This document shows positions 1-64,000 of a stretch of DNA of 64,000 nt, one piece after another; positions within the stretch are counted from its first letter, which is position 1, and every line of letters starts with the position of its first letter. Below the pieces are notes generated by a model. That model was given only the letters and a program-made list of their open reading frames with translations, was not told the DNA's origin and did no database searches. Made by a program: the position numbers and the translations under genes. This DNA is from Pseudomonas sp. S06B 330 (GTDB lineage Bacteria; Pseudomonadota; Gammaproteobacteria; Pseudomonadales; Pseudomonadaceae). The stretch spans positions 3,592,501-3,656,500 of the forward strand of contig NZ_CP088149.1 in NCBI RefSeq assembly GCF_002845275.2, given 5' to 3'.

Positions 1-325
1 TGCCACCGGTATCAACGATCAGTCGCCCTTGCGGGTTAACGGTCGGACCGGCTTCAAAATAGGTGGCAACGCGATTCAAACCGGCCGAGCAGTTGCTCAG
101 CCTCAACTCAAATGGCGTGTTGCCAGCGATCTGACCCGGATTGCGCAACAGGCTGGAGGACACAGGAGGCAGGATTACCGCAACGTTGTTGTGGCCACCA
201 TTGACTTCACAAGTTCCTGCCAGAACGGTACCGCTGAAACTCATCTGGCCACTGGCCTGGGCTACCCCAACACTCAGCAGCAGGCTGCACCCCAGCGCCA
301 GAAGGGATTTTTTTGTAGCGTTCAT
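1..325 (-). CDS. Type 1 fimbrial major-subunit-like protein (3' end outside window)
   Basis: Only the first 108 codons are inside the window and the gene runs off the left edge. The start reads MNATKKSLLALGCSLLL and gives a typical Sec signal peptide ending near AQA-SGQ. The mature N-terminus has MSFSGTVLAGTCEV and later LRLSNCS, the pattern of chaperone-usher pilins, where two cysteines form the conserved disulfide of the incomplete Ig fold. Such proteins are secreted to the periplasm and polymerised through an outer-membrane usher. No chaperone or usher gene is in view; they would lie further left. Family assignment is good, but the specific pilus type cannot be told. Confidence 0.8.
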   Translation of the reverse strand, partial: MNATKKSLLALGCSLLLSVGVAQASGQMSFSGTVLAGTCEVNGGHNNVAVILPPVSSSLLRNPGQIAGNTPFELRLSNCSAGLNRVATYFEAGPTVNPQGRLIVDTGG

Positions 326-355
326 CGTGACATTCCGTCGTTTGTTTGTAGGGAG

Positions 356-377
356 CAATCAGGCCCTGACCTGATTG
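356..377. repeat. Inverted repeat in the leader of the fimbrial gene
   Basis: Two perfect 8-bp arms (caatcagg / cctgattg) enclose a 6-base loop, about 30 bases upstream of the fimbrial start codon. It could be a leader hairpin or an operator. Nothing else was recognised between the fimbrial start and the gor terminator. Confidence 0.35.
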
Positions 378-488
378 GATGCGACTACGCATCGCCCGGT
401 CAGTATCTGGAATGTCCCTATCGACGAATGTCAGCTGTGGTAGCCAGGAAAAGCGTTTTTCGTTACGGCTGTGGTAGGAAATGACACT

Positions 489-515
489 GCCCCTGCGAGG
501 TCGACTCGCAGGGGC
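489..515 (-). terminator. Hairpin terminator after gor
   Basis: A perfect 10-bp GC-rich stem (gcccctgcga / tcgcaggggc) with a 7-base loop begins 6 bases after the gor stop codon. Only a weak T stretch follows in the direction of transcription. Confidence 0.7.
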
Positions 516-520
516 GTGAC

Positions 521-1879
521 TCAACGCGAAACGGGCGTGCGCAGGGTGACGAACTCTTCGGCAGCGGTCGGGTGCACACCAATGGTTTCATCGAACTGCT
601 GCTTGGTCGCGCCGGCCTTCAGCGCAATGCCAAGGCCCTGGATGATTTCACCCGCGTCCGGGCCAACCATATGGCAGCCCAGCACCCGGTCGGTGTCAGC
701 ATCGACCACCAGCTTCATCAGGGTCTTTTCCTGAACCTCGGTCAAGGTCAGCTTCATCGGCCGGAAACGGCTTTCGAAGATCTGCACCTTGTGCCCCTGC
801 TCCAGCGCCTGCTCCTCGGTCAGGCCAACGGTACCGATAGGTGGCTGGCTGAACACCGCCGTTGGAATATTCTGGTAGTCCACCGCACGGTACTGCTCGG
901 GCTTAAACAAACGCCGGACCACCGCCATGCCTTCGGCCAGGGCCACGGGCGTCAGCTGTACACGACCGATCACATCGCCAATCGCCAGAATTGACGGTTC
1001 GGTGGTCTGGTACAAGTCATCGACACGAATGAACCCGCGCGGGTCAAGCTCCACGCCGGTGTTTTCCAGGCCCAGGTTGTCGAGCATCGGTCGGCGCCCA
1101 GTGGCGTAGAACACACAGTCGGTGACCAGCTCACGGCCGTCTTTGAGGGTGGCCTTGAGACTACCGTCGTCCAGGCGATCGATGCGCTGGATGTCGCTGT
1201 TGAACTGCAAGTCCATGCCGCGCTTTTCCAGCTCTTCCTTAAGGTGCGTGCGCACGGCACCGTCAAAACCGCGCAAAAACAGGTCGCCACGGTACAGCAG
1301 CGAAGTTTTCGCCCCCAGGCCCTGGAAGATGCCAGCAAACTCGACGGCGATATAGCCGCCACCGACCACCAGCACACGCTTGGGCAGGTCCTTGAGGAAG
1401 AACGCCTCGTTGGAACTGATCGCTAGATCCTTGCCTGGAATATCCGGAATCTGCGGCCAGCCGCCGGTGGCAATCAGAATGTGCTCGGCGCTGTAGCGCT
1501 GGCCATCGACTTCCACTTCATGGGCGCCCGTGAGCTTGGCGTGGCCTTCCAGCAAGGTCACCCCGCTGTTGACCAGCAAGTTGCGATAGATGCCATTAAG
1601 CCGCGAGATTTCGCGGTTCTTGTTGGCGATCAACTGGCCCCAGTCGAATTGGGCGTCTTCCAACGACCAGCCAAAGCCTGCGGCCTGCTCGAAGTCATCG
1701 GCAAAATGCGCGCCGTAGACCAGCAGTTTTTTCGGCACACAGCCGACATTGACACAGGTGCCCCCCAGGTAACGGCTTTCAGCAACCGCCACTTTTGCCC
1801 CGAAACCCGCAGCAAAACGCGCAGCGCGCACACCGCCGGACCCGGCACCAATCACGAACAGATCAAAATCGTAGGCCAT
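521..1879 (-). CDS. gor: Glutathione-disulfide reductase
   Basis: This 452-residue protein matches the usual length of glutathione reductase, which reduces oxidised glutathione with NADPH in the cytoplasm. Visible features are the N-terminal FAD dinucleotide fold ([11 protein letters not shown]), the redox-active disulfide motif [13 protein letters not shown] with Cys42 and Cys47, a second nucleotide fold ([13 protein letters not shown]) and the C-terminal GVHPTAAEE motif, whose His serves as the acid/base from the partner subunit. It is followed by its own hairpin terminator and preceded by the galU terminator, so it is probably a single-gene unit. The lack of mercury- or lipoamide-specific features favours Gor over related flavoproteins. 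Confidence 0.93.
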
Positions 1880-1929
1880 CTCAGTCTCCTTGGCAGGCCG
1901 TCAGCATACCTCCAGTAACGGCCAGGAAC

Positions 1930-1954
1930 AAAAAAGCCACCCGAAGGTGGCTTT
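1930..1954 (-). terminator. Intrinsic terminator of galU
   Basis: Read on the minus strand, this is a 9-bp stem (AAAGCCACC / GGTGGCTTT) closed by a stable TTCG tetraloop and running into a T tract. It lies about 20 bases after the galU stop. Confidence 0.9.
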
Positions 1955-1975
1955 GTCAAACCGCTAGTACCGGGC

Positions 1976-2815
1976 TCAGTAAGCCTTACCGGTCTTGTAC
2001 AAGTTCTCGAAGCAGAAGTTGGTGGCGTCGATGTAGCCTTCGGCGCCGCCGCAGTCAAAGCGCTTGCCCTTGAACTTGTAGGCAATAACGCAGCCATCCT
2101 GGGCCTGTTTCATCAGTGCGTCGGTGATCTGGATCTCACCGCCCTTGCCCGGCTCGGTTTCTTCAATCAGTTTGAAGATGTCCGGGGTCATGATGTAGCG
2201 GCCGATGATCGCCAGGTTCGACGGGGCATCTTCAGGTTTTGGTTTTTCGACCATGTTGCGTACACGGTACAGGTCATCGCCGATCAGGTCACCGGAGATC
2301 ACACCGTATTTGCTGGTTTCCTGCGGGTCGACTTCCATGATGGCAACAATGGTGCAGCGGTATTGTTTGTACAGCTTGACCATTTGCTTGAGCACGCCGT
2401 CACCGTCGAGGTTGACGCACAGGTCATCCGCCAGCACCACGGCGAACGGCTCATCACCGATCAGCGGGCGACCGGTCAGAATCGCGTGGCCCAGGCCTTT
2501 CATTTCAGTCTGACGGGTGTAGGAGAACGAACACTCGTCGAGCAGACGACGGATACCGACCAGGTATTTTTCCTTGTCGGTGCCTTTGATCTGGTTTTCC
2601 AGCTCGTAGCTGATGTCGAAGTGATCTTCCAGGGCGCGCTTGCCGCGGCCGGTAACCATGGAGATCTCGTTCAGCCCAGCGTCCAACGCCTCTTCAACGC
2701 CGTACTGGATCAGTGGCTTGTTTACCACCGGCAGCATTTCCTTGGGCATGGCTTTGGTAGCAGGCAGGAAGCGGGTGCCGTAACCGGCTGCCGGGAACAA
2801 GCATTTCTTGATCAT
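1976..2815 (-). CDS. galU: UTP-glucose-1-phosphate uridylyltransferase
   Basis: The 279-residue product makes UDP-glucose from UTP and glucose-1-phosphate for LPS core, exopolysaccharide and osmoprotectant synthesis. The nucleotidyltransferase signature is clear: AAGYGTRFLPATKAMPKEM near residues 8-26, then the substrate-pocket motifs VVLADDL and MVEKPKPEDAPSNLAIIGRY. I chose the ATG giving MIKKCLFPAAG because an AAGGA ribosome site lies 5 bases upstream; a TTG five codons earlier has no such site. The gene ends at a strong TTCG-loop terminator and is separated from the cytochrome genes by 240 bases, so it is likely monocistronic. Confidence 0.95.
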   Translation of the reverse strand: MIKKCLFPAAGYGTRFLPATKAMPKEMLPVVNKPLIQYGVEEALDAGLNEISMVTGRGKRALEDHFDISYELENQIKGTDKEKYLVGIRRLLDECSFSYTRQTEMKGLGHAILTGRPLIGDEPFAVVLADDLCVNLDGDGVLKQMVKLYKQYRCTIVAIMEVDPQETSKYGVISGDLIGDDLYRVRNMVEKPKPEDAPSNLAIIGRYIMTPDIFKLIEETEPGKGGEIQITDALMKQAQDGCVIAYKFKGKRFDCGGAEGYIDATNFCFENLYKTGKAY

Positions 2816-3012
2816 ATACGTCCTTAACAAGGGCTTTGCGTACGAAATTCGGCGCAGTCTAATCAGGCGGCGGTCAGCTTACAATGCCCCGCCAACGGTC
2901 AATCGCTGCCATGATAGAGAAATCCTAGTAGAGATAGTTCCCATGGAACATAAAAATTGTGGGTATTGGGACTAGGCGTGGGCATTGCCACCTGCCAAAT
3001 CGCAGAGGCAGC

Positions 3013-3040
3013 CCCGCGTCTACAGCGCTGTAGAGGCGGG
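3013..3040 (-). terminator. Hairpin downstream of the tsdBA-like operon
   Basis: A 13-bp stem with a single mismatch (cccgcgtctacag / ctgtagaggcggg) around a 2-base centre lies 16 bases past the stop of the cytochrome gene. There is no clear T tract, so factor-assisted termination or 3'-end protection is possible. The rest of the 240-base gap to galU shows nothing recognisable. Confidence 0.55.
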
Positions 3041-3055
3041 CTTGCACGTGTTCCG

Positions 3056-3967
3056 TTATAAGGCCCCCTGCCCAATCAGCACACCCTCAACCTTCTGCCC
3101 ATACAGGTTAACCCCATCATTGGCGTGGTACTTGAGCCGGGTTTTCTCGATCGACCCCTCCACCAGACGCGGATCCTGCGGCCGCTCATGACGGTTGATA
3201 AATGCGGCAACATCCCAAGCCTGCTGGTCGCTCAGGCTGCCCGGTTTGCCCAACGGCATGTTGTACTTGATAAACGAGGCTGCGGTGTTGATCCGGTGCA
3301 TGCCAGCGCCCCAGTTGTACGAGTCCTTGCCCCACAGGGGCGGCATAACATAATCCTTCGCCACCTTCTGCCCCTGCCCGTCGGCGCCGTGACAGATCGC
3401 ACACTGCTGCTGGTACACCTGCTCGCCGCGCTTGAAGTCATAGCCCTGGGCTGGCTGCGCCACCTCTGGATAGCCACGGCCGGGGGTTTCTACGCCAATC
3501 GGCGCCTTGCTCGCCAACCAGTAGGCATAGACCGATAGCGCGGTCATTTCCGGACTGTCAGCGGCCGGCGGTGTACCGTTCATACTGAACTGGAAGCACC
3601 CCTGGATGCGTTCGGCAAAGGTGTTGACCTTGTCATTTTTCTTACGATAAGCCGGGTACATGGGATACGCGCCCCAGAGTGGCGCCGAGTTGCCTAGACG
3701 GCCTTGATCAAGGTGGCAGTTGCTGCAGTTCAGACCGTTGCCGACTTTATCCGGCAACAGCCGCCGCGTATCGACAAACAGCGCATGGCCCTGACGGACC
3801 ATCTTGCCAAAGGCGTTGTCCGGCAATTCACTTTCCGATGGCGGGGCAAATCCCGGTGCACTATTGGCCGCTGGCACCTTGAGCTGCGACTGATCTTCCA
3901 TAGCGATGGGTGCGGCGTGGGCAGTACCCAGGGTCAGCGCCAGGGCTGCGAACATGAGTGGTTTCAT
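3056..3967 (-). CDS. tsdA: Diheme cytochrome c, thiosulfate dehydrogenase-like (TsdA family)
   Basis: A 303-residue exported protein with a Sec signal ending GTAHA-APIA. It carries two CxxCH heme sites, CSNCH near residue 83 and CAICH near residue 192. Around the first heme the pattern GAYPMYPAYRKKNDKVNTFAERIQGCF is that of TsdA, the periplasmic enzyme joining two thiosulfates to tetrathionate. The Cys in IQGC is a candidate for the unusual axial thiolate ligand known in that family. The gene overlaps the upstream cytochrome by 4 bases, as expected for the TsdB-TsdA pair. The family is well supported; substrate and direction are inferred, since some TsdA enzymes work mainly as tetrathionate reductases. 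Confidence 0.75.
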   Translation of the reverse strand: MKPLMFAALALTLGTAHAAPIAMEDQSQLKVPAANSAPGFAPPSESELPDNAFGKMVRQGHALFVDTRRLLPDKVGNGLNCSNCHLDQGRLGNSAPLWGAYPMYPAYRKKNDKVNTFAERIQGCFQFSMNGTPPAADSPEMTALSVYAYWLASKAPIGVETPGRGYPEVAQPAQGYDFKRGEQVYQQQCAICHGADGQGQKVAKDYVMPPLWGKDSYNWGAGMHRINTAASFIKYNMPLGKPGSLSDQQAWDVAAFINRHERPQDPRLVEGSIEKTRLKYHANDGVNLYGQKVEGVLIGQGAL

Positions 3968-4614
3968 GGTTTGACCTCCTGGCTGGCGGGATTGGCGAAA
4001 TACTCGACCACCGCCTTGACTTCCTCGTCAGTCATAGCCTTGGCCACCCCCACCATCAGCTGGTTCGGGTCATTGCTGCGACTGCCGTCACGCCAGGCAT
4101 TGAGCTGCGCAACCAGGTAAGTGGCTGGCTGATGGGCCAACGGCGGGAAATGCTCGCCCACCCCGGCACCGCCGGGGCCATGGCATTGCACACACCCCGG
4201 GATCTTGCGATTCCAGTCGCCGTACAACGCCAGCTTCTGCGTGGCATCGGCAGCCATCTGCTGCCTGCGCGTATCAGCTACTGCATCGCTAGGCATGGCT
4301 GCCAGCGTGGTGGTCACCGCCTGGATTTCGTCATCACTAAGGGCCTTGGCCAGGGGCTCCATAATCGGATGCTTGCGACTACCAGAGCGAAAATCGTGCA
4401 GTTGTTTGCTCAGGTAGGCGGCTGGCAACCCGGCCAGGCGCGGAAAGCCGGCCGCCGCGATGCCCTTGGCGTCTGCACCATGGCAGCTCAGACAGGCCAT
4501 TGCAGCAGGGTTTTGCCCGCCTTGAGTAAAGATTTTCTGACCATCGGCGGCATGCACGGCAGTGACTGAGAACAGCAGCAGGCTACTCATCAGGATTCGA
4601 TCCATTGGGATCAT
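3964..4614 (-). CDS. tsdB: Two-domain cytochrome c (c4 type), electron partner of TsdA
   Basis: The 216-residue protein has a signal peptide ending AVHA-ADGQ and two homologous cytochrome domains with heme sites CLSCH and CVQCH. Each domain is followed by the PRLAG / PPLAH and QLHDFRSGSR / QLNAWRDGSR blocks typical of cytochrome c4 and TsdB. It would carry electrons from thiosulfate oxidation to a terminal oxidase. The ATG giving MIPMDRILM was chosen because GGAG lies six bases upstream; an ATG four codons earlier lies across that ribosome site. The 3' end overlaps tsdA by ATGA, so translation is probably coupled. Confidence 0.75.
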   Translation of the reverse strand: MIPMDRILMSSLLLFSVTAVHAADGQKIFTQGGQNPAAMACLSCHGADAKGIAAAGFPRLAGLPAAYLSKQLHDFRSGSRKHPIMEPLAKALSDDEIQAVTTTLAAMPSDAVADTRRQQMAADATQKLALYGDWNRKIPGCVQCHGPGGAGVGEHFPPLAHQPATYLVAQLNAWRDGSRSNDPNQLMVGVAKAMTDEEVKAVVEYFANPASQEVKP

Positions 4615-4640
4615 CACGGACTCCATTCTTTTATTATAAG

Positions 4641-4667
4641 CTTAGGCTTTTTTTTCATAAGCCTAAG
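4641..4667. promoter_or_regulatory. Inverted repeat upstream of tsdB
   Basis: Perfect 9-bp arms (cttaggctt / aagcctaag) around a T-rich 9-base spacer, with AT-rich flanks unlike the neighbourhood. It is centred about 40 bases before the tsdB start, where an operator or promoter-overlapping site is expected. Confidence 0.45.
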
Positions 4668-4842
4668 AATAGTAGGCCCATCCCGCGTCACCGACAATGT
4701 CGAGAATGGCCAAACGCCAGCTGAAACGTTTAGCTTGCGCACGCCTTACCGCTCATCAGCCCGATCGGTCATTTCTGCCCATCCTGTCGATTCGCTTCGC
4801 GCCCGAACGACCAGGGTTACATTCCTCCGCTGGAGCGTGACC

Positions 4843-5571
4843 ATGGACAACTACCGCAACCCGCAAGTGGTTTCCCGCAGCGAATGGCTCAGTGCCCGCC
4901 GGCAATTGCTGTTGCATGAAAAAGCCCTGACCCATCAGCGCGACGAGCTGAGCAGAGCCCGGCGTGCCCTGCCCTGGGTTCGCGTCGAACAGCCCTACAG
5001 CTTCGAGGGCCCCCACGGCCCGCTGAGCCTGGCCGATCTGTTCGCTGGGCGCAGTCAGCTGCTGGTCTATCACTTCATGTTCGGCGAGGGCTGGAGCGAA
5101 GGTTGCCCCGGCTGCTCGTATCTCGCCGATCACTTCGACGGCGCCAATCTGCATTTGGCCCATCACGATGTTTCACTGGTCGCCGTGTCACAGGCGCCGT
5201 TTGCCGAGTTCCAGGCGTTCAAGCAACGCATGGGCTGGAAATTCCCCTGGGTCTCGTCCCACGGTAGCCCCTTCAACAAGGCATTCGGTGTCAGTGTCAG
5301 CGACGATGGCAGCAGCCAGTACAACTACGAGCCGTACACTGGCGACGAAACCGAACTGCCCGGCTTGAGCGTGTTCTATCGCGATGCCGACGGGACGATC
5401 TTTCATACCTATTCAAGCTATGCCCGCGGCCTGGACATCCTGGTCGGCGCCTACAACTTCCTCGACCTGATGCCCAAGGGCCGCAACGAAGAAGGCACCA
5501 TGGACTGGGTACGCCATCACGACCGTTATGAAGGGGCCGACGCCGTCAAAGCGCAGTGCTGCCACGACTGA
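4843..5571 (+). CDS. DUF899 thioredoxin-like family protein
   Basis: The 242-residue protein belongs to DUF899, recognised by LVYHFMFGEGWSEGCPGC followed by SYLADHFDG, then VAVSQAPFAEFQAFKQRMGW and a C-terminal GTMDWVRHHDRYE. The fold is thioredoxin-like and the CPGC dithiol is intact, but no reaction is established for the family. There is no signal peptide, so it is cytoplasmic. The start was set at MDNYRNPQ, where GGAG lies 7 bases upstream; the same frame stays open further upstream without a ribosome site. It is divergent from tsdBA and converges with the next gene, which ends 7 bases away. Confidence 0.85.
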   Translation: MDNYRNPQVVSRSEWLSARRQLLLHEKALTHQRDELSRARRALPWVRVEQPYSFEGPHGPLSLADLFAGRSQLLVYHFMFGEGWSEGCPGCSYLADHFDGANLHLAHHDVSLVAVSQAPFAEFQAFKQRMGWKFPWVSSHGSPFNKAFGVSVSDDGSSQYNYEPYTGDETELPGLSVFYRDADGTIFHTYSSYARGLDILVGAYNFLDLMPKGRNEEGTMDWVRHHDRYEGADAVKAQCCHD

Positions 5572-5578
5572 CTCCACC

Positions 5579-6721
5579 TCAGAAGTACTTGAGCCAGGCA
5601 ATATCCCGACGTCGCTGTTTGAGCGCCGCGAACCAGCGCGTCGGGGGATACAACACAACTGCCAGGACCACGCTGCATAACCAGAGACTACGGACGTGGG
5701 CAACGCCGAAGTAGTCGCCCTGGTTCGCGCCCCACAGCGCCAGCGCTAGCCAGTACAGCGCTTTGAGCACATAGAGATGCAGCAAATAGAAAAACATCGG
5801 CGCGGCCCCAAACAGCGCGAGCACGGGCACCCAACGCCGGGCCTGGTACCGCTCCAGCATGGCCAGCAACAACAGGCACAGGCCCAGGGTCGGGAGCAGG
5901 AACATCAGCGACGGCGGGTACTTGCGCGCGCTGAGGAAGCTCATGCTGGTGCGCAAGGCATCCCCGGTCGCCACCCAAGGTTGCTCGCCATAAGCATTCA
6001 CATAACGAACGGCCACAAACGCCAGCAGCAACCCTGCACCCCAGCGCACCAATAGCCTGAGGCGCTCGTCCGGTTCGGTGCGTTGCGCGAACCAGGGCCC
6101 GGCGCCCCACCCCAGCAGAATCACACCGATCCATGGCAGTACTGGATAGGTGGTACGCGCCCGAGTGTCCCCGACCACGTCGATAAATTCGCGCTGGTGC
6201 AGGATCGCCCATGGCACGAACCAGGGTGAGTCGCTGCTGAACAGCAGCGGATCAAGCAAGTTGTGCCCGGTCACAATCAATGCGCCAAGCACCAGCAACA
6301 CCCCGCGCGACAGATGCAGGGCTGCCGCCAGGACGATCATGCAGATGCCGATGCACCAGATCACTTGCAACCACAGCGTCTGCGGCATCAAGGTGCCATT
6401 CCAGGCCAGGTTGACCAGAGTCAGCTCCAGCAGCACCAGAAACAGGCCACGCTTGAGCAGAAACATTGAGGTGTCACGGCGGTTGTGCTTCTGGCTGTAG
6501 AGCCAGGCCGATAAGCCGGTCAGAAAGATGAACACTGGGGCACACAGGGCGCTGAGCAAACGAGTGAAGAACAGTTCAGGTTCAACACTCAAGGCATCCA
6601 TCGGATCGCTGACCTGACGGTGCAGGAAGAAGGTTTCGCGCACGTGGTCAAGTAACATGAACAGCATCACCAGACCACGTAAGGCGTCGATCGATTGCAG
6701 GCGGGAGTGGCTCGAAGGCAT
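5579..6721 (-). CDS. DUF1624-type membrane acyltransferase
   Basis: This 380-residue integral membrane protein starts RLQSIDALRGLVMLFMLLDHVRE, the signature of the heparan-alpha-glucosaminide N-acetyltransferase/DUF1624 family. In that family a histidine in the first helix region (here LLDHVRE) and a multi-helix bundle transfer acyl groups across the membrane. About ten hydrophobic segments can be counted. The natural acceptor in bacteria is usually unknown, and no glycan or peptidoglycan gene lies beside it to suggest one. A short AT-rich stretch before the start (6722-6760) probably holds its promoter. Confidence 0.8.
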   Translation of the reverse strand: MPSSHSRLQSIDALRGLVMLFMLLDHVRETFFLHRQVSDPMDALSVEPELFFTRLLSALCAPVFIFLTGLSAWLYSQKHNRRDTSMFLLKRGLFLVLLELTLVNLAWNGTLMPQTLWLQVIWCIGICMIVLAAALHLSRGVLLVLGALIVTGHNLLDPLLFSSDSPWFVPWAILHQREFIDVVGDTRARTTYPVLPWIGVILLGWGAGPWFAQRTEPDERLRLLVRWGAGLLLAFVAVRYVNAYGEQPWVATGDALRTSMSFLSARKYPPSLMFLLPTLGLCLLLLAMLERYQARRWVPVLALFGAAPMFFYLLHLYVLKALYWLALALWGANQGDYFGVAHVRSLWLCSVVLAVVLYPPTRWFAALKQRRRDIAWLKYF

Positions 6722-6760
6722 GACGGGCTCAAGACAAATATAACGATATAATGTAACACG

Positions 6761-7753
6761 CTACTGTTGTCGAACCGAATCCCCGATTGCCTCATTGCGC
6801 GCCGCGTAGCGCTGGGCCAACACCGCGCAGACCATTAGCTGGATCTGATGAAAGATCATCAATGGCAGGATCATCGCGCCAATGCCGCCGCCGACAAACA
6901 GCACCTGGGCCATTGGCACGCCAGTGGCCATGCTCTTCTTCGAGCCAGCGAACAGGATAGTGATGCGGTCTTCGACATTGAACCCCAGCCAGCGCCCAAG
7001 GGCTGCCGTGCACCAGAGCACCAGCGCCAGCAACAAACAACAGACCAGCACCAGGCCGGCCAGCCGCGAGGGCGCCACCGAATGCCACAGGCCACTGACC
7101 ACCGCATCACTGAACGCGGTGTAGACCACCAGCAGGATCGAGCCTTGGTCAACGATTTTCAGCCAGCGTGCATTACGCGCCACCCAACTGCCAATCCAGC
7201 GCCGCGCCAATTGCCCGGCGACAAAGGGCACCAGCAACTGCAGAACAATCTTCAGCACGGCATCCAGGCTTGAGCCGCTGTCGCCCTCCACGCCCATCAG
7301 CACCACCACCAGCACAGGCGTCAAGACGATTCCCAGCAGGCTCGAGGCGGCCGCGCTGCAAATCGCCGCTGGCACATTGCCGCGGGCCAGCGAGGTAAAG
7401 GCAATCGCCGACTGCACAGTGGCTGGCAAGGCGCACAGATAGAGCACACCCAGGTACAGTTCGTCACCCACCAGGGGCAACAGCAACGGCTTGAGCGCCA
7501 TGCCCAGCACCGGGAACATGACGAAGGTGCACGCAAACACCAATAAATGCAGACGCCAGTGGCCGGCCCCGGCCGCCACTGCCTCGCGAGACAATTTCGC
7601 ACCGTGCAGGAAGAACAGCAGGCCGATAGCCAGGTTGGTCAGCCAACCGAACAGCACCGCACCGCTGCCTTCACAGGGCAGCAAGGTTGCAACCAGGATC
7701 ACCCCAAGCAGGGCCAGGGTGAAATTGTCGAACAGCATCCGCAAGTACTTCAT
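6761..7753 (-). CDS. SBF-like (bile acid:Na+ symporter superfamily) transporter
   Basis: A 330-residue membrane protein with about ten hydrophobic segments. It resembles the YfeH-type branch of the bile acid/sodium symporter superfamily: GLLFFLHGAKLSREAV, LCALPATVQSAIAFTSLARGN and LFAGSKKSMATGVPMAQ are family landmarks. Substrates of this branch are mostly unproven. The start giving MKYLRMLFDNF has AGGA six bases upstream and begins directly before the first membrane segment. It is divergent from an AraC-type gene 80 bases away, which is the likely regulator. Confidence 0.8.
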   Translation of the reverse strand: MKYLRMLFDNFTLALLGVILVATLLPCEGSGAVLFGWLTNLAIGLLFFLHGAKLSREAVAAGAGHWRLHLLVFACTFVMFPVLGMALKPLLLPLVGDELYLGVLYLCALPATVQSAIAFTSLARGNVPAAICSAAASSLLGIVLTPVLVVVLMGVEGDSGSSLDAVLKIVLQLLVPFVAGQLARRWIGSWVARNARWLKIVDQGSILLVVYTAFSDAVVSGLWHSVAPSRLAGLVLVCCLLLALVLWCTAALGRWLGFNVEDRITILFAGSKKSMATGVPMAQVLFVGGGIGAMILPLMIFHQIQLMVCAVLAQRYAARNEAIGDSVRQQ

Positions 7754-7832
7754 GGTCGATCCTGACTTGTTATTGTGGCGCGGCAGACGATAAGGTCTTT
7801 GCACCGACTTCACTAACGCCAGAACCCTGACA

Positions 7833-8651
7833 GTGTCGCCAAACGGACAATCCTCCCTGCCCGAGCCGCAAGTGCTCGAGCACCTGCAGCGGCTGCCACG
7901 CCCGCTCTACGGTCATCTCCAGACGTTGCCCAACATCGTCCTGGGCTACCGCCATGCGCATCCCTGGGGGCAGTTGTCCTACGCCATTGGCGGCGTGCTG
8001 CAGGTACACACCGACAGCGGTTTCTACCTGGTGCCGCCGCAGCGTGCGGTGTGGGTGCCGGCACAGGTCCAGCACCGGGTAAGTTGCCCCGGCGATGCCT
8101 GCTTGCGCAGTTTGTATCTTGAACACGCCCCCGCCGGCTGGTCGGCTAGCCTCTGCCGGGTGATTGCAGTCAATCCTTTGTTGCGCGAGTTGATCCGAAC
8201 CTTCAGCGAACTGCCGGTGCATTACGACATCAACGGCGCCGATGGACGCCTGGTGCAAGTACTGCTCGACCAACTGGCGATGGCGACCGAGCAACAACTG
8301 ATGCTGCCCCTCCCCCAGGACCCTCGCCTGCGCGCATTGTGCAGCCACCTTCAGGCTCAGCCCGATGTATCAACCAGCCTAAGCGCCTGGGCCAGGCAAG
8401 CAGGCGTATCGGAAAAGACCTTGAGCCGCCTGTTCCAGCGCGAAACCGGCCTGAGTTTCCGCCTTTGGCGCCAGCGCATGCGCCTGCTCAGCGCATTGCC
8501 AGCACTGGAGCGTGGTGAGCGGGTTACCGATGTGGCGCTGGCCTGCGGCTACGACTCGCTGTCTGCCTTCATTGCCGCGTTCGGCCAGCAGTTCGGGTTG
8601 CCACCGGGCGCGTTCTTGCGGGCACGAATGGATGCCCAACAGCAGCAGTAA
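7833..8651 (+). CDS. AraC-family transcriptional regulator
   Basis: The 272-residue protein has an N-terminal cupin (GGVLQVHTDSGFYLVPPQ, WVPAQVQHRV) and a C-terminal pair of helix-turn-helix motifs (SLSAWARQAGVSEKTLSRLF and VTDVALACGYDSLSAFIAAF). This layout matches regulators of the NimR/YeaM group, which commonly control a divergent transporter gene. Here the SBF-like transporter is divergent with 79 bases between, so control of that gene is the simplest inference. The start is GTG; no stronger candidate lies nearby. The effector is unknown. Confidence 0.82.
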   Translation: MSPNGQSSLPEPQVLEHLQRLPRPLYGHLQTLPNIVLGYRHAHPWGQLSYAIGGVLQVHTDSGFYLVPPQRAVWVPAQVQHRVSCPGDACLRSLYLEHAPAGWSASLCRVIAVNPLLRELIRTFSELPVHYDINGADGRLVQVLLDQLAMATEQQLMLPLPQDPRLRALCSHLQAQPDVSTSLSAWARQAGVSEKTLSRLFQRETGLSFRLWRQRMRLLSALPALERGERVTDVALACGYDSLSAFIAAFGQQFGLPPGAFLRARMDAQQQQ

Positions 8652-8726
8652 TCGCGTCGAAATCCTCTGCCCGGCCTGCTACCCTTGCGCCCGTCCGCTA
8701 AGCCGCCTGTCAGAAAAGGAGTTCCC

Positions 8727-9119
8727 ATGACAACGCTCACCGTCCGCGACGAATCAGTCTCAGGGGAAGTGTTTGAAACGTTCGCCCTGCACTTTCCTAG
8801 CGACAACATCACCGTACGCCAGTTAATCCGTGAGCGTATCCATCAGGAAGTCCAACTGCAGGCTCAGGACACTTGCCGTCGTCAACGCCTGGTGATCCCC
8901 GATCCGCTGGAGGTCGCCCTCAACGGTGTGCGCAAGACCCCTGAGCATGAGCCGGTGGACTGGCGCAAACAGGTCGACATCGCCTACCAGGCGTTCGAAC
9001 GCAATGGCTTCGTCATTCTCTTTGATGAGCACCAGGCCGAAAGCCTCGACGAAACCCTGACCATCCGCCATGACAGCGTGGTCAACTTCATCAAACTGAC
9101 ACCGCTGGTGGGAGGCTGA
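8727..9119 (+). CDS. Ubiquitin-like (beta-grasp) small protein with C-terminal Gly-Gly
   Basis: A 130-residue protein with a strong ribosome site (AAAAGGAG, 5 bases before the ATG). Residues 3-45 read as strand-strand-helix in the ubiquitin order: TLTVRDES, then VFETFALHF, then PSDNITVRQLIRERIHQEV. This parallels the two strands and the 'psDtienvk' helix of ubiquitin. After a long insert, residues 92-130 (NGFVILFDEHQAESLDETL, then VVNFIKLTPLVGG) look like the last strands and end exactly in Gly129-Gly130, as in ubiquitin, ThiS, MoaD and prokaryotic modifiers. The next gene starts 3 bases after its stop. I know no function for it; the beta-grasp assignment is my reading of the pattern, not a search result. 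No E1, E2 or JAB-type gene is in the window. Confidence 0.7.
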   Translation: MTTLTVRDESVSGEVFETFALHFPSDNITVRQLIRERIHQEVQLQAQDTCRRQRLVIPDPLEVALNGVRKTPEHEPVDWRKQVDIAYQAFERNGFVILFDEHQAESLDETLTIRHDSVVNFIKLTPLVGG

Positions 9120-9122
9120 ATC

Positions 9123-11798
9123 ATGGCACTCGAACAACTTCAGGCGTTTGTCCTCGACCTCCCGCAAACCGACCTTGGCGTGGCTGAGCACATCGGCCCG
9201 GACGGCTATCCGCTGCTGGCCACCAGCGAACTGCGCCACGAACACCAGTTGATCAGCGAACTGCTGCCCTTGCTGCAAGACATCCACGGCCGTCCCGAGG
9301 AAATACTCGCCGCCCTGGGCAAACTGCCGGCCATTGCCACACTGGCACAACCGCAACAGCGTATGCGTCTGGCCCTGGCGCTGATCGAGCGGATCGTTGC
9401 CTACGATGGCGGCCTGAGCAGCGCCAGCATCACCTATGGCTTTGCCCATAGCTTCGACGACGGGGTCATGCCGACGCTGGTCAGTCTGTTGATGCAAAGC
9501 GATGAGGTGCTCGAACAACTGGCTGTCCCGGTACTGCAGTGGATCACCGGCTACCGTTTCGGCTATTACAACGTTGTGCCGACCCTGACGGTGATCAACT
9601 GGATCAGTACCCAGCCATTGCCTCAACTGCCTGAAGCTCTGCGCGACCTGCTCAGGGTATTGCGCAGCCAATGCACCGATCCCGACCAGTACGGTAATGC
9701 CGTCATAGTCGGCAATTATGGCGAACACCTGGCAACCAAGCTCGATCCACTGTTGGGCGACGGCATCTGGCAGGTGCTTGTGCCCTGCGAACACTGGACG
9801 CAGTTGGCCTTCAAGGACGTCGAAACGTTACCTGCTGATAGCCAAGCTCAGTGGCTGGACCTGTTGCGTCACGCCGGTACTGCCACCTCGGCGCGGCCTG
9901 CGGCAAAGTGGCTCAAGCACGCTCAATCCTTAGTGCACAAGGTCGGGGAAGCGCCGCTACGCTCTGCGCTGTTGCGCTGGTTCGCCAGCGTTGATAGCGG
10001 TCGCACCGGGGCGCTGTTGTTTGACCGCTGGCACAGTGTCGATGATCGCGCGCGTATGAGCCAAGGCAATGCCACAGTTTTGCGCGGCTTGCTGTGGATC
10101 ACTCCAATGCTGGCCGACAGCGAACTGACACGCGCCCTGACCCGGGTTGCCTTGAGTGGCTACCGCAAAGTCCGCGGCATTGGCGCGCGGGCGCCCAAGG
10201 TGGGCAATGCGGCGGTGTTCGCTCTGGCATCAATCCCGACCCGTGAAGCAGTCGGCCAGTTGGCCGTGCTCAAGGCGCGGGTCAAGCTCAGCAGCGCACA
10301 AAAAGAGATCGAAAAAGCCTTCACCAGTGCCGCCCAAGCGCTGCAACTGCCACGCGATCAGATCGAAGAACTCGCTGTTCCCACCTATGGCCTGGAGCAG
10401 GTGGGCCTGCGCCGGGAAACCTTTGCCGAGGGCGCCTACATTGCCGAGGTCAGCGTTGATGGCAAGCAGGCAACGCTGAACTGGTTCCACGCTGACGGTA
10501 CGCCCCAGAAATCGGTGCCCGCCAAGGTCAAGACCGAACACACAGAGGCACTCAAAGACCTGCAGGCTGCGGTAAAAGACATCAGCGCCATGCTCCCGGC
10601 CCAGGCGGCGCGACTGGACACCTTGTTCCTGCTGGAAAAGCACTGGCCCCTCGCAGAGTGGCAGGAACGTTACCTCGACCACCCGCTGATAGGCACCCTG
10701 GCGCGTCGATTGATCTGGACGGTCAGCGAATCCGGCCAGGACCGTGCGCTGATCTTCAACGACGCTTGCCTGCAAACCCTCGATGGCAGCATCGTCATGC
10801 CCTCCAGCGAGGCGCAGGTACGCCTCTGGCACCCCATCGGCCGCCCCCTGGAAGAGATTGTTGCCTGGCGCGAGCGCATCGAAGCCTTGCACATCACCCA
10901 ACCGTTCAAGCAGGCACACCGTGAGGTCTACCTGCTGACCGACGCCGAGCGTCACACTGCGACCTACTCCAACCGCTTCGCCGCCCATATTCTGCGCCAG
11001 CACCAGTTCCATGCGCTGGCCACCGGCCGCGGCTGGCGCAATCAACTACGCCTGCTGGTTGACGACAGTTACCCTGCGGCCAGCCGCGAACTGCCGACCT
11101 GGGGCCTGCGGGCGGAGTTCTGGATCGAGGGTGTGGGTGACAATTTTGGAGTCGACACCAACGATTCTGGCACCTTCCTGCACCTGAGCACTGACCAGGT
11201 GCGCTTCTACCCCATCGATGCCGAGCAACGTACTGCGCCTGCCGCTGGCGGTGGTTACACCCCAGAGCATTGGCGTAATGCCGAAGATGCCGCACCGCTG
11301 CCTTTGACCCAGGTGCCAGCGCTGGTGTTGAGCGAAGTCATGCGCGACATCGACCTGTTTGTCGGCGTGGCGTCGCTGGCCAATGACCCGCAATGGGCCG
11401 ATGGCGGGGCCGACGGCCGCCTGCGCGACTATTGGCGACAAGAGGCGTTTGCAGAACTGGGCGCTACAGCGCAAACCCGCAAGCAACTGCTGGAAAAACT
11501 GCTACCGCGCATGACCCGCCTCAAAGGCAAATGGTCCCTGCGCGGACGCTTCCTGGAAGTCACTGGCAAATTGCGCAGCTACAAAATCCACCTGGGTTCG
11601 GGCAACATCCTGATGCAGCCGAACGATCAGTACCTGTGTATCGTCCCTGACGCCAAGGCGCGCACCCAGGCCATGCCGCACTACCTGCCGTTTGAAGGTG
11701 ACACGCTGTTATCGATCATCCTCTCCAAAGCCTTGCTGCTGATCGATGACGACAAAATCAGTGATCCGACCATCACCGATCAGATAGCCGAGCGTTGA
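9123..11798 (+). CDS. DUF4132 (MolR-like) large protein
   Basis: An 891-residue cytoplasmic protein. The long N-terminal part is helical and repeat-like. The region from about residue 560 carries the DUF4132 landmarks: VRLWHPIGRPLEEIVAWRERI, QPFKQAHREVYLLTDAE, YSNRFAAHILRQHQF and GWRNQLRLLVDDSYP. It ends with a conserved terminal block (SYKIHLGSGNILMQPNDQYL, and ILSKALLLIDDDKISDP). Proteins of this kind are often called molybdate metabolism regulator after E. coli MolR, but no biochemical role is settled. It starts 3 bases after the Gly-Gly small protein, so the two are surely co-expressed. Its 3' end overlaps the convergent ampR gene by 26 bases. Confidence 0.85.
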   Translation: MALEQLQAFVLDLPQTDLGVAEHIGPDGYPLLATSELRHEHQLISELLPLLQDIHGRPEEILAALGKLPAIATLAQPQQRMRLALALIERIVAYDGGLSSASITYGFAHSFDDGVMPTLVSLLMQSDEVLEQLAVPVLQWITGYRFGYYNVVPTLTVINWISTQPLPQLPEALRDLLRVLRSQCTDPDQYGNAVIVGNYGEHLATKLDPLLGDGIWQVLVPCEHWTQLAFKDVETLPADSQAQWLDLLRHAGTATSARPAAKWLKHAQSLVHKVGEAPLRSALLRWFASVDSGRTGALLFDRWHSVDDRARMSQGNATVLRGLLWITPMLADSELTRALTRVALSGYRKVRGIGARAPKVGNAAVFALASIPTREAVGQLAVLKARVKLSSAQKEIEKAFTSAAQALQLPRDQIEELAVPTYGLEQVGLRRETFAEGAYIAEVSVDGKQATLNWFHADGTPQKSVPAKVKTEHTEALKDLQAAVKDISAMLPAQAARLDTLFLLEKHWPLAEWQERYLDHPLIGTLARRLIWTVSESGQDRALIFNDACLQTLDGSIVMPSSEAQVRLWHPIGRPLEEIVAWRERIEALHITQPFKQAHREVYLLTDAERHTATYSNRFAAHILRQHQFHALATGRGWRNQLRLLVDDSYPAASRELPTWGLRAEFWIEGVGDNFGVDTNDSGTFLHLSTDQVRFYPIDAEQRTAPAAGGGYTPEHWRNAEDAAPLPLTQVPALVLSEVMRDIDLFVGVASLANDPQWADGGADGRLRDYWRQEAFAELGATAQTRKQLLEKLLPRMTRLKGKWSLRGRFLEVTGKLRSYKIHLGSGNILMQPNDQYLCIVPDAKARTQAMPHYLPFEGDTLLSIILSKALLLIDDDKISDPTITDQIAER

Positions 11799-12684
11799 GA
11801 TTGCTGCCAGGTGTCGCCACGGCACCGCGCAGCCAATCCTTGAAGGCTTGCATCGCGGTGCTCTCGGCCCGCGACTGCAAGCGTGTCAGCCAGTAACTGC
11901 CGGTGCTGATGCTGAAGGCGAACGGCTGACGAATCGCATCGCTGGCCAGTAGCCGTTCGAACATCAAGGGTGGCGCCAGGGCCACGCCAACCCCTTGCTG
12001 CGCAGCCTCCATCATACCCAGCGACGAGTCGAAAACCACCGTGCGCGAGGGTTGCAAGGCGCTGGGTACACCGGCGACCTGGAACCACGCCTGCCACTCA
12101 TCGGTCCGGTAGGAGCGCAGCAAAGTCTGCTGCAGCAGGTCCGCCGGGGTGTGCAATCGCTCAGCAATCTGCGGTGTACAGAGCACCGACAACGGCGCCT
12201 CGAGCAACGGCAATGCCTCGGTACCGTGCCAGGCACCACTGCCGAAACGAATCGCATAATCGAGCCCTTCAGCAGCGACATCGACACGGTTGTTGTTGGT
12301 CGACAGACGCAAGTCGATGTAGGGATAACGGGCCTGGAAATCCGCCAATCGTGGCAACAACCAACCGACAGCGAACGTACCCACCGCCCCCACTGTCAGC
12401 ACCTCACGATAATGCCCGCCTTCAAAACATTCCAACGTCTGGGCAATGCGGTCGAAGCTTTCGCGCAGTACCGGCAACAAAGTCTCGCCTTCGCGGGTCA
12501 GCATCAGACCCCGTGGCAAGCGTTTGAACAAGGTGACATTGAGCTGGGTTTCGAGGCTCTTGACCTGATGACTGACCGCAGCTTGCGTCACGCACAACTC
12601 GATCGCCGCACGGGTAAAACTCAAGTGCCGCGCCGAAGCTTCAAAAGCCCGCAGGGCATTCAGCGGCAGATGCGGTCGGATCAT
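11773..12684 (-). CDS. ampR: AmpR, LysR-family regulator of beta-lactamase
   Basis: The 303-residue protein opens MIRPHLPLNALRAFEASARHLSF, followed by RAAIELCVTQAAVSHQVKSLE; this is AmpR rather than the related GcvA. AmpR senses peptidoglycan fragments (muropeptides versus UDP-MurNAc-pentapeptide) and represses or activates ampC. Effector-domain blocks FAVGWLLPRLADFQARYP, GLDYAIRFGSGAWHG and GVGVALAPPLMF are intact. It is divergent from ampC with 130 bases between, the classic inducible arrangement. Its 3' end overlaps the end of the DUF4132 gene by 26 bases. Confidence 0.93.
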   Translation of the reverse strand: MIRPHLPLNALRAFEASARHLSFTRAAIELCVTQAAVSHQVKSLETQLNVTLFKRLPRGLMLTREGETLLPVLRESFDRIAQTLECFEGGHYREVLTVGAVGTFAVGWLLPRLADFQARYPYIDLRLSTNNNRVDVAAEGLDYAIRFGSGAWHGTEALPLLEAPLSVLCTPQIAERLHTPADLLQQTLLRSYRTDEWQAWFQVAGVPSALQPSRTVVFDSSLGMMEAAQQGVGVALAPPLMFERLLASDAIRQPFAFSISTGSYWLTRLQSRAESTAMQAFKDWLRGAVATPGSNLNARLSDR

Positions 12685-12708
12685 TCATAACCCCTAATTT
12701 TTCTAATG

Positions 12709-13984
<1,276 letters not shown>

Positions 13985-13990
13985 TCGCCC

Positions 13991-14614
13991 TCAAGGGGTG
14001 CCGTTGCGTCCATGCAGGCGGTAGCCTTCGCGGGTGCTCAAATGCTCATAGTACGCCTCGACGGCGGGCAACGGCGGACGCTCCAACGGGGTCTGCAGCC
14101 AACGGTTGACCGACAGGCCGATAGGGATATCGGCCAGCGAAAAGTCCTGACCACTGACATAGGCTGCGGTGCGTTCAAGCTGGCGGTCGAGGATGGTCAT
14201 ATGCCGATTCCAATTGCGGCAGGCTGCGGCCAGCGTGTCAGCATCTTGATGGGCGGGTGATTGGCGCACCAGGGAGACAAAAGCGTAGCTCCACGAGCCA
14301 TTGAGATCGGTGGCTTGCCAGTCCATCCATTGGTCGACCCGCGCCCGTGCCTGAGGCGCTGACGGGTACAGCCACTCACCCGCGTAACGCGAGGCCAGGT
14401 AACGAATGATGGTGTTGGACTCCCACAGCACGAAATCGCCGTCCTGGATCACCGGGACCATGGCATTGGGATTGAGCGCCATAAAGGCCTCGTCCTGGGT
14501 CGAACGAAACCCCGAGCCCCAGTCTTCCCGCTCAAAAGCCAGCTGCAGCTCCGCGCAGGTCCACAGCACCTTACGCACGTTGATCGATGACGCCTTGCCC
14601 AGTATCCGCACCAT
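13991..14614 (-). CDS. Glutathione S-transferase family protein
   Basis: The 207-residue protein has the N-terminal thioredoxin-like GST half ([41 protein letters not shown] with the cis-Pro and Ser-binding segment) and the C-terminal helical half ([16 protein letters not shown], the conserved N-capping/Asp motif). It conjugates or reduces small molecules with glutathione; the substrate is unknown. Two ATGs stand side by side, and the second has AGGAG at the better spacing of six. It begins directly after the stop codon of the LuxR-type gene, so the two form an operon. It converges with ampC, 6 bases away. Confidence 0.88.
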
Positions 14615-14617
14615 CAT

Positions 14618-15412
14618 TCACTCCTGTGACTCGTGTTGACCCAGCCGTTGCAAGAACAGGCTGAACAGTTCTGATTGCGACGAAACACCCAGTTTGGCGT
14701 ACAGGTTGCGCCGGTGCACTTTTACCGTTTCCTGAGAGATGGCCAGGCGCTTGGCAATCGCCTTGCTGGAATTACCGCGCAGCACCAGGCGGGCGATTTC
14801 CAGCTCGCGGGCCGACAGCGTATCGCTGCCAAAGTGCTCCAGTGCACGCTCCACCGGCGTGGCATGGCTGCGGTTGGCCAGGGCCGGATTCTGCAGCGCC
14901 CAGTGTTGACGCAAGAGCGCCAGCAACCAGGGCGCATACAGCTGCATCTGGCCCAGGTGCGCAGTCTCGAAGCGCTGATTGGCGCCTAGAGAAATGGCTA
15001 ACAACTGTCCGGGCGCCAGGTTCAGCACCAGTTGCAGCTCATCTTCACCGATGGCTGAGCGAAAGTAGTTCTGAAAATAGTCGCTCTGGCGAAATTCGTC
15101 CGGCGCCACCTCTTCCATGCGGTAAACGCCATCGGCCAGGCCTTCGTGCATGGCCTGGTTGAACGGGTCGAGCAAATACAGGCCACTGAGGTACAGCGGC
15201 ATGGGTGACGGTGCGTTACTGAAACCACGGTCGAATTCGGCCAGTACCACGGGGGCGTGGTCATGCTCGGCAAAGATCACCAGCCCGTTGTCGAACGGCA
15301 GCATCTGGTTCAGCAGGGCCAGGGTCTGGTGCCAGAATCCTGGCTGGCCCAACTGCGCGATCACCTTGGCCAGCCCGTGATGATGGGCGGCGGCTTCGAA
15401 TAGCATCTGCAC
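14618..15412 (-). CDS. LuxR-family (single-component) transcriptional regulator
   Basis: A 264-residue regulator with a C-terminal LuxR helix-turn-helix (LSARELEIARLVLRGNSSKA, KRLAISQETVKVHRRNLYAKLG). Its N-terminal sensor half is unassigned and lacks the phosphoacceptor pattern of response regulators. The open frame extends much further upstream over the divergent peptidase gene, but a GTG with GAGGAG exactly six bases before it (15412) gives a sensible start, followed by MLFEAAAHHHG two codons later. It lies immediately before the GST gene on the same strand and divergent from the DmpA-type peptidase, so it may control both. Confidence 0.8.
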   Translation of the reverse strand: MQMLFEAAAHHHGLAKVIAQLGQPGFWHQTLALLNQMLPFDNGLVIFAEHDHAPVVLAEFDRGFSNAPSPMPLYLSGLYLLDPFNQAMHEGLADGVYRMEEVAPDEFRQSDYFQNYFRSAIGEDELQLVLNLAPGQLLAISLGANQRFETAHLGQMQLYAPWLLALLRQHWALQNPALANRSHATPVERALEHFGSDTLSARELEIARLVLRGNSSKAIAKRLAISQETVKVHRRNLYAKLGVSSQSELFSLFLQRLGQHESQE

Positions 15413-15590
15413 CGATAACTCCTCGGGGGTAACAACTGGGGGTAATCGCCAACGGCGGGCCGAGTTCCTAGACTCTGCACACCGGCACGCAGTATTGCCG
15501 TTGCCCGCCCGGTTTGTCATGCACCGCATGATGCTGCGGCAAGTGCGGCAACCGCCGGCCTTCGAACCTTCCCGATGGAGCAGTGAAGCA

Positions 15591-16712
15591 ATGCGTATTC
15601 GTGACCTGGGCATTCGTATTGGCATGGGCAAACCTGGCGTCTACAACGCCATCACCGATGTGCCTGGCGTGCGTGTGGGCCATTACACCCTTCATGATGA
15701 AAGCGGTGCGCAGGCGGTGCACACCGGTGTCACCGTCATCGAGCCGCGACCGCAGTCGGCGCACCTGCAGCCATGCTTTGCCGGCGTGCACGTGCTCAAC
15801 GGCAATGGCGATGCGACTGGCCTTGAATGGATTCGCGAAGCTGGCCTGTTGACCACACCGATTGCCTACACCAACACTCACAGCGTGGGTGTGGTCCGTG
15901 ATGCCCTGGTGGCTGCCGAGCGCGAGTTGGGTAAGCAACGCACCTACTGGTGCATGCCGACGGTGCTGGAAACCTATGACGGCGTGCTCAATGATATTTG
16001 GGGCCAGCATGTCACTGCCGAGCACGTCCAGGCCGCCCTGGCCGATGCGCGCTCAGGGCCGGTGGCCGAAGGCTGCGTGGGTGGCGGCACCGGAATGATC
16101 TGTCACGAGTTCAAGGGCGGCATCGGCACCTCGTCACGGGTACTGAACGCGGAAATCGGCGGCTGGACGGTCGGCGCGCTGGTGCAAGCCAACTATGGCG
16201 TACGCGAAGCGCTGCGAGTCGGCGGCTACCCGGTGGGCGAAGCGTTAAGCGAACTGCCCTCGCCGTTTCGCGGCAGCGACACCGTGGGTGAGGCTGGCAT
16301 GGGCTCAATTGTCGTGACCCTGGCCACCGACGCACCGCTGCTGCCGCACCAATGCACGCGCCTGGCTCAGCGTGCCAGCGTGGGCCTGGCGCGGGTCGGC
16401 GGCGGTACTGAAGACAGCAGCGGCGACATCTTCGTGGCGTTCTCAGTGGGCAACCGCGACCTGCCGGTGACCAATGTCGGTCGCCCTGGAGTACCCACCA
16501 CCACGGTGCAGATGGTCAATAACGATCACATTTCAGCCTTGTTCAGCGCCGCGGCCGATGCCGTCGAGGAAGCGATCCTCAATGCGCTGCTCGCCGCCAG
16601 CGACCTTCAGGCCAATGGCCACCAAGCACTCGCACTGAAGCCCGAACAACTGCTAGAAGCCTTAGCGGCCGTCGGTTGGAAGGCTGGTCCTCGCGCAGTG
16701 CCAACAACCTGA
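15591..16712 (+). CDS. P1-family N-terminal-nucleophile aminopeptidase (DmpA-like)
   Basis: The 373-residue product matches DmpA/BapA-type enzymes, which cleave themselves to expose a serine nucleophile and then remove N-terminal residues from peptides, some including beta-amino acids or D-residues. The self-cleavage site is Gly238-Ser239 in GMGSIVVTLATDAPL. Other landmarks are ITDVPGVRVGHYTL at the start and GCVGGGTGMICHEFKGGIGT near residue 163. No signal peptide is visible. The start is MRIRDLGIRIG, with GGAG upstream. The gene is divergent from the LuxR-type regulator. Confidence 0.88.
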   Translation: MRIRDLGIRIGMGKPGVYNAITDVPGVRVGHYTLHDESGAQAVHTGVTVIEPRPQSAHLQPCFAGVHVLNGNGDATGLEWIREAGLLTTPIAYTNTHSVGVVRDALVAAERELGKQRTYWCMPTVLETYDGVLNDIWGQHVTAEHVQAALADARSGPVAEGCVGGGTGMICHEFKGGIGTSSRVLNAEIGGWTVGALVQANYGVREALRVGGYPVGEALSELPSPFRGSDTVGEAGMGSIVVTLATDAPLLPHQCTRLAQRASVGLARVGGGTEDSSGDIFVAFSVGNRDLPVTNVGRPGVPTTTVQMVNNDHISALFSAAADAVEEAILNALLAASDLQANGHQALALKPEQLLEALAAVGWKAGPRAVPTT

Positions 16713-16798
16713 GCATTAAAGGCACTCGTTGCTGCGACAATTTGTCGGTATGGTGGTGTTCTGAAGATGGACGTTTACCCGCTCACAGGAAACCCAGA

Positions 16799-18172
16799 AT
16801 GCCCCAACGTGAAGTTATCAATGCATCTGTCAGCCCAAAAGGCAGCCTGGAAACACTGTCTCAACGTGAAGTACAGCAACTGAGTGAAGCCGGTTCCGGC
16901 AGCCTGTACACCCTGTTCCGCCAGTGCGCGCTGGCAATTCTCAACACCGGCGCGCATGTCGACAACGCCAAAACCATCCTCGAAGCCTACAAGGACTTCG
17001 AAGTACGCATTCACCAACAGGATCGCGGCGTGCGCCTGGAGCTACTGAACGCCCCGGCCGATGCCTTCGTGGATGGCGAAATGATCGCCAGCACCCGCGA
17101 AATGCTCTTCAGCGCATTGCGCGACATTGTCTACACCGAGAGCGAGCTGGCCAGCCAGCGCATCGACCTGGAGAGTTCCCAGGGCATCACCGACTACGTC
17201 TTCCACCTGCTGCGCAACGCCCGCACCCTGCGCCCTGGCGTTGAGCCCAAAATGGTGGTGTGCTGGGGCGGTCACTCGATCAGCACCGAGGAATACCAGT
17301 ACACCAAGAAAGTTGGCCACGAGTTGGGCCTGCGCAAGCTGGATGTCTGCACCGGCTGCGGCCCGGGCGTGATGAAAGGCCCGATGAAGGGCGCAACCAT
17401 CGCCCACGCCAAGCAGCGCATGAGCGGCAGCCGCTATCTGGGCTTGACCGAACCCGGCATCATCGCCGCCGAGGCGCCCAACCCGATCGTCAATGAGCTG
17501 GTGATCCTGCCGGACATCGAAAAGCGCCTTGAAGCGTTCGTACGCGTCGGCCATGGCATCATCATCTTCCCCGGTGGCGCCGGTACCGCCGAAGAGTTCC
17601 TGTACCTGCTCGGCATCCTGATGCACCCGGACAATCGCGACCTGCCGTTCCCGGTCATCCTTACGGGCCCGAAAAGCGCCGAGCCGTACCTGCTGCAGTT
17701 GCATGCCTTTGTGCAAGCCACGCTCGGCGACACCGCCCAGCGCCATTACCAGATCATCATCGACAACCCGGCTGAAGTGGCCCGACAGATGGTCGAAGGG
17801 CTCAAGGAGGTCAAGCAGTTCCGCCGCGAGCGTAATGACGCCTTCCACTTCAACTGGCTATTGAAGATCGAAGAAGGTTTCCAACGCCCGTTCGATCCGA
17901 CCCACGAGAACATGGCCGGCCTGCAACTGCGCCGGGACCTGCCCGCCCATGAACTGGCGGCCAACCTGCGTCGGGCGTTTTCCGGGATTGTTGCCGGCAA
18001 CGTCAAGGACAAGGGTATCCGCTTGATTGAAGAGAAAGGTCCTTACGAAATTCATGGCGATGCGGCCGTGCTGCACCCGCTCGGCAAGTTGTTGGAAGCC
18101 TTCGTTGCCCAGCACCGCATGAAGCTGCCAGGCGGCGCCGAGTACGTGCCTTGCTACCGTGTCGTGACCTGA
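16799..18172 (+). CDS. ppnN: Nucleotide 5'-monophosphate nucleosidase (YgdH/LOG family)
   Basis: The 457-residue protein corresponds to E. coli PpnN, which splits purine and pyrimidine nucleoside monophosphates into base and ribose-5-phosphate and is activated by (p)ppGpp in E. coli. The LOG phosphoribohydrolase core is clear: CTGCGPGVMKGPMKGA, then FPGGAGTAEEFLYLLGIL, the PGGxGTxxE signature. Flanking N- and C-terminal domains give the full family length. The ATG of MPQREVINAS is preceded by AGGA. A 21-base palindrome 20 bases after the stop probably ends the transcript. Confidence 0.92.
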   Translation: MPQREVINASVSPKGSLETLSQREVQQLSEAGSGSLYTLFRQCALAILNTGAHVDNAKTILEAYKDFEVRIHQQDRGVRLELLNAPADAFVDGEMIASTREMLFSALRDIVYTESELASQRIDLESSQGITDYVFHLLRNARTLRPGVEPKMVVCWGGHSISTEEYQYTKKVGHELGLRKLDVCTGCGPGVMKGPMKGATIAHAKQRMSGSRYLGLTEPGIIAAEAPNPIVNELVILPDIEKRLEAFVRVGHGIIIFPGGAGTAEEFLYLLGILMHPDNRDLPFPVILTGPKSAEPYLLQLHAFVQATLGDTAQRHYQIIIDNPAEVARQMVEGLKEVKQFRRERNDAFHFNWLLKIEEGFQRPFDPTHENMAGLQLRRDLPAHELAANLRRAFSGIVAGNVKDKGIRLIEEKGPYEIHGDAAVLHPLGKLLEAFVAQHRMKLPGGAEYVPCYRVVT

Positions 18173-18191
18173 CTTCGAGCCTCCCCTGATG

Positions 18192-18212
18192 GCGGGCACA
18201 GGCTGTGCCCGC
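18192..18212 (+). terminator. Palindrome after ppnN
   Basis: Perfect 10-bp arms (gcgggcacag / ctgtgcccgc) around a single base, 20 bases past the ppnN stop, followed by a loosely T-rich stretch. It is a likely terminator. Confidence 0.6.
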
Positions 18213-18352
18213 AACATTTGCTGCCATTTTCCTACCTCCCTCAGTGAACCTGCCTGCAGAAAAATGGTCTTTCAGCTGGCGGCTTGCGTGCACGCCCACG
18301 TTCACTGGCCCAGTCACCGGGCTTTTAATTTTTACTTCACGCGAAGACCATC

Positions 18353-19039
18353 ATGCCTATCTCTCGTCCTGTGCCTGCGGCGCTTACCCCCGATTCCCCT
18401 GCTTTGCTGCGCCCGCGCAACAGACTTTCCCTTGGCGTGATCGGTGCCCTGATTGCCCTGAGCGGCCCCTTGCAGGCCGAAGAAACCACCGACACGGGTG
18501 AGCGCTGGGTCAGCGACAGCCTGACCACCTTCGTGCGTAGCGGGCCGACCAATGGCCACCGCATCGTCGGCAACCTCAAGTCCGGGCAGAAAGTCACCCT
18601 GCTCAGCACCCAGGGTAACTACAGCCAGGTGCGTGGCGAATCCGGCGATATCGTCTGGATCACCAGCAGCGACCTGCAAGCGGTTCCCGGCCAAGCCGAG
18701 CGTTTGCCACAACTGACCGAGCAGGTCACGCAACTGAGCGAGCAACTCAAGACCATCGACGACAGCTGGAAAGCACGCGTGCAAGGCATGCAGGAGACCC
18801 TGGACTCACGCAAAGCCCTGATTGACGAACTGGAGGCACGCAGCAAGGCGCTCAATGCCGAGCTCAGCGACACCCAGTCGGAGCTGCGCAGCACCCAGGC
18901 ACGCCTGGGCGATGAAAACAAACACGTGTTGATGCGTTACATGGTCTACGGCGGCGGTATCGCGGGCGCAGGCCTGCTCGCCGGCCTGATCCTTCCGGCG
19001 TTGAGTCGTGGGCGCAAACGTAACGACCGCTGGTTCTGA
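18353..19039 (+). CDS. SH3-domain membrane protein (TIGR04211/YgiM-like)
   Basis: A 228-residue envelope protein. An N-terminal signal segment (around LSLGVIGALIALSGPLQA) is followed by a bacterial SH3 domain (RWVSDSLTTFVRSGPTNGHR to VWITSSDLQ). Then come about 90 residues of heptad-rich coiled coil (LPQLTEQVTQLSEQLKTIDD onward) and a C-terminal membrane helix (GAGLLAGLILPAL) with a basic tail. This order is that of YgiM-type proteins, whose role in the cell envelope is not well defined. The true start could be a few codons downstream of the ATG used. Confidence 0.82.
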   Translation: MPISRPVPAALTPDSPALLRPRNRLSLGVIGALIALSGPLQAEETTDTGERWVSDSLTTFVRSGPTNGHRIVGNLKSGQKVTLLSTQGNYSQVRGESGDIVWITSSDLQAVPGQAERLPQLTEQVTQLSEQLKTIDDSWKARVQGMQETLDSRKALIDELEARSKALNAELSDTQSELRSTQARLGDENKHVLMRYMVYGGGIAGAGLLAGLILPALSRGRKRNDRWF

Positions 19040-19121
19040 GTTCGAACACAAGCAGCGGGGTGACGCAACGCGGCACAATCCTTACAGTGGCCAGCCAAAC
19101 CTGTCGAACGAGGATTGCCGC

Positions 19122-19643
19122 ATGCCCGCTTGTGAGCTTCTGCTGGAGCGCATTGCGCTGCCCGCCCCCATCGGCCAGGTACTGATCGTCAGTGACGGTC
19201 GACAGTTGTTAGGCCTGGAATTCGACGAGCCGGAAAAGCGTTTGCTGCGCCTGCTGCAGACGCGCTTCAGGGGGCGTTTCACCCTGCATGACACCACTGA
19301 CCTGAAGCAACTGAGTGACCCGATCCGCGCCTATTTTGCTGGCGACTTGCATGCACTGGACGCGGTGCCGGTCGATGCCGGTGGCACGCCGTTTCAGCAA
19401 CGCGTGTGGGCGGCGTTGCGGCACATTCCTGTGGGCAGCACCCGAACCTATGGCCAGCTTGCCGCAATGATCGGCAGCCCCGCTGCGGCACGGGCGGTTG
19501 GCTTGGCCAATGCCTTGAACCCGATCAGCCTGGCTATTCCCTGCCACCGTGTGATCGGCAGCAGCGGTGCGCTGACTGGGTATGGTGGGGGTATCGAACG
19601 CAAACGCTGGCTGCTGGACCATGAACGTCAGGCGTGCGCGTGA
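19122..19643 (+). CDS. ogt: Methylated-DNA-protein-cysteine methyltransferase
   Basis: The 173-residue protein directly reverses O6-alkylguanine damage by moving the alkyl group to its own cysteine. The active-site motif IPCHRVIGSSGALTGYGGG contains the acceptor Cys141. The helix-turn-helix segment before it (RTYGQLAAMIGSPAAARAVG with the Arg finger) is intact. The ATG of MPACELLLER is preceded by GAGG. Its stop codon overlaps the GTG of the next gene by four bases (GTGA), which couples it to a small Ada-like zinc domain. The pair therefore resembles a dismantled Ada protein. Confidence 0.93.
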   Translation: MPACELLLERIALPAPIGQVLIVSDGRQLLGLEFDEPEKRLLRLLQTRFRGRFTLHDTTDLKQLSDPIRAYFAGDLHALDAVPVDAGGTPFQQRVWAALRHIPVGSTRTYGQLAAMIGSPAAARAVGLANALNPISLAIPCHRVIGSSGALTGYGGGIERKRWLLDHERQACA

Positions 19644-19906
19644 GCTGCGGGCCTTGGCGGCTGCTCGGCGCCGATGGCATTGAGTACCTGAGCGCGCAAC
19701 CCGGCGAACTGGGTGGCCATCGTCGCAGCAAGATCTATGGACGACTGGACTGTCCGGGGGCGTTGCGGGCTATCGCGCGGGGCGGGTATGTAAAGCACCG
19801 GGTGTTCTTTCTCGATGTCGAGGCTGCGCGGGCCGCGGGGTATCGACCCTGTGCGGTGTGCATGCGAGCAGCCTACCGGCAGTGGAAGAGCGGTGCCGAT
19901 GAGTGA
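19640..19906 (+). CDS. Stand-alone Ada-type metal-binding domain lacking the acceptor cysteine
   Basis: An 88-residue protein resembling the zinc domain at the N-terminus of Ada: RSKIYGRLDC, then VKHRVFFLDVEAARAAGYRP, then CAVC. Ada has IYCRPSC, in which the first Cys accepts methyl from DNA phosphotriesters; here that position is Gly34. Cys38, Cys71 and Cys74 remain as metal ligands, and His53 or Cys3 could supply a fourth. The GTG at 19640 overlaps the ogt stop and has AGG seven bases upstream; another GTG two codons earlier sits too close to that site. Phosphotriester repair is not expected. A DNA-binding or structural zinc role is my inference. Confidence 0.78.
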   Translation: MSCGPWRLLGADGIEYLSAQPGELGGHRRSKIYGRLDCPGALRAIARGGYVKHRVFFLDVEAARAAGYRPCAVCMRAAYRQWKSGADE

Positions 19907-19916
19907 AGGCGGTCAG

Positions 19917-19944
19917 TGTGGGCACCGGCCTTGCCGGCGATAAG
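19917..19944. repeat. REP-like element, family B (degenerate)
   Basis: It reads tgtgggcaccggccttgccg and continues gcgataag. It matches the other family B copies in this window (27441-27466, 45361-45387, 46477-46563), which carry tgtgggagctgg followed by a cttaccagcga or ccttgccggcga core. Confidence 0.5.
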
Positions 19945-19953
19945 GTCGACACC

Positions 19954-20892
19954 TCACTCAGCACACTCACGCAACCACTCAATCATCACCCTAACCCGCA
20001 ACGGCAACGGATCACGCGGCGGATGCACCAGGTAATAGCCCTGCCCCACCGCGGGTTCGAATTCACCCAGCGGCAGGATCAACAACCCTTGATCGATCAG
20101 CGGTTGCACCAATTGCCGACGGCCCATGGCCACGCCGACATGATTGCTTGCAGCCACCGCACATAAATCAGCACGATCGAACGTCAGCGCTGCACTTGGC
20201 AGGTGCGCCTGCGCATCATGCTGGCGCGCCCAACGCTGCCACTCGGCATCAAAGGCGGCATGCTCCCAGGCCAGGGCATCGTGCAATAACGTGCATTGAC
20301 GCAATTGCTCGGGCGCATCAATCAGGCCATGACGCTCGGCGTATTGGCGGCTGCACACCGGCGCCACCTGTTCGGCCATCAGCAATTGACTGACCAACCC
20401 CGGAAAGTCCCCGTCGCCATACAGCAGTGCCAGGTCGATATGCCGGGCACGAAAATCCACCGCCTCGTTGCCGGTACGGATGTCCAGACTGATCTGCGGA
20501 TTGCGCTGCTGGAAGTCCGCCAGCCGCGGTACCAGCCAACATTGGGTAATGGACGGCCGGGCATAGAGCGTCAGGGCGCCGCTGACGGTCGAGGTGGAAT
20601 CCGCCTGCAGGGCTTCTTCCAGGTCCTCCACCAGCCCCTGCACCAATCGGTACAGGCGCTCACCTTCGTCCGTCAGGCGAATGCGTCGGGTCAGGCGTTC
20701 AAACAGGCGCAACGCCAGCACCTGTTCGAGCCGGGCAATACGGTGACTGACTGCGCTGGGGGTCAGGTGCAACTCTTGCGCTGCCAGGGTAAAACTCAAG
20801 TGCCGCGCGGCCACGGCGAAGGTGTGCAGGTTGGCAAACTGCGCCCCGGTCAGACGGTTGCCAAGGCGTGGTGGCAGGTTGAGCATGCTCAC
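19954..20892 (-). CDS. dsdC: LysR-family regulator, DsdC-like
   Basis: The 312-residue protein has an N-terminal LysR helix-turn-helix ([35 protein letters not shown]) and a full effector domain ([20 protein letters not shown]). These blocks and the direct link to dsdA identify it as DsdC, the D-serine-responsive activator. Unlike in E. coli, where dsdC is divergent, it lies downstream of dsdA on the same strand with a 4-base GTGA overlap. It would therefore be co-transcribed with its target. The GTG at 20892 is used; an ATG two codons later is possible. Confidence 0.85.
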
Positions 20893-22241
20893 TGCCCGGC
20901 CAGCACGATACGGCCCTTGGCCAGATACGCGTCCATTTCTGCCCGCGGCACCATGCTGCCGCCCGTACCCCAGACCAGGTGAGTGGCCCGCTGCATACGC
21001 GCGTCATCCAGCCCCAGGCGTTGGCGATAGCCCTGGGTTTCGTGCAGCACCTGCACCATGCCGGGCACCCCGGCCAGTGCCGACGGCTCCAGTTCATAGC
21101 CCTCACAGGCCTGCATCTGCGCCAGCAAGCGGTACAGGGTGGCATCGTCGACGGTGTAGTAACCGTCGATCAGGCGCTGCATCGCCCGGCCGACAAAGCC
21201 TGAAGGCCGCCCCACCGCCAGGCCATCGGCCGCGGTCTGGTTATCGATACCAACGTCATACACCGAGACCTCATCATGGAGCCCGGTATAAACGCCGAGG
21301 AACATACACGGCGAATGGGTGGGTTCAGCGAACAGGCAATGCACCGCATCGCCAAACACCAACTTCAGGCCAAACGCCACGCCGCCAGGGCCACCGCCGA
21401 CGCCGCACGGCAGGTAGACAAACAATGGATGCTCGGCATCCACCGCAATGCCCTGCTCGATCAATTGGCGCTGCAGGCGCTCGGCCGCCACAGCGTAGCC
21501 AAGAAACAGGTTGTGCGAGTTCTCGTCGTCGACGAAATGACACCGCGGATCGGCTTCAGCTTCCTGACGCCCCTGTTCCACCGCTACGCTGTAGTCAGCG
21601 CTGTATTCGCGCACCTCGACCCCATGGGCGCGCAAGCGGTCTTTCTTCCACTGCCGAGCGTCCGCCGACATGTGCACCGTGGCCTTGAAGCCCAGGCGCG
21701 CACTGATGATACCGATCGACAAGCCGAGGTTGCCGGTCGAGCCCACGGCAATGCTGTACTGGGCAAAGAACGCCCGTGCCGCCTCGCTGTCGAGCGTGGC
21801 GTAATCATCACCCGGCTGCAGCAGTCCACCGGCCAGCGCGAGGTCTTCCGCGTGCTTAAGCACTTCATAGATGCCGCCACGGGCCTTGATCGAACCGGAA
21901 ATTGGCAGCAGGTTGTCGGCCTTGAGCCACAGGGCACCGCCCTCGGGCAACTGATGCTCGGCGCGCAGCACAGCCTGCAGCGCCGGGAGCGGCAACAAGG
22001 GCGACTCGATGATGCCGGCGCTGGCTGCGGTTTCGCTAAACGCCGACTGGATGAACGGTGCAAAACGCTGCAATCGCTCGCTGGCCTCGCGCACATCCTG
22101 CGCAGTCAACGGCACATCACCCAACGCTTCAGCAGTCGGCGCACAGTGCGGGTTGAACCAGCAGGTCGGGCGCAACGCCACCAGCTCGGCGATCAGCGGG
22201 TGGCTCTGACACCAGTCGTTCACAGGTCGTTGCAGCGGCAT
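20889..22241 (-). CDS. dsdA: D-serine ammonia-lyase
   Basis: A 450-residue PLP enzyme converting D-serine to pyruvate and ammonia, for detoxification or use as a carbon source. The lysine that binds PLP is Lys119 in [19 protein letters not shown], matching the E. coli position. Later blocks include [46 protein letters not shown] and a C-terminal glycine loop ([10 protein letters not shown]). The ATG of [10 protein letters not shown] has GGAG seven bases upstream; a closer ATG at 22247 overlaps the ribosome site. It overlaps dsdC by four bases. No D-serine transporter is adjacent. Confidence 0.94.
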
Positions 22242-22428
22242 GGTCATACTCCATTGGCAAGCGGATAGAACGATTAAGCGTCAGGCGCCGGGTGCATTAC
22301 AACCGATGGTTACTCAGGCCATGGATGATCCCTGTTCAGCCATGCGCCAACGTGCAGACCGGCGCACTTCTGCTACCTTGGGAATACCCTCTTCATCGTC
22401 TGACGCACACATCTACAGGTGACCCATC

Positions 22429-24534
22429 ATGGCGCGCACCACCCCCATCGAGCTGTACCGCAATATCGGTATCGTCGCCCATGTTGACGCGGGCAAGACC
22501 ACCACCACCGAACGGATCCTGTTCTACACCGGGGTCAACCACAAAATGGGCGAGGTGCACGACGGCGCCGCAACCATGGACTGGATGGCCCAGGAGCAAG
22601 AACGCGGGATCACCATCACCTCGGCAGCGACCACGGCGTTCTGGCAAGGCTCGACCAAGCAGTTCCCGGAAAAATACCGTTTCAACATCATCGACACCCC
22701 CGGTCACGTTGACTTCACCATTGAGGTGGAGCGCTCGCTGCGTGTACTCGACGGTGCCGTGGTGGTGTTCAGCGGCGCCGATGGCGTGGAACCGCAATCG
22801 GAGACGGTCTGGCGCCAGGCCAACAAATACCATGTGCCGCGCATGGCCTATGTCAACAAAATGGACCGCCAGGGCGCTGACTTCCTCAAGGTGGTCAAAC
22901 AGATCGACCAGCGCCTGGGCCACCATCCGGTACCGATCCAACTGGCGATTGGCGCCGAGGAGCACTTCATCGGCCAGGTCGACCTGGTGAAGATGAAGGC
23001 CATCTATTGGAATGAAGATGACAACGGCACCAGCTATCGCGAAGAAGACATTCCTGAAGACATGCTGGCGCTGGCCAACGAGTGGCGCGCACACATGATC
23101 GAAGCGGCCGCCGAGGCCAATGACGAGTTCATGGAGCTTTACCTCAACGGTGAAGAGCTGAGCAATGAGCAGATCAAGGCCGGCCTGCGCCAACGCACCC
23201 TGGCCAATGAAATTGTCCCGGCGATCTGCGGCTCCTCGTTCAAGAACAAAGGCGTGCCGCTGATGCTCGATGCGGTCATCGACTACCTGCCAGCGCCCTC
23301 GGAAATCCCCGCCATCAATGGCACCGATCCGGATCACGAAGACAAGCACCTGGAGCGCCACGCTGACGACAGCGAGCCGTTTTCTGCCCTGGCGTTCAAG
23401 ATTGCCACCGACCCCTTCGTCGGCACCCTGACCTTCGCCCGCGTCTATTCCGGCGTACTCAGTTCCGGCGACGCGGTGCTCAACTCGGTCAAAGGCAAAA
23501 AGGAACGGGTCGGGCGTATGGTGCAGATGCATGCCAACCAGCGCGCCGAGATCAAGGCCGTGTGCGCCGGTGATATCGCCGCGTTGATCGGCATGAAAGA
23601 CGTCACCACTGGCGACACCCTGTGCGATATCAACAAACCAATCATCCTCGAACGCATGGACTTCCCGGACCCGGTGATTTCGGTGGCGGTCGAACCCAAG
23701 ACCAAGGCCGACCAGGAGAAGATGGGCATCGCCTTGAGCAAGCTGGCCCAGGAAGACCCGTCCTTTCGCGTGCGCACCGATGAAGAAACCGCACAAACCA
23801 TTATCTCCGGCATGGGCGAGCTGCACCTGGACATCATCGTTGACCGCATGCGGCGTGAATTCGGTGTCGAGGCCAACATCGGCAAGCCGCAAGTGGCCTA
23901 TCGCGAGAAGATCCGCAATACCTGTGAGATTGAAGGCAAGTTCGTCCGCCAGTCCGGTGGTCGCGGCCAGTACGGCCACTGCTGGATCCGCTTCGCACCG
24001 GGTGAAGAAGGCAAGGAAGGCCTGGAGTTCGTCAACGAAGTCGTCGGTGGCGTGGTTCCTCGCGAGTACATCCCGGCAATTCAAAAAGGCATCGAAGAGC
24101 AGATGCAGAACGGTGTGCTGGCCGGTTACCCGCTGATTGGCTTGAAAGCAACGGTGTTTGATGGCTCGTACCACGACGTTGACTCCAACGAAATGGCGTT
24201 CAAGGTCGCGGCCTCCATGGCCACCAAGCAACTGGCGCAAAAAGGCGGTGCCGTGTTGCTGGAGCCGGTGATGAAAGTCGAGGTAGTGACCCCAGAGGAA
24301 TACCAGGGCGACATCATGGGTGACCTGAGCCGCCGTCGCGGAATGATCCAGGAAGGTGGCGAAACCCCTGCCGGCAAGGTGATACGGGCTGAAGTGCCGC
24401 TGGGCGAGATGTTTGGTTACTCCACCCAAATGCGTTCCATGACGCAGGGCCGGGCCAGTTACACCATGGAATTCACCAAGTACGCCGAAGCCCCGGCAAG
24501 CATCGCGGACGCGATTATCAAAAAACAGGGATAA
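22429..24534 (+). CDS. fusA2: Elongation factor G, second copy
   Basis: A complete 701-residue EF-G. Its GTPase motifs are [13 protein letters not shown] (P loop), [13 protein letters not shown] (switch I), [11 protein letters not shown], and [10 protein letters not shown] in place of the usual NKxD context. The domain IV tip region ([14 protein letters not shown], here [11 protein letters not shown]) is intact. It stands alone, away from the str operon with rpsL, rpsG and tuf. That matches the fusA2 paralog known in P. aeruginosa and other pseudomonads, which may specialise in translocation or ribosome recycling. AGGTGA precedes the ATG. A REP pair directly after the stop probably forms the transcript end. 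Confidence 0.92.
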
Positions 24535-24539
24535 GGCCT

Positions 24540-24653
24540 GTAGCCGCTGCCGCCAGGCTGCGATCGGGCGTGAAACGCCCGCCACTCACACCCCATCAGG
24601 GTGGCGGGATGACGACCGTTCGCAGCCGATCGCAGCCTGGCGGCAACGGCTAC
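24540..24653. repeat. Inverted pair of REP elements, family A
   Basis: Two 28-base copies in opposite orientation with one mismatch: gtagccgctgccgccaggct at 24540 and its reverse complement ending at 24653. Between them sit two smaller hairpins: gggcg/cgccc, and cccgccac/gtggcggg at about 24578-24608. Related single copies are at 33193 and 50895. The position 5 bases after the fusA2 stop suggests use as a transcript end or mRNA stabiliser. Confidence 0.85.
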
Positions 24654-24763
24654 GAATCGATCGCGCTCGGGCAATAGAGTTGCTCCCACCTTGCCCACCA
24701 GACCTGTAGACTTGCCTGCAAAGCCAAGTCACCGGCCGTCTTTCGTTTGGAGTTTGCCCCCCG

Positions 24764-25486
24764 ATGTTCGCCCTCACCCACTTTGTCGCCCCGCCTGAGG
24801 AGTCGATCAAGAGCCAGATCCTGCAACTGGTGGTCGACAACCTGACCGACATCAGCGCGATTGGCATCACCCCGAGCAACCCGCTGTACAGCCTCTACCA
24901 ATACGGTATCGGTTTTGAGGTGCACCTGTACCTGGAGGCCATGGCCGGAACCCGCGACCTGTCAGTCGAACTGATTGTGGCGTGCGACCCGCGGGACCCA
25001 CAGACCGTCACCGGCTTTCTCCTCTACCTGCCGGTACAGGGCGATTCCCAAGCATGCAGCGTGGCCTACCTTGCCGTGCACAGCCGCTACCGTCGCCTGG
25101 GCATCGCCCGCGCCATGCTGGCGCAAATGACTGCACGGTACCCGCATGCAGAACTGGCCTGCGCGGTGAACAAGGTGGGGTACTTCGAGGCCATGGGCTT
25201 TACAGTGCTGGCGGCGCGCGGACCTCAGGTGCTGATGAACACCCGCGATCATACCAGCGAGGGCCAAGTGGCCATGCTCGACGTGGCACCGATCTACCGT
25301 ACCCTGGAAGTGCAGCAGATCCATACCTACCTGCTCAAACAGCACGGCAAGCGGGCCATGGTCGATGCTGAAAAGCAACGCGACCGCCACCTTGACCAGT
25401 TGCAACGCAAGGCACAGGCCTTTGTCCAGGAGCGTTTGGGCGAGCGCGCCTGGCAGCAGCGTGGCACCACGGTGCACCTGGTCTAA
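24764..25486 (+). CDS. GNAT-family N-acetyltransferase
   Basis: A 240-residue protein whose centre carries the acetyl-CoA binding loop: VAYLAVHSRYRRLGIARAML, the R-x-x-G-[IL]-A form of motif A, preceded by VTGFLLYLPV. The C-terminal 60 residues are helical and charged and may be an accessory arm. The substrate is unknown. It follows fusA2 at 230 bases, separated by the REP pair, so it is probably independent. It overlaps the convergent LysR gene by 4 bases. Confidence 0.8.
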   Translation: MFALTHFVAPPEESIKSQILQLVVDNLTDISAIGITPSNPLYSLYQYGIGFEVHLYLEAMAGTRDLSVELIVACDPRDPQTVTGFLLYLPVQGDSQACSVAYLAVHSRYRRLGIARAMLAQMTARYPHAELACAVNKVGYFEAMGFTVLAARGPQVLMNTRDHTSEGQVAMLDVAPIYRTLEVQQIHTYLLKQHGKRAMVDAEKQRDRHLDQLQRKAQAFVQERLGERAWQQRGTTVHLV

Positions 25487-26376
25487 TGGCCGACCTGCGC
25501 CGCCAACTCGACCAGCACCTGCAAGACAAACCCGGTGCTCTGCTCCACTTGCCCTTGCCGACTGGCAATTCCCAGATGGCGCCATAGGCCAGGGCGTAGC
25601 GGGCGCATGCACAACCGTGAGTCAGGCGCCGGCGCGCTACCCTCGTGGGGCAGCAAGGTAGCGCCATAACCGGCGGCCACCAGGCTCTTGATCGCGTCGT
25701 TGTAGTTGAGCTGGATGCGCGCCTGCGGTTGCAGGCCTGCCGTGGCGAACCACTCGCTGGTCACCCGTGACAGCTGCGTCGTACTGTCATTGAGAATCAG
25801 CGCGCGGCTGGCCATCCAGGCCGGCGTGATACGCGATGGCGGCGCCCAGCTGGAAGGGACAAAGGCCATGATCGGATCGCGACGCCACGGCTGGATCTGC
25901 ACGCCCTTGACTGCGGCTTGCGGCAAGGCCACCAAGCCCAGGTCGAGGGTACCGTCCTGCAGGCGGCCGAGCGACTCGCGCGAGGTCAGCACCTGAACCT
26001 GCACATCAATGCCAGGGTGGCGCACGCCAAGAATATCCAGTGCTTGGGGTAACAGGTGGGCGATGGCACCGGTCGACGCCCCCAGACGCACGCGTCCACT
26101 CAAGCCCTGCACCTGTCGTTGCACTTCATCCAGCGCCTGTTCGGCATCAGCCAATAGCCGGCGTGCACGCTCCAGCAATGTCTCACCAATCGCCGTGGGG
26201 TGGATCTGCCCGCGCTTGCGCGTCAGCAATGGTGCGCCGATGCGCGCCTCAAGGTCAGCAATGTGCAGGCTGACCGTAGGGGGGGCCAGGTTCAGCACGC
26301 GGGCGGCCTGGGCAAAGGAACCCAGGTCGGCAATCACCACCAGGGTTCGCAGACGGTCGAGGCTGATTTCACGCAT
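25483..26376 (-). CDS. LysR-family transcriptional regulator
   Basis: A 297-residue LysR protein: N-terminal helix-turn-helix (LDRLRTLVVIADLGSFAQAA, VLNLAPPTVSLHIADLEARI) and an effector-binding domain (VRLGASTGAIAHLLPQAL, DGTLDLGLVALP, LVAAGYGATLLPHEG). It is divergent from argC with 111 bases between. A perfect 7-bp inverted repeat sits 10 bases from its start, so autoregulation and control of argC are likely. The effector is unknown; an arginine-related ligand would be a guess. Confidence 0.87.
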   Translation of the reverse strand: MREISLDRLRTLVVIADLGSFAQAARVLNLAPPTVSLHIADLEARIGAPLLTRKRGQIHPTAIGETLLERARRLLADAEQALDEVQRQVQGLSGRVRLGASTGAIAHLLPQALDILGVRHPGIDVQVQVLTSRESLGRLQDGTLDLGLVALPQAAVKGVQIQPWRRDPIMAFVPSSWAPPSRITPAWMASRALILNDSTTQLSRVTSEWFATAGLQPQARIQLNYNDAIKSLVAAGYGATLLPHEGSAPAPDSRLCMRPLRPGLWRHLGIASRQGQVEQSTGFVLQVLVELAAQVGH

Positions 26377-26385
26377 GGGATATTT

Positions 26386-26406
26386 TCATTCAGTATTTAT
26401 GAATGA
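26386..26406. promoter_or_regulatory. Inverted repeat between the LysR gene and argC
   Basis: Perfect arms tcattca / tgaatga with a 7-base spacer in an AT-rich patch. It contains the T-N11-A spacing used by LysR proteins and lies 10 bases upstream of the LysR gene, the usual place for an autoregulatory site. Confidence 0.5.
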
Positions 26407-26487
26407 CAACATCATGATATTCAAATTTTCTTTCGTCCAGATCGGCGCGAGCATAGGCACTTCCCGAATTGATTCATTGAGAACACC

Positions 26488-27420
26488 ATGCACCAGCCTC
26501 TTGTCTTTATCGATGGTGACCAAGGCACTACCGGCCTGCAGATCCACGCCCGCCTGCACGGGCGTGATGACCTGCGCTTGCTGACCCTGCCCGACGCCGA
26601 GCGCAAAGACCCACAGCGCCGCGCCGAGGCCATCAACAGTGCCGATGTGGCGATTTTGTGCCTGCCTGACGACGCCGCGCGCCAGGCGGTGGCAGCGATC
26701 GTCAACTCGAGCGTACGGGTGATCGACGCCAGTTCTGCACACCGCACCAGCGCCGGTTGGGTGTACGGCTTGCCTGAACTGGATCAACAGCAGGCCGAGC
26801 AAATCGCCCAGGCCAAGCGCGTGAGCAACCCCGGTTGCTACCCCACCGGGGCGATTGCCTTGTTGCGCCCCTTGGTGACTGCCGGGTTGGTGCCGACGGA
26901 CTATCCATTGACCGTCAACGCCGTGTCGGGCTATTCCGGCGGTGGCCGCGCGGCGGTCGAGCGCCACGAGACGCCTGGGCTGTACGCGGCACAAGGGGTG
27001 TTGGTGTATGGCTTGAACCTGGATCACAAGCATGTGCCAGAAATCCAGCAGCATGCCGGCTTGTCCCATCGGCCGGTGTTTGTGCCCAGCTATGGCAGTT
27101 ACCGTCAGGGCATTGCCTTGACCATTGCCCTGCAGACACGGCTGCTACCGGCCGGCGTCAGCGCTGCTCACTTGCAGGATTGCCTGCGCGAGCACTACCA
27201 CGGTTCGCGTTATGTGCAGGTAGCGCCGCTGGAGCATGGCGAAGCAACGCCAATGCTTGATCCGCAAGCGCTGAATGACAGCAACAACCTGCGCCTGGCG
27301 GTATTTGCCAATGAGGCCCATGGGCAGGTGCTGCTCACGGCGGTGTTTGACAACCTGGGTAAGGGTGCCTCGGGGGCTGCGGTGCAGAACCTGGAGCTGA
27401 TGTTGGCGGCGATGGCCTGA
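26488..27420 (+). CDS. argC: N-acetyl-gamma-glutamyl-phosphate reductase (short type)
   Basis: The 310-residue protein is the short form of ArgC, which reduces N-acetyl-glutamyl phosphate to the semialdehyde in arginine synthesis. Landmarks are the nucleotide fold [17 protein letters not shown], the catalytic cysteine in [15 protein letters not shown] and [15 protein letters not shown]. No other arginine gene is near, and pseudomonads usually carry a separate long argC. This may therefore be the second copy, possibly linked to another pathway. The divergent LysR gene is its probable regulator. Confidence 0.9.
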
Positions 27421-27440
27421 TTCAGGGCCGCTGCGCGCCC

Positions 27441-27466
27441 CATCGCCGGTAAGACCAGCTCCCACA
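27441..27466. repeat. REP-like element, family B
   Basis: It reads catcgccggtaagaccagct and continues cccaca. It has the same orientation and core as the right arm of the pair at 46538-46563. It lies between the convergent ends of argC and the SH3-like gene. Confidence 0.65.
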
Positions 27467-27487
27467 AGGTGGGGGTTGGCGCCAGAC

Positions 27488-27841
27488 CTAATCGACCCGC
27501 TGCACCACCGCCAACGGCACCCACCCCGCCACACCATCGCGGGTCCGGCAACACCACACCCAACCATTCAACTGCCTGCCACCCTCCAGCCTATCGCCCG
27601 GGTCCACCTCCAGCTCCCTGGCACAGTAATCCTCAAGCGCCCTGCCGTGGCCTTCATCCAAGCGCTCAAGGACTTGGTCCGGCACCCAGCCGCCTGGCTG
27701 GCCTGGGGTGGTGCAGAAGTACCAATTATCCCAGCCTTCATCACCTGAGTAGCGTTCACCAATGGCCAATAGATCGCCCTTGGACAGGGTAATGGGTTCG
27801 GGGTACTCGTTTCGATGGCTGCTGAGTGCTATGAACTTCAC
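27488..27841 (-). CDS. Small protein with two SH3-like repeats
   Basis: A 117-residue cytoplasmic-looking protein without a signal peptide. Two similar halves can be seen: residues 1-60 (PITLSKGDLLAIGER then GGWVPDQVLERLD) and 64-117 (LEVDPGDRLEGGRQ then AGWVPLAVVQRVD). Each ends in GWVP, the terminal strand pattern of SH3 domains. The start is GTG with GGAGGT eight bases upstream. Function is unknown; variant SH3 repeats often bind peptides. It is divergent from the SulP gene. Confidence 0.7.
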   Translation of the reverse strand: MKFIALSSHRNEYPEPITLSKGDLLAIGERYSGDEGWDNWYFCTTPGQPGGWVPDQVLERLDEGHGRALEDYCARELEVDPGDRLEGGRQLNGWVWCCRTRDGVAGWVPLAVVQRVD

Positions 27842-27974
27842 CTTCTGTCACCTCCGTATGACTGCACAGGTTCCAATTGCCAACCAGCACTGGCCGGCTC
27901 TTGTGAATTTACGTAGCATCCTACCCTTTTTTCGCGAGCAGCCCAGCGCTGCCGCTCCGCGCTTCGGGTAGTTC

Positions 27975-29420
27975 ATGAAAACACGTTCCATACGCACCGA
28001 CGTCCTGGCAGGACTCACCACCTCCTTCGCCCTGGTGCCCGAGTGCATCGCCTTCGCGCTGGTCGCGCACCTGAATCCGTTGATGGGCCTCTACGGCGCA
28101 TTCATCATCTGCACACTGACCGCCTTGCTCGGTGGCCGGCCCGGGATGATCTCCGGCGCAGCCGGCTCTATGGCGGTCGTCATCGTCGCGCTGGTGGTGC
28201 AGCACGGCGTGCAGTATCTGCTGGCGACGGTACTGCTCGGTGGCTTGATCATGATCGCCTTCGGGCTGCTGCGCCTGGGCAAGCTGGTACGGATGGTGCC
28301 GTATTCGGTGATGCTCGGTTTCGTCAACGGCCTGGCGATCATCATCGCCCTGGCTCAGCTGGAACATTTCAAGCATGACGGCGCCTGGCTCAGCGGTTCG
28401 CCGCTGTACCTGATGGCCGGCCTGGTGGCGCTGACCATGGCGATTGTCTATCTGCTGCCACGCCTGACGCGCAGTGTGCCCCCGGCGTTGATCGCGATCC
28501 TTGGTGTGGGTGCCGGGGTCTATCTGCTCGACCTGCCAACCCGCACCCTCGGTGATCTGGCGCACATCGCCGGTGGCTTGCCGATGCTGACTTGGCCAGA
28601 CATCCCGTGGAACCTGCAAACCCTGCAGATCATCGCGCCCTACGCGATCCTGATGGCGTTGGTCGGCCTGCTGGAAACCCTGCTGACGCTCAACCTCACC
28701 GACGAAATCACCGAAAGCCGCGGCTACCCCAATCGCGAGTGTGTCGCCTTGGGTGTGGCCAATATGACCTCCGGCCTGTTCGGTGGCATGGGCGGCTGCG
28801 CAATGATCGGCCAGACCGCGATCAACCTCAGCTCCGGCGGCCGCGGCCGCCTGTCCGGGGTAGTGGCTGGGGTGATGATCCTTATGTTCGTGCTGTTTCT
28901 GTCGCCACTGATCGAGCGGATCCCCCTGGCGGCGCTGGTCGGGGTGATGTTCGTGGTCGCCCAGCAGACCTTCTCCTGGGCGTCGCTGCGGGTGCTGCAC
29001 AAGGTGCCGGCGAGCGACACCCTGGCAATCATTGCGGTGACCGTCGTCACCGTACTCACCGACCTGGCCACCGCCGTACTGTTCGGTATCGTCATCGCTG
29101 CGATCAACTTCGCCTGGCAGCAAGCGCGCGAACTGTATGCCGATAGCCACCTGGAAACCGATGGCAGCAAGCTGTACCGGGTCCACGGCACCTTGTTCTT
29201 CGCTTCGACCACGCCGTTTCTCAACCAGTTCGACCCGGTCAACGACCCGGCCCAAGTGACCCTCGACTGCCAGCACTTGAACTTCGTTGACTACTCGGCG
29301 ATTGCGGCGCTCAAAACCCTGCGCGAGCGCTACAGCAACAACGGCAAGCATCTGCGCGTGGTGCATCTGTCCGAGCGCTGCAAGCAATTGCTCAAGCGTA
29401 CCGACCTGCACTACAGCTAA
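27975..29420 (+). CDS. SulP-family anion transporter
   Basis: A 481-residue membrane protein with the SulP core: DVLAGLTTSFALVPECIAFAL, ISGAAGSMAVVIVALV, and LLTLNLTDEITESRGYPNRE followed by GGMGGCAMIGQT. It has about eleven hydrophobic segments and a C-terminal STAS domain (VTLDCQHLNFVDYSAIAALK). SulP members carry sulfate, bicarbonate or dicarboxylates; the substrate is not readable here. No carbonic anhydrase gene is adjacent. It converges with the CAP-domain gene, only 9 bases away, with no obvious terminator. Confidence 0.88.
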   Translation: MKTRSIRTDVLAGLTTSFALVPECIAFALVAHLNPLMGLYGAFIICTLTALLGGRPGMISGAAGSMAVVIVALVVQHGVQYLLATVLLGGLIMIAFGLLRLGKLVRMVPYSVMLGFVNGLAIIIALAQLEHFKHDGAWLSGSPLYLMAGLVALTMAIVYLLPRLTRSVPPALIAILGVGAGVYLLDLPTRTLGDLAHIAGGLPMLTWPDIPWNLQTLQIIAPYAILMALVGLLETLLTLNLTDEITESRGYPNRECVALGVANMTSGLFGGMGGCAMIGQTAINLSSGGRGRLSGVVAGVMILMFVLFLSPLIERIPLAALVGVMFVVAQQTFSWASLRVLHKVPASDTLAIIAVTVVTVLTDLATAVLFGIVIAAINFAWQQARELYADSHLETDGSKLYRVHGTLFFASTTPFLNQFDPVNDPAQVTLDCQHLNFVDYSAIAALKTLRERYSNNGKHLRVVHLSERCKQLLKRTDLHYS

Positions 29421-29429
29421 AAAGCGTAC

Positions 29430-30281
29430 TTACGGCGCACCGAACATCGCGGTCCAGTAAATCCCGGCGTCGCTTTTTGGATCGACCGCGTAGGCCGCGC
29501 CCAGCTCGCTGTATTGCGGGTTCATCAGGTTGGCGCAATGGCCAGGGCTGGCCAGCCAGCCATCGACCACCTTGCTCGGGGTGTCCTGGCCCGCGGCGAT
29601 GTTTTCGCCGCTCACCTGGCCGGCATAGCCCGCCAGTTCCGCCCGGTCTCCTGGCGTACGGCCATCGCGATCGACGTGGTCGAGAAAGTTCTGGTTGGCC
29701 ATGGCCCGCGTATGCGCCTCAGCGGCCCCGGCCAAGACGGCGTTCCAAGCCAACGGCGCAGTGGCGCTGAAGGCCTGGTTGCCACATTGGCGCTGTTGAC
29801 CACGGGCACTGTTGATCAGCGCCAACAGCTTCTGCCCTTCCGCCTGCCAGTCGCCCAGCCGTGCAGCCAACAACGGCCGTGCCAACACAATGCGCCATTC
29901 ACGCCCTTGCTGGCTCACGCCGATATCGATGAACTGCGGATTGAGCACCACCTGGCAAAAGCTTTCCTGCACCGCTTTCATCGCCGCTTGAGCATCGCGA
30001 GGGCCATTGAGGGTGATGGCCTGGACATTGACCATGGGGTAGCTGGCTTGGGCCAGCGCCTCACGCAAATCATTGCTGCCACTAACCGGCAACACCAGCC
30101 GCGGGTCACTGGCCAGCGGCGGCAGCTCCAACGATGCCTGCCCGGCGCAACGCTGAGCCTGGCTGCGGTAGCTGTTGATCGAATCAATCAGTTGCTCAGG
30201 CTCGCTGGCCTGGGCTGCAACAGCAAGCGCCAACGCCACGGGCAGGCTGGCAAGACGCAGAACGGATGACAGGACGCACAT
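29430..30281 (-). CDS. Secreted CAP-domain (SCP-like) protein
   Basis: A 283-residue exported protein with a signal peptide ending AAQA-SEPE. The C-terminal half is a CAP domain: LALINSARGQQRQCGNQAF, AHTRAMANQNFLDHVDRDG, GENIAAGQDTPSKVVDGWL and SPGHCANLMNP, including the histidine and glutamate positions that line the family cleft. The N-terminal 130 residues form an extra domain I do not recognise. CAP proteins are periplasmic or secreted; their bacterial role is poorly known. GGGAG sits six bases before the ATG. It is divergent from the SleB-like hydrolase. Confidence 0.85.
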   Translation of the reverse strand: MCVLSSVLRLASLPVALALAVAAQASEPEQLIDSINSYRSQAQRCAGQASLELPPLASDPRLVLPVSGSNDLREALAQASYPMVNVQAITLNGPRDAQAAMKAVQESFCQVVLNPQFIDIGVSQQGREWRIVLARPLLAARLGDWQAEGQKLLALINSARGQQRQCGNQAFSATAPLAWNAVLAGAAEAHTRAMANQNFLDHVDRDGRTPGDRAELAGYAGQVSGENIAAGQDTPSKVVDGWLASPGHCANLMNPQYSELGAAYAVDPKSDAGIYWTAMFGAP

Positions 30282-30416
30282 GAAGATCTCCCTTGGACGG
30301 ACTGCGCCCATGATGCGCGATGTCACCCGTCGTCGAACAGCTGGAATGTTTTGAGCGCGGCGTGGTCGACCTTGTAACGGGAAGTGCTGCTTCCCTTTCT
30401 TGCCAAGGGTCCCTAC

Positions 30417-31031
30417 ATGCGCCTTGCCACGATGGTAACCTGCCTTTTTCTGGCCTTCTCTGCACCGCTGGCGGTGGCCGCTGAGCCTAAAGCCAAGGTG
30501 GCCGAAGAGAAAGCTCACGTGTTGGAGCAAAAAGCGGTGGTACAACCGGATGCGCCACCAGCGCCTAAAAGTAAAGCCATCAGCCAGACCGAAGTCCAGG
30601 CAGTGGACCCCGCTGGCCAGGCAGCCCTGGACGATGCCATCACCTGCATGGCACGCAGCATCTATTGGGAATCGAAAGGCGGCAAGTCCTCAGACATGCA
30701 GGCGGTGGCCAACGTGGTGATGAACCGCCTGGGCCATGAGGGGTTTCCGGATACCGTCTGCGGGGTAGTCAAGCAAGGTTCCGAGACCGGTAATTGTCAG
30801 TTTTCCTGGTGGTGCGACGGGCGCTCTGACTCAGTGCAGGAGGAAACCCGCTATTCGATTGCCAAGGAAATCGCACGCAAAGCCTTGAACCGGCAGTTGG
30901 ATGACCGCACTCAGGGTGCCCTGTATTTCCATGACCGCAACGTGTCCCCGAACTGGGCGCATGCGTATGTGAAAACCACAGAAACCAGCGACTTTCTGTT
31001 CTATAAACCGCGCAACGGAACGGCGCGGTAA
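30417..31031 (+). CDS. Cell wall hydrolase, SleB/Hydrolase_2 family
   Basis: A 204-residue exported protein. A signal peptide (ending AVA-AEPK) is followed by a charged linker and, from about residue 70, the SleB-type domain: ARSIYWESKGGKSSDMQAV, VVMNRLGHEGFPDTVCGVVK, CQFSWWCDG and GALYFHDRNVSPNW. The glutamate in YWES is the proposed catalytic acid for peptidoglycan cleavage. It shares its promoter region with the divergent CAP-domain gene. Both products are envelope proteins. Confidence 0.88.
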   Translation: MRLATMVTCLFLAFSAPLAVAAEPKAKVAEEKAHVLEQKAVVQPDAPPAPKSKAISQTEVQAVDPAGQAALDDAITCMARSIYWESKGGKSSDMQAVANVVMNRLGHEGFPDTVCGVVKQGSETGNCQFSWWCDGRSDSVQEETRYSIAKEIARKALNRQLDDRTQGALYFHDRNVSPNWAHAYVKTTETSDFLFYKPRNGTAR

Positions 31032-31048
31032 CCGTGGTTTAATCTCAC

Positions 31049-31606
31049 CTACTCGCTGACGTCCACCAGCGAAATATCCCCTTGCTCGGCACCCGTGGCC
31101 TTACCGGCACGGCGGTCATTCATCCAGCTGGCCAGCTGTTCGCCGAACTCGGCCGGGGCCTTGCGCCCCACCCGTCGGGCGATGTCGAGGATGGTCTGTT
31201 GGGCCAGTGCTTCTTCCATACGTTTTTGCGCCGTGAGCATCACCGCGTGGATTGAGCACGTGCCTTCCTGCGCCCACGAGGGTGGCGAGCCTTCGAACAA
31301 CGCGCAGCGGTCACGCACATCCCGACACTCGAAGATCATCTTGCGCCCGTCGATGGCGGTGACGATATCCAGCACCGTGATTTCGTCAGCAGGGCGGGCC
31401 AGCTTGAAACCGCCACGCACACCTTCGGTGGCAACCACCAGTTTGGCTTTGGCCAGCTTGGTGAAGACTTTGGCCAGGTACTCTTGAGGCACCCCTTGCA
31501 GTTCGGCCAGGTCGCGCACGCTGGCTTCACGGCTATCGCCCAACTCATCGACCAAAAAGGCCAGGCAGTGGATGCCGTACTCCACCCCTGCGCTGTACAG
31601 TGACAT
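31049..31606 (-). CDS. Rrf2-family regulator with three cysteines
   Basis: A 185-residue Rrf2 protein with N-terminal winged helix (YSAGVEYGIHCLAFL, VRDLAELQGVPQEYLAKVF, GVRGGFKLARPADEITVLDI). Three cysteines, Cys94, Cys101 and Cys117, lie where IscR and NsrR hold an iron-sulfur cluster, though the spacing differs. It could therefore sense redox state, NO or cluster supply. A helical, charged tail follows. It is divergent from the NDH-2-like flavoprotein across 347 bases and is the likely regulator of it. GGAG precedes the ATG by six bases. Confidence 0.85.
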   Translation of the reverse strand: MSLYSAGVEYGIHCLAFLVDELGDSREASVRDLAELQGVPQEYLAKVFTKLAKAKLVVATEGVRGGFKLARPADEITVLDIVTAIDGRKMIFECRDVRDRCALFEGSPPSWAQEGTCSIHAVMLTAQKRMEEALAQQTILDIARRVGRKAPAEFGEQLASWMNDRRAGKATGAEQGDISLVDVSE

Positions 31607-31797
31607 GACAATCTCCGACTAACTTTGTCGTAAATAATAACAATGATTTCTACCTAAACGGGATCCGACCGTCTCCCGCAGCCGCCGTCCGTCGGCTAAT
31701 CCCTAGCAGACGAAGCGCTTAATCCTTAGGTATAACCAAGAAACAGAGCGCCCTGAGGGCAAGGTTACCCGGATCCCTTCGGTGATCGAGAGGAAAA

Positions 31798-31836
31798 ATG
31801 ACTTGCACGAATAAACTACGACCAATAAAGTCGTAG
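31798..31836 (+). CDS. Possible 12-residue leader peptide
   Basis: GAGAGG lies four bases before an ATG that reads MTCTNKLRPIKS and stops at TAG. The last five codons lie inside the following stem-loop (31814-31838), so a ribosome on this frame would keep the hairpin from forming. That is the geometry of a translated leader or attenuator. The peptide itself has no run of one amino acid. Confidence 0.35.
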   Translation: MTCTNKLRPIKS

Positions 31837-31838
31837 TT
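31814..31838 (+). promoter_or_regulatory. Stem-loop in the leader of the NDH-2-like gene
   Basis: Perfect 9-bp arms (aactacgac / gtcgtagtt) with a 7-base loop, 115 bases upstream of the flavoprotein start. It overlaps the end of the possible leader peptide. It lacks a clear T tract. Confidence 0.5.
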
Positions 31839-31953
31839 GTTCGGCGCAGCTAGGGCTTCTTTAACAGTCCGCCAACAGCCACCACAGGTACTTGATCTAC
31901 AACGCCTGTGAGCACCCGTTCAAACAACAATCTCTTTTATGTGGAGCAGCAAA

Positions 31954-33156
31954 ATGAAACAGCACATTCTGATTGTCGGCGCAGGTTTTGGTGGTGTCTG
32001 GAGCGCGTTGAGCGCAGCCCGCCTGCTCGACCAGCATGGCCGCAACGATGTCGCCATCAGCGTCCTCGCGCCGCAAGCCGAACTGCGCATTCGTCCACGC
32101 TTCTACGAACCCGACGTGCACCAGATGAAAGCGCCGCTGGGCGACCTGTTCAACGCCGTCGGCGTGACCTTCATCCAGGGCGCCGCCGAGCAGATCGACG
32201 TCGCCGGCAAGCGTGTCAGCTACACCGACGCCCAAGGCCAACGCACCGACATCCGCTACGACCGCCTGGTCATGGCCGCCGGCAGTGGTGTATGGCGCCC
32301 CAACCTTGATGGCCTGAACGAGCATGCTTTCGATGTCGATCAGATCGAGTCGGCGGCGCGCCTGGAACAGCACCTCAAGTCACTGGCCCAGTTGCCGGCG
32401 TCGAACGCACGCAATACCGTGGTCGTTGCCGGTGGCGGTTTTACCGGGATTGAAACCGCTACCGAAATGCCTGGCCGCTTGCGCGCCATCCTCGGTACCG
32501 AGACGGACGTCAAGGTGATCATTGTCGACCGCGGCGCCAAAATCGGCGCGGCCTTGGGTGAAGGCATCAGCCCCGCGATCATCGAAGCCAGCGAGGCTTT
32601 GGGCGTAGAGTGGCGGGTCAATGCGTCGGTGGCGGCGGTCGATGCTGACGGTGTGACCCTGGCCGATGGCGAACGCATCGAGGCCAAGACGGTGATCTGG
32701 ACCGTCGGCGTACGCGCCAATGCGCTGACCGCGCAAGTGCCCGCCGAGCGTGACCCGCAGGGTCGCCTGCATGTCGATCGCAACCTTAAAGTCAAAGGCC
32801 AGGCGCATGTCTATGCCACCGGAGACATGGCCTATGCCGCCACCGACGACCTGGGCAACTTCGCGGTGATGTCCTGCCAGCATGCCATTGCCCTGGGCCG
32901 CTACAGCGGCAACAACGTGGCGGCGGACCTGCTCGGTGTTGAGCCTATGCCTTATAGCCAGCCCAAGTACGTCACCTGCCTGGACCTGGGCGCCTGGGGT
33001 GCGGTGTACACCGAAGGCTGGGACCGTCAGGTCAAGTTGCTGCAAAAAGAGGCCAAAGACCTCAAGACCCAGATCAACACCACCTGGATCTACCCGCCTG
33101 CCGCCGACCGCGCCAGCGCGCTGGCCGCCGCTGACCCGCAGATTCCGGTTGCCTGA
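31954..33156 (+). CDS. NDH-2-like NAD(P)H/FAD oxidoreductase
   Basis: A 400-residue flavoprotein with two nucleotide folds: ILIVGAGFGGVWSALSAARL for FAD and NTVVVAGGGFTGIETATEM for NAD(P)H. The FAD-pyrophosphate motif is VYATGDMAYAATDD. It resembles type II NADH dehydrogenases, which pass electrons from NADH to quinone without pumping protons, but it is shorter and lacks an obvious C-terminal membrane anchor. The electron acceptor is therefore open. GGAG precedes the ATG of MKQHIL. The Rrf2-type gene is divergent; a REP element follows. Confidence 0.83.
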   Translation: MKQHILIVGAGFGGVWSALSAARLLDQHGRNDVAISVLAPQAELRIRPRFYEPDVHQMKAPLGDLFNAVGVTFIQGAAEQIDVAGKRVSYTDAQGQRTDIRYDRLVMAAGSGVWRPNLDGLNEHAFDVDQIESAARLEQHLKSLAQLPASNARNTVVVAGGGFTGIETATEMPGRLRAILGTETDVKVIIVDRGAKIGAALGEGISPAIIEASEALGVEWRVNASVAAVDADGVTLADGERIEAKTVIWTVGVRANALTAQVPAERDPQGRLHVDRNLKVKGQAHVYATGDMAYAATDDLGNFAVMSCQHAIALGRYSGNNVAADLLGVEPMPYSQPKYVTCLDLGAWGAVYTEGWDRQVKLLQKEAKDLKTQINTTWIYPPAADRASALAAADPQIPVA

Positions 33157-33192
33157 TGCGGCGGTTTTTCGTGCATTGACCGCAGACCCTCT

Positions 33193-33220
33193 GTAGCCGC
33201 TGCCGCCAGGCTGCGGCTAC
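33193..33220. repeat. REP element, family A
   Basis: A 28-base element, gtagccgctgccgccaggct plus gcggctac, whose ends form an 8-bp hairpin (gtagccgc / gcggctac). It matches the arms of the pair at 24540-24653. It fills the gap between two convergent genes. Confidence 0.8.
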
Positions 33221-33222
33221 TG

Positions 33223-33978
33223 TCAGGCATGCACCCAACGCCGGTGCAGGCCACGGGCCAGGGCATCAAGCATGAAGCCAAGCACCCCGATCAACAGCAC
33301 CATGGCCATCAACTCCGAGTACGCCAGGCGATCGCGGGTGTCGAGGATGAAGTAACCCAGCCCGGCACTGACCCCGAGCATCTCGCACGGCACCAGCACA
33401 ATCCACAGGATGCCGATGGCCAAACGCACGCCGGTCAGCACATGCCCGATCACGCCGGGGATAATCACCTTGCGTAAAGTCTCCCAACGCGTAGCGCTGA
33501 GGCTGCGACTCAGCTGTAACCAGCGCGGATCAAGCTGACGCACCCCCGCCGCGGTATTGAGCAAAATCGGCCACAACGCAGCGAAGGCCAACAGGAAGTA
33601 GATCGGCTGATCGCCCACGCCCATCAACATCACCACCACTGGCATCCATGACAGCGGCGAGATCATGCGCAGGAACTGAAACGCCGGGGTGGTCGCTGAT
33701 TCAAGGTGACGGTAACTGCCCACCAGCAATCCTAGCGGCACCCCGATCAACAACGCCAGCAACAAGCCAATCAGGATGCGCTTGAGGCTCACCCAGACAT
33801 GCTCATAGACCTCGCCCTGCCCTAGCAACTCGACCAGACTGGCCAAGGTGGCCTCGGGAGAAAAGCGCGCCGACAGGCCATCCGCCTCGCCAAACACATG
33901 CACGCCCGACCACCACAGCAACAACAAGCCGAGCAAGCCGGCAGCCCCCAGGGCGCCATGCACTACATGCTTAACCAT
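33223..33978 (-). CDS. ABC transporter permease (SsuC/TauC/NitT type)
   Basis: A 251-residue membrane protein with six hydrophobic segments and the BPD-transporter coupling loop RSLSATRWETLRKVIIPGVI, where the EAA-type Gly is replaced. Family blocks LIGVPLGLLVGSYRHLE and FQFLRMISPLSWMPVVVML are typical of nitrate/sulfonate/taurine permeases. It is the last gene of a five-gene operon, and its ATG overlaps the stop of the binding-protein gene by one base. It forms the membrane channel with the ATPase and binding protein upstream. Confidence 0.9.
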   Translation of the reverse strand: MVKHVVHGALGAAGLLGLLLLWWSGVHVFGEADGLSARFSPEATLASLVELLGQGEVYEHVWVSLKRILIGLLLALLIGVPLGLLVGSYRHLESATTPAFQFLRMISPLSWMPVVVMLMGVGDQPIYFLLAFAALWPILLNTAAGVRQLDPRWLQLSRSLSATRWETLRKVIIPGVIGHVLTGVRLAIGILWIVLVPCEMLGVSAGLGYFILDTRDRLAYSELMAMVLLIGVLGFMLDALARGLHRRWVHA

Positions 33979-35177
33979 CAGATCGCGAACTCCTCATTGC
34001 GCTCGAAGCTCTCCGGCAAACCAAAGGCTTTGAGCCCGCCCACCGCGGCAATGCTGTTACGCACAAAGCGGTCGTCGACCAGGTCACGCGCCGTCTGTTG
34101 CGGATCGAGGCCAGCGAGGAAACCCTTGTCACCCTCGATCAGGGTGTTCTGCAAGCGCCGCACCAGCTCCTCGGTGTAACTGGGGAAGGGATAGGGCTGG
34201 AAGTCGATGCGTTGCTCGTCCCACTGCACATGCTCGATTGCGCCGCTGGCGATGTAGGCCGAACGCGCCGCGTCAGAAGGCGCCAGTACCTGGCTCAATA
34301 CCTGTGGGGTATGCGGGGTGTAACGGTTTGGACCGGCCTTGGACAGCAAGGCCGCGGCTTCGGCACGGTGATCGCGGGTCCACAACTGAGCCTTGACGAT
34401 GGCGTTGACCACCTTTTGCGACCATTCAGGTCGGTTGTTCAGGTCATGCTCGTGCATGAACACCACACAGCAGGCGTGGTTGCGCCAAATGTCACCGGTA
34501 AAGCGCTGCACGCGACCGACCTTGAGGTCTTCAGCCAGGGCGTTGAACGGTTCGGCGACGATATAGCCGGCAATGCGATTGCTCGCCAGGGCCGGCGGCA
34601 TGTCAGACGGTGGCAGCACCACCAGGTTGACCTCGTTGGCAGCCAATGGCGCACTGGTCGGCTTGGACACTGGCGTCAGGCCGTGGTCGCGAAACAGCTG
34701 TTGCACCACCACGTTATGAATCGAATACCAGAACGGAATCGCCACGCTCTGCCCGCCCAGCTGCTTGATCTGCGTGATACCGGGGGCGACGCTCAGGCCG
34801 GAGCCACCGACATGGTTCCAGGCCACCACCTTGGCCGGCACCTTACTGCCATAGCGCGCCCAGACGGTCATCGGCGAGAGCAGGTGGATGACGTTGACCT
34901 GGCCGGAAATGAACGCCTCAATCACCTGTGCCCAACTGCGCAGCAGCACGGGGCGTTCAGCCTTGATGCCTTCGGCTTCGAACAAGCCGTTGTTGTGCGC
35001 CACCAGCAACGGGGTGGCGTCAGTGATCGGCAAGTAGCCGATACGCACCGGCGCATCCGGGTCGCTGGCCGCACGGGCCTGCAAACTGCTCAGCAGCGGC
35101 ATGGCGCCACCGGCAGTCAGCAAGGCACTGAGTTTGATGAAATCACGACGCGTGTGGGTGAAGTCGTCCAGGCACAT
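33978..35177 (-). CDS. Tat-exported ABC substrate-binding protein (NrtA/SsuA-like)
   Basis: The 399-residue protein begins with a twin-arginine signal (THTRRDFIKLSALLTAGG, cleavage near ARA-ASD), so it is exported folded. The body matches NMT1/NrtA-type binding proteins: VRIGYLPITDATPLLVAHNN, FEAEGIKAERPVLLRSWAQV and GYIVAEPFNALAEDLK. Ligands of this class include nitrate, sulfonates and related anions. Because the operon also encodes a flavoprotein, an organosulfur compound is a reasonable guess. GGAG lies seven bases before the ATG, which is inside the last 35 bases of the ATPase gene. Confidence 0.88.
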   Translation of the reverse strand: MCLDDFTHTRRDFIKLSALLTAGGAMPLLSSLQARAASDPDAPVRIGYLPITDATPLLVAHNNGLFEAEGIKAERPVLLRSWAQVIEAFISGQVNVIHLLSPMTVWARYGSKVPAKVVAWNHVGGSGLSVAPGITQIKQLGGQSVAIPFWYSIHNVVVQQLFRDHGLTPVSKPTSAPLAANEVNLVVLPPSDMPPALASNRIAGYIVAEPFNALAEDLKVGRVQRFTGDIWRNHACCVVFMHEHDLNNRPEWSQKVVNAIVKAQLWTRDHRAEAAALLSKAGPNRYTPHTPQVLSQVLAPSDAARSAYIASGAIEHVQWDEQRIDFQPYPFPSYTEELVRRLQNTLIEGDKGFLAGLDPQQTARDLVDDRFVRNSIAAVGGLKAFGLPESFERNEEFAI

Positions 35178-35991
35178 GGGCAGTCTCCGACGGCAGCGGC
35201 AAAGGTTCAGAAGTAGGTTCGGGTGTGCGGCTGGCCCGCCGAAGGGTTTTGAGGATGTCGATACGCAGCGCGCCCAGTTCCTCAACCCGCTGCTCGCGTG
35301 GCTGCGGCAGGTCAATGTGCCATTGGCCGAGGGTGCGCGCCGGGTGGTTGCCCAGTAGCAACACGCGATCAGACAACAGCAAGGCTTCGTCGATATCGTG
35401 GGTGATCAGGATCGCCGCGGTGTTGTGCTGGGCGATCAGTTGCAGCAACAGTTGCTGCATGTCGGCGCGGGTCACCTCATCGAGGGCACCGAACGGCTCG
35501 TCGAGCAGCAAGACCTGCGGCTGACGCGCCAGGCAACGGGCCAACGCGGTACGTTGGGCCATGCCGCCAGACAGCTGCGCCGGGTACTGCTCGCGGGCAT
35601 GCTGCAGGCCGACCGCTTCGATGGCGTGGTCAATCCGGGCCCGGCGTTCGCTGGCGGCAAGCTTGGGTTGACGGGCGAAATCCAGGCCAAAGGCGACGTT
35701 CTTTTCCAGGCTCAACCAAGGCAACAGGCTGGGGTCCTGAAAGGCTACGGCCAACCGCGGATGCGGCCCCTGCAGCGGCTCGCCGAGCAAACTGACGCTG
35801 CCACTGCGCGCCTGCTGGAGCCCGGCCAACACCCGCAGCAGGCTCGACTTGCCGACCCCGCTGGGGCCAAGAAGGGTGATCACCTCGCCCGGCGCCAGTT
35901 GCAGGTCGAAGTTTTCCAGCACACTTTGCCAGCCCTGTTCGCGCGGGTAACCGAGGCTGATCCCACGGGCTTCGAGTAACACCTCGGTCAT
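35143..35991 (-). CDS. ABC transporter ATP-binding protein (SsuB/TauB-like)
   Basis: A 282-residue ATPase with all motifs: Walker A GPSGVGKSSLLRVLAGL, Q-loop AFQDPSLLPWL, signature LSGGMAQRTALARCLA, Walker B QVLLLDEPFGALDE and the switch histidine ILITHDIDEALLL. It powers the NrtA-type uptake system encoded next to it. It overlaps the acyl-CoA-dehydrogenase-like gene by 4 bases and the binding-protein gene by 35 bases, an unusually long same-strand overlap that implies coupled translation. A C-terminal tail of about 25 residues (PTSEPLPLPSE) looks unstructured. Confidence 0.92.
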   Translation of the reverse strand: MTEVLLEARGISLGYPREQGWQSVLENFDLQLAPGEVITLLGPSGVGKSSLLRVLAGLQQARSGSVSLLGEPLQGPHPRLAVAFQDPSLLPWLSLEKNVAFGLDFARQPKLAASERRARIDHAIEAVGLQHAREQYPAQLSGGMAQRTALARCLARQPQVLLLDEPFGALDEVTRADMQQLLLQLIAQHNTAAILITHDIDEALLLSDRVLLLGNHPARTLGQWHIDLPQPREQRVEELGALRIDILKTLRRASRTPEPTSEPLPLPSETAHVPGRLHPHAS

Positions 35992-37049
35992 GCTGCTGAC
36001 GCCTGGCGCTGCAGCTCGGCGCGCAATTGCACCAGGCTTGGGGTAACGATCGGGACGAAAGCCGATTCACGCCAGCGCCGGGCAAAGCCTGCGCCATAGG
36101 CGCTCAGGTACGCCTTGCCGCCGCTGGCCTGCAACTCTAGCTGTACAGCATCGGCCGCCGTCTCGGCCAGGGTGATACGCAACTTGAACAAGGCTGCCGG
36201 TTGGCTCAGGAAGCGCCCGTCAAGCAAGCCCCTTTTCAACTCACTGACGGTGTTTTCCAGGCGTTCGTGCAGCACGCTCAGCGCTTCGCCGAGAAACGAG
36301 CGTGCGCCTTGCAGGTGGAGGTGCACCTCAGCCAGCGAACGCCGCGCCAGGCCGATGGCCATGGCACATTGCAGGCCAAGGAATGCAGGACGAACAGCCG
36401 GCAGGAACTGCTTGGCGTTCTCGTGCAGCAGCCAGTCACGACTGATGGCGACCTGCTCAAAATTCAACGCCGCGGTGTTGCTCGATTGCAGGCCCATCAG
36501 TTGCAGATCATCCGAACGGGTGAGCCCAACAGCATGATCAGGAATCGCCAGTACGAACGGTGAACCACCCTCTTCTTCAATTGCCGCCGCGACCACGAAA
36601 CCACCCTTGCGCAGGTTGGTGACCCAGTGCAGACGACCGTTGAGGGTCCAGCCCTGATCATCAGCCAGGCCCTTGACCTGAAGCGCTTCAATCCCGGACA
36701 GGTACTTCATCGCGTTGGACAACCCGGTGGCACCGGCCAGGGCGCCGCTCAGCAGCGCCGGCAGCAGGCGCTCGCGCAGGGCGGCGTTTGGGCTGTGCAG
36801 CAAGTATTCGATAAACGCGCGCTGGCCCCAAAATACAAACGCGGCAGCCAACGAGTGGCTAGCAACGTTGGCGATGGTTTCTACCGCGTCAGCCACCGTG
36901 CCACCGCTACCGCCGTGGGTCTGATCGATGCCGACGCGCAGCACCTGCGCTGCGGCCAACTGTGCCAACACGGTTTGCGGGTCGCAGTGGCCCAAATCAA
37001 GGGCTTCGGCCTGAGCATCCAGCCACGTGACCAATGCGGGTTCGAGCAT
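35988..37049 (-). CDS. Acyl-CoA dehydrogenase-like flavoprotein
   Basis: A 353-residue member of the acyl-CoA dehydrogenase fold: N-terminal helical domain (VLRVGIDQTHGGSGGTVADA), middle strand domain (ATGLSNAMKYLSGIEALQ, LNGRLHWVTNLRKGG) and C-terminal helices. It is shorter than true dehydrogenases, and I do not see a clear catalytic glutamate. It may belong to the DszC/SfnC-type flavin monooxygenases found in sulfur-scavenging operons. AAAGGAG precedes the ATG. It sits between the AhpD-like gene and the ABC transporter genes, suggesting it acts on the imported compound. Confidence 0.75.
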   Translation of the reverse strand: MLEPALVTWLDAQAEALDLGHCDPQTVLAQLAAAQVLRVGIDQTHGGSGGTVADAVETIANVASHSLAAAFVFWGQRAFIEYLLHSPNAALRERLLPALLSGALAGATGLSNAMKYLSGIEALQVKGLADDQGWTLNGRLHWVTNLRKGGFVVAAAIEEEGGSPFVLAIPDHAVGLTRSDDLQLMGLQSSNTAALNFEQVAISRDWLLHENAKQFLPAVRPAFLGLQCAMAIGLARRSLAEVHLHLQGARSFLGEALSVLHERLENTVSELKRGLLDGRFLSQPAALFKLRITLAETAADAVQLELQASGGKAYLSAYGAGFARRWRESAFVPIVTPSLVQLRAELQRQASAA

Positions 37050-37070
37050 GTCGTTTACTCCTTTAAAAAT

Positions 37071-37090
37071 GCGCCAGTCTGCGCTGGCGC
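37071..37090 (-). repeat. Hairpin inside the operon
   Basis: Perfect 7-bp arms (gcgccag / ctggcgc) with a 6-base loop between the AhpD-like gene and the flavoprotein gene. It may lower downstream expression or protect the first message segment. Confidence 0.45.
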
Positions 37091-37100
37091 CAAGGGATCG

Positions 37101-37658
37101 TTATGCCGAAGGCTGCCAGCGGTACTTGCTCAGCTCGTTATTGAGCGGCGTTTGGGCGAACACATTAGCAAAGTTGCACAGGGTGGCGAGACTCACACCG
37201 AGAATCACTTCCAGGGCGTGGCCTTCGCTGTAGCCTGCTTCACGAAAGGTGTGGTACCCGGCGTCACTAACATTGCCACGGGTGGCGATCACTTCACGGG
37301 TGAAGGCTGCCAGCGCTTCGAGTTTTTCCTGCGGTAGTTCGCCGCAGGCGCGCAGGGCGTCAACCACCTCTTGCGGCAGCTTGGCCTTGTTCAGGGCCAC
37401 GGCGGTGTGGCCAGCCACACAGAAGTCGCAGCCATGGTTGGTGGCGGCGATCAGTTGCACCACTTCGCGCTCGGCCAAGCTCAGCTCGGCCTTGCCGTTG
37501 AGGGCCGAAACGGTGACATAGGTTTCCAGTGCCGCCGGGGCGTTGGCCAGTACACCGAGCAGGTTGGGAATAAAGCCCGAGTTCTTCTGAGCGTTTTCAA
37601 GGAAGGGACGGGCGGCCTCAGGGGCGCTTTGCAGCGTGTGTAACGTAACGCGCGACAT
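37101..37658 (-). CDS. AhpD-like / carboxymuconolactone decarboxylase family protein
   Basis: A 185-residue all-helical protein with the AhpD dithiol motif in VQLIAATNHGCDFCVAGHTA, where Cys, Cys and the nearby His form the peroxidase site of alkylhydroperoxidase D. Flanking blocks NSGFIPNLLGVLANAPAAL and LEVILGVSLATLCNFANVF are those of the uncharacterised peroxidase-related subgroup. It heads the operon with the flavoprotein and the ABC transporter and could remove peroxide made by the flavoprotein. That link is inferred. It is divergent from an AraC-type regulator. Confidence 0.87.
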   Translation of the reverse strand: MSRVTLHTLQSAPEAARPFLENAQKNSGFIPNLLGVLANAPAALETYVTVSALNGKAELSLAEREVVQLIAATNHGCDFCVAGHTAVALNKAKLPQEVVDALRACGELPQEKLEALAAFTREVIATRGNVSDAGYHTFREAGYSEGHALEVILGVSLATLCNFANVFAQTPLNNELSKYRWQPSA

Positions 37659-37764
37659 GGGTTGGACTCCTGCATACTAGGGGTGTCGCATAAGTCTGTT
37701 GGTTATAAGAAATACCTTCCATATTCTAGAGTCGTTATTACTTGCTCCTGAGTCTTTCCCTTAG

Positions 37765-38676
37765 ATGATTTCCTCCAGCCCCCTTGTCGATTGGTTATTA
37801 GAAAGCCTTGAGCTAGACGCCAGCCTGTTCCATATCGGGCGTTACTGCGGTGGCTGGCACGCCAGCACCCAGGGTCTGGCACGGGCCAGTTTTCATCTGG
37901 TGGTGCAGGGCCATTGCTGGCTGCACATCGCCGACGCGCCCCAGGCCGTTGCCCTGGAAGCCGGTGATGCGGTGTTCTTGCTGCGCGACCTTGAGTACCG
38001 GTTGTCTGGCACCGCTGACCCCGAGCTGGCACGCCAGCAACCGCGCATGAGCATGTTGCCGCTGGACAGCGACGCCAGCGACGGCGTGGGCCTGGTGTGC
38101 GGGTTCTTTCATTTCCAGCCGGGGCTGTCGTCGTTGATCATCGAAGGCTTGCCCGCCTGGATCATCCTGCGCGCCGGCGATCCGGCCCTGAGCGCCGCCA
38201 CCGCGTTGTTCGAACTGATCCTCGCCGAGTGCCAACGCCAACCGGCGCCCTCCTCGACGTTGCTCGAGCGCCTGAGCCATTTGCTGTTTCTCTACGTGCT
38301 GCGCCAGCAAGTCCAAACCGACCTCACCATGGGCGGCCTGGTGGCACTGGCTCGCCACCCGCAATTTGCGGCCCTGGTTGAACAACTGATTGAACACCCC
38401 GAACACCCCTGGCCGCTGGAAAGCATGGCGGCCTGCACAGGGCTGTCGCGCTCAGCCTTCTTCAAGCGCTTCAGCGAACTGGCCGGCCAATCACCGGGGC
38501 AAGTGCTGCTGGCCCTGCGCATGCGCCACGCCTGCCAGTTGCTCAAAGCCCACAACACGGTCGAACAGGTTGGTGCCGCCGTCGGTTATCAATCCATTGC
38601 CGCCTTCACCCGTGCCTTCAGTAAGGCCATGGGGGTACAGCCCGGGGCCTACCGACGCCAGCATGAGGGCCGTTGA
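37765..38676 (+). CDS. AraC-family regulator (cupin type)
   Basis: A 303-residue protein with an N-terminal cupin (FHLVVQGHCWLHIADAP, ALEAGDAVFLLRDLEYRL, VCGFFHFQPG) and C-terminal double helix-turn-helix (WPLESMAACTGLSRSAFFKRF, VEQVGAAVGYQSIAAFTRAF). This arrangement matches the cupin_6 group of AraC regulators, many of which control a neighbouring oxidoreductase gene. It is divergent from the five-gene AhpD-flavoprotein-ABC operon with 106 AT-rich bases between, and is the obvious candidate to regulate it. Confidence 0.87.
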   Translation: MISSSPLVDWLLESLELDASLFHIGRYCGGWHASTQGLARASFHLVVQGHCWLHIADAPQAVALEAGDAVFLLRDLEYRLSGTADPELARQQPRMSMLPLDSDASDGVGLVCGFFHFQPGLSSLIIEGLPAWIILRAGDPALSAATALFELILAECQRQPAPSSTLLERLSHLLFLYVLRQQVQTDLTMGGLVALARHPQFAALVEQLIEHPEHPWPLESMAACTGLSRSAFFKRFSELAGQSPGQVLLALRMRHACQLLKAHNTVEQVGAAVGYQSIAAFTRAFSKAMGVQPGAYRRQHEGR

Positions 38677-38814
38677 AGCAAACTGCGTGCGGTAATCGAA
38701 CACAAGCGGATTCCAGCCCTCAAGTCCACCTGCGCACACTCCGATAGCAGAACACCCACCGCCGATCGATCGGCACAGCGTGGCGCTGATAATAATTAAA
38801 GGAGTACTGCCCGC

Positions 38815-40440
38815 ATGTTCGCCGACCTGAAAATCCGCACCGGGATGTTCTGGGTGCTGTCGCTGTTCACCCTGACCTTGCTGTTCTCCACCGTCAGTGC
38901 CTGGCAGGCGGCGGTGGGCAGTGACCAGCAGATCACCGAACTGGATCGCACCGCGCACCAGTCGGACCGGCTGAACAACGCCCTGCTGATGGCGATCCGC
39001 GCCAGCGCCAACGTCTCCTCCGGTTTTGTCGAACAGAGCGGTGGCCACGGCGACAGTGCCAACAAGCGCATGGCGCTGTCCGAGCAACTGATTGCTAACA
39101 GCCGCACGCTGATCGACGAGCTGGTCAGCAACGCCCAGGACCCGGCGTTCAAGGCCTTGGCCGTCGACCTGCAAGGGACCTTCGAGACCTACGCCAAGGC
39201 GGTTGCCGGGCAACGCGAAGCGACTCGGCAAAACGATCTGCAACGCTACTTTGTCGTCAATACTGAGGCGGGCAATGCCATGGCCCGCCTGCAGTCATTG
39301 CGCCAGCAACTGGTGGCCGCCCTGAGCGAACGCAGCCAACAGATCATGCTTGAGTCCGACCACCGCCTGAGTGCTGCACAGGTGCTGAGCGTGGCGCTGG
39401 TGATGGTGAGTCTGCTGCTGGCGGTGCTGTGCTGGGGGTTTATCGCCCGCCGTGTGCTGCGCCCATTGCTCGATGCCAGCCAGCACTTTCAGCGCTTTGC
39501 CAAAGATGATTTGAGCGTAACCGTACACGTCACCCGTCGCGACGAGATCGGCCAGTTGTTCGCCGATCTGGCGCGCATGCAACAGAGCCAGCGCGCCACC
39601 TTGGCCCAATTCACCGACTACGCCACACAAGTGGCCCGCGCCGCCCAGACCCTGGACAACATCACCGAGCAAAGCACCCACAGCCTGCGCCAGCAAGACC
39701 AAGAGCTAGAGCAAGCGGCCACCGCCGTCACCGAAATGACCACCGCAGTGGAAGAAGTGGCGCGCAATGCAGTGTCCACTTCACAAGCCGCGAATGCCTC
39801 GAACCAACTGGCCGAGCAAAGTCGCCAACAGGTCACGGAAAACCTCGATGGCACCCGCGCCATGGCCAGCGAAGTGCACACCAGCAGCGAGCGTCTACAG
39901 CAACTGGCCGGGCAGATTCGCGACATTGGCCAAGTGCTGGATGTGATCCGTTCGGTGTCTGAGCAAACTAACTTGCTGGCCCTCAACGCCGCCATTGAAG
40001 CGGCACGTGCCGGGGAAGCCGGGCGTGGTTTTGCCGTGGTTGCCGATGAAGTACGCACCCTCGCCTACCGTACCCAGCAGTCGACCCAGGAAATCGAACA
40101 GATGATGACGGGGGTGAAACAGGGTACGGAAGCGGCGGTGGCCGCCATGCAGTCCAGCACTCAGCGTGCGCAGTCGACCCTGGGTATCACCCAGGCTTCA
40201 GGTCAGGTGCTCGAAGGGATCTACAGTGCCATTGGCGAAATCAACGAACGAAACCTGGTGATTGCCAGCGCCGCGGAAGAACAGGCGCAAGTGGCCCGGG
40301 AGGTGGACCGTAACCTGCTGAACATCCGAGCGCTGTCGACCCGCTCGGCCGATGGAGCACAACAGACACGGGAGGCCAGCCAGGCATTGTCGCGGCTGGC
40401 CCAGGAACTGACCGGGCTAGTGGCGCGGTTCAGGGTTTGA
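38815..40440 (+). CDS. Methyl-accepting chemotaxis protein
   Basis: A 541-residue chemoreceptor. Transmembrane helices at about residues 10-32 and 193-213 enclose a four-helix-bundle-type periplasmic sensor of about 160 residues. A HAMP domain ([19 protein letters not shown]) and the signalling tip ([25 protein letters not shown], the near-invariant hairpin) follow. There is no CheR-binding pentapeptide at the C-terminus. The ligand is unknown; neighbouring genes give no firm clue. AGGAG precedes the ATG by nine bases. A hairpin just after the stop probably terminates it. Confidence 0.93.
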
Positions 40441-40448
40441 GCGGGATC

Positions 40449-40479
40449 GCCTGATCGCTGGCAATGCCGGCGATCAGGC
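40449..40479 (+). terminator. Hairpin after the chemoreceptor gene
   Basis: Perfect 10-bp arms (gcctgatcgc / gcgatcaggc), partly extended inward by a tggc/gcc pairing, 8 bases after the stop codon. Read on the other strand it could also serve the convergent DUF1428 gene. Confidence 0.65.
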
Positions 40480-40488
40480 CTGCCGTCG

Positions 40489-40842
40489 CTACACATCAAC
40501 TAAAATAGTGAATCCGCCAAAGATCAGCCGCTGCCCATCAAACGGCATCGGATTCTTATCCGGTTGCAAGCGCGGGTCTTCCATCATCTTTTTCATTCCG
40601 GCATCCCGCACCTCGCGCGAGGGCCAGAGAATCCAGGAAAACACCACTGTCTCATCCGGCTTGCATTTCACCGCCAGCGGAAACGACGTCACCTTGCCCT
40701 CAGGCACATCGTCGCCCCAGCACTCGATCACGCGTAGGGCGCCGCACTCCTTGAACACCACAGCAGCTTCCTCGGCATGCTGCTTGAACGTCTCGCGGTT
40801 GGCGGTAGGTACGGCCAGGACAAAACCATCGACATAAGACAT
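40489..40842 (-). CDS. DUF1428 family protein
   Basis: A 117-residue protein of DUF1428, recognised by MSYVDGFVLAVP, ALRVIECWGDDVPEGKVTSF and FSWILWPSREVRDAGMKKM, and the terminal GGFTILVDV. Members have a ferredoxin-like alpha/beta barrel (dimeric) fold and no known reaction. It stands alone, with the chemoreceptor convergent and the hydroxyproline regulator on the same strand about 100 bases upstream. Nothing ties it to hydroxyproline. Confidence 0.85.
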   Translation of the reverse strand: MSYVDGFVLAVPTANRETFKQHAEEAAVVFKECGALRVIECWGDDVPEGKVTSFPLAVKCKPDETVVFSWILWPSREVRDAGMKKMMEDPRLQPDKNPMPFDGQRLIFGGFTILVDV

Positions 40843-40945
40843 GACGCTTACTCCTGCACAGAGGTGGAAACGATCAGGTTGATCTGTGCAGTAGTCGATT
40901 CGTCATGCGGTGAATCGACAGCCCCAGGCAACAACCGACAGGCGG

Positions 40946-41719
40946 TCAGCCCTGAGTGGCCTGACGGTATTGGCGCGGCGAGACGCCGGTGAGGGTCTTG
41001 AACTGGCGACTGAAGGCACTGTGGTCGGTGTAGCCACACTGCAGGGCTATTTCGGTGATCGGTGTGTCGGTCTGCAACAACCGATGAGCATGCTCCAACC
41101 GTACTTTGTGAATCATCTGTCGCGGTGTGAGATGGAAGATACGCTTGCAGTACCGCTCCAGTTGCGCCACCGACATGCCGGCGATACGGGTCAGGTCTTC
41201 AAGCGCTACCGGGTGGTTATAGCGCTCACGGATATACCCATCGACTGCCGCCAGGCGCTGATATGCCGGGTGAGTATCGCGGGCCGCTTGCAGGTCCACG
41301 GAGATCCCGGCCATGCCGATCACCTGGCCCTGACGCCCGCGCAATGGCCGTTTGTGCGTCAGGCACCAGCCTGGCTCACGACTGCCATACAGGTGCAGTT
41401 CGAGCTGGTCCTGCAGGGTCAGGCCCTGTTCCAGCACACGCTGGTCCTGCTCGGTATAGCGCGGGCCGAGCTGGGCCGGGAACACCTCGGCGCTGGTTTT
41501 GCCCAGCAGCGGTTGCACGGTCTTGAAGCCGCAGCGCAGGGCCAGGGTCAGGTTGGCGCTGAGGTAACGCGCCTTGAGGTCCTTGATGAAAAACACCGTA
41601 TTGGGGATGTCATCGAGCAGCGGCAGGATCGGCGCGATGCCCACCAGCAGTGCATCGATGCTCTCCGGGCGCTGGGCACCGATGCCGTCGCAGAAGGTGT
41701 TCAGTGCAGCAAGGCTCAT
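40946..41719 (-). CDS. AraC-family regulator with PAS domain, probable hydroxyproline regulator
   Basis: A 257-residue regulator: N-terminal PAS-like sensor (LLDDIPNTVFFIKDLKARYL to QVIGMAGISVDLQ) and C-terminal AraC double helix-turn-helix (VALEDLTRIAGMSVAQLERY, ITEIALQCGYTDHSAFSRQF). It starts three bases after the stop of the dehydrogenase alpha-subunit gene and is the last gene of the epimerase operon. It is therefore probably the pathway activator (LhpR-like) under its own control. Its likely targets are the two inverted 17-bp repeats in the divergent promoter region at 45307-45453. Confidence 0.82.
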   Translation of the reverse strand: MSLAALNTFCDGIGAQRPESIDALLVGIAPILPLLDDIPNTVFFIKDLKARYLSANLTLALRCGFKTVQPLLGKTSAEVFPAQLGPRYTEQDQRVLEQGLTLQDQLELHLYGSREPGWCLTHKRPLRGRQGQVIGMAGISVDLQAARDTHPAYQRLAAVDGYIRERYNHPVALEDLTRIAGMSVAQLERYCKRIFHLTPRQMIHKVRLEHAHRLLQTDTPITEIALQCGYTDHSAFSRQFKTLTGVSPRQYRQATQG

Positions 41720-41722
41720 AGG

Positions 41723-42970
41723 TCAACGCTCCTGGGCAGTCCCTTCAAGCAGCAGTGTACCGATTCGTGCCGGCACCAGGGGCGCCCGTGGCGGGGTGGG
41801 TGTCCAGCCGAACAAGACCTGGGCTGCCGTACCGCATACTCGCCCCTGACAGGCGCCCATACCGCAACGGCTTTGCAGTTTGGCCGCTGTCCAACCGGGT
41901 TGGCCCTGGATATCGCGCAGTGCAATGTCTTCGCAACGGCATAGCAGCGTGTCGGCGCGGGCCAAGTTGCCGACCTTCGGCGTCAACGTGAAACATTCAC
42001 GCAGTTGATCGGCAAAGCGCTGCCATTGGGCCTTACGGGTGAGCAGCTCCCGGGCCTTACGCTCTTCTCCGACGGCCATCCAACCGGCAATCTCACCTTC
42101 GATCAGGGCCAGTTCGCTGCCACCCACACCGGTACACTCCCCGGCCGCCAGATGAGCTGGGCGGCTGGTGCGTTGCAGTAAATCGACGGCGACCGCATTG
42201 CCGTTGAGCTGGCAACCGAGGTGACTGGCCAACTGGGTGTTGGGGATCAGCCCGTAGCCACAGGCCAGGTGATCACATTCGATTTCCTCTACGCGCTGGC
42301 CCTGTTGAATCCGCACGGCCTGTAAACGCTGATCACCTAACGCCTCCAGCACCAGCGCGCCTGTGCGGTACGAGGCGGTAGCGAGGCTGATTGCCTGCAC
42401 GGCCTTACTCGGCCAGCGCCACAACTGCGCGGAGAAACCCAGCAGCCTGGCCATTGGCGCCTGCTCCAGCACCCGCAGCAGTTTGGCCCCAGCCTTTTGT
42501 GCGGTGGCGGCGCTGGCCAGCAAGAGCGGGCCACTGCCGGCGATTACCGTTCGTTCGTCCTTCATCGGCATGCCGTTCTTGACCAGCGCCTGCAAGGCCC
42601 CTGCCCCCGTCACCCCGGGCAAGGTCCAACCGGGAAACGGCAGCAGCAATTCACGGGCGCCACAGCACAGGATCAGTTGCTGGTAATGTAGCAACAAGCC
42701 CTGTTCGGCATTCTCCAACAGCAGGCAGCCAGGTGCTGGCGAAGCAATAATGCGGGTACCAGGCAAGTAGCGCACCGAAGGCAGCTGCAGCACACACAAA
42801 CGCGCCCGCGCAGCGGTCCCAGGTGCATGCTGCGGACCATTGCGCCAGATCTGCCCACCGGCACGTGGGTTGTCATCAATGATCACGATATCGCAGCCAC
42901 GGCTCGCAGCGGCCTGCGCCGCAGCCAGGCCCGCCGGGCCTGCACCGACAATCACCAGTTCACACTTCAT
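41723..42970 (-). CDS. D-hydroxyproline dehydrogenase, NAD(P)/FAD alpha-type subunit
   Basis: A 415-residue flavoprotein resembling HcnB/OoxA-type subunits. It has an FAD fold at the start (ELVIVGAGPAGLAAAQAA, NPRAGGQIWR), an inner fold (TVIAGSGPLLLASAATA) and a C-terminal BFD-like cysteine cluster (DTLLCRCEDIALRDI, SRCGMGACQGRVCG) able to bind a [2Fe-2S] cluster. With the small ferredoxin-like and DAO-like subunits next to it, it makes the membrane-linked enzyme that oxidises cis-4-hydroxy-D-proline to 1-pyrroline-4-hydroxy-2-carboxylate. The ATG at 42970 overlaps the previous stop as ATGA; a GTG three codons earlier is less likely. Confidence 0.82.
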   Translation of the reverse strand: MKCELVIVGAGPAGLAAAQAAASRGCDIVIIDDNPRAGGQIWRNGPQHAPGTAARARLCVLQLPSVRYLPGTRIIASPAPGCLLLENAEQGLLLHYQQLILCCGARELLLPFPGWTLPGVTGAGALQALVKNGMPMKDERTVIAGSGPLLLASAATAQKAGAKLLRVLEQAPMARLLGFSAQLWRWPSKAVQAISLATASYRTGALVLEALGDQRLQAVRIQQGQRVEEIECDHLACGYGLIPNTQLASHLGCQLNGNAVAVDLLQRTSRPAHLAAGECTGVGGSELALIEGEIAGWMAVGEERKARELLTRKAQWQRFADQLRECFTLTPKVGNLARADTLLCRCEDIALRDIQGQPGWTAAKLQSRCGMGACQGRVCGTAAQVLFGWTPTPPRAPLVPARIGTLLLEGTAQER

Positions 42971-43200
42971 GACCAACACTCCACCTGCATGCCTTCACGG
43001 CACAGGGTCTGGCAGGCCAATTGACGTTGGCCATCGATGGTCATCCGGCACTCCTGACAGATGCCCATGCCGCAAAAAGGTGCCCTCAACTGGCCGCTGC
43101 ACGAATGGCGACTGGCGCTGTTGCCCGCATACGCCAGGGCTGCCGCCACGCTGATGCCCGCCGGTATTTCAAGGGCTTGGTGTTGCAGGTAAATGATCAT
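42967..43200 (-). CDS. D-hydroxyproline dehydrogenase, small [2Fe-2S] subunit
   Basis: A 77-residue protein with a plant-type ferredoxin core. Cys43, Cys48, Cys51 and Cys63 in PFCGMGICQECRMTIDG and LACQ follow the CxxxxCxxC...C ligand pattern. It corresponds to the gamma/HcnA-type subunit of three-part amino acid dehydrogenases and carries electrons between the flavin subunits. It overlaps both flanking genes by four bases, so the three subunits are translated together. At 77 residues it is short for a ferredoxin but normal for this subunit. Confidence 0.85.
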   Translation of the reverse strand: MIIYLQHQALEIPAGISVAAALAYAGNSASRHSCSGQLRAPFCGMGICQECRMTIDGQRQLACQTLCREGMQVECWS

Positions 43201-44300
43201 GCTGCAGCTCCTATCAGCAGGCGTTCGGGCAGGTACGGGGTGGGGTCGATGTCGGGACGTTCGCCAAACATCTGCGCAGCCAACAGCCGTGCACTGCCCG
43301 GCGCGGTGGTGACCCCCAAGCCTTCATGGCCGACCGCCAACCACAGCCCCGGCCGCTGCGGATGCTGGCCGAGAATCGGCAGACCGTCGGCGCTGGCGGC
43401 GCGAAAGCCGGTCCAGCCACGAATGGCATTGAAGGTAGCCAAGGCTGGCAAGTAGTCGACGGCCCGCTGCAACATGCGCGCGAGGATCGGATGCTCCAAC
43501 GCCGGGTCAAGGGTGTCAAACTGCCGCGAGGAACCGATCAGCAATTGCCCGGTCGGACGCGGCTGAACGTTGAACGCCACCGAGGTGCCGTCGCTGTTGT
43601 GAGCGCTGGCCGCATAGCCCAGCTCGACCAACTGATGACTGACCTGCGGTGGATAGCGATCAGTGATCAGCAAGTGACCTTTTTTCGGCCGCAAGGCCAG
43701 CTCCGGCACCAGCGCTTTCGCCCCCAGGCCGTTGGCGACAATCACCCTGGGTGCCCTCAGGCGCTGAGCGTCGTCGAGGACGACACAATCACCCTCCACG
43801 GCCTGCACGGTGGCCTGTCGACGTTCGATACGCGGGCTGTCTTGCAGCAACCAGTTGGCGGTGGCCGGGGCATAGAGAATGCCGTCGCCGGGCACTTTCA
43901 AGGCGCCACCGAGGCCGCGGCGCAGCATCGGCTCAAGGCTGGCCAGGGTAGCGCTGTCAATCAGCTCACTGACCACCCCCTGCGCGGCCAGGGTCTGTTG
44001 CTTGGCCCGTGCCAGGTCCAGCTCCTGGGCATCATTGGCCAACCACAGGGTGCCGCAATTGCGATAGGCGCATTGACCGGGCAAACGCTCGCACAGGGCA
44101 TTCCACAATCCAATCGAATAATGACTCAGGGCCAGCTCCGCCGGATTGTCATCCATCGCCACCAAATGGCCCATGCCCGCCGCCGTTGCGCCGCCGCTGG
44201 CATTGTCCAGCACCAGTACCCGCAGCCCACGCCCGGCCAGCTCGTGGGCACACGCGGCGCCGACGATGCCGGCACCGATGACAATGGCATCGACGCTCAC
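43197..44300 (-). CDS. lhpB: D-hydroxyproline dehydrogenase, D-amino-acid-oxidase-like subunit
   Basis: A 367-residue flavoprotein of the DAO family: [20 protein letters not shown] at the N-terminus, [29 protein letters not shown] and the C-terminal [18 protein letters not shown] and [19 protein letters not shown] stretch. It carries the substrate site for cis-4-hydroxy-D-proline, the product of the epimerase encoded immediately upstream (4-base overlap). The symbol follows P. aeruginosa usage as I recall it; function is inferred from the cluster. Confidence 0.83.
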
Positions 44301-45229
44301 GAGCCAATGCCCCAGGCGAAGGGGTCGCGCTCATCAATCAGCAGCGTGGCTTCGGCGCTGATGTAGGCATCACCACGCAGGGTGGGCACCACCTGACCGT
44401 TGACCCATTCGTAGCTGGCACTGAACTGGCTGCCGATGACACTGGCCTGACGCCAGATCTGCCCCGGCGAGAGTTTGCCGTCTGCCGCCAGACACGCCAG
44501 TTTGGCACTGGTCCCCGTGCCGCACGGCGAGCGGTCGTAGGCCTTGCCGGGGCACAGCACGAAGTTGCGGCTGTCGGCCTGATCGTCATCGGCGAACAGC
44601 TCGATATGGTCGATCAGACCACCTTCAGCGCCGGTGATTGCTGCCGCTTCCAGCCCCTGTCGCACCGCCCAGGTGTAAGCCGTCAACGCCTCGACATTGT
44701 CCCCGGCGATACGCTGATCGTGCTCGCTGATCAGGAAAAACCAATTACCACCCCAGGCGATATCACCCACTACCGTGCCGTGCCCCGGCACCTCGACGGC
44801 CACGGCCTGGCGGTAACGGTAGGCAGGCACATTGCGCACACTGACCGACAGGTCTGCATGCAGGGTGGCCTCGACGATACCCACCGGCGTTTCGATCGTG
44901 TGCAGGCCCGGTTCGATCCGGCCCATGTGGTGCAGCGAACGCACCAGGCCGATGGTGCCGTGGCCGCACATGCCGAGGTAGCCGCTATTGTTGAAAAAGA
45001 TCACCCCGGCACAGGCCCCATCGCTTTGCGGCGCACAGAGCAAGGCGCCGACCAGCACCTCATTGCCACGCGGTTCGAGCATGCAGGCCCGGCGCCAGTG
45101 ATCGTGTTCGCGGCGCAGCAGCGCCAGACGCTCGGCCATCGAGCCGGTGCCAAGATCGGGGAAACCGGCGACCACCAACCGGGTCGGTTCGCCGCCTGTA
45201 TGTGAATCGACGATGCAGATCTGCTTCAT
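44297..45229 (-). CDS. lhpA: 4-hydroxyproline 2-epimerase
   Basis: The 310-residue protein belongs to the proline racemase superfamily and converts trans-4-hydroxy-L-proline to cis-4-hydroxy-D-proline. Both catalytic cysteines are present, Cys88 in [12 protein letters not shown] and Cys236 in [12 protein letters not shown], which separates it from the Ser/Cys and dehydratase members. It is the first gene of the minus-strand operon lhpA-lhpB-[2Fe-2S]-alpha-AraC. The divergent deaminase gene and the inverted operator pair complete the control region. Confidence 0.93.
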
Positions 45230-45306
45230 GACGCCCCCTGTTCAAGTTGCCTGAAAGCGTGGCGCGTTGCCGGGTTTGGCGCTTGTAGGTTTTCGCAGGC
45301 TTTGAT

Positions 45307-45323
45307 GACGAAATCGGCACAGT
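45307..45323 (+). promoter_or_regulatory. Probable regulator site, left copy
   Basis: It reads gacgaaatcggcacagt, the exact reverse complement of the sequence at 45437-45453. It lies 78-94 bases upstream of the epimerase start. The length and asymmetry suit an AraC-family binding site. Confidence 0.55.
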
Positions 45324-45360
45324 CGCGCCTGCCCTTTCAGCCAGCACCGCCCCACTCTTC

Positions 45361-45387
45361 TGTAGGAGCTGGCCTTGCCGGCGAGAG
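45361..45387. repeat. REP-like element, family B
   Basis: It reads tgtaggagctggccttgccg then gcgagag, matching the family B core. It sits between the two inverted operator copies. Confidence 0.6.
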
Positions 45388-45436
45388 GCCCTTACTGATG
45401 AAACCCTCCTACCGACCACTCATGAAGCCCCGGCCA

Positions 45437-45453
45437 ACTGTGCCGATTTCGTC
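45437..45453 (-). promoter_or_regulatory. Probable regulator site, right copy
   Basis: It reads actgtgccgatttcgtc, the exact inverse of the left copy. It lies 84-100 bases upstream of the deaminase start, mirroring the left copy's distance to the epimerase. Confidence 0.55.
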
Positions 45454-45536
45454 CCACTCAGCAGGGAAAACCCTCAAGCGCATCCCCTCTGATCCGTCCA
45501 ACCTATCCCCACCGCAAACCAACAAGGACAATCAAC

Positions 45537-46460
45537 GTGAGCCGTAAATCCATTGCCTGGAGCGGGGTCTTCCCTGCCGTTACCACTCAGTTCAACGCCG
45601 ACTTCTCCCTCAACCTGGAGGCCACCCACCAGGTCATCAGCAACCTGGTCGACGATGGTGTCTCGGGCCTGGTGGTGTGCGGCACGGTGGGTGAAAACAC
45701 CTCGCTGAGCACCCACGAAAAGCTCGCCGTGATCGAAGTGGCCAAAGACGCTTCCCGTGGCCGTGTGCCGGTGATTGCTGGAGTCGCCGAGTTCACCACC
45801 GAGTTTGCCCGCAACACCGTGCGCGAAGCCGCCCGCGTTGGCGTCGATGGGGTGATGGTGATGCCTGCGCTGGTGTATTCGGCCAAGCCTCACGAAACCG
45901 CGGCGCACTTTCGTGCCGTGGCCACGGGCACCGACTTGCCGGTGATGGTCTACAACAACCCACCGATCTATAAAAACGACGTGACCCCCGACGTGCTAAT
46001 CGCCCTGCAGGATTGCGAAAACATCGTCTGCTTCAAAGACTCGTCGGGGGACACCCGCCGCTTCATCGACCTGCGCAACGCTGTTGGTGATCGTTTTGTA
46101 CTGTTCGCCGGCCTGGATGACGTGGTGGTCGAATCCATCGCCGTCGGCGCTGAAGGCTGGGTCTCGGGTATGTCCAATGCCTTCCCGAAAGAAGGCGAAA
46201 CCCTGTTCCGCCTGGCCATGCAAAAGCGCTATGACGAAGCCCTGGCCCTGTACCGCTGGTTCATGCCGTTGCTGCATTTGGACGCGCGCCCGGACCTGGT
46301 GCAGTGCATCAAGCTGTGTGAAGAGATGGTCGGTCGTGGTTCGGCGATCACTCGACCTCCGCGTCTGGCCTTGCAGGGTGAAACCCTGGCCGAGGTCCAA
46401 GCCACCGTACGCAAGGCCCTGGCTGAGCGGCCGCAGCTGCCGGAGGTGGGCCTCAAATAA
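45537..46460 (+). CDS. 1-pyrroline-4-hydroxy-2-carboxylate deaminase (DapA family)
   Basis: A 307-residue member of the dihydrodipicolinate synthase/N-acetylneuraminate lyase family: SGVFPAVTTQFNADFSLN, VCGTVGENTSLSTHEKLAVI, a tyrosine in PVMVYNNPP and the Schiff-base Lys167 in NIVCFKDSSGDTRR. In hydroxyproline clusters this enzyme removes water and ammonia from 1-pyrroline-4-hydroxy-2-carboxylate to give 2-oxoglutarate semialdehyde. The GTG start has AAGGA upstream (ACAAGGACAATCAAC). It heads the plus-strand operon. A REP pair separates it from the permease gene. Confidence 0.9.
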   Translation: MSRKSIAWSGVFPAVTTQFNADFSLNLEATHQVISNLVDDGVSGLVVCGTVGENTSLSTHEKLAVIEVAKDASRGRVPVIAGVAEFTTEFARNTVREAARVGVDGVMVMPALVYSAKPHETAAHFRAVATGTDLPVMVYNNPPIYKNDVTPDVLIALQDCENIVCFKDSSGDTRRFIDLRNAVGDRFVLFAGLDDVVVESIAVGAEGWVSGMSNAFPKEGETLFRLAMQKRYDEALALYRWFMPLLHLDARPDLVQCIKLCEEMVGRGSAITRPPRLALQGETLAEVQATVRKALAERPQLPEVGLK

Positions 46461-46476
46461 AGCCTTGTACCGAACC

Positions 46477-46563
46477 TGTGGGAGCTGGACTTACCAGCGA
46501 TGCAGACGCCACGTAACAGCTGACACCGCGCCGATGCCATCGCCAGCAAGACTGGCTCCCACA
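46477..46563. repeat. Inverted pair of REP elements, family B
   Basis: The left arm, tgtgggagctggacttacca plus gcgatg (46477-46502), and a right arm that is nearly its reverse complement (46538-46563) form a long imperfect hairpin 16 bases after the deaminase stop. It could modulate expression of the permease and the genes behind it. Confidence 0.8.
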
Positions 46564-46667
46564 TGAAAACAGCACGCTTTGAAGCTCAAGGAGGAAGACC
46601 ACACACAGCACCACCACGAAGACTCAACGAACTGCCGACTCCAATAACCCACAAGAAGGCAAGCGCT

Positions 46668-48290
46668 ATGTCCGGCCAAGGTAAATTCAAGAAGCAGCTG
46701 TCGCTGACCGACCTCACGTTCATCGGCCTCGGGGCCATCTTCGGCTCCGGCTGGTTGTTCGCCGCCAGTCATGTTTCAACGATCGCCGGCCCCGCCGGTA
46801 TTTTCTCCTGGCTGCTGGGCGGCTTCGCCGTGTTGCTGCTAGGCATCGTCTATTGCGAGTTGGGCGCCGCCCTGCCGCGGGCCGGTGGTGTGGTGCGCTA
46901 CCCAGTGTTTTCCCACGGCCCGCTACTCGGCTATCTGATGGGCTTTATCACCCTGATCGCCTTTTCCAGCCTGGTGGCGATCGAAGTGGTCGCCGCCCGC
47001 CAATACGCCGCTGCCTGGTTTCCCAGCCTGACTCAAGCGGGCTCCAGCAACCCGACGGTGGTGGGCTGGCTGCTGCAGTTCGGCCTGCTGTGCCTGTTTT
47101 TCTTGCTCAACTACTACAGCGTCAAGACCTTCGCCAAAGCCAACAACTTCATCAGCCTGTTCAAGTTCATCGTGCCGCTGCTGGTGATCGGCGTACTGTT
47201 CACCTTCTTCAAACCAGAAAATCTCACGGTTCAGGGCTTCGCCCCCTACGGCCTGTCCGGCATTGAAATGGCGGTGTCGGCAGGCGGGATCATCTTCGCC
47301 TACCTAGGCCTGACACCGATCATTTCCGTGGCCAGCGAAGTGCGCAATCCGCAACGCACCATCCCCATCGCCCTGATCCTTTCAGTCCTGCTCTCGACCC
47401 TGATCTACGTGCTGCTGCAAGTGGCCTTTCTCGGCAGCATCCCCACCGAAATGCTCGCCAATGGCTGGAGCGGCATCGCCAAGGAATTCTCCCTGCCTTA
47501 CCGCGACATCGCCCTGACCCTGGGCATCGGCTGGCTGGCTTACATGGTGGTGGCTGATGCGGTGATCTCACCCAGCGGCTGCGGCAACATCTACATGAAC
47601 GCCACGCCGCGCGTGGTCTACGGCTGGGCGCGCACCGGGACGTTCTTCAAGATATTCACCCGCATTGATGAAAAGTCCGGCATTCCACGCCCTGGCCTGT
47701 GGCTGACCTTCGCCCTGTCGGTATTCTGGACCCTGCCTTTCCCCTCGTGGGAAGCGCTGATCAATGTGGTCTCCGCTGCCCTGGTGCTGAGCTATGCGAT
47801 CGCCCCGGTCACTGTCGCGGCCCTGCGCCGTAACGCCCCAGACCTGCAGCGGCCGTTCCGGGTCAAAGGCTTTGCCGTGCTCGGCCCGGTGTCGTTCATC
47901 ATCGCTGCGCTGATCGTCTACTGGTCGGGTTGGAACACCGTGTCGTGGCTGCTTGGCCTGCAGATTCTGATGTTCATCGTCTACCTGCTGTGCAAGCACC
48001 TGGTGCCTACTGACCACCTGAGCATCGCCCAGCAAGTGCGCAGCTCGGCCTGGCTGATCGGTTTCTACGCCGCCACCATCATTCTCTCGGGCCTGGGCAG
48101 TTTCGGTGGCCTGGGCGTGCTCAGCCACCCGTTCGATACCTTGGCCGTGGCTGCCAGTGCCCTGGTCATCTACTACTGGGGCGCACGCACCGGTGTACCG
48201 GCGCACCTGGTACGCCTGGACGGTGATGAAGAAACCAGCGAAGCCCAACCCGTTCACGGCCGCCCTCTTGGCCAGCCGCAACCCAACTAA
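46668..48290 (+). CDS. APC-family permease, probable hydroxyproline/proline uptake
   Basis: A 540-residue amino acid transporter with twelve or more hydrophobic segments. The APC start motif [20 protein letters not shown] and the conserved [19 protein letters not shown] loop are clear. It lies between the deaminase and the semialdehyde dehydrogenase genes, so uptake of hydroxyproline is the natural inference, though not proven by sequence. The ATG of [10 protein letters not shown] has AAGAAGG upstream; the same frame is open earlier through a REP element, which is not a credible start. The hydrophilic tail of about 25 residues is unremarkable. Confidence 0.85.
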
Positions 48291-48301
48291 GTGAGGACTG
48301 C

Positions 48302-49876
48302 ATGCCCATTCTCGGTGAACTGCTGATCGGCCGCACGGCCCGCCCAGGCCAAAACGGCACCTTCCAGGCCATCGACGCCGCCAGCGCCCAAGCGCTGGTT
48401 CCGGTGTTCGGCGGTGCCAGCCTCGACGACCTCGATCAAGCCTGTGCCTTGGCCGCACAAGCCTTCGATCATTACCGCGCCACCACCCCGGCGCAACGCG
48501 CCGCGTTGCTTGACGCTATCGCCAGCAACCTCCTCACCTTGGGTGACGCGTTGATTCAACGCTGCATGAGCGAAACCGGTCTGCCCCGCGCCCGCCTTGA
48601 AGGTGAGCGCGGGCGCACCGTCAGCCAGCTTGGCCTGTTCGCGCAAGTACTGCGCGAAGGCAGCTACCTGGACTGTCGTATCGACCCGGCACAACCGCTG
48701 CGCCAACCGCTGCCGAAAGTCGACCTGCGCCTGCGCAACATTCCGCTTGGCCCGGTGGCGGTGTTCGGTGCCAGCAACTTTCCCCTGGCCTTTTCTGTGG
48801 CCGGTGGCGACAGCGCTTCAGCCCTGGCCGCTGGCTGCCCGGTGATCGTCAAAGCCCACTCGGCGCACCCCGGCACCTCGGAACTGGTGGGCCGCGCCAT
48901 ACAACAAGCGGTACGCGACTGCGACCTGCCCGAAGGCGTGTTCAGCCTGCTGTTCGACAGCGGCCGCTCAATCGGCCAGGGCCTGGTGGCCGACCCGCGA
49001 ATCAAGGCCGTCGGCTTTACGGGTTCACGCAGCGGTGGCGTAGTGCTTATGCAGATCGCCGCCAACCGCCACGAACCGATCCCGGTGTACGCAGAAATGA
49101 GCGCCATCAACCCAGTGATCTTGCTGCCCTCTGCCCTGGCCGAGCGTGCCAGCAGCATTGCCGACAGCTTCATTGCCTCGCTGACCCTCGGCGCCGGGCA
49201 GTTCTGCACCAACCCCGGCCTGATCCTGGCCATCGACAGCCCGACCCTGCGCCAGTTTGAACTCGCTGCCAGTGCCCGCCTGCAAGCGGTACCAGCACAA
49301 ACCATGCTCACCCCCGGGATCTGCCAAAGTTACCGCGCCGGTGTTGTCGCTTGGCGCGAGCGCGGCGATGTCCAGCTACTGGCCGAGGGTGACAGTGGCA
49401 GCGAACAGCAAGCGCGCGCCGCCCTGTTTGTGACCAGTGCGCAAACCTTTCTGGCACAACCGGCATTGCGCGAAGAAGTCTTCGGTGCCTGTTCACTGAT
49501 CGTGCGCTGCAAAGACCTGTCGGAGCTGCAACAGGTCATCCATACCCTCGAAGGTCAGCTCACCATCGCCCTGCACCTGAACGCCGCCGACCACCCGCAG
49601 GCCGCGCACCTGCTGCCGCTGCTGGAGCGCAAGGCCGGACGGATCCTGGTCAACGGTTTTGGTACCGGTGTGGAAGTCGGCCACGCCATGGTTCACGGCG
49701 GCCCTTTCCCCGCCACCTCAGACAGCCGCACCACCTCGGTGGGTAGCCTGGCCATCCAACGCTTCTTGCGCCCAGTCAGCTACCAGGACCTGCCGGACGC
49801 GCTGTTGCCGCCCGAACTGCAACAGGCTAACCCCCTCAACCTGCCCCGTCGCCTGAATGGAGAACTGCGCTCGTGA
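48302..49876 (+). CDS. lhpG: 2-oxoglutarate semialdehyde dehydrogenase (NADP+)
   Basis: A 524-residue aldehyde dehydrogenase of the KGSADH type. The catalytic Cys302 lies in [15 protein letters not shown]; the glutamate is in [15 protein letters not shown] and the cofactor loop is [11 protein letters not shown]. Further blocks ([27 protein letters not shown]) are those of the type III enzyme of hydroxyproline and sugar pathways. It oxidises the deaminase product to 2-oxoglutarate, which enters the TCA cycle. It follows the permease by 11 bases and overlaps the reductase gene by four. Confidence 0.9.
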
Positions 49877-50898
49877 GCGATACCGTCCACTTAAGCCTTG
49901 AAGAAGTCCATGACCTTGCTGTACATGCATTGACCCACAACGGCATGGGCGATGCCCACGCCCAGGCCATCGCCCGGGTGATCACCCAGGGCCAGCGTGA
50001 CGAATGCCACTCCCATGGCCTGTACCGGGTGCTGGTGTGCGTACACTCGCTGCGCAGCGGCAAGGTCGACCCCACTGCCCTACCAGCCCTACACACACTC
50101 AGCCCGGCCATCGTCAGCGTCGATGCCCACCACGCCTACTCCCTGCTCGCCTTCGAAACCGGCTTGCCGGTGCTCGTGGAAAAGGCCCGCACCTTTGGCC
50201 TGGCCGCCATGGTCATTCGCAACTGCTTTCATTTTTCGGCCCTGTGGCCAGAGGTCGAAGCCATCGCCGCCAACGGCCTCGCGGGCCTGGCCATGACCCC
50301 AAGCCACAGCTGGGTGGCACCGGCCGGTGGCAACCGCGGCGTGTTCGGCACCAACCCGCTGGCGTTCGCCTGGCCTCGGCCTGTAGGCGAGCCGTTCGTG
50401 TTTGACTTCGCCACCAGCGCCATTGCCCGCGGCGACATCGAACTGCATGCACGCCAAGGTAAAGCGATTCCATCGGGCTGGGCGGTGGATGCCGAGGGGC
50501 AGCCAACCACTGACGCACGCGCGGCGCTGGAAGGCGCAATGCTGACCTTTGGTGGGCACAAGGGTTCGGCTTTGTCGGCGATGATTGAACTGCTGGCAGC
50601 GGCACTTATTGGCGACCTGACCAGCGCCGAGTCAATGGCCTTTGACCAAGGGGTTGGCGCCACGCCGTGTCATGGCGAATTGCTGCTGGCGTTTGATCCC
50701 AAGGTGTTTTTGGGTGACGAGCTTGAGGCCGGACTGCACCGGGCTGAGGGCATGTTCCGCGCTATCACCGAGCAAGGTGCACGGTTGCCCTCACAGCGAC
50801 GCTTTGCAGCGCGCAGGCGCTCGATTGCGCAGGGGGTGGACGTAGACCGGCAGGTTTATGACGATGTCAGGCGACTGCTGGACGGTGACCGTCTGTAG
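49873..50898 (+). CDS. Ldh/malate-dehydrogenase-like imine reductase (DpkA/LhpD-like)
   Basis: A 341-residue member of the LDH2/MDH2 oxidoreductase family: [55 protein letters not shown] and the cofactor-binding [20 protein letters not shown]. In Pseudomonas hydroxyproline clusters the equivalent enzyme reduces 1-pyrroline-2-carboxylate or 1-piperideine-2-carboxylate to L-proline or L-pipecolate. It may thus recycle side products of the dehydrogenase. The GTG start overlaps the upstream stop (GTGA). It is the last gene of the operon, and a REP fragment overlaps its stop codon. Confidence 0.87.
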
Positions 50899-50910
50899 CC
50901 GTTGCCGCCA
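50895..50910. repeat. REP fragment, family A
   Basis: gtagccgttgccgcca overlaps the stop codon of the reductase gene and matches the first half of the family A elements at 24540 and 33193. The second half has decayed. Confidence 0.55.
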
Positions 50911-51071
50911 TTGTGCCGCTTTGGCGTTTCTTTGCGACAGTTCGCTCACCGAGGGCTCCTCTACCGTTTGCGTGTGGTTGCAGATCGTGACCGAGATGAT
51001 GGGCCGTATCGGGCAGTTGCCCACGCTTTAATGGCACTCTTCTCCCAAGGGCACAGGCCTCGCACTAATGT

Positions 51072-51106
51072 AACGTAACCGATCGACAGCGCCGGTCGGT
51101 TACGTT
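51072..51106 (-). terminator. Stem-loop ending the 51-53 kb cassette
   Basis: Perfect 11-bp arms (aacgtaaccga / tcggttacgtt) around a 13-base loop, 17 bases after the stop of the last cassette gene. The loop may pair further. Only a short A/T stretch follows. Confidence 0.6.
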
Positions 51107-51123
51107 TAAACGTCTTGCCAGCA

Positions 51124-51495
51124 TTACCAAGGGAAAGCGGTAACAATGAAGGTATCACCCGAGTGTTTTATCTCCATCACCAGGCGCACTGACTGGGTAT
51201 CCACCCCATTCCTCCCCGTCCCGCATTGCACCTGAGTGTCGACGTCGTAGGTACTACGTTTATTGGCATCTTGCGCAAGGGTCATGGTACCAATGCTTTT
51301 TGCCTGCTGGCGAAACAGGTCAAAAGCACTATTGACCCGTGCTTTGATCTGCTCTTCATCGCCATACCATTTGGATTTGCGCTGCCATCCATTGGCCATG
51401 GCGGAGTCGCACCCTTCAAGACCGTGCACCGTCAAAATATGATCCCACGAGACGCCGGTGAGTTTTAAATCATCACCATGAAATTCAATTGGCAT
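51124..51495 (-). CDS. Small protein resembling BECR-fold (EndoU-like) RNase toxin domains
   Basis: A 123-residue protein without signal peptide or membrane segment. It begins with WDHILTVHGLEGC (residues 17-29, His19 and His24), then a helical stretch (EEQIKARVNSAFDLFRQQAK). It ends with strands TYDVDTQVQCGTG and VRLVMEIKHSGDTFIVTAFP. The opening 'HIL..H', a helix, and a final pair of strands ending in '[IV]TA[FY]P' is the layout I associate with bacterial EndoU and related BECR nucleases in polymorphic toxins. This is pattern resemblance only; no family is certain. It is the last gene of the cassette, and no immunity gene is recognised. Confidence 0.55.
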   Translation of the reverse strand: MPIEFHGDDLKLTGVSWDHILTVHGLEGCDSAMANGWQRKSKWYGDEEQIKARVNSAFDLFRQQAKSIGTMTLAQDANKRSTYDVDTQVQCGTGRNGVDTQSVRLVMEIKHSGDTFIVTAFPW

Positions 51496-51569
51496 ACGTC
51501 ATTCCTCGTTATCGATATCGGCTGAAAAAGCTACCCCTACAAGCGAGCAACTTTCACCACAGGCAGCCC

Positions 51570-51881
51570 TTAACGGCTAAAAACAACACTCTGCTCGGCG
51601 CCACCCGGCGCACCGTAACGCAACGCGATCTGGGTATCGCCATTCCTTTCCATGAAGGCCAGATTACCGGGATTGATCGTAACGTCTGCTGGCGACTCTT
51701 TTCGATACATCGCCATGGGCTCAGACGTACCCACACCTATTGAATCGAAAGTAATAGTTAACGTTACCGCTTCGCCGACATTCAAACTTGCCACCGGCTT
51801 CTTTTTTAGAAAGAACGTTACGCGCAAGTTAATTGCACCTGGAGGGTTGGCGGTTGGAATACTGTTCAAATTAACGACCAT
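51570..51881 (-). CDS. Hypothetical beta-rich small protein
   Basis: A 103-residue protein I do not recognise. It has no cysteine, no signal peptide and little predicted helix. Alternating hydrophobic segments (INLRVTFFLKKKPVASLN, AVTLTITFDSIGV, GNLAFMERNGDTQIALRYG) suggest a beta sandwich of the immunoglobulin or C2-like kind. Base composition is AT-richer than the flanks, which suggests a different origin. It lies 41 bases after the 359-residue gene and 74 before the EndoU-like gene on the same strand, so it is part of one transcript. Confidence 0.65.
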   Translation of the reverse strand: MVVNLNSIPTANPPGAINLRVTFFLKKKPVASLNVGEAVTLTITFDSIGVGTSEPMAMYRKESPADVTINPGNLAFMERNGDTQIALRYGAPGGAEQSVVFSR

Positions 51882-51922
51882 GGAGATATCTCCTACGTTG
51901 AAGTATGAGCCTTGTTAAGGTG

Positions 51923-53002
51923 TCAAGCCGTTCCAGCCTCAACATCGACAGCGCGCGTGCTACCCGGCCAGACGCCGTACAACTGGACATGCCGCACGCC
52001 ACCGATCCACTGCCCACGCGGGCTTTTCCATTGCAGCGTGTGTTTTTCCGTCGTCATCACGCCGCGAAACCCACACTCCAGAACAACATTGCTGGCGTCC
52101 AACGGGATATCGCTGAAGGTCACGGTCAACCCGCCCGAAGCCGTACCTTCGGCACGCTTGCGTCCGCCCGCCGTGTCGTAGGCCAAGTGGGCGTCGACGA
52201 TATAGGTGCCACCGTTAGCGTTACTGATGATCAACTGAAAAGCGCTGATGTGGGTGATCCAGCGCGGCAGCAACAGCCGCCCGTCGAAAGAGGCAAAGGT
52301 GTACGCCAGCGGCGCCGAACCTTCTGCCAGCACGCCTGACTCGCTTGGCCACAAGTGCTTGTCGACGCTTTTACTGGAACTTGCCGAGGTAAAGGAGCCT
52401 TTGCCTTTCGCTTCACCGACCATCTTCTGTACAGCTGAGGCATTGCCTTTCAAGGTGAACGAGTTATCGCTGGCCATCGAACCGACATTCAAGCCACTGC
52501 GGGCATACAGCACGCTGGTGATAATGCCAAAGCCTTGCGCGATGCCGTTGCCCGAACCCATGCCGGATTGGCCGGCACGCTGGACCAACCAATCCAGTTG
52601 ATTGGCCAGCACTGCATCCGGGTTGTTCAGGACCGACTCTGAGTCCAGCGCACACTTGGACACCATTGACCCCTCTCGGCCAAACTTCCAGGCAATCTCC
52701 AAACCGGCTTTGGCGGTAACGCCCGTCTCCGGGTCAGTGACTTCAGCCCCCAGGTCAACTTCGGTCTCGGTGCGAGATACTTCGCTGGACATCGTGTCCC
52801 AATCTGAACTGACTGCGGTTTTTTTAAAATCGCCAGGCGTTAATCCCGGCAGCGTATCGGCAATGAGTTTGAAGGTGCCTGTCAGCGGGTCCAAGATGCC
52901 GACTGCACCGGGAGCAACTTCACTGCTCAGCGTCCAGTTGCCCCAGAGCGTCGGGTTAGATTTCCTGATAATTTGAGTAAACTGCCCATTCCAGTTGATC
53001 AT
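51923..53002 (-). CDS. Hypothetical 359-residue protein of the cassette
   Basis: I know no family for this protein. There is no signal peptide. Residues 15-55 (NPTLWGNWTLSSEVAPGAVG onward) look like an ordered start. Residues 145-215 are rich in Gly, Ser and Ala with an alternating hydrophobic pattern (GIAQGFGIITSVLYARSGLN, KGSFTSASSSKSVD), reminiscent of amphipathic strands. The last 120 residues are beta-rich (FQLIISNANGGTYIVDAHL, GLTVTFSDIPLDASNVVLE, TLQWKSPRGQWIGG). AAGGCG precedes the ATG. A membrane-active or extracellular effector role is possible but not shown. Confidence 0.7.
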   Translation of the reverse strand: MINWNGQFTQIIRKSNPTLWGNWTLSSEVAPGAVGILDPLTGTFKLIADTLPGLTPGDFKKTAVSSDWDTMSSEVSRTETEVDLGAEVTDPETGVTAKAGLEIAWKFGREGSMVSKCALDSESVLNNPDAVLANQLDWLVQRAGQSGMGSGNGIAQGFGIITSVLYARSGLNVGSMASDNSFTLKGNASAVQKMVGEAKGKGSFTSASSSKSVDKHLWPSESGVLAEGSAPLAYTFASFDGRLLLPRWITHISAFQLIISNANGGTYIVDAHLAYDTAGGRKRAEGTASGGLTVTFSDIPLDASNVVLECGFRGVMTTEKHTLQWKSPRGQWIGGVRHVQLYGVWPGSTRAVDVEAGTA

Positions 53003-53145
53003 GTTTATTCGCCTTAAGTGCTGCGCATTGAAAGATCCTTTTTACTGATGCGACTGTACGACTTGAAAAAGCCGCATAACGCCCGACAAGGATGGTTAGT
53101 CGTGCGTCGCCATCATCTTGTGCGTGCACCGTCAGTACTTAAATA

Positions 53146-53158
53146 ACGCCGATGGCGT
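53146..53158. promoter_or_regulatory. Short palindrome between the regulator and the cassette
   Basis: acgcc-gat-ggcgt, a 5-bp inverted repeat in the 175-base gap between the IstA/LuxR-like gene and the 359-residue gene. It could be an operator or a decayed terminator. The rest of the gap shows no clear promoter. Confidence 0.3.
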
Positions 53159-53177
53159 AGTGTTTTAATGCAAGTAA

Positions 53178-53996
53178 TCATGAGCGCTCACCGCCAACGG
53201 CATACCACATGAGCGATGCCATGGTGTGCACCCCCATAGACTTCATGGCGTGCTCACGATGCTTGCGCACCGTTGCAGGACTGATACGTAGGCATTTGGC
53301 AATTTCTTTACTGGTCAATCCTTTAGCCAGGCACATCACAACTTGCCGCTCACGCGCGCTGAGCCGGGAAAGTGCCAACTGATCCTGGGCCTGGCCCTGC
53401 CGTTGCAGCGTGCCGACGGCGAATGCGACTAACTGCGCAGTGCTATGCAGACCACACTTGCCAAGAATGTTGCATCGATGTTTACGCACGGTAAGGGACG
53501 CGATCCCCATCGATGAGGCGATTTCCCGGCAGGACCGGCCCCTGGCAACCCAACTGAGCACCTCCCGCTCCCGGGTGGTCAGCCCGACAAACGTACAAGC
53601 CTCTTCAGGCTCAACATTGAGTGGCACAGAACCCGCACGGCCGGGTGCATTGTTCAGTTGCAACTTCCAGGACCGGCAGTAGCGGTAAACCAGGCTCTTG
53701 CTACCAGGAAAACCGATGGCCTGCAGGCACTCGAAGTAGGTGGCAACGCTGCTGCGTTGACGCTCGCCGCTGTCGATACCCGCCTTGAGCCAGAGCAGCA
53801 GGTGCTCCTTGTAGCGGTCAAGCAGCCCCGCAGCCGTTGCGCGTTGCGGGTAACGTGGCTGTCCCCCTTGCGGTGCGGACAGCCAACGTTTGGCAGTGTT
53901 TCTGGAGATACACAGGCGTCGGGCAGCTTCACGCACCGAGACACCTTCATGGTGTACCAGATACCGGAGTTTTCGCAGAGTCTGCGCGCTGATCAC
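53178..53996 (-). CDS. IstA-like helix-turn-helix region fused to two LuxR-type DNA-binding domains
   Basis: A 272-residue protein with an unexpected layout. Residues 1-110 read like the N-terminus of IS21 IstA transposases: GVSVREAARRLCISRNTAKRW, DRYKEHLLLWLKAG, IGFPGSKSLVYRYCRSW. No DDE catalytic core follows. Instead, residues 137-193 (LTTREREVLSWVARGRSCRE, ASLTVRKHRCNILGK) and 210-267 (LSARERQVVMCLAKGLTSKE, SPATVRKHREHAMKS) are two LuxR/GerE helix-turn-helix domains in tandem. There is no sensor domain. It is probably a domesticated transposase part reused as a regulator, and the three genes downstream on the same strand are its likely targets. The start is GTG. Each domain is clear; the combination is new to me. 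Confidence 0.82.
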   Translation of the reverse strand: MISAQTLRKLRYLVHHEGVSVREAARRLCISRNTAKRWLSAPQGGQPRYPQRATAAGLLDRYKEHLLLWLKAGIDSGERQRSSVATYFECLQAIGFPGSKSLVYRYCRSWKLQLNNAPGRAGSVPLNVEPEEACTFVGLTTREREVLSWVARGRSCREIASSMGIASLTVRKHRCNILGKCGLHSTAQLVAFAVGTLQRQGQAQDQLALSRLSARERQVVMCLAKGLTSKEIAKCLRISPATVRKHREHAMKSMGVHTMASLMWYAVGGERS

Positions 53997-54086
53997 CTCC
54001 GCACTTCCCTGTTGAGTTTCTCAGCAGGATAGGCAGCTAATGTGGCTCAGTTTTGGATTGGAAAATTTCCGCTTTTCTACCGGGTG

Positions 54087-54731
54087 TTACGCAGCAACCT
54101 GGCGACGCATTGTGAGAATGGCAGCGCCGAAACAAATGAACGTCGAACCCACCAGCCGACTGACCCACAGCGAAAACTTCGGCCGTGTCAGCATGCCCTT
54201 GGCCCGGGCAGCCAGTGCGGCATACAGGCTCAATGAAGCCAACGACAAAGCCATGAATATCGACGTAAGGATCAGAAACTGCGGTAGCAGGGCTGCGCTC
54301 TGGTCGATGAACTGCGGGAACAACGCGGTGAAGAACATCGTCGCTTTGGGGTTAGTGGCTGCGGTCAGCATGGCCGACTTGTACAGCTTCAGTCGCGATG
54401 GTTTAAGTGCATGTTGATCCGCTTGAACAGCGTCCGTGAGCATCGGACTCTTTTTCATCAACTGCTTGGCGCCCAAATAGAACAAGTAACCAGCGCCCAT
54501 GATCTTCACCGCGTTAAACATCCATTCAGAGCTGGCGAGCAAGGCGCCCAGCCCCAGCATGGCAGCCGCCGACAGGCAAAACAGGCCGCAGGCATTGCCC
54601 AGCGAAGACCACAGTGCATAACGCGGCCCATAAGCGAGGCTGTTGTTGATCGCCATCAAGGTGGCAGGCCCCGGGCTGGCAATGGCAATCGCCGCAACCA
54701 GGGTAAAAGCGAGAAGCGCGTGAAAATCCAT
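54087..54731 (-). CDS. LysE-family amino acid exporter
   Basis: A 214-residue membrane protein with about six hydrophobic segments and the LysE/RhtB start: LVAAIAIASPGPATLMAINNSLAYGPR (Gly-Pro-x-Thr motif), then GYLFYLGAKQL and NPKATMFFTALFPQF. These proteins export amino acids such as homoserine, threonine or cysteine; the substrate is unknown. It lies 90 bases upstream of the IstA/LuxR fusion gene on the same strand. The gap holds ggaaaatttcc, so separate promoters are likely. Confidence 0.9.
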   Translation of the reverse strand: MDFHALLAFTLVAAIAIASPGPATLMAINNSLAYGPRYALWSSLGNACGLFCLSAAAMLGLGALLASSEWMFNAVKIMGAGYLFYLGAKQLMKKSPMLTDAVQADQHALKPSRLKLYKSAMLTAATNPKATMFFTALFPQFIDQSAALLPQFLILTSIFMALSLASLSLYAALAARAKGMLTRPKFSLWVSRLVGSTFICFGAAILTMRRQVAA

Positions 54732-54908
54732 TTTTCCGGTTCATCAGTGATTGGCAGGGTTTTGCATGGTACAGGACAACCGTGAGCTAATCCTCATACC
54801 GCAAATGTGCTGATTGGATCCATACTACAGAAACGATAAACTTGCCCGCGCTACACAGCGCACACCTCTACCGTGTGCGTGTTCATACCTTACAGGAGCT
54901 CCACAGAC

Positions 54909-55610
54909 ATGAACGTCTCGTTTCGCCCTCATTGGCTACTCGCCCTCGCCCTTCCCCTCGCCCTCATCGCCTGCGGCAATGATGAACCTGAACAGCGCGC
55001 CGCGTTCACCCAGTTTTTGCAAACTCGTATCATCGACAAGCCCGGTGTCCGCGTCCCCAAGCTGACGCCGGATGAGTCGAAGGCGTTTGGCGACTACCGC
55101 GTACATTACGCAGTGATCACCGACTTCAATGGCGAGATGGACGCGACGGTAAAACCCCTGGGCAGCCTGGTGCAGAAAGGCTCGATGCGCTCATTGAATG
55201 ATGTCATTTCACGCCGTGACGATATCAAGGCGATTCAAACCGGCCTGAACGACATGGCCGCGCAGCTCAAGCAGCAACAGGCAAAAGCCGATAGCGCCCA
55301 CGCCCAGCTCAAGCAACCGGAAGACTTGAAGGTGGTGTATGACAAAGCCTTCGAAAAAACCGTCAGCGTCCCGGCCAACACCTTCCTGCAAGTGCTGCCG
55401 CAAATCAACAGCACCCTCGACAGCAGCCTGAAAGTGGCCGATTACGTCAATGCCCACAAGGCACAGATCGAAATCAATGGCCCGGTGGTCAAGGTCCAGG
55501 ACCCTAACGTGCAGGCGGAGTTGAACACGCTGCTGCAGGAGTTGAACGCCCAGGCTCAAACCATTCAACAGGCTCAAGTACGCATGCAGGCGGTCATGCT
55601 CGGGCGCTAA
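54909..55610 (+). CDS. DUF3053-like lipoprotein
   Basis: A 233-residue lipoprotein: signal peptide with lipobox LALIACGND, giving Cys as the first mature residue, and Asn-Asp after it. The body is helical and resembles the YiaF/DUF3053 family: EQRAAFTQFLQTRIIDKPGV, LTPDESKAFGDYRVHYAVI and long coiled helices. Location is the inner leaflet of the outer membrane or the periplasmic face of the inner membrane. No function is known. AGGAG lies about ten bases before the ATG. It is divergent from the LysE-type gene. Confidence 0.85.
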   Translation: MNVSFRPHWLLALALPLALIACGNDEPEQRAAFTQFLQTRIIDKPGVRVPKLTPDESKAFGDYRVHYAVITDFNGEMDATVKPLGSLVQKGSMRSLNDVISRRDDIKAIQTGLNDMAAQLKQQQAKADSAHAQLKQPEDLKVVYDKAFEKTVSVPANTFLQVLPQINSTLDSSLKVADYVNAHKAQIEINGPVVKVQDPNVQAELNTLLQELNAQAQTIQQAQVRMQAVMLGR

Positions 55611-55670
55611 ACACCGCTTGGTTATTGAGTACCTATCAGCGCGGGCTTACCGCCGGAGCTGAGCAAGAAA

Positions 55671-55689
55671 GGCCCGTCGTTGGCGGGCC
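55671..55689 (+). terminator. Hairpin after the DUF3053-like gene
   Basis: ggcccg / cgggcc with a 7-base loop, 60 bases past the stop codon and preceded by an A-rich run. Because of that A-run it could equally serve the convergent DUF3616 gene read from the other strand. Confidence 0.5.
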
Positions 55690-55745
55690 CTGAATGCACA
55701 AAGCGTTAACAGTGCAAGCGAGCGCGAGCACGTCGAGTTGCGCGG

Positions 55746-56831
55746 CTAACTCAAAACGAACAGATCCCCTTCCACCTCCGTATCGCCGTGTTTGCGCCCC
55801 TGCGACGCAGAGTCGTAGAGGATCAACAGCTGCTCCCCGGGTGGTTCCCCCGACTCAAACAAACACATCCCCTCAGCGTGATCGTCACCTTGGCCGAAAG
55901 GCACCTCCACTACTTGCTCCAGTTGATCGACAAAGACCACATTTTCCGCGTCGGACGTAAAGCCACCGCGCCAGCGAAACACCGTTACCGGCCCGTCCTG
56001 GTTCATGGTCGGGCCCGCGAGGATCAGCAGATCGTCGCCGCTGATGCACAGGTCGCGTACACCCAGTCCGTTTAACGCGAAGAAATGTTTGCGGTAGCGG
56101 CGTCCCTGGGGGCCAATCTTCTTCAGCACCAGCGTGTCAGTAGAACCATCGGACAGCTCGGGCTCGATCTCCAGCAGTACAGCCCAACCGCGAAGCACGG
56201 GGCCACGCAGCCCCAGCAAGAGGCGCGAGCCGATTACCACCAAACCTTCGATATCAAAACCGTTGTCTTTACCGGGGATGCGCAGGAAGTCGCGCAGCTG
56301 ATCGTCTTCCGTAATTTGCGCGGTCAGGTCGTTACCGATCGTGTTGCCCTGTAGCTGCGCAGCCGTGCGTCCATCAGCGTCCACCTTCCTGACAAGTGCA
56401 TAGCCGTCAGGCTCCTGCAGCACAGGGATGCGAGCGAGCAGAAAACGATTGCCGTCCGCCTCCACCGTCGACAGTCGCTTGATGTTCTTCTGCGCAGGCT
56501 TGTCGGCTTCAGCCGTCTTGCGCTTGAGGCTATGAGAACCCACCACCCAGAGGTAACCCCTGTCATAGGCCAAGCCTTCGATGTCGATCTCGGCGTCGGA
56601 CTTGGGTATGGGCAAGTCCAGAAACGCCTGGAGCTGAAATGACCGGTGCGCATCGCACATCAACACTTCACCGGGCGCAGCGGCCTGAATTTTCAGGCGT
56701 TCCAGGCTCGTGGTTTCATCGTTGGCCACCCACAGTGTGTCGCCAATTTGCTGAGCAACCGAAAGGCCATCGCGCAATGACGCTAACGCCGGATCAAAGC
56801 TCAATAGCACTGCATGGCTGCGCGTGTTCAT
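55746..56831 (-). CDS. DUF3616 family protein
   Basis: A 361-residue protein with repeated beta-propeller-like blades: GDTLWVANDETTSLERL, EIDIEGLAYDRGYLWVVGSH, GFDIEGLVVIGSRLLLGLRG and HAEGMCLFESGEPPGEQLL. The 'D-I-E-G-L' repeats are the mark of DUF3616. There is no signal peptide and no known activity. It stands alone; the divergent 230-base region beyond its start shows no other gene. Confidence 0.85.
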   Translation of the reverse strand: MNTRSHAVLLSFDPALASLRDGLSVAQQIGDTLWVANDETTSLERLKIQAAAPGEVLMCDAHRSFQLQAFLDLPIPKSDAEIDIEGLAYDRGYLWVVGSHSLKRKTAEADKPAQKNIKRLSTVEADGNRFLLARIPVLQEPDGYALVRKVDADGRTAAQLQGNTIGNDLTAQITEDDQLRDFLRIPGKDNGFDIEGLVVIGSRLLLGLRGPVLRGWAVLLEIEPELSDGSTDTLVLKKIGPQGRRYRKHFFALNGLGVRDLCISGDDLLILAGPTMNQDGPVTVFRWRGGFTSDAENVVFVDQLEQVVEVPFGQGDDHAEGMCLFESGEPPGEQLLILYDSASQGRKHGDTEVEGDLFVLS

Positions 56832-57065
56832 CAGCGGATGTCCTCAGGGTGCTGACACTGTTGTCGAGGCTAGTGGCTGGCCGATGACAATCAAGGTCAT
56901 GTGCTAGTGCGTTTTCTCACTGCCGGTAGAACAATGAGGAATATCGTGTGGTGCTAGCTCGCAACGGTGAAAACGACAAGGTCATTTGCCGAACCGCATC
57001 AGGTTGGGCGGTCTTGGGTGAGCAGCGGCTACAGCGTGTGGTGTAACCCGGCTAGACGTCACTTA

Positions 57066-58634
57066 TTATGCCGCGTGCTCAACAGCCATGCCCGCATGGG
57101 CCTGATAGAAGGCTTCGAACGCCTCAGCAGGCAACGCTTTGGCGAACAACCAGCCCTGCCCGAAGTGCACCCCTTGTCCGCGCAGGTAGTCCAGCTGGGC
57201 CTGGGTCTCGATGCCCTCCGCGACCATTTTCAGCTGCAGGCTCTTGGCCATTTCGATGATGTGGCTGGTCACTGGGCCCGCCGTAGCATCCGCGCCGATG
57301 CTATCCACGAACGATTTGTCGATCTTGAGAATATCCAACGGCAATTGCTGCAGGTGCTGGAGGCTGGAGAAACCGGTGCCGAAATCATCGATGGCGGCCA
57401 GATGGCCCAACGCCCGTGCGCGGTCAACGGTTGCACAGGCAGCATCGATCTGCATAAAGCCACGCTCTGTAGCCTCCAGCCAGATCTGGTTCGGGAGCAC
57501 TCCGCTGCGGCGCAGGGCCATCTCCAGTTTGGGCAGGAAGCGGCCACTGCTAACGTCTTCGGCCGCCAGGTTGATCGCCACGTGCAGGCTGCGCTCCTGC
57601 ACCAGCAGTGGGCCGAGGTCATGCAGTACGCTGTCGATCAACTGGTCGGTGATCGGCAAGATCAAGCCGCTCTGCTCAGCCAGTGGAATGAACAGGTCAG
57701 GACGCACCAAACTGCCATCGCAGCGGCGCCAGCGCAGTAGCGCTTCGGCCCCCACACAGCGGCCATCACTCAGGTTCATGATCGGCTGATAATGCACGAT
57801 GAACTCGCGATTGCGCACCGCCCTGCCGAGTTCGGCCAGCGGCGACAAGCGCTGACGCGTACGCTTGATGAGCATCACCGCCAGCACGCCGGCGAGCAGC
57901 CCGCCAACGGGCAATAACAGCATCTCTTTGCGAACCAGGCCTTGCAGTAACTCCTGACGCGACAGTGCGGCAATGGCCACCCAGTCGCCGTTGTGTACCA
58001 CGGTATAGAGATACCCCTCCTCAAGCCCCTTGGCCGAGCCCGAATGCACGCGACTTAAAAATCGCTCCACCCCCGGCCGCGACGCACTGACCAAGTGGCC
58101 TGCAGCAGTACCGACGGCCAACTGCAGATCGTCTTCGACCATTACCTGGAGGAACTGCTCGGGGTCTACCAATACATTGAACGCCGCGTATTGCAGCGCC
58201 ATCATCGGTTTCGCCGAGACAAGGTTCGGCTGCACGCCGAGCGACACGCGTACGCCGTCGGCGGTGGTGAAGTCCTCTTGCCAGGGCGTCACAGAGTGTC
58301 CCACCGCGCCCCAAGAATCGCAGGCGTAGATTTCTTCCTCGACATAGCCAACCGACTTCACCGAGAAGGTGTTGATGGTCAACAGACGCATCGCGTCGAT
58401 ACCTTCTGGTGTGCACGGCGCGAAGCTGGAGCCGGCGATGCTCTTGAGTGCTTCGCCAGCCTCGTGGAAGGTGCCGCTGGCCCGGCTGGAAGCAACCGCA
58501 GCCAAAGTGTCCAGGCGCTGCTGGGCAGCGTGCAGATTCAACACCCAGGCCAGATAGCCCATCAACAACACCGGCAGCAGGACACACGGAAGCCCCAGGA
58601 GGACGCTTCCCCAGACAATACGTTTTCGATTCAT
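57066..58634 (-). CDS. c-di-GMP phosphodiesterase with periplasmic CSS-type sensor (PdeC-like)
   Basis: A 522-residue inner-membrane protein: helix at about residues 7-30, a periplasmic domain with Cys74 and Cys105 (IYACDSWGAVG), a second helix near 240-260 and a C-terminal EAL domain. EAL catalytic motifs are all present: AEALLRW, NLAAEDV, EATERG, AIDDFGTGFSSL, ILKIDKSF and AEGIET. In E. coli PdeC the two cysteines at nearly these positions form a disulfide under DsbA/B control, and reduction activates the enzyme. Here the CSS triad reads CDS. The start MNRKRIVWGS has AAGGCGG upstream. It would lower c-di-GMP in response to envelope redox state. Confidence 0.9.
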   Translation of the reverse strand: MNRKRIVWGSVLLGLPCVLLPVLLMGYLAWVLNLHAAQQRLDTLAAVASSRASGTFHEAGEALKSIAGSSFAPCTPEGIDAMRLLTINTFSVKSVGYVEEEIYACDSWGAVGHSVTPWQEDFTTADGVRVSLGVQPNLVSAKPMMALQYAAFNVLVDPEQFLQVMVEDDLQLAVGTAAGHLVSASRPGVERFLSRVHSGSAKGLEEGYLYTVVHNGDWVAIAALSRQELLQGLVRKEMLLLPVGGLLAGVLAVMLIKRTRQRLSPLAELGRAVRNREFIVHYQPIMNLSDGRCVGAEALLRWRRCDGSLVRPDLFIPLAEQSGLILPITDQLIDSVLHDLGPLLVQERSLHVAINLAAEDVSSGRFLPKLEMALRRSGVLPNQIWLEATERGFMQIDAACATVDRARALGHLAAIDDFGTGFSSLQHLQQLPLDILKIDKSFVDSIGADATAGPVTSHIIEMAKSLQLKMVAEGIETQAQLDYLRGQGVHFGQGWLFAKALPAEAFEAFYQAHAGMAVEHAA

Positions 58635-58901
58635 GGTGCCGCCTTGGCCGTTGGCCTGTGCCCTGCCATCACAGCCTAAGACGGCGCCTGCCAATGCACG
58701 TTGCTACAGATCAACAGCGCTACCGATTGCTTAGAGGCGTCTGCGCTGCGGGGTCAAGCATCATCGTGCCCCTTGCTATCGACGACTACGAGGACGCTTT
58801 AACCTCCCTGCTATGCTCCATCCACCGTTTATTGATGCCGATCAGAACGCTGCACCGACAAATCCTGATAATGCGTTGTCCAAATTTTAAGGCAGGCGTT
58901 A

Positions 58902-60116
58902 ATGACCTCCCAAATCTTTACGGTTCATGGCCTTGTAAGTTTCACCCTGGCTATCCTCCTGCTGTTCCTCGGCAAAACCTTGGTCCAGCACAACGCCTTA
59001 CTGCGTCAGTACTGTATTCCCGAATCAGTGGTGGGCGGTTTCGTGTGTGCAGCGGTTACCTCCCTTCTTTACTTCGGTCTCAATATCCAGATCGAATTCG
59101 ACCTGCAAGTACGCGACACCTTATTGTTGTATTTCTTTGCCGGCATCGGCTTGAAATCGGACATGCGCCAACTGCTCAAGGGCGGGCGCCCGTTACTGAT
59201 CCTGCTGTTGCTTGCCAGTGCGTTTATCGTCCTGCAAAACGTACTGGGCATGGGCATGGCCGAGGCGTTTGGGCTCGACCCCAAGGCCGGTTTGATGGTC
59301 GGTTCAATATCCCTCACCGGTGGGGTGGGCACTACCCTGGCGTGGGCACCGCTGTTTGTCGAAAAGCTGGGAATAACAAACGCCCATGAACTGGGCATCG
59401 CCAGCAACACCGTCGGCCTGATTGCCGCTTGCGTGATCGGCGGCCCTATCGCCAACCAACTGATACAGCGTTATCGCCTGACCCCGTCCCGGGAAGGCGA
59501 GCTGGAAATCGGCATCCTCGAGCACCAACGCAACAAGGCGGTGGACTACTACGACGTGCTCTGGGCGTGGATGTGGCTCAACCTGACCCTGATGCTCGGC
59601 TATGGCCTCAACCTGTTGCTGGTGGATGCCGGCATCACCCTACCCAAATTCGTCAGTTGCCTGTTCGCCGGTATCGTCATTCACCATATCGTTCTGGCCG
59701 TACTGGGTGACAAGCGGCTGAAAAGCTGGAGTGGCGCTAGCCTGGGCCTGGCACTGATCTCTGATATCTGTCTGGGCATGTTTTTGACCATGGCCCTGAT
59801 GGGCCTGCAACTATGGCAGCTCAGCGGCGCGCTGCTGTTCATTCTGTGCACCTTGACCCTGCAAGTGCTGCTGACGGTTGTTTATACCTACTTTGTGGTG
59901 TTCCGCTTCATGGGCCGCAATTACGAAGCCAGCGTCATTGCTTCGGGGTTCGGCGGGATCACCTTGGGTTCTACGGCGACGGCCATCGTCAACATGACCA
60001 CCGTGACGCAAAAATACGGTGCAGCCCACCAGGCCTTCCTGATAGTACCGCTGGTGTGTGGCTTTTTCATTGACCTGGTCAATGCCATCATCATCGGCAT
60101 GTTCAGTGGTATTTAG
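58902..60116 (+). CDS. gltS: Sodium/glutamate symporter
   Basis: A 404-residue membrane protein matching GltS in length and motifs: LLLFLGKTLVQHNALLRQYC, IPESVVGGFVCA, and the two inverted-repeat re-entrant loops SISLTGGVGTTLAWAPLF and ASGFGGITLGSTATAIVNM. It imports glutamate with sodium. About ten hydrophobic segments are seen. It is divergent from the EAL-type gene with 267 bases between. A short hairpin three bases after its stop may terminate it. Confidence 0.93.
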   Translation: MTSQIFTVHGLVSFTLAILLLFLGKTLVQHNALLRQYCIPESVVGGFVCAAVTSLLYFGLNIQIEFDLQVRDTLLLYFFAGIGLKSDMRQLLKGGRPLLILLLLASAFIVLQNVLGMGMAEAFGLDPKAGLMVGSISLTGGVGTTLAWAPLFVEKLGITNAHELGIASNTVGLIAACVIGGPIANQLIQRYRLTPSREGELEIGILEHQRNKAVDYYDVLWAWMWLNLTLMLGYGLNLLLVDAGITLPKFVSCLFAGIVIHHIVLAVLGDKRLKSWSGASLGLALISDICLGMFLTMALMGLQLWQLSGALLFILCTLTLQVLLTVVYTYFVVFRFMGRNYEASVIASGFGGITLGSTATAIVNMTTVTQKYGAAHQAFLIVPLVCGFFIDLVNAIIIGMFSGI

Positions 60117-60119
60117 CCT

Positions 60120-60139
60120 ATCCGCAGGCGGGTGCGGAT
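60120..60139 (+). terminator. Short hairpin after gltS
   Basis: atccgca / tgcggat with a 6-base loop, 3 bases after the stop codon. It is weak and lacks a T tract. Confidence 0.4.
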
Positions 60140-60231
60140 GACCACCCATCAGCCAGATCCCGCGCCGGGAGCAGACCACTAGACTTCATAGGGGGGACGA
60201 CATCAACGCACCTCACATCAGGAGATCTGTG

Positions 60232-60675
60232 ATGAACAGAACATCTTGGCTGGCGTTGGTAGTGGCGGTTGGGGCGATTTCAGGGTGCGCAAGCAGAACC
60301 GAGATCGTCGATGTCCCCCTCAATGCTACCCCGCAAAATGCAGGACACATCGCTCGCGCCTCACTCAGCCCGGTGGGCAACCACACCAGCATCTACCTTA
60401 ACGTTGGCGGCGTCCCCAACCACATGGCGGTTCCTAGCCGCCTGGACACCGCTATCTACGCGGGCTCCTGCCAGCATTTGAGTGCAACCCCTGCGTACCA
60501 GACCGACAAGGCCGACAACGTCAATTATCTCTCGATGGCCCCACGTACGCGGTATTGGGCCCAGGCCCCGGTGGCGCTGAGTGACTTGACCCAGGGTGAC
60601 TATGCCTTGCTCGTCAGCACCAGCCCGGCAGATGGCAGCCGTCCGCTGTTCTGCGGCAAGATCAGCGCAGGCTAG
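60232..60675 (+). CDS. Small lipoprotein of unknown family
   Basis: A 147-residue protein with a lipoprotein signal (LALVVAVGAISGCASR), so Cys is the first mature residue. The mature part is beta-rich (NHTSIYLNVGGVPNHMAVP, LDTAIYAGSCQHL, PLFCGKISAG) with two further cysteines that could pair. I do not recognise the family. GGAG sits seven bases before the ATG; a GTG one codon earlier is less well placed. It follows gltS by 115 bases and is probably independent. Confidence 0.75.
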   Translation: MNRTSWLALVVAVGAISGCASRTEIVDVPLNATPQNAGHIARASLSPVGNHTSIYLNVGGVPNHMAVPSRLDTAIYAGSCQHLSATPAYQTDKADNVNYLSMAPRTRYWAQAPVALSDLTQGDYALLVSTSPADGSRPLFCGKISAG

Positions 60676-60800
60676 ACGCGAGGCGAGCCAGCAACGCGGT
60701 ACCGAGGCCGGCGCGACGTGCTCCAGGCGCGATCGCACCGGTCCGATACCCGCGCCAGCTGGAGCTGATATCATTCAAGACTTTACCCGCCGAGTCGACA

Positions 60801-60959
60801 ATGAACCGTCAGAAAAAAATAAAGCAGCTTTTAAAGGCACACGCCAAAAAAGCCAGCGCCAAATTGGCACCGAAAAACAAGCCTAAATACATTTGTAAAG
60901 CTGACCGATTGAAACTGGAAGCTGAATCCAGTTGCGAGCCAAACATTCCCGCAGAGTAA
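60801..60959 (+). CDS. DUF2986-like small basic protein
   Basis: A 52-residue protein, MNRQKKIKQLLKAHAKKASA and then KLAPKNKPKYICKADRLKLE, which fits the short conserved DUF2986 family of gamma-proteobacteria. It is very basic at the N-terminus with a single helix predicted, and it has two cysteines. Function is unknown; nucleic acid binding would be an inference from charge. AT-rich codons (aaaaaaataaag) set it apart from its neighbours. The ribosome site is weak. Confidence 0.75.
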   Translation: MNRQKKIKQLLKAHAKKASAKLAPKNKPKYICKADRLKLEAESSCEPNIPAE

Positions 60960-61111
60960 AACAGTTGTTTTTTAAGTAGCCGCTTCCCAGAACTTTTCTC
61001 TGTTTATTGGTCTATGTGGATAGGCCCATGCGCTTGGTAAGTGCGAATTCGCACGCTTCCCGTCGCCAGGTCGCCACACGTCCGATTGTCAATCAGAGGT
61101 TGTCTTCGCTC

Positions 61112-61525
61112 ATGAAATTCCATGATCCACGGAGGGTGCTCTTTGGCCTGTTCGCGTTCGCGGCATTGGGCTCGGCATCAGCAACACAGATGAAGGTCTC
61201 AACCCCTGCTCTAGCCACTGAAGCCCCGACTATTGAGGCTCCGGCCCAGGCTGCCGGCAACCCTTGGCCAACCTTGGTCAGCATCGCTGAAAAACAACCA
61301 GGCCCGTTGCTCGCCCATGACGATCGGTACTCGCATGACGGCCGTTGGCACGATCATAGAAATGATTGGCGTAGAGATGATTGGCGTCGGGAAAACTGGC
61401 GTAGAGATCAATGGCGTAGAGAGCAAGCCCGCCGCGAAGCTGACCGGCGCCGAGATTGGGAACGCCATCATGATCGGGCCATGCGCTACCGCTATGAGGA
61501 CGATCATCGCTACTACCGTCGTTAA
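61112..61525 (+). CDS. Exported Arg/Asp-rich protein with WRRD repeats
   Basis: A 137-residue protein. A signal peptide (RRVLFGLFAFAALGSASA) is followed by an Ala/Pro-rich linker, and then from about residue 80 by a charged tail with pentad repeats WRRDD, WRREN, WRRDQ, WRREQ. A His/Tyr/Arg-rich end (YRYEDDHRYYRR) closes it. The repeats come from a 15-base tandem unit in the DNA (gattggcgtagagat and variants, 61362-61430). Similar secreted, repeat-tailed proteins are common in Pseudomonas and have no known role; metal, nucleic acid or polyphosphate binding is possible. The start is likely ATG 61112, though an upstream TTG in the same frame sits nearer an AGAGG. Confidence 0.65.
   Translation: MKFHDPRRVLFGLFAFAALGSASATQMKVSTPALATEAPTIEAPAQAAGNPWPTLVSIAEKQPGPLLAHDDRYSHDGRWHDHRNDWRRDDWRRENWRRDQWRREQARREADRRRDWERHHDRAMRYRYEDDHRYYRR
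61362..61430 (+). repeat. 15-base tandem repeats coding WRR[DE]x
   Basis: Four to five imperfect copies of a 15-base unit of the form gattggcgtagagat, encoding tryptophan-arginine-arginine pentads. AT-richer third positions than the rest of the gene suggest recent expansion. Confidence 0.65.
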
Positions 61526-61595
61526 TGACGGCTGACCGGGTATCACCGATCGTGCAGCACGTCACGACGCGTCGGCCCTGTCTCACTGTGTGGCA

Positions 61596-61626
61596 ATCAA
61601 ACGGTCCAAGGATTTGACCGTTTGAT
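61596..61626 (+). terminator. Stem-loop before the PHA synthase gene
   Basis: Perfect 11-bp arms (atcaaacggtc / gaccgtttgat) with a 9-base loop, 70 bases after the WRR-repeat gene and 170 before the PHA synthase. It is probably a terminator for the former. The remaining bases before the synthase show no clear promoter. Confidence 0.55.
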
Positions 61627-61794
61627 GAGCGAACGTCTATCGGCATCCCCCCTTCAGTTCGTCGGTCCGCACCGTCCTTGTCATGAAATGAAAATCCGCT
61701 GTCGTGCGATGAGAGGTTGCCGCAACCGCTGCTGCCCTAAAGTCGGTGTCAAACAATAAAACCGGACACCGCGCCCGGAAACACGAGAGCCGCC

Positions 61795-63588
61795 ATGAGC
61801 AAATCCCCCCGAACAAGCGAGACCACAACGCCCACCAAAGGCCCGCAGGCGACCGGCCGAAAGCGTCGCGTTCGCAAGGATGGCGATGTCCCGGGCAATC
61901 CCCTGCAACACGAACTGATCGGCACGGCGGCCAACCAGACCCTGGCAGGCAATCCGCTTGTCAGCGTGCGCCCGGCCGACCTGGCCAGCTCGGCCGGCTA
62001 CCTGTTCAAGGCCGTGGGCACGTCGCCGCTCAAAGCTGGCGCTCATCTGGGCGGCTACCTGAAGGCGTTGCGCGGCATCGTCGCTGGCAACGCCTGCATT
62101 GCGCCAGATCCGAAGGACAAGCGCTTCGCCGATCCGGCCTGGCAATCCAACGCCTTCCTGCGTGCACTGCTGCAGAGCTACCTGGCCGGCCAAAGTGAGT
62201 TGACCCGCTTCATCGAGTCCACCGACCTTGCCCCGTTGGAAAAGAGCCGAGCCCGGTTCGTAGCAGCACTTTTGGCCGATGCACTGGCACCGAGCAACTC
62301 GCCGCTAACCAATCCGGCGGCGCTGCGCAAACTGGTGGACACCGGTGGCATGAGCCTGGCCAGGGGCGTGCGTCAGTTCGGCGAGGATATGCTGAACAAC
62401 CGCGGGCTGCCGAGACAGGTCGACAGCACGCCGTTCAAGGTAGGAGAAAACATCGCCACGGCTAAGGGCGAAGTGGTGTTTCGCACCGAGATGTTCGAGC
62501 TGCTGCAGTTCGCACCCACCACCGAAAAGGTTTATGCCCGACCCTTGGTGATGTCGCCGCCGCAAATCAACAAGTACTACGCCATCGACTTGTCGCCGGA
62601 GAAAAGCCTGATCAAGTGGATCCAGGACAGCGGCGTGAACCTCTTCGTCATCAGTTGGCGCAATCCCACCCGCGAGCATCGCGACTGGGGCTTGTCCGAT
62701 TACGCGCTGTGCCTGGACCAGGCTGTGGACGTGGCGCGCAGGATAACTGGTAGCCCGGATGTGAACATGTGGGGCTCCTGCTCGGGTGGCATCACCCTGG
62801 CGGCCTACCTGGGCTGGCTGGCGGCCCGTGGCGAAAACCACAAGGTGGCCAACACCAGCTGGGCCGTGTGCGTGCTCGACATGCCCTCGGCGCTGGACGA
62901 CACCACCTTAGGGCTGTTCACCACCCCGTCCGCGCTGCGCGCGGCCAAGGCCAGCTCACGGCGCAAGGGCGTTCTGAGCGGCCAGGGCATGGCCCGCATG
63001 TTCGCCTGGATGCGGCCCAACGACTTGATCTGGAACTACTGGGTCAACAACTACCTGTTGGGTAATAAGCCGCCGGCCTTCGACATCCTTGCCTGGAACA
63101 ACGACACCACGCGGCTACCCGCCCAACTGCACGCGGACTACCTCGACCTGATCCAGCAGAACCCCTACAGCAACCCGGGCGCCCTGGAGATTGCCGGCGA
63201 GTCAATCGACATGACCCAGGTGAAGGTGGGGGCCTATGTGGTTGGCGGCACCACTGACCACATCACCCCCTGGCAAGGCTGTTATGGCACCGCCCGGCTG
63301 TTTGGCGAGGACACAACCTACGTGCTGTCCAACGCCGGCCACCTGCAGAGTCTGGTAAACCCGCCGGGCAACCCCAAGTCGTTCTACTACGCGGCGCCTG
63401 CCGCCGCCGAGGCCCCGGAAACCTGGCTGCAGAATGCCGGGGAGCGCCAGCAAGGCAGCTGGTGGCCGCATTGGCGCGAATGGATCGGGCAGCGCTCGGG
63501 CGACAGCCTGCCCGCGCCGAAGAAACTCGGCTCGCGCAAGTACCCACCCCTCTGCCCCGCACCTGGCACCTATGTCATGGAGCGTTGA
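61795..63588 (+). CDS. phaC: Class II-type polyhydroxyalkanoate synthase, orphan copy
   Basis: A 597-residue PHA synthase joining 3-hydroxyacyl-CoA units into polyester on the granule surface. It follows the medium-chain enzymes PhaC1/PhaC2 closely (QINKYYAIDLSPEKSLIKW, FAWMRPNDLIWNYWVNNYLL, WNNDTTRLP). The catalytic triad is Cys329 in the lipase-like box GSCSGG, Asp488 (TTDHITPWQ) and His516 (NAGHLQS). Those positions are shifted by +33 to +37 from PhaC1, consistent with an extra basic N-terminal tail of about 36 residues. The depolymerase phaZ, phaD and phasin genes of the usual pha operon are absent, so this is a separate synthase. A strong hairpin follows its stop. Confidence 0.9.
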   Translation: MSKSPRTSETTTPTKGPQATGRKRRVRKDGDVPGNPLQHELIGTAANQTLAGNPLVSVRPADLASSAGYLFKAVGTSPLKAGAHLGGYLKALRGIVAGNACIAPDPKDKRFADPAWQSNAFLRALLQSYLAGQSELTRFIESTDLAPLEKSRARFVAALLADALAPSNSPLTNPAALRKLVDTGGMSLARGVRQFGEDMLNNRGLPRQVDSTPFKVGENIATAKGEVVFRTEMFELLQFAPTTEKVYARPLVMSPPQINKYYAIDLSPEKSLIKWIQDSGVNLFVISWRNPTREHRDWGLSDYALCLDQAVDVARRITGSPDVNMWGSCSGGITLAAYLGWLAARGENHKVANTSWAVCVLDMPSALDDTTLGLFTTPSALRAAKASSRRKGVLSGQGMARMFAWMRPNDLIWNYWVNNYLLGNKPPAFDILAWNNDTTRLPAQLHADYLDLIQQNPYSNPGALEIAGESIDMTQVKVGAYVVGGTTDHITPWQGCYGTARLFGEDTTYVLSNAGHLQSLVNPPGNPKSFYYAAPAAAEAPETWLQNAGERQQGSWWPHWREWIGQRSGDSLPAPKKLGSRKYPPLCPAPGTYVMER

Positions 63589-63946
63589 GGCTGCCCTCTC
63601 TTCATTGAGCTGCCCCCACGCCACCCGTGGGGGCAGCGCCTTGCGCAACAAGTGCCCAAGCCAAGTGCACACCCCATCGGGAACACCGGCCTACAGCGAG
63701 TGGTTAGGCGTACGTATGCCGTTGGCGCCGCAGAACGACCTACGTGGCCTTGCCCGACGGGTGTAACGTAATGTCCGCAAGAATAATGGGGCACACAAGG
63801 GTGGCCTGTGAGCCTTACTTATCGCTTAAGGGCCAGGCGCAACCTTTAAGCGACTGGTCTGCCTGGTCGGGATCAAAAAATGAGGGGGGATGATCGACCG
63901 CTTCCGGCCAAGTGCGCACGCGCCGTCGAAGCTAGGTACATGGGAC
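63589..63946. other. Intergenic region after the PHA synthase
   Basis: 358 bases with no supported gene. It starts with the phaC terminator. An imperfect inverted repeat, cgcttaagg / cctttaagcg, lies at about 63823-63852 in an otherwise unremarkable stretch. Confidence 0.6.
63609..63637 (+). terminator. Terminator of the PHA synthase gene
   Basis: Perfect 12-bp GC-rich arms (gctgcccccacg / cgtgggggcagc) with a 5-base loop, 20 bases after the stop codon. No T tract follows. Confidence 0.7.
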
Positions 63947-64000
63947 TTATGCATGCTTGGCCAACGCGCTTTTCACATACAGCAACGCGCGTTGAAAGAC
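63947..64000 (-). CDS. Possible 3' end of a gene cut by the window edge
   Basis: On the minus strand an open frame enters from the right edge and ends VFQRALLYVKSALAKHA followed by TAA. Composition and the amphipathic helical ending are like a real C-terminus, but 17 residues are too few to identify it. Confidence 0.35.
   Translation of the reverse strand, partial: VFQRALLYVKSALAKHA

Follow-up and report, generated by a model that had tools for sequence, protein, structure and literature searches.

What becomes of the C-terminal tail of a small bacterial protein that resembles ubiquitin, ends exactly at Gly-Gly and is encoded directly ahead of a large protein of the DUF4132 family? The question is raised by a locus in the window, the whole stretch of 64,000 nucleotides of Pseudomonas sp. 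S06B 330 DNA that was analysed here, where the original prediction had suggested a minimal modifier system. DUF4132 is widespread (6227 of 7996 scored candidates), and according to the accessible text of PMC8533742 it has no known function, molybdopterin being offered as a guess.

The two proteins of the locus

The first gene, preceded by the Shine-Dalgarno-like site AAGGAG (8716..8721, plus strand), occupies 8727..9119 on the plus strand and is called here a ubiquitin-like (Ubl) gene on the strength of its open reading frame and translation, a beta-grasp model, fold matches and a family of homologs. As predicted, it encodes 130 residues that finish in FIKLTPLVGG and are followed at once by TGA. 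The AlphaFold2 model opens with β1 (residues 2–9), β2 (15–23), a short strand (27–29) and α1 (30–51), and this is the strand-strand-helix order of ubiquitin that had been read from the sequence, with VFETFALHF forming β2 and TVRQLIRERI running into α1. The remainder consists of an insert helix (60–66), a second helix (79–91), strands at 95–99, 110–112 and 118–123, and an unstructured tail whose residues 128–130 are disordered. The predicted structure is a beta-grasp fold with Gly-Gly exposed at the very C-terminus in both sequence and model, and it matched MOCS2A, ubiquitin, SUMO and NEDD8 in Foldseek and VIA searches, human MOCS2A (the MoaD counterpart) being the first Foldseek row and among the best by VIA. 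A Pfam search of the window protein gave no match, one weak ThiS match (E 0.05) was seen among 125 family members, and profile comparison with MoaD failed, at a probability of 2.8% where MoaD and ThiS compared with each other reach 97.5%; this failure was counted against conjugation. Early searches also gave a match to a nickel regulator and matches to an envelope glycoprotein and to DinJ (E 0.03 or worse), all of which were taken as chance.

Three bases after the Ubl stop at 9119 begins, again as predicted, an 891-residue protein (9123..11798, plus strand) with an N-terminal helical-repeat part and a C-terminal alpha/beta part; AraC and LysR regulators flank the pair. The protein scores 174.8 bits for DUF4132 (PF13569) against a Pfam cut-off of 27, with the domain at residues 459–638 (10497..11036, plus strand; E 2.2e-51), and it carries a second domain, DUF7737 (PF24879, E 1.6e-35), at residues 783–888 (11469..11786, plus strand). 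Its architecture was read from a model of the two proteins joined by read-through (pLDDT 76.9, pTM 0.53), from which the placement of the Ubl is not readable because only two residues join the proteins and no error matrix accompanies the model. The VIA rows listed for this model span mainly residues 1–128 and 165–551, and the Foldseek search of the whole model gave no row under E 0.001 and no match for the C-terminal part. No convincing hidden Ubl domain was found in the 120 DUF4132 matches listed, which include a class of DUF4132-DUF7737 proteins about which more is said below and whose members are 1100 residues long (best E 0.13).

Three residues of the large protein stand out by conservation. 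His570, within the DUF4132 domain, is kept in 20/20 Ubl-partnered and 13/13 unpartnered aligned rows, and His823 (11589..11591, plus strand), a candidate active-site residue in the motif YKIHLGS...YLCIVP, is invariant in the 20 partnered rows. Cys839 (11637..11639, plus strand), the candidate acceptor for the Ubl tail, is present in all 25 partnered proteins (20 aligned rows, three further Deinococcus proteins, L002 and L003) and in 120/120 DUF4132 matches listed. Among six unpartnered relatives with an alignable C-terminus it is found in two (L060 and the fragment L076) and missing in four (L059, L054, L080 and the broken L075). The 1100-residue class retains it in 6/6 sampled members, and no Ubl gene adjoins the one copy with readable context; the cysteine may therefore serve something else, and its presence in this class was counted against conjugation.

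Conservation of the pair and of its Gly-Gly end

The co-occurrence expected in other genomes was borne out: the DUF4132 gene lies directly downstream of the Ubl gene in 25/25 pairs, made up of 18/18 loci found from the Ubl side and seven reached from the DUF4132 side. The pair occurs in several bacterial phyla and includes members from Deinococcus, a radiation-resistant genus. Over 22 pairs, distances among the Ubl proteins and among their DUF4132 partners are closely correlated (r = 0.977), which is what joint descent would give. When 36 DUF4132 cores were placed in a tree, one group of 19 took in all 18 partnered rows, and no Ubl gene was found next to the 18 unpartnered DUF4132 genes at the loci examined. 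The pair marks one DUF4132 branch, that with the extra domain DUF7737, and the link originally proposed between Ubl and DUF4132 holds for this branch and not for DUF4132 in general; the 1100-residue copy, which carries DUF7737 too, has no adjoining Ubl gene. The MoxR-associated proteins L032 and L062 also have the DUF4132 domain, with a HEAT match in one scanned, but their genes adjoin AAA and DUF5682 genes (and in L062 also VWA and SWIM), DUF7737 is absent from the one scanned (L032) and no Ubl was found in either locus. On viral contigs 0/53 pattern matches were confirmed, and the phage records gave no DUF4132 match. In six close Pseudomonas pairs the two genes share a reading frame; a fusion by stop-codon read-through was considered and set aside as not general, because the spacers of other pairs break the frame.

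Gly-Gly forms the C-terminal end of 202 of 203 sequences of the Ubl family, the window protein included, and of the Ubl in all 25 gene pairs read from genomes, with nearby tail residues and the glycine codons themselves varying. As a background, 7 of 377 other open reading frames of at least 150 amino acids in the fetched stretches end in GG. Loss of Gly-Gly, a fold other than beta-grasp and an absence of co-occurrence with DUF4132 had been named beforehand as outcomes that would speak against the prediction; each was looked for, and none came true.

The expectation of a distant E1 also agrees with the genomes, as a ThiF-family E1 is encoded away from the pair in 18/18 Ubl genomes searched; in the genome of the window the best-scoring ThiF-family match is at G000:C1:4967745-4968452, in a frame of 259 residues. 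In none of these 18 genomes does an E1 or JAB match exceed its cut-off within 16 kb of the Ubl gene; the nearest matches, one E1 paired with one JAB, lie roughly 17 kb off in one of them (G073). The one ThiF match among ten scanned neighbours, below the cut-off, is in a shikimate dehydrogenase-like protein. JAB matches occur in 18/18 Ubl genomes (16 over the cut-off); many are weak and may be RadC-like, and none is linked to the pair. The lack of a linked deconjugase was counted against conjugation. An E1 in the same operon, with an E2 and usually a JAB, as in systems of the Bub, Bil or CBASS type, was not found, the search for E2 covering the ten scanned neighbours. Bacterial Ubl operons (PMC1779556) and CBASS Cap2/Cap3 (PMC10097602), as far as the accessible parts of these papers describe them, are likewise bacterial, with a C-terminal glycine on the Ubl (on the target in CBASS) and partner genes nearby, and differ from the present pair in this matter of a neighbouring E1 or JAB.

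The Deinococcus radiodurans pair

DR_A0165 (SEP068184) of D. radiodurans is a direct homolog of the window Ubl (profile E 4.7e-17, end TALAGG), and the DUF4132-DUF7737 gene DR_A0166 begins 2 nt after it. According to the accessible text of PMC8533742, drA0165 and the DUF4132 gene drA0166 form one putative operon that goes up on DdrO depletion, and mitomycin C raises the tagged DRA0166 protein in the wild type, not in an irrE mutant. In PMC9650054 (Zhou et al.), DR_A0165 is induced by gamma rays and by H2O2 and is treated as a Deinococcus-specific stress peptide with a predicted MoaD- and SAMP1-like fold; the word "ubiquitin" occurs 0 times in the main text. The wide Ubl family and its terminal Gly-Gly are reported in the accessible text of neither paper.

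Deletion of DR_A0165 raised rather than lowered the resistance of the cells to H2O2 and had only a minor effect on growth, overexpression lowered survival, and DR_A0166 expression was unchanged in the deletion (PMC9650054); the gain in resistance was counted against conjugation. The same study found 157 co-immunoprecipitated proteins in common between N- and C-terminally tagged DR_A0165, so these contacts are either independent of a free Gly-Gly or unspecific, and this tolerance of the tag was likewise counted against conjugation.

Possible fates of the tail

We infer that the pair acts as a modifier system, and we think that a housekeeping E1 activates the tail, which then goes to DUF4132-DUF7737 for protein modification or for sulfur transfer. 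The 130-residue Ubl would be a carrier of the MoaD/SAMP-like beta-grasp kind, and its Gly-Gly tail would be adenylated by a MoeB/ThiF-type housekeeping E1 whose gene lies elsewhere. The activated tail would then pass to the dedicated partner, probably at Cys839, with His823 and His570 as further conserved candidates; the helical-repeat part of the partner would bind either the Ubl or the target. DUF4132-DUF7737 would in this way replace E2 and E3 as a transferase of an unconventional kind, and the likely output would be proteins to which the Ubl is attached in response to oxidative or DNA-damage stress. This proposal, from E1 activation to protein attachment under stress, is put forward tentatively, at somewhat less than even confidence. 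It draws on what was computed, namely the predicted fold with its free tail, the constraint on Gly-Gly, the gene pairing, the conservation of Cys839 and the lack of an E1 close by, and on the published stress induction and stress phenotype of the Deinococcus copy; activation by the E1, Cys839 as acceptor and the protein targets are proposals. Archaeal Ubl modification by the E1 UbaA plus MsrA under mild oxidant, as described in the accessible part of PMC5587910, is a precedent for a system with a Ubl, a single E1, an unconventional partner enzyme and a link to oxidative stress. The partner here differs in being DUF4132-DUF7737 and in being genetically tied to the Ubl, and for the present pair conjugation is a prediction. 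A more far-reaching version, in which the two genes form a conjugation system without E1, E2 or JAB of its own, DUF4132-DUF7737 founds a class of Ubl transferases that is new and has Cys839 and His823 in its active site, a MoeB-type E1 is borrowed from cofactor biosynthesis, and the whole serves oxidative and DNA-damage responses, among them the D. radiodurans DdrO regulon, we regard as unlikely.

The tail might instead end as a thiocarboxylate, as in MoaD, ThiS and CysO, and DUF4132-DUF7737 might use the sulfur for a cofactor, tRNA or repair reaction, a reading that is possible though on the unlikely side. A gene next to a single dedicated partner, with its E1 encoded at a distance, is also known among sulfur carriers, and in MoaD-MoaE and ThiS-ThiG the carrier adjoins the enzyme that uses its sulfur. 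The Ubl shares the predicted fold and free Gly-Gly tail of MoaD/ThiS (Pfam ThiS, PF02597), with the MOCS2A ranking in favour, and a local profile alignment sets its PLVGG end on the PVTGG end of MoaD, though at the same 2.8% probability only; it differs in having no Pfam match and 130 residues with a helical insert, and in a partner that is neither MoaE nor ThiG. The genome of the window already has two ThiS-family genes, one of which ends in PVTGG like MoaD, and this tells against a further carrier, as does the finding of no recurring cofactor or tRNA gene among ten neighbours at six loci and in three other Deinococcus tables. Downstream of the D. radiodurans pair, at 1.8–5.5 kb and on the other strand, are modA, a thiazole synthase gene and thiS, a circumstance that favours a role in sulfur transfer. 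E. coli MolR, which we take to be a DUF4132 protein, has also been brought into this context. Work tying MolR to molybdate is cited in the accessible text of PMC8533742; this link, however, belongs to another DUF4132 branch, because DUF7737 was matched in none of the 14 control genomes, which include E. coli. The listing of 5MPO and SAMP1 3PO0 for DR_A0165 and the binding of thioredoxin Trx1 to it (PMC9650054) point towards sulfur, but moeA and moeB of D. radiodurans show no response alongside the operon, as far as the accessible text of PMC8533742 goes.

Rather improbable is a non-covalent subunit, in which the Ubl would sit permanently on DUF4132 with its tail plugging a narrow groove and the glycines kept for fit. 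The strict pairing and joint descent agree with this, the invariant core residues of the Ubl family (R37, E41, A86, Q103, L107, F121 and L124) could mark a fixed interface, and C-terminal tags did not abolish the co-immunoprecipitated set (PMC9650054). A plug should, however, accept Ala, Ser or extra residues in certain lineages, and residues past the glycines are seen in only 1/203 family sequences and 0/25 loci.

That the Ubl is a brake, restraining an active DUF4132 enzyme as an inhibitor does and released under stress, we consider very improbable: the Ubl-first gene order, the short spacing and the H2O2 phenotypes at unchanged DR_A0166 expression would fit, but the minor growth effect of the deletion (PMC9650054) is unlike the loss of an antitoxin, PADLOC defence models matched neither protein up to E 1, and the constraint on Gly-Gly is left unexplained. 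That Gly-Gly is a by-product, its codons GGA GGC (9111..9116, plus strand) doubling in the window as a Shine-Dalgarno site (GGAGG) 6 nt before the DUF4132 start, or else a chance ending, is scarcely credible, because it is kept in 7/22 pairs whose first in-frame DUF4132 start lies 28–54 nt downstream and whose glycine codons (for example, GGC GGT or GGC GGA) contain no GGAGG, which rules out a Shine-Dalgarno origin, and because 25/25 loci stand against 7/377 background reading frames.

For the preferred reading, activation of the tail and its transfer to DUF4132-DUF7737, the family and its partner are new and the chemistry is of a known style. A constrained Gly-Gly tail beside one DUF4132 branch poses a concrete question, namely what happens to the tail and whether it happens at Cys839, and the pair gives a concrete way to test what the large DUF4132 protein does. 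Since the D. radiodurans pair already has a Ubl mutant, a regulator and a stress phenotype, the question is testable at once. Proof of conjugation would mean a further bacterial modification system, one that relies on a housekeeping E1, and would alter the view of SEP068184 as a Deinococcus-only peptide.

The Ubl-DUF4132 gene pair and its distribution

The Ubl gene (8727-9119, plus strand) encodes a 130-residue protein ending in KLTPLVGG and is followed on the same strand by the gene of an 891-residue DUF4132-DUF7737 protein (9123-11798). The nearest gene scanned upstream encodes an AraC-type regulator, and the nearest downstream a LysR-type regulator on the opposite strand, whose end overlaps that of the DUF4132 gene, so the two genes stand as their own unit. 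The Ubl of the window has no Pfam or PADLOC match, and its single weak NCBIfam match (E 0.0075) was taken as chance. In six close Pseudomonas pairs (window 9111-9125; loci L001-L004 and L031), Ubl and DUF4132 lie in one reading frame, the spacer being TGA plus one or two codons. Positions 12746-13984 encode a protein of the serine beta-lactamase family (PF00144, E 2.1e-85).

Among 199 genomes of the genus Pseudomonas, the Ubl profile matched 13, and in a sample of 398 from the phylum it matched 3; as the window's own genome is counted in both sets, this makes 15 distinct Ubl genomes. DUF4132 is present in all 15, each time directly 3' of Ubl on the same strand, with a first in-frame start that overlaps the Ubl gene by 11 nt at one extreme and lies 54 nt beyond it at the other. 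Once P. wadenswilerensis, Novosphingobium and Nonomuraea are added, DUF4132 directly follows Ubl in 18/18 loci found from the Ubl side, bearing out the co-occurrence in other genomes that the original prediction called for. For four Ubl and DUF4132 matches, the longest contigs are of equal size (150553, 5931563, 25234 and 22175), which suggests that both genes share a contig. Another seven pairs, from three genomes and four records of Deinococcus, were located by way of DUF7737 or DUF4132 and therefore show gene order rather than independent co-occurrence. In one of these (L073), the DUF4132 ORF as called overlaps the Ubl gene by 136 nt, and there is an ATG 8 nt past the Ubl stop.

Viewed from the other direction, DUF4132 occurs in 11 of 396 phylum genomes, and half of the 36 DUF4132 genes read have an adjoining Ubl. 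Several of the 18 unpartnered genes are followed by a gene of 366-379 amino acids, which is AAA_5/MoxR in the one scanned (L032). A tree of the 36 DUF4132 cores, built without L059, L060, L072-L074 and the Deinococcus rows, separates 17 unpartnered rows from a group (support 100/99) made up of the 18 partnered proteins and the unpartnered L054, with long branches meeting in places (e.g., L020 with L054). DUF7737, over cut-off in 3/369 genomes of one sample and 4/385 of another, tracks the partnered branch: Ubl stands beside all six DUF7737 genes with long frames, and no Ubl was found beside two other copies, a fragment (G1068) and a sub-threshold broken copy (G791). Counting against this association is a large, 1100-residue class with a different N-terminus, members of which are among the nearest matches listed for the window's DUF4132. 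Gene context was read for one copy, in Nonomuraea (L060:5471-8776): it has DUF7737 and no Ubl within the fetched stretch, although the same Nonomuraea record contains a Ubl pair at another site (L020). P0140-like proteins also belong to this 1100-residue DUF4132-DUF7737 class.

AAA and DUF5682 genes accompany those of long Ubl-less DUF4132 proteins in the operons at L062:1-10317 and L032:6643-13900, the former also having VWA and SWIM genes. On a Streptomyces plasmid, a partial DUF4132-like gene has an annotated Pup gene (L063:9172-9390) some 2.6 kb away, amid transposase and integrase genes.

The Gly-Gly end and a candidate active site

A search of 5.8 billion proteins returned 111 Ubl relatives, and a profile search 756, of which 120 were listed. 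The window's own sequence, the 111 and the new ones among the 120 make up 203 sequences, and 202 of these end exactly in PLVGG. The sole other case, P0273, has eight extra residues past Gly-Gly, which could stem from an error in the sequence or mark a precursor that is processed. This sample may be biased, as PLVGG is itself a five-letter word and relatives were retrieved via shared five-letter words; for that reason, genomes were read with the Ubl profile. All 25 genomic pairs (22, plus three further Deinococcus pairs) end in Gly-Gly, compared with 7 of 377 background ORFs, a count that is not fully blind, since the tail is itself part of the profile and close relatives within Pseudomonas account for many of the 25. 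Around the glycines the tail varies: V, I, M, K, Q or A can stand third from the end, Gln or Ala replaces the proline in some pairs, and the Gly-Gly codons differ as well (GGAGGC, GGTGGC, GGCGGT, GGCGGA, GGTGGG, GGGGGT and others). The predicted conservation of the Gly-Gly end thus holds in both samples. By sequence names, the family reaches Bacteroidota, Armatimonadetes, Tepidisphaeraceae and Longimicrobiaceae among the matches listed.

In the partner protein, Cys839 of DUF7737 lies in the motif YKIHLGSxxxxxxPxxxYLCIVP and, judged from its sequence conservation, is a candidate active site. It is kept in 120/120 relatives among the DUF4132 matches listed, in all 25 partnered proteins (20 aligned rows, three further Deinococcus proteins, L002 and L003) and in six of six sampled members of the 1100-residue class. 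Of the six unpartnered proteins whose C-terminus can be aligned, four lack it (Acetobacter L059, Pseudomonas L054, Burkholderia L080 and the broken L075) and two keep it (L060 and the fragment L076); the remaining unpartnered rows aligned are missing the whole region. The contrast is a lead and not a test, because there are few unpartnered cases, some of them related to one another.

The Deinococcus radiodurans copy

On a D. radiodurans plasmid record (L061), the gene order is thioredoxin TrxC, Ubl (profile E 4.7e-17, ending in LTALAGG) and DUF4132-DUF7737 with a DUF5724 N-terminus. From the gene order in published papers and the annotation, we infer that these are DR_A0164, DR_A0165 and DR_A0166. 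According to PMC8533742, drA0165-drA0166 is strongly up upon DdrO depletion, irradiated irrE mutants show no such rise, and MMC induction of the DRA0166 protein depends on IrrE. A DdrO motif is placed at -83 in that source and reported as not found in PMC9650054; in L061 the 20-base motif, as printed, does occur at 1795-1814, 62 bases upstream of the Ubl start codon. PMC9650054 also describes DR_A0165 as induced by gamma rays and H2O2, as binding Trx1 and as absent outside Deinococcus, the deletion strain being more resistant to H2O2 and the overexpressing strain more sensitive. A D. radiodurans JAMM protease takes part in H2O2 resistance (PMC8832034), and the accessible sections of that paper speculate on a possible Ubl system in this species, with no mention in them of A0165, A0166 or DUF4132. 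On the opposite strand, within 6 kb of the pair, are modA, a thiazole synthase gene and thiS (L061:8917-12694), an arrangement that does not recur in the gene tables for three other Deinococcus records.

The Deinococcus gene order is already in print (PMC8533742). Listings of the open-licence literature yielded no work joining the Ubl family to DUF4132 as such, and the available part of the 2006 survey of prokaryotic Ubls (PMC1779556) holds no description of the pair.

E1 genes and a proposed mechanism

At least one ThiF-family E1 over cut-off is present in each of 18 Ubl genomes, a weak test because ThiF also matches in 12 of 14 control genomes (11 over cut-off). The nearest to a Ubl is about 17 kb away, in G073, where E1 and JAB matches stand side by side (G073:C1:405619-407116), and none is closer in the other 17. 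Of the activation from a distant E1 envisaged at the outset, the presence of an E1 elsewhere in the genome and its distance from Ubl are borne out, and the action of that enzyme on Ubl is a proposal. In G1086 and G1186, which have a single ThiF match each, any E1 used must be that one. JAB matches occur in all 18 genomes, 16 of them over cut-off and many weak. The window's genome also carries a separate CBASS-like operon (L113:2523-6809; G000:C1, about 984-988 kb), with genes for a CD-NTase, an E1-E2 protein, a JAB protein and a SAVED-TM effector.

In the proposed mechanism, a housekeeping E1 would activate the Gly-Gly tail of Ubl, and the activated tail would then be transferred to DUF4132-DUF7737; as the outcome, protein modification is slightly favoured over sulfur transfer.
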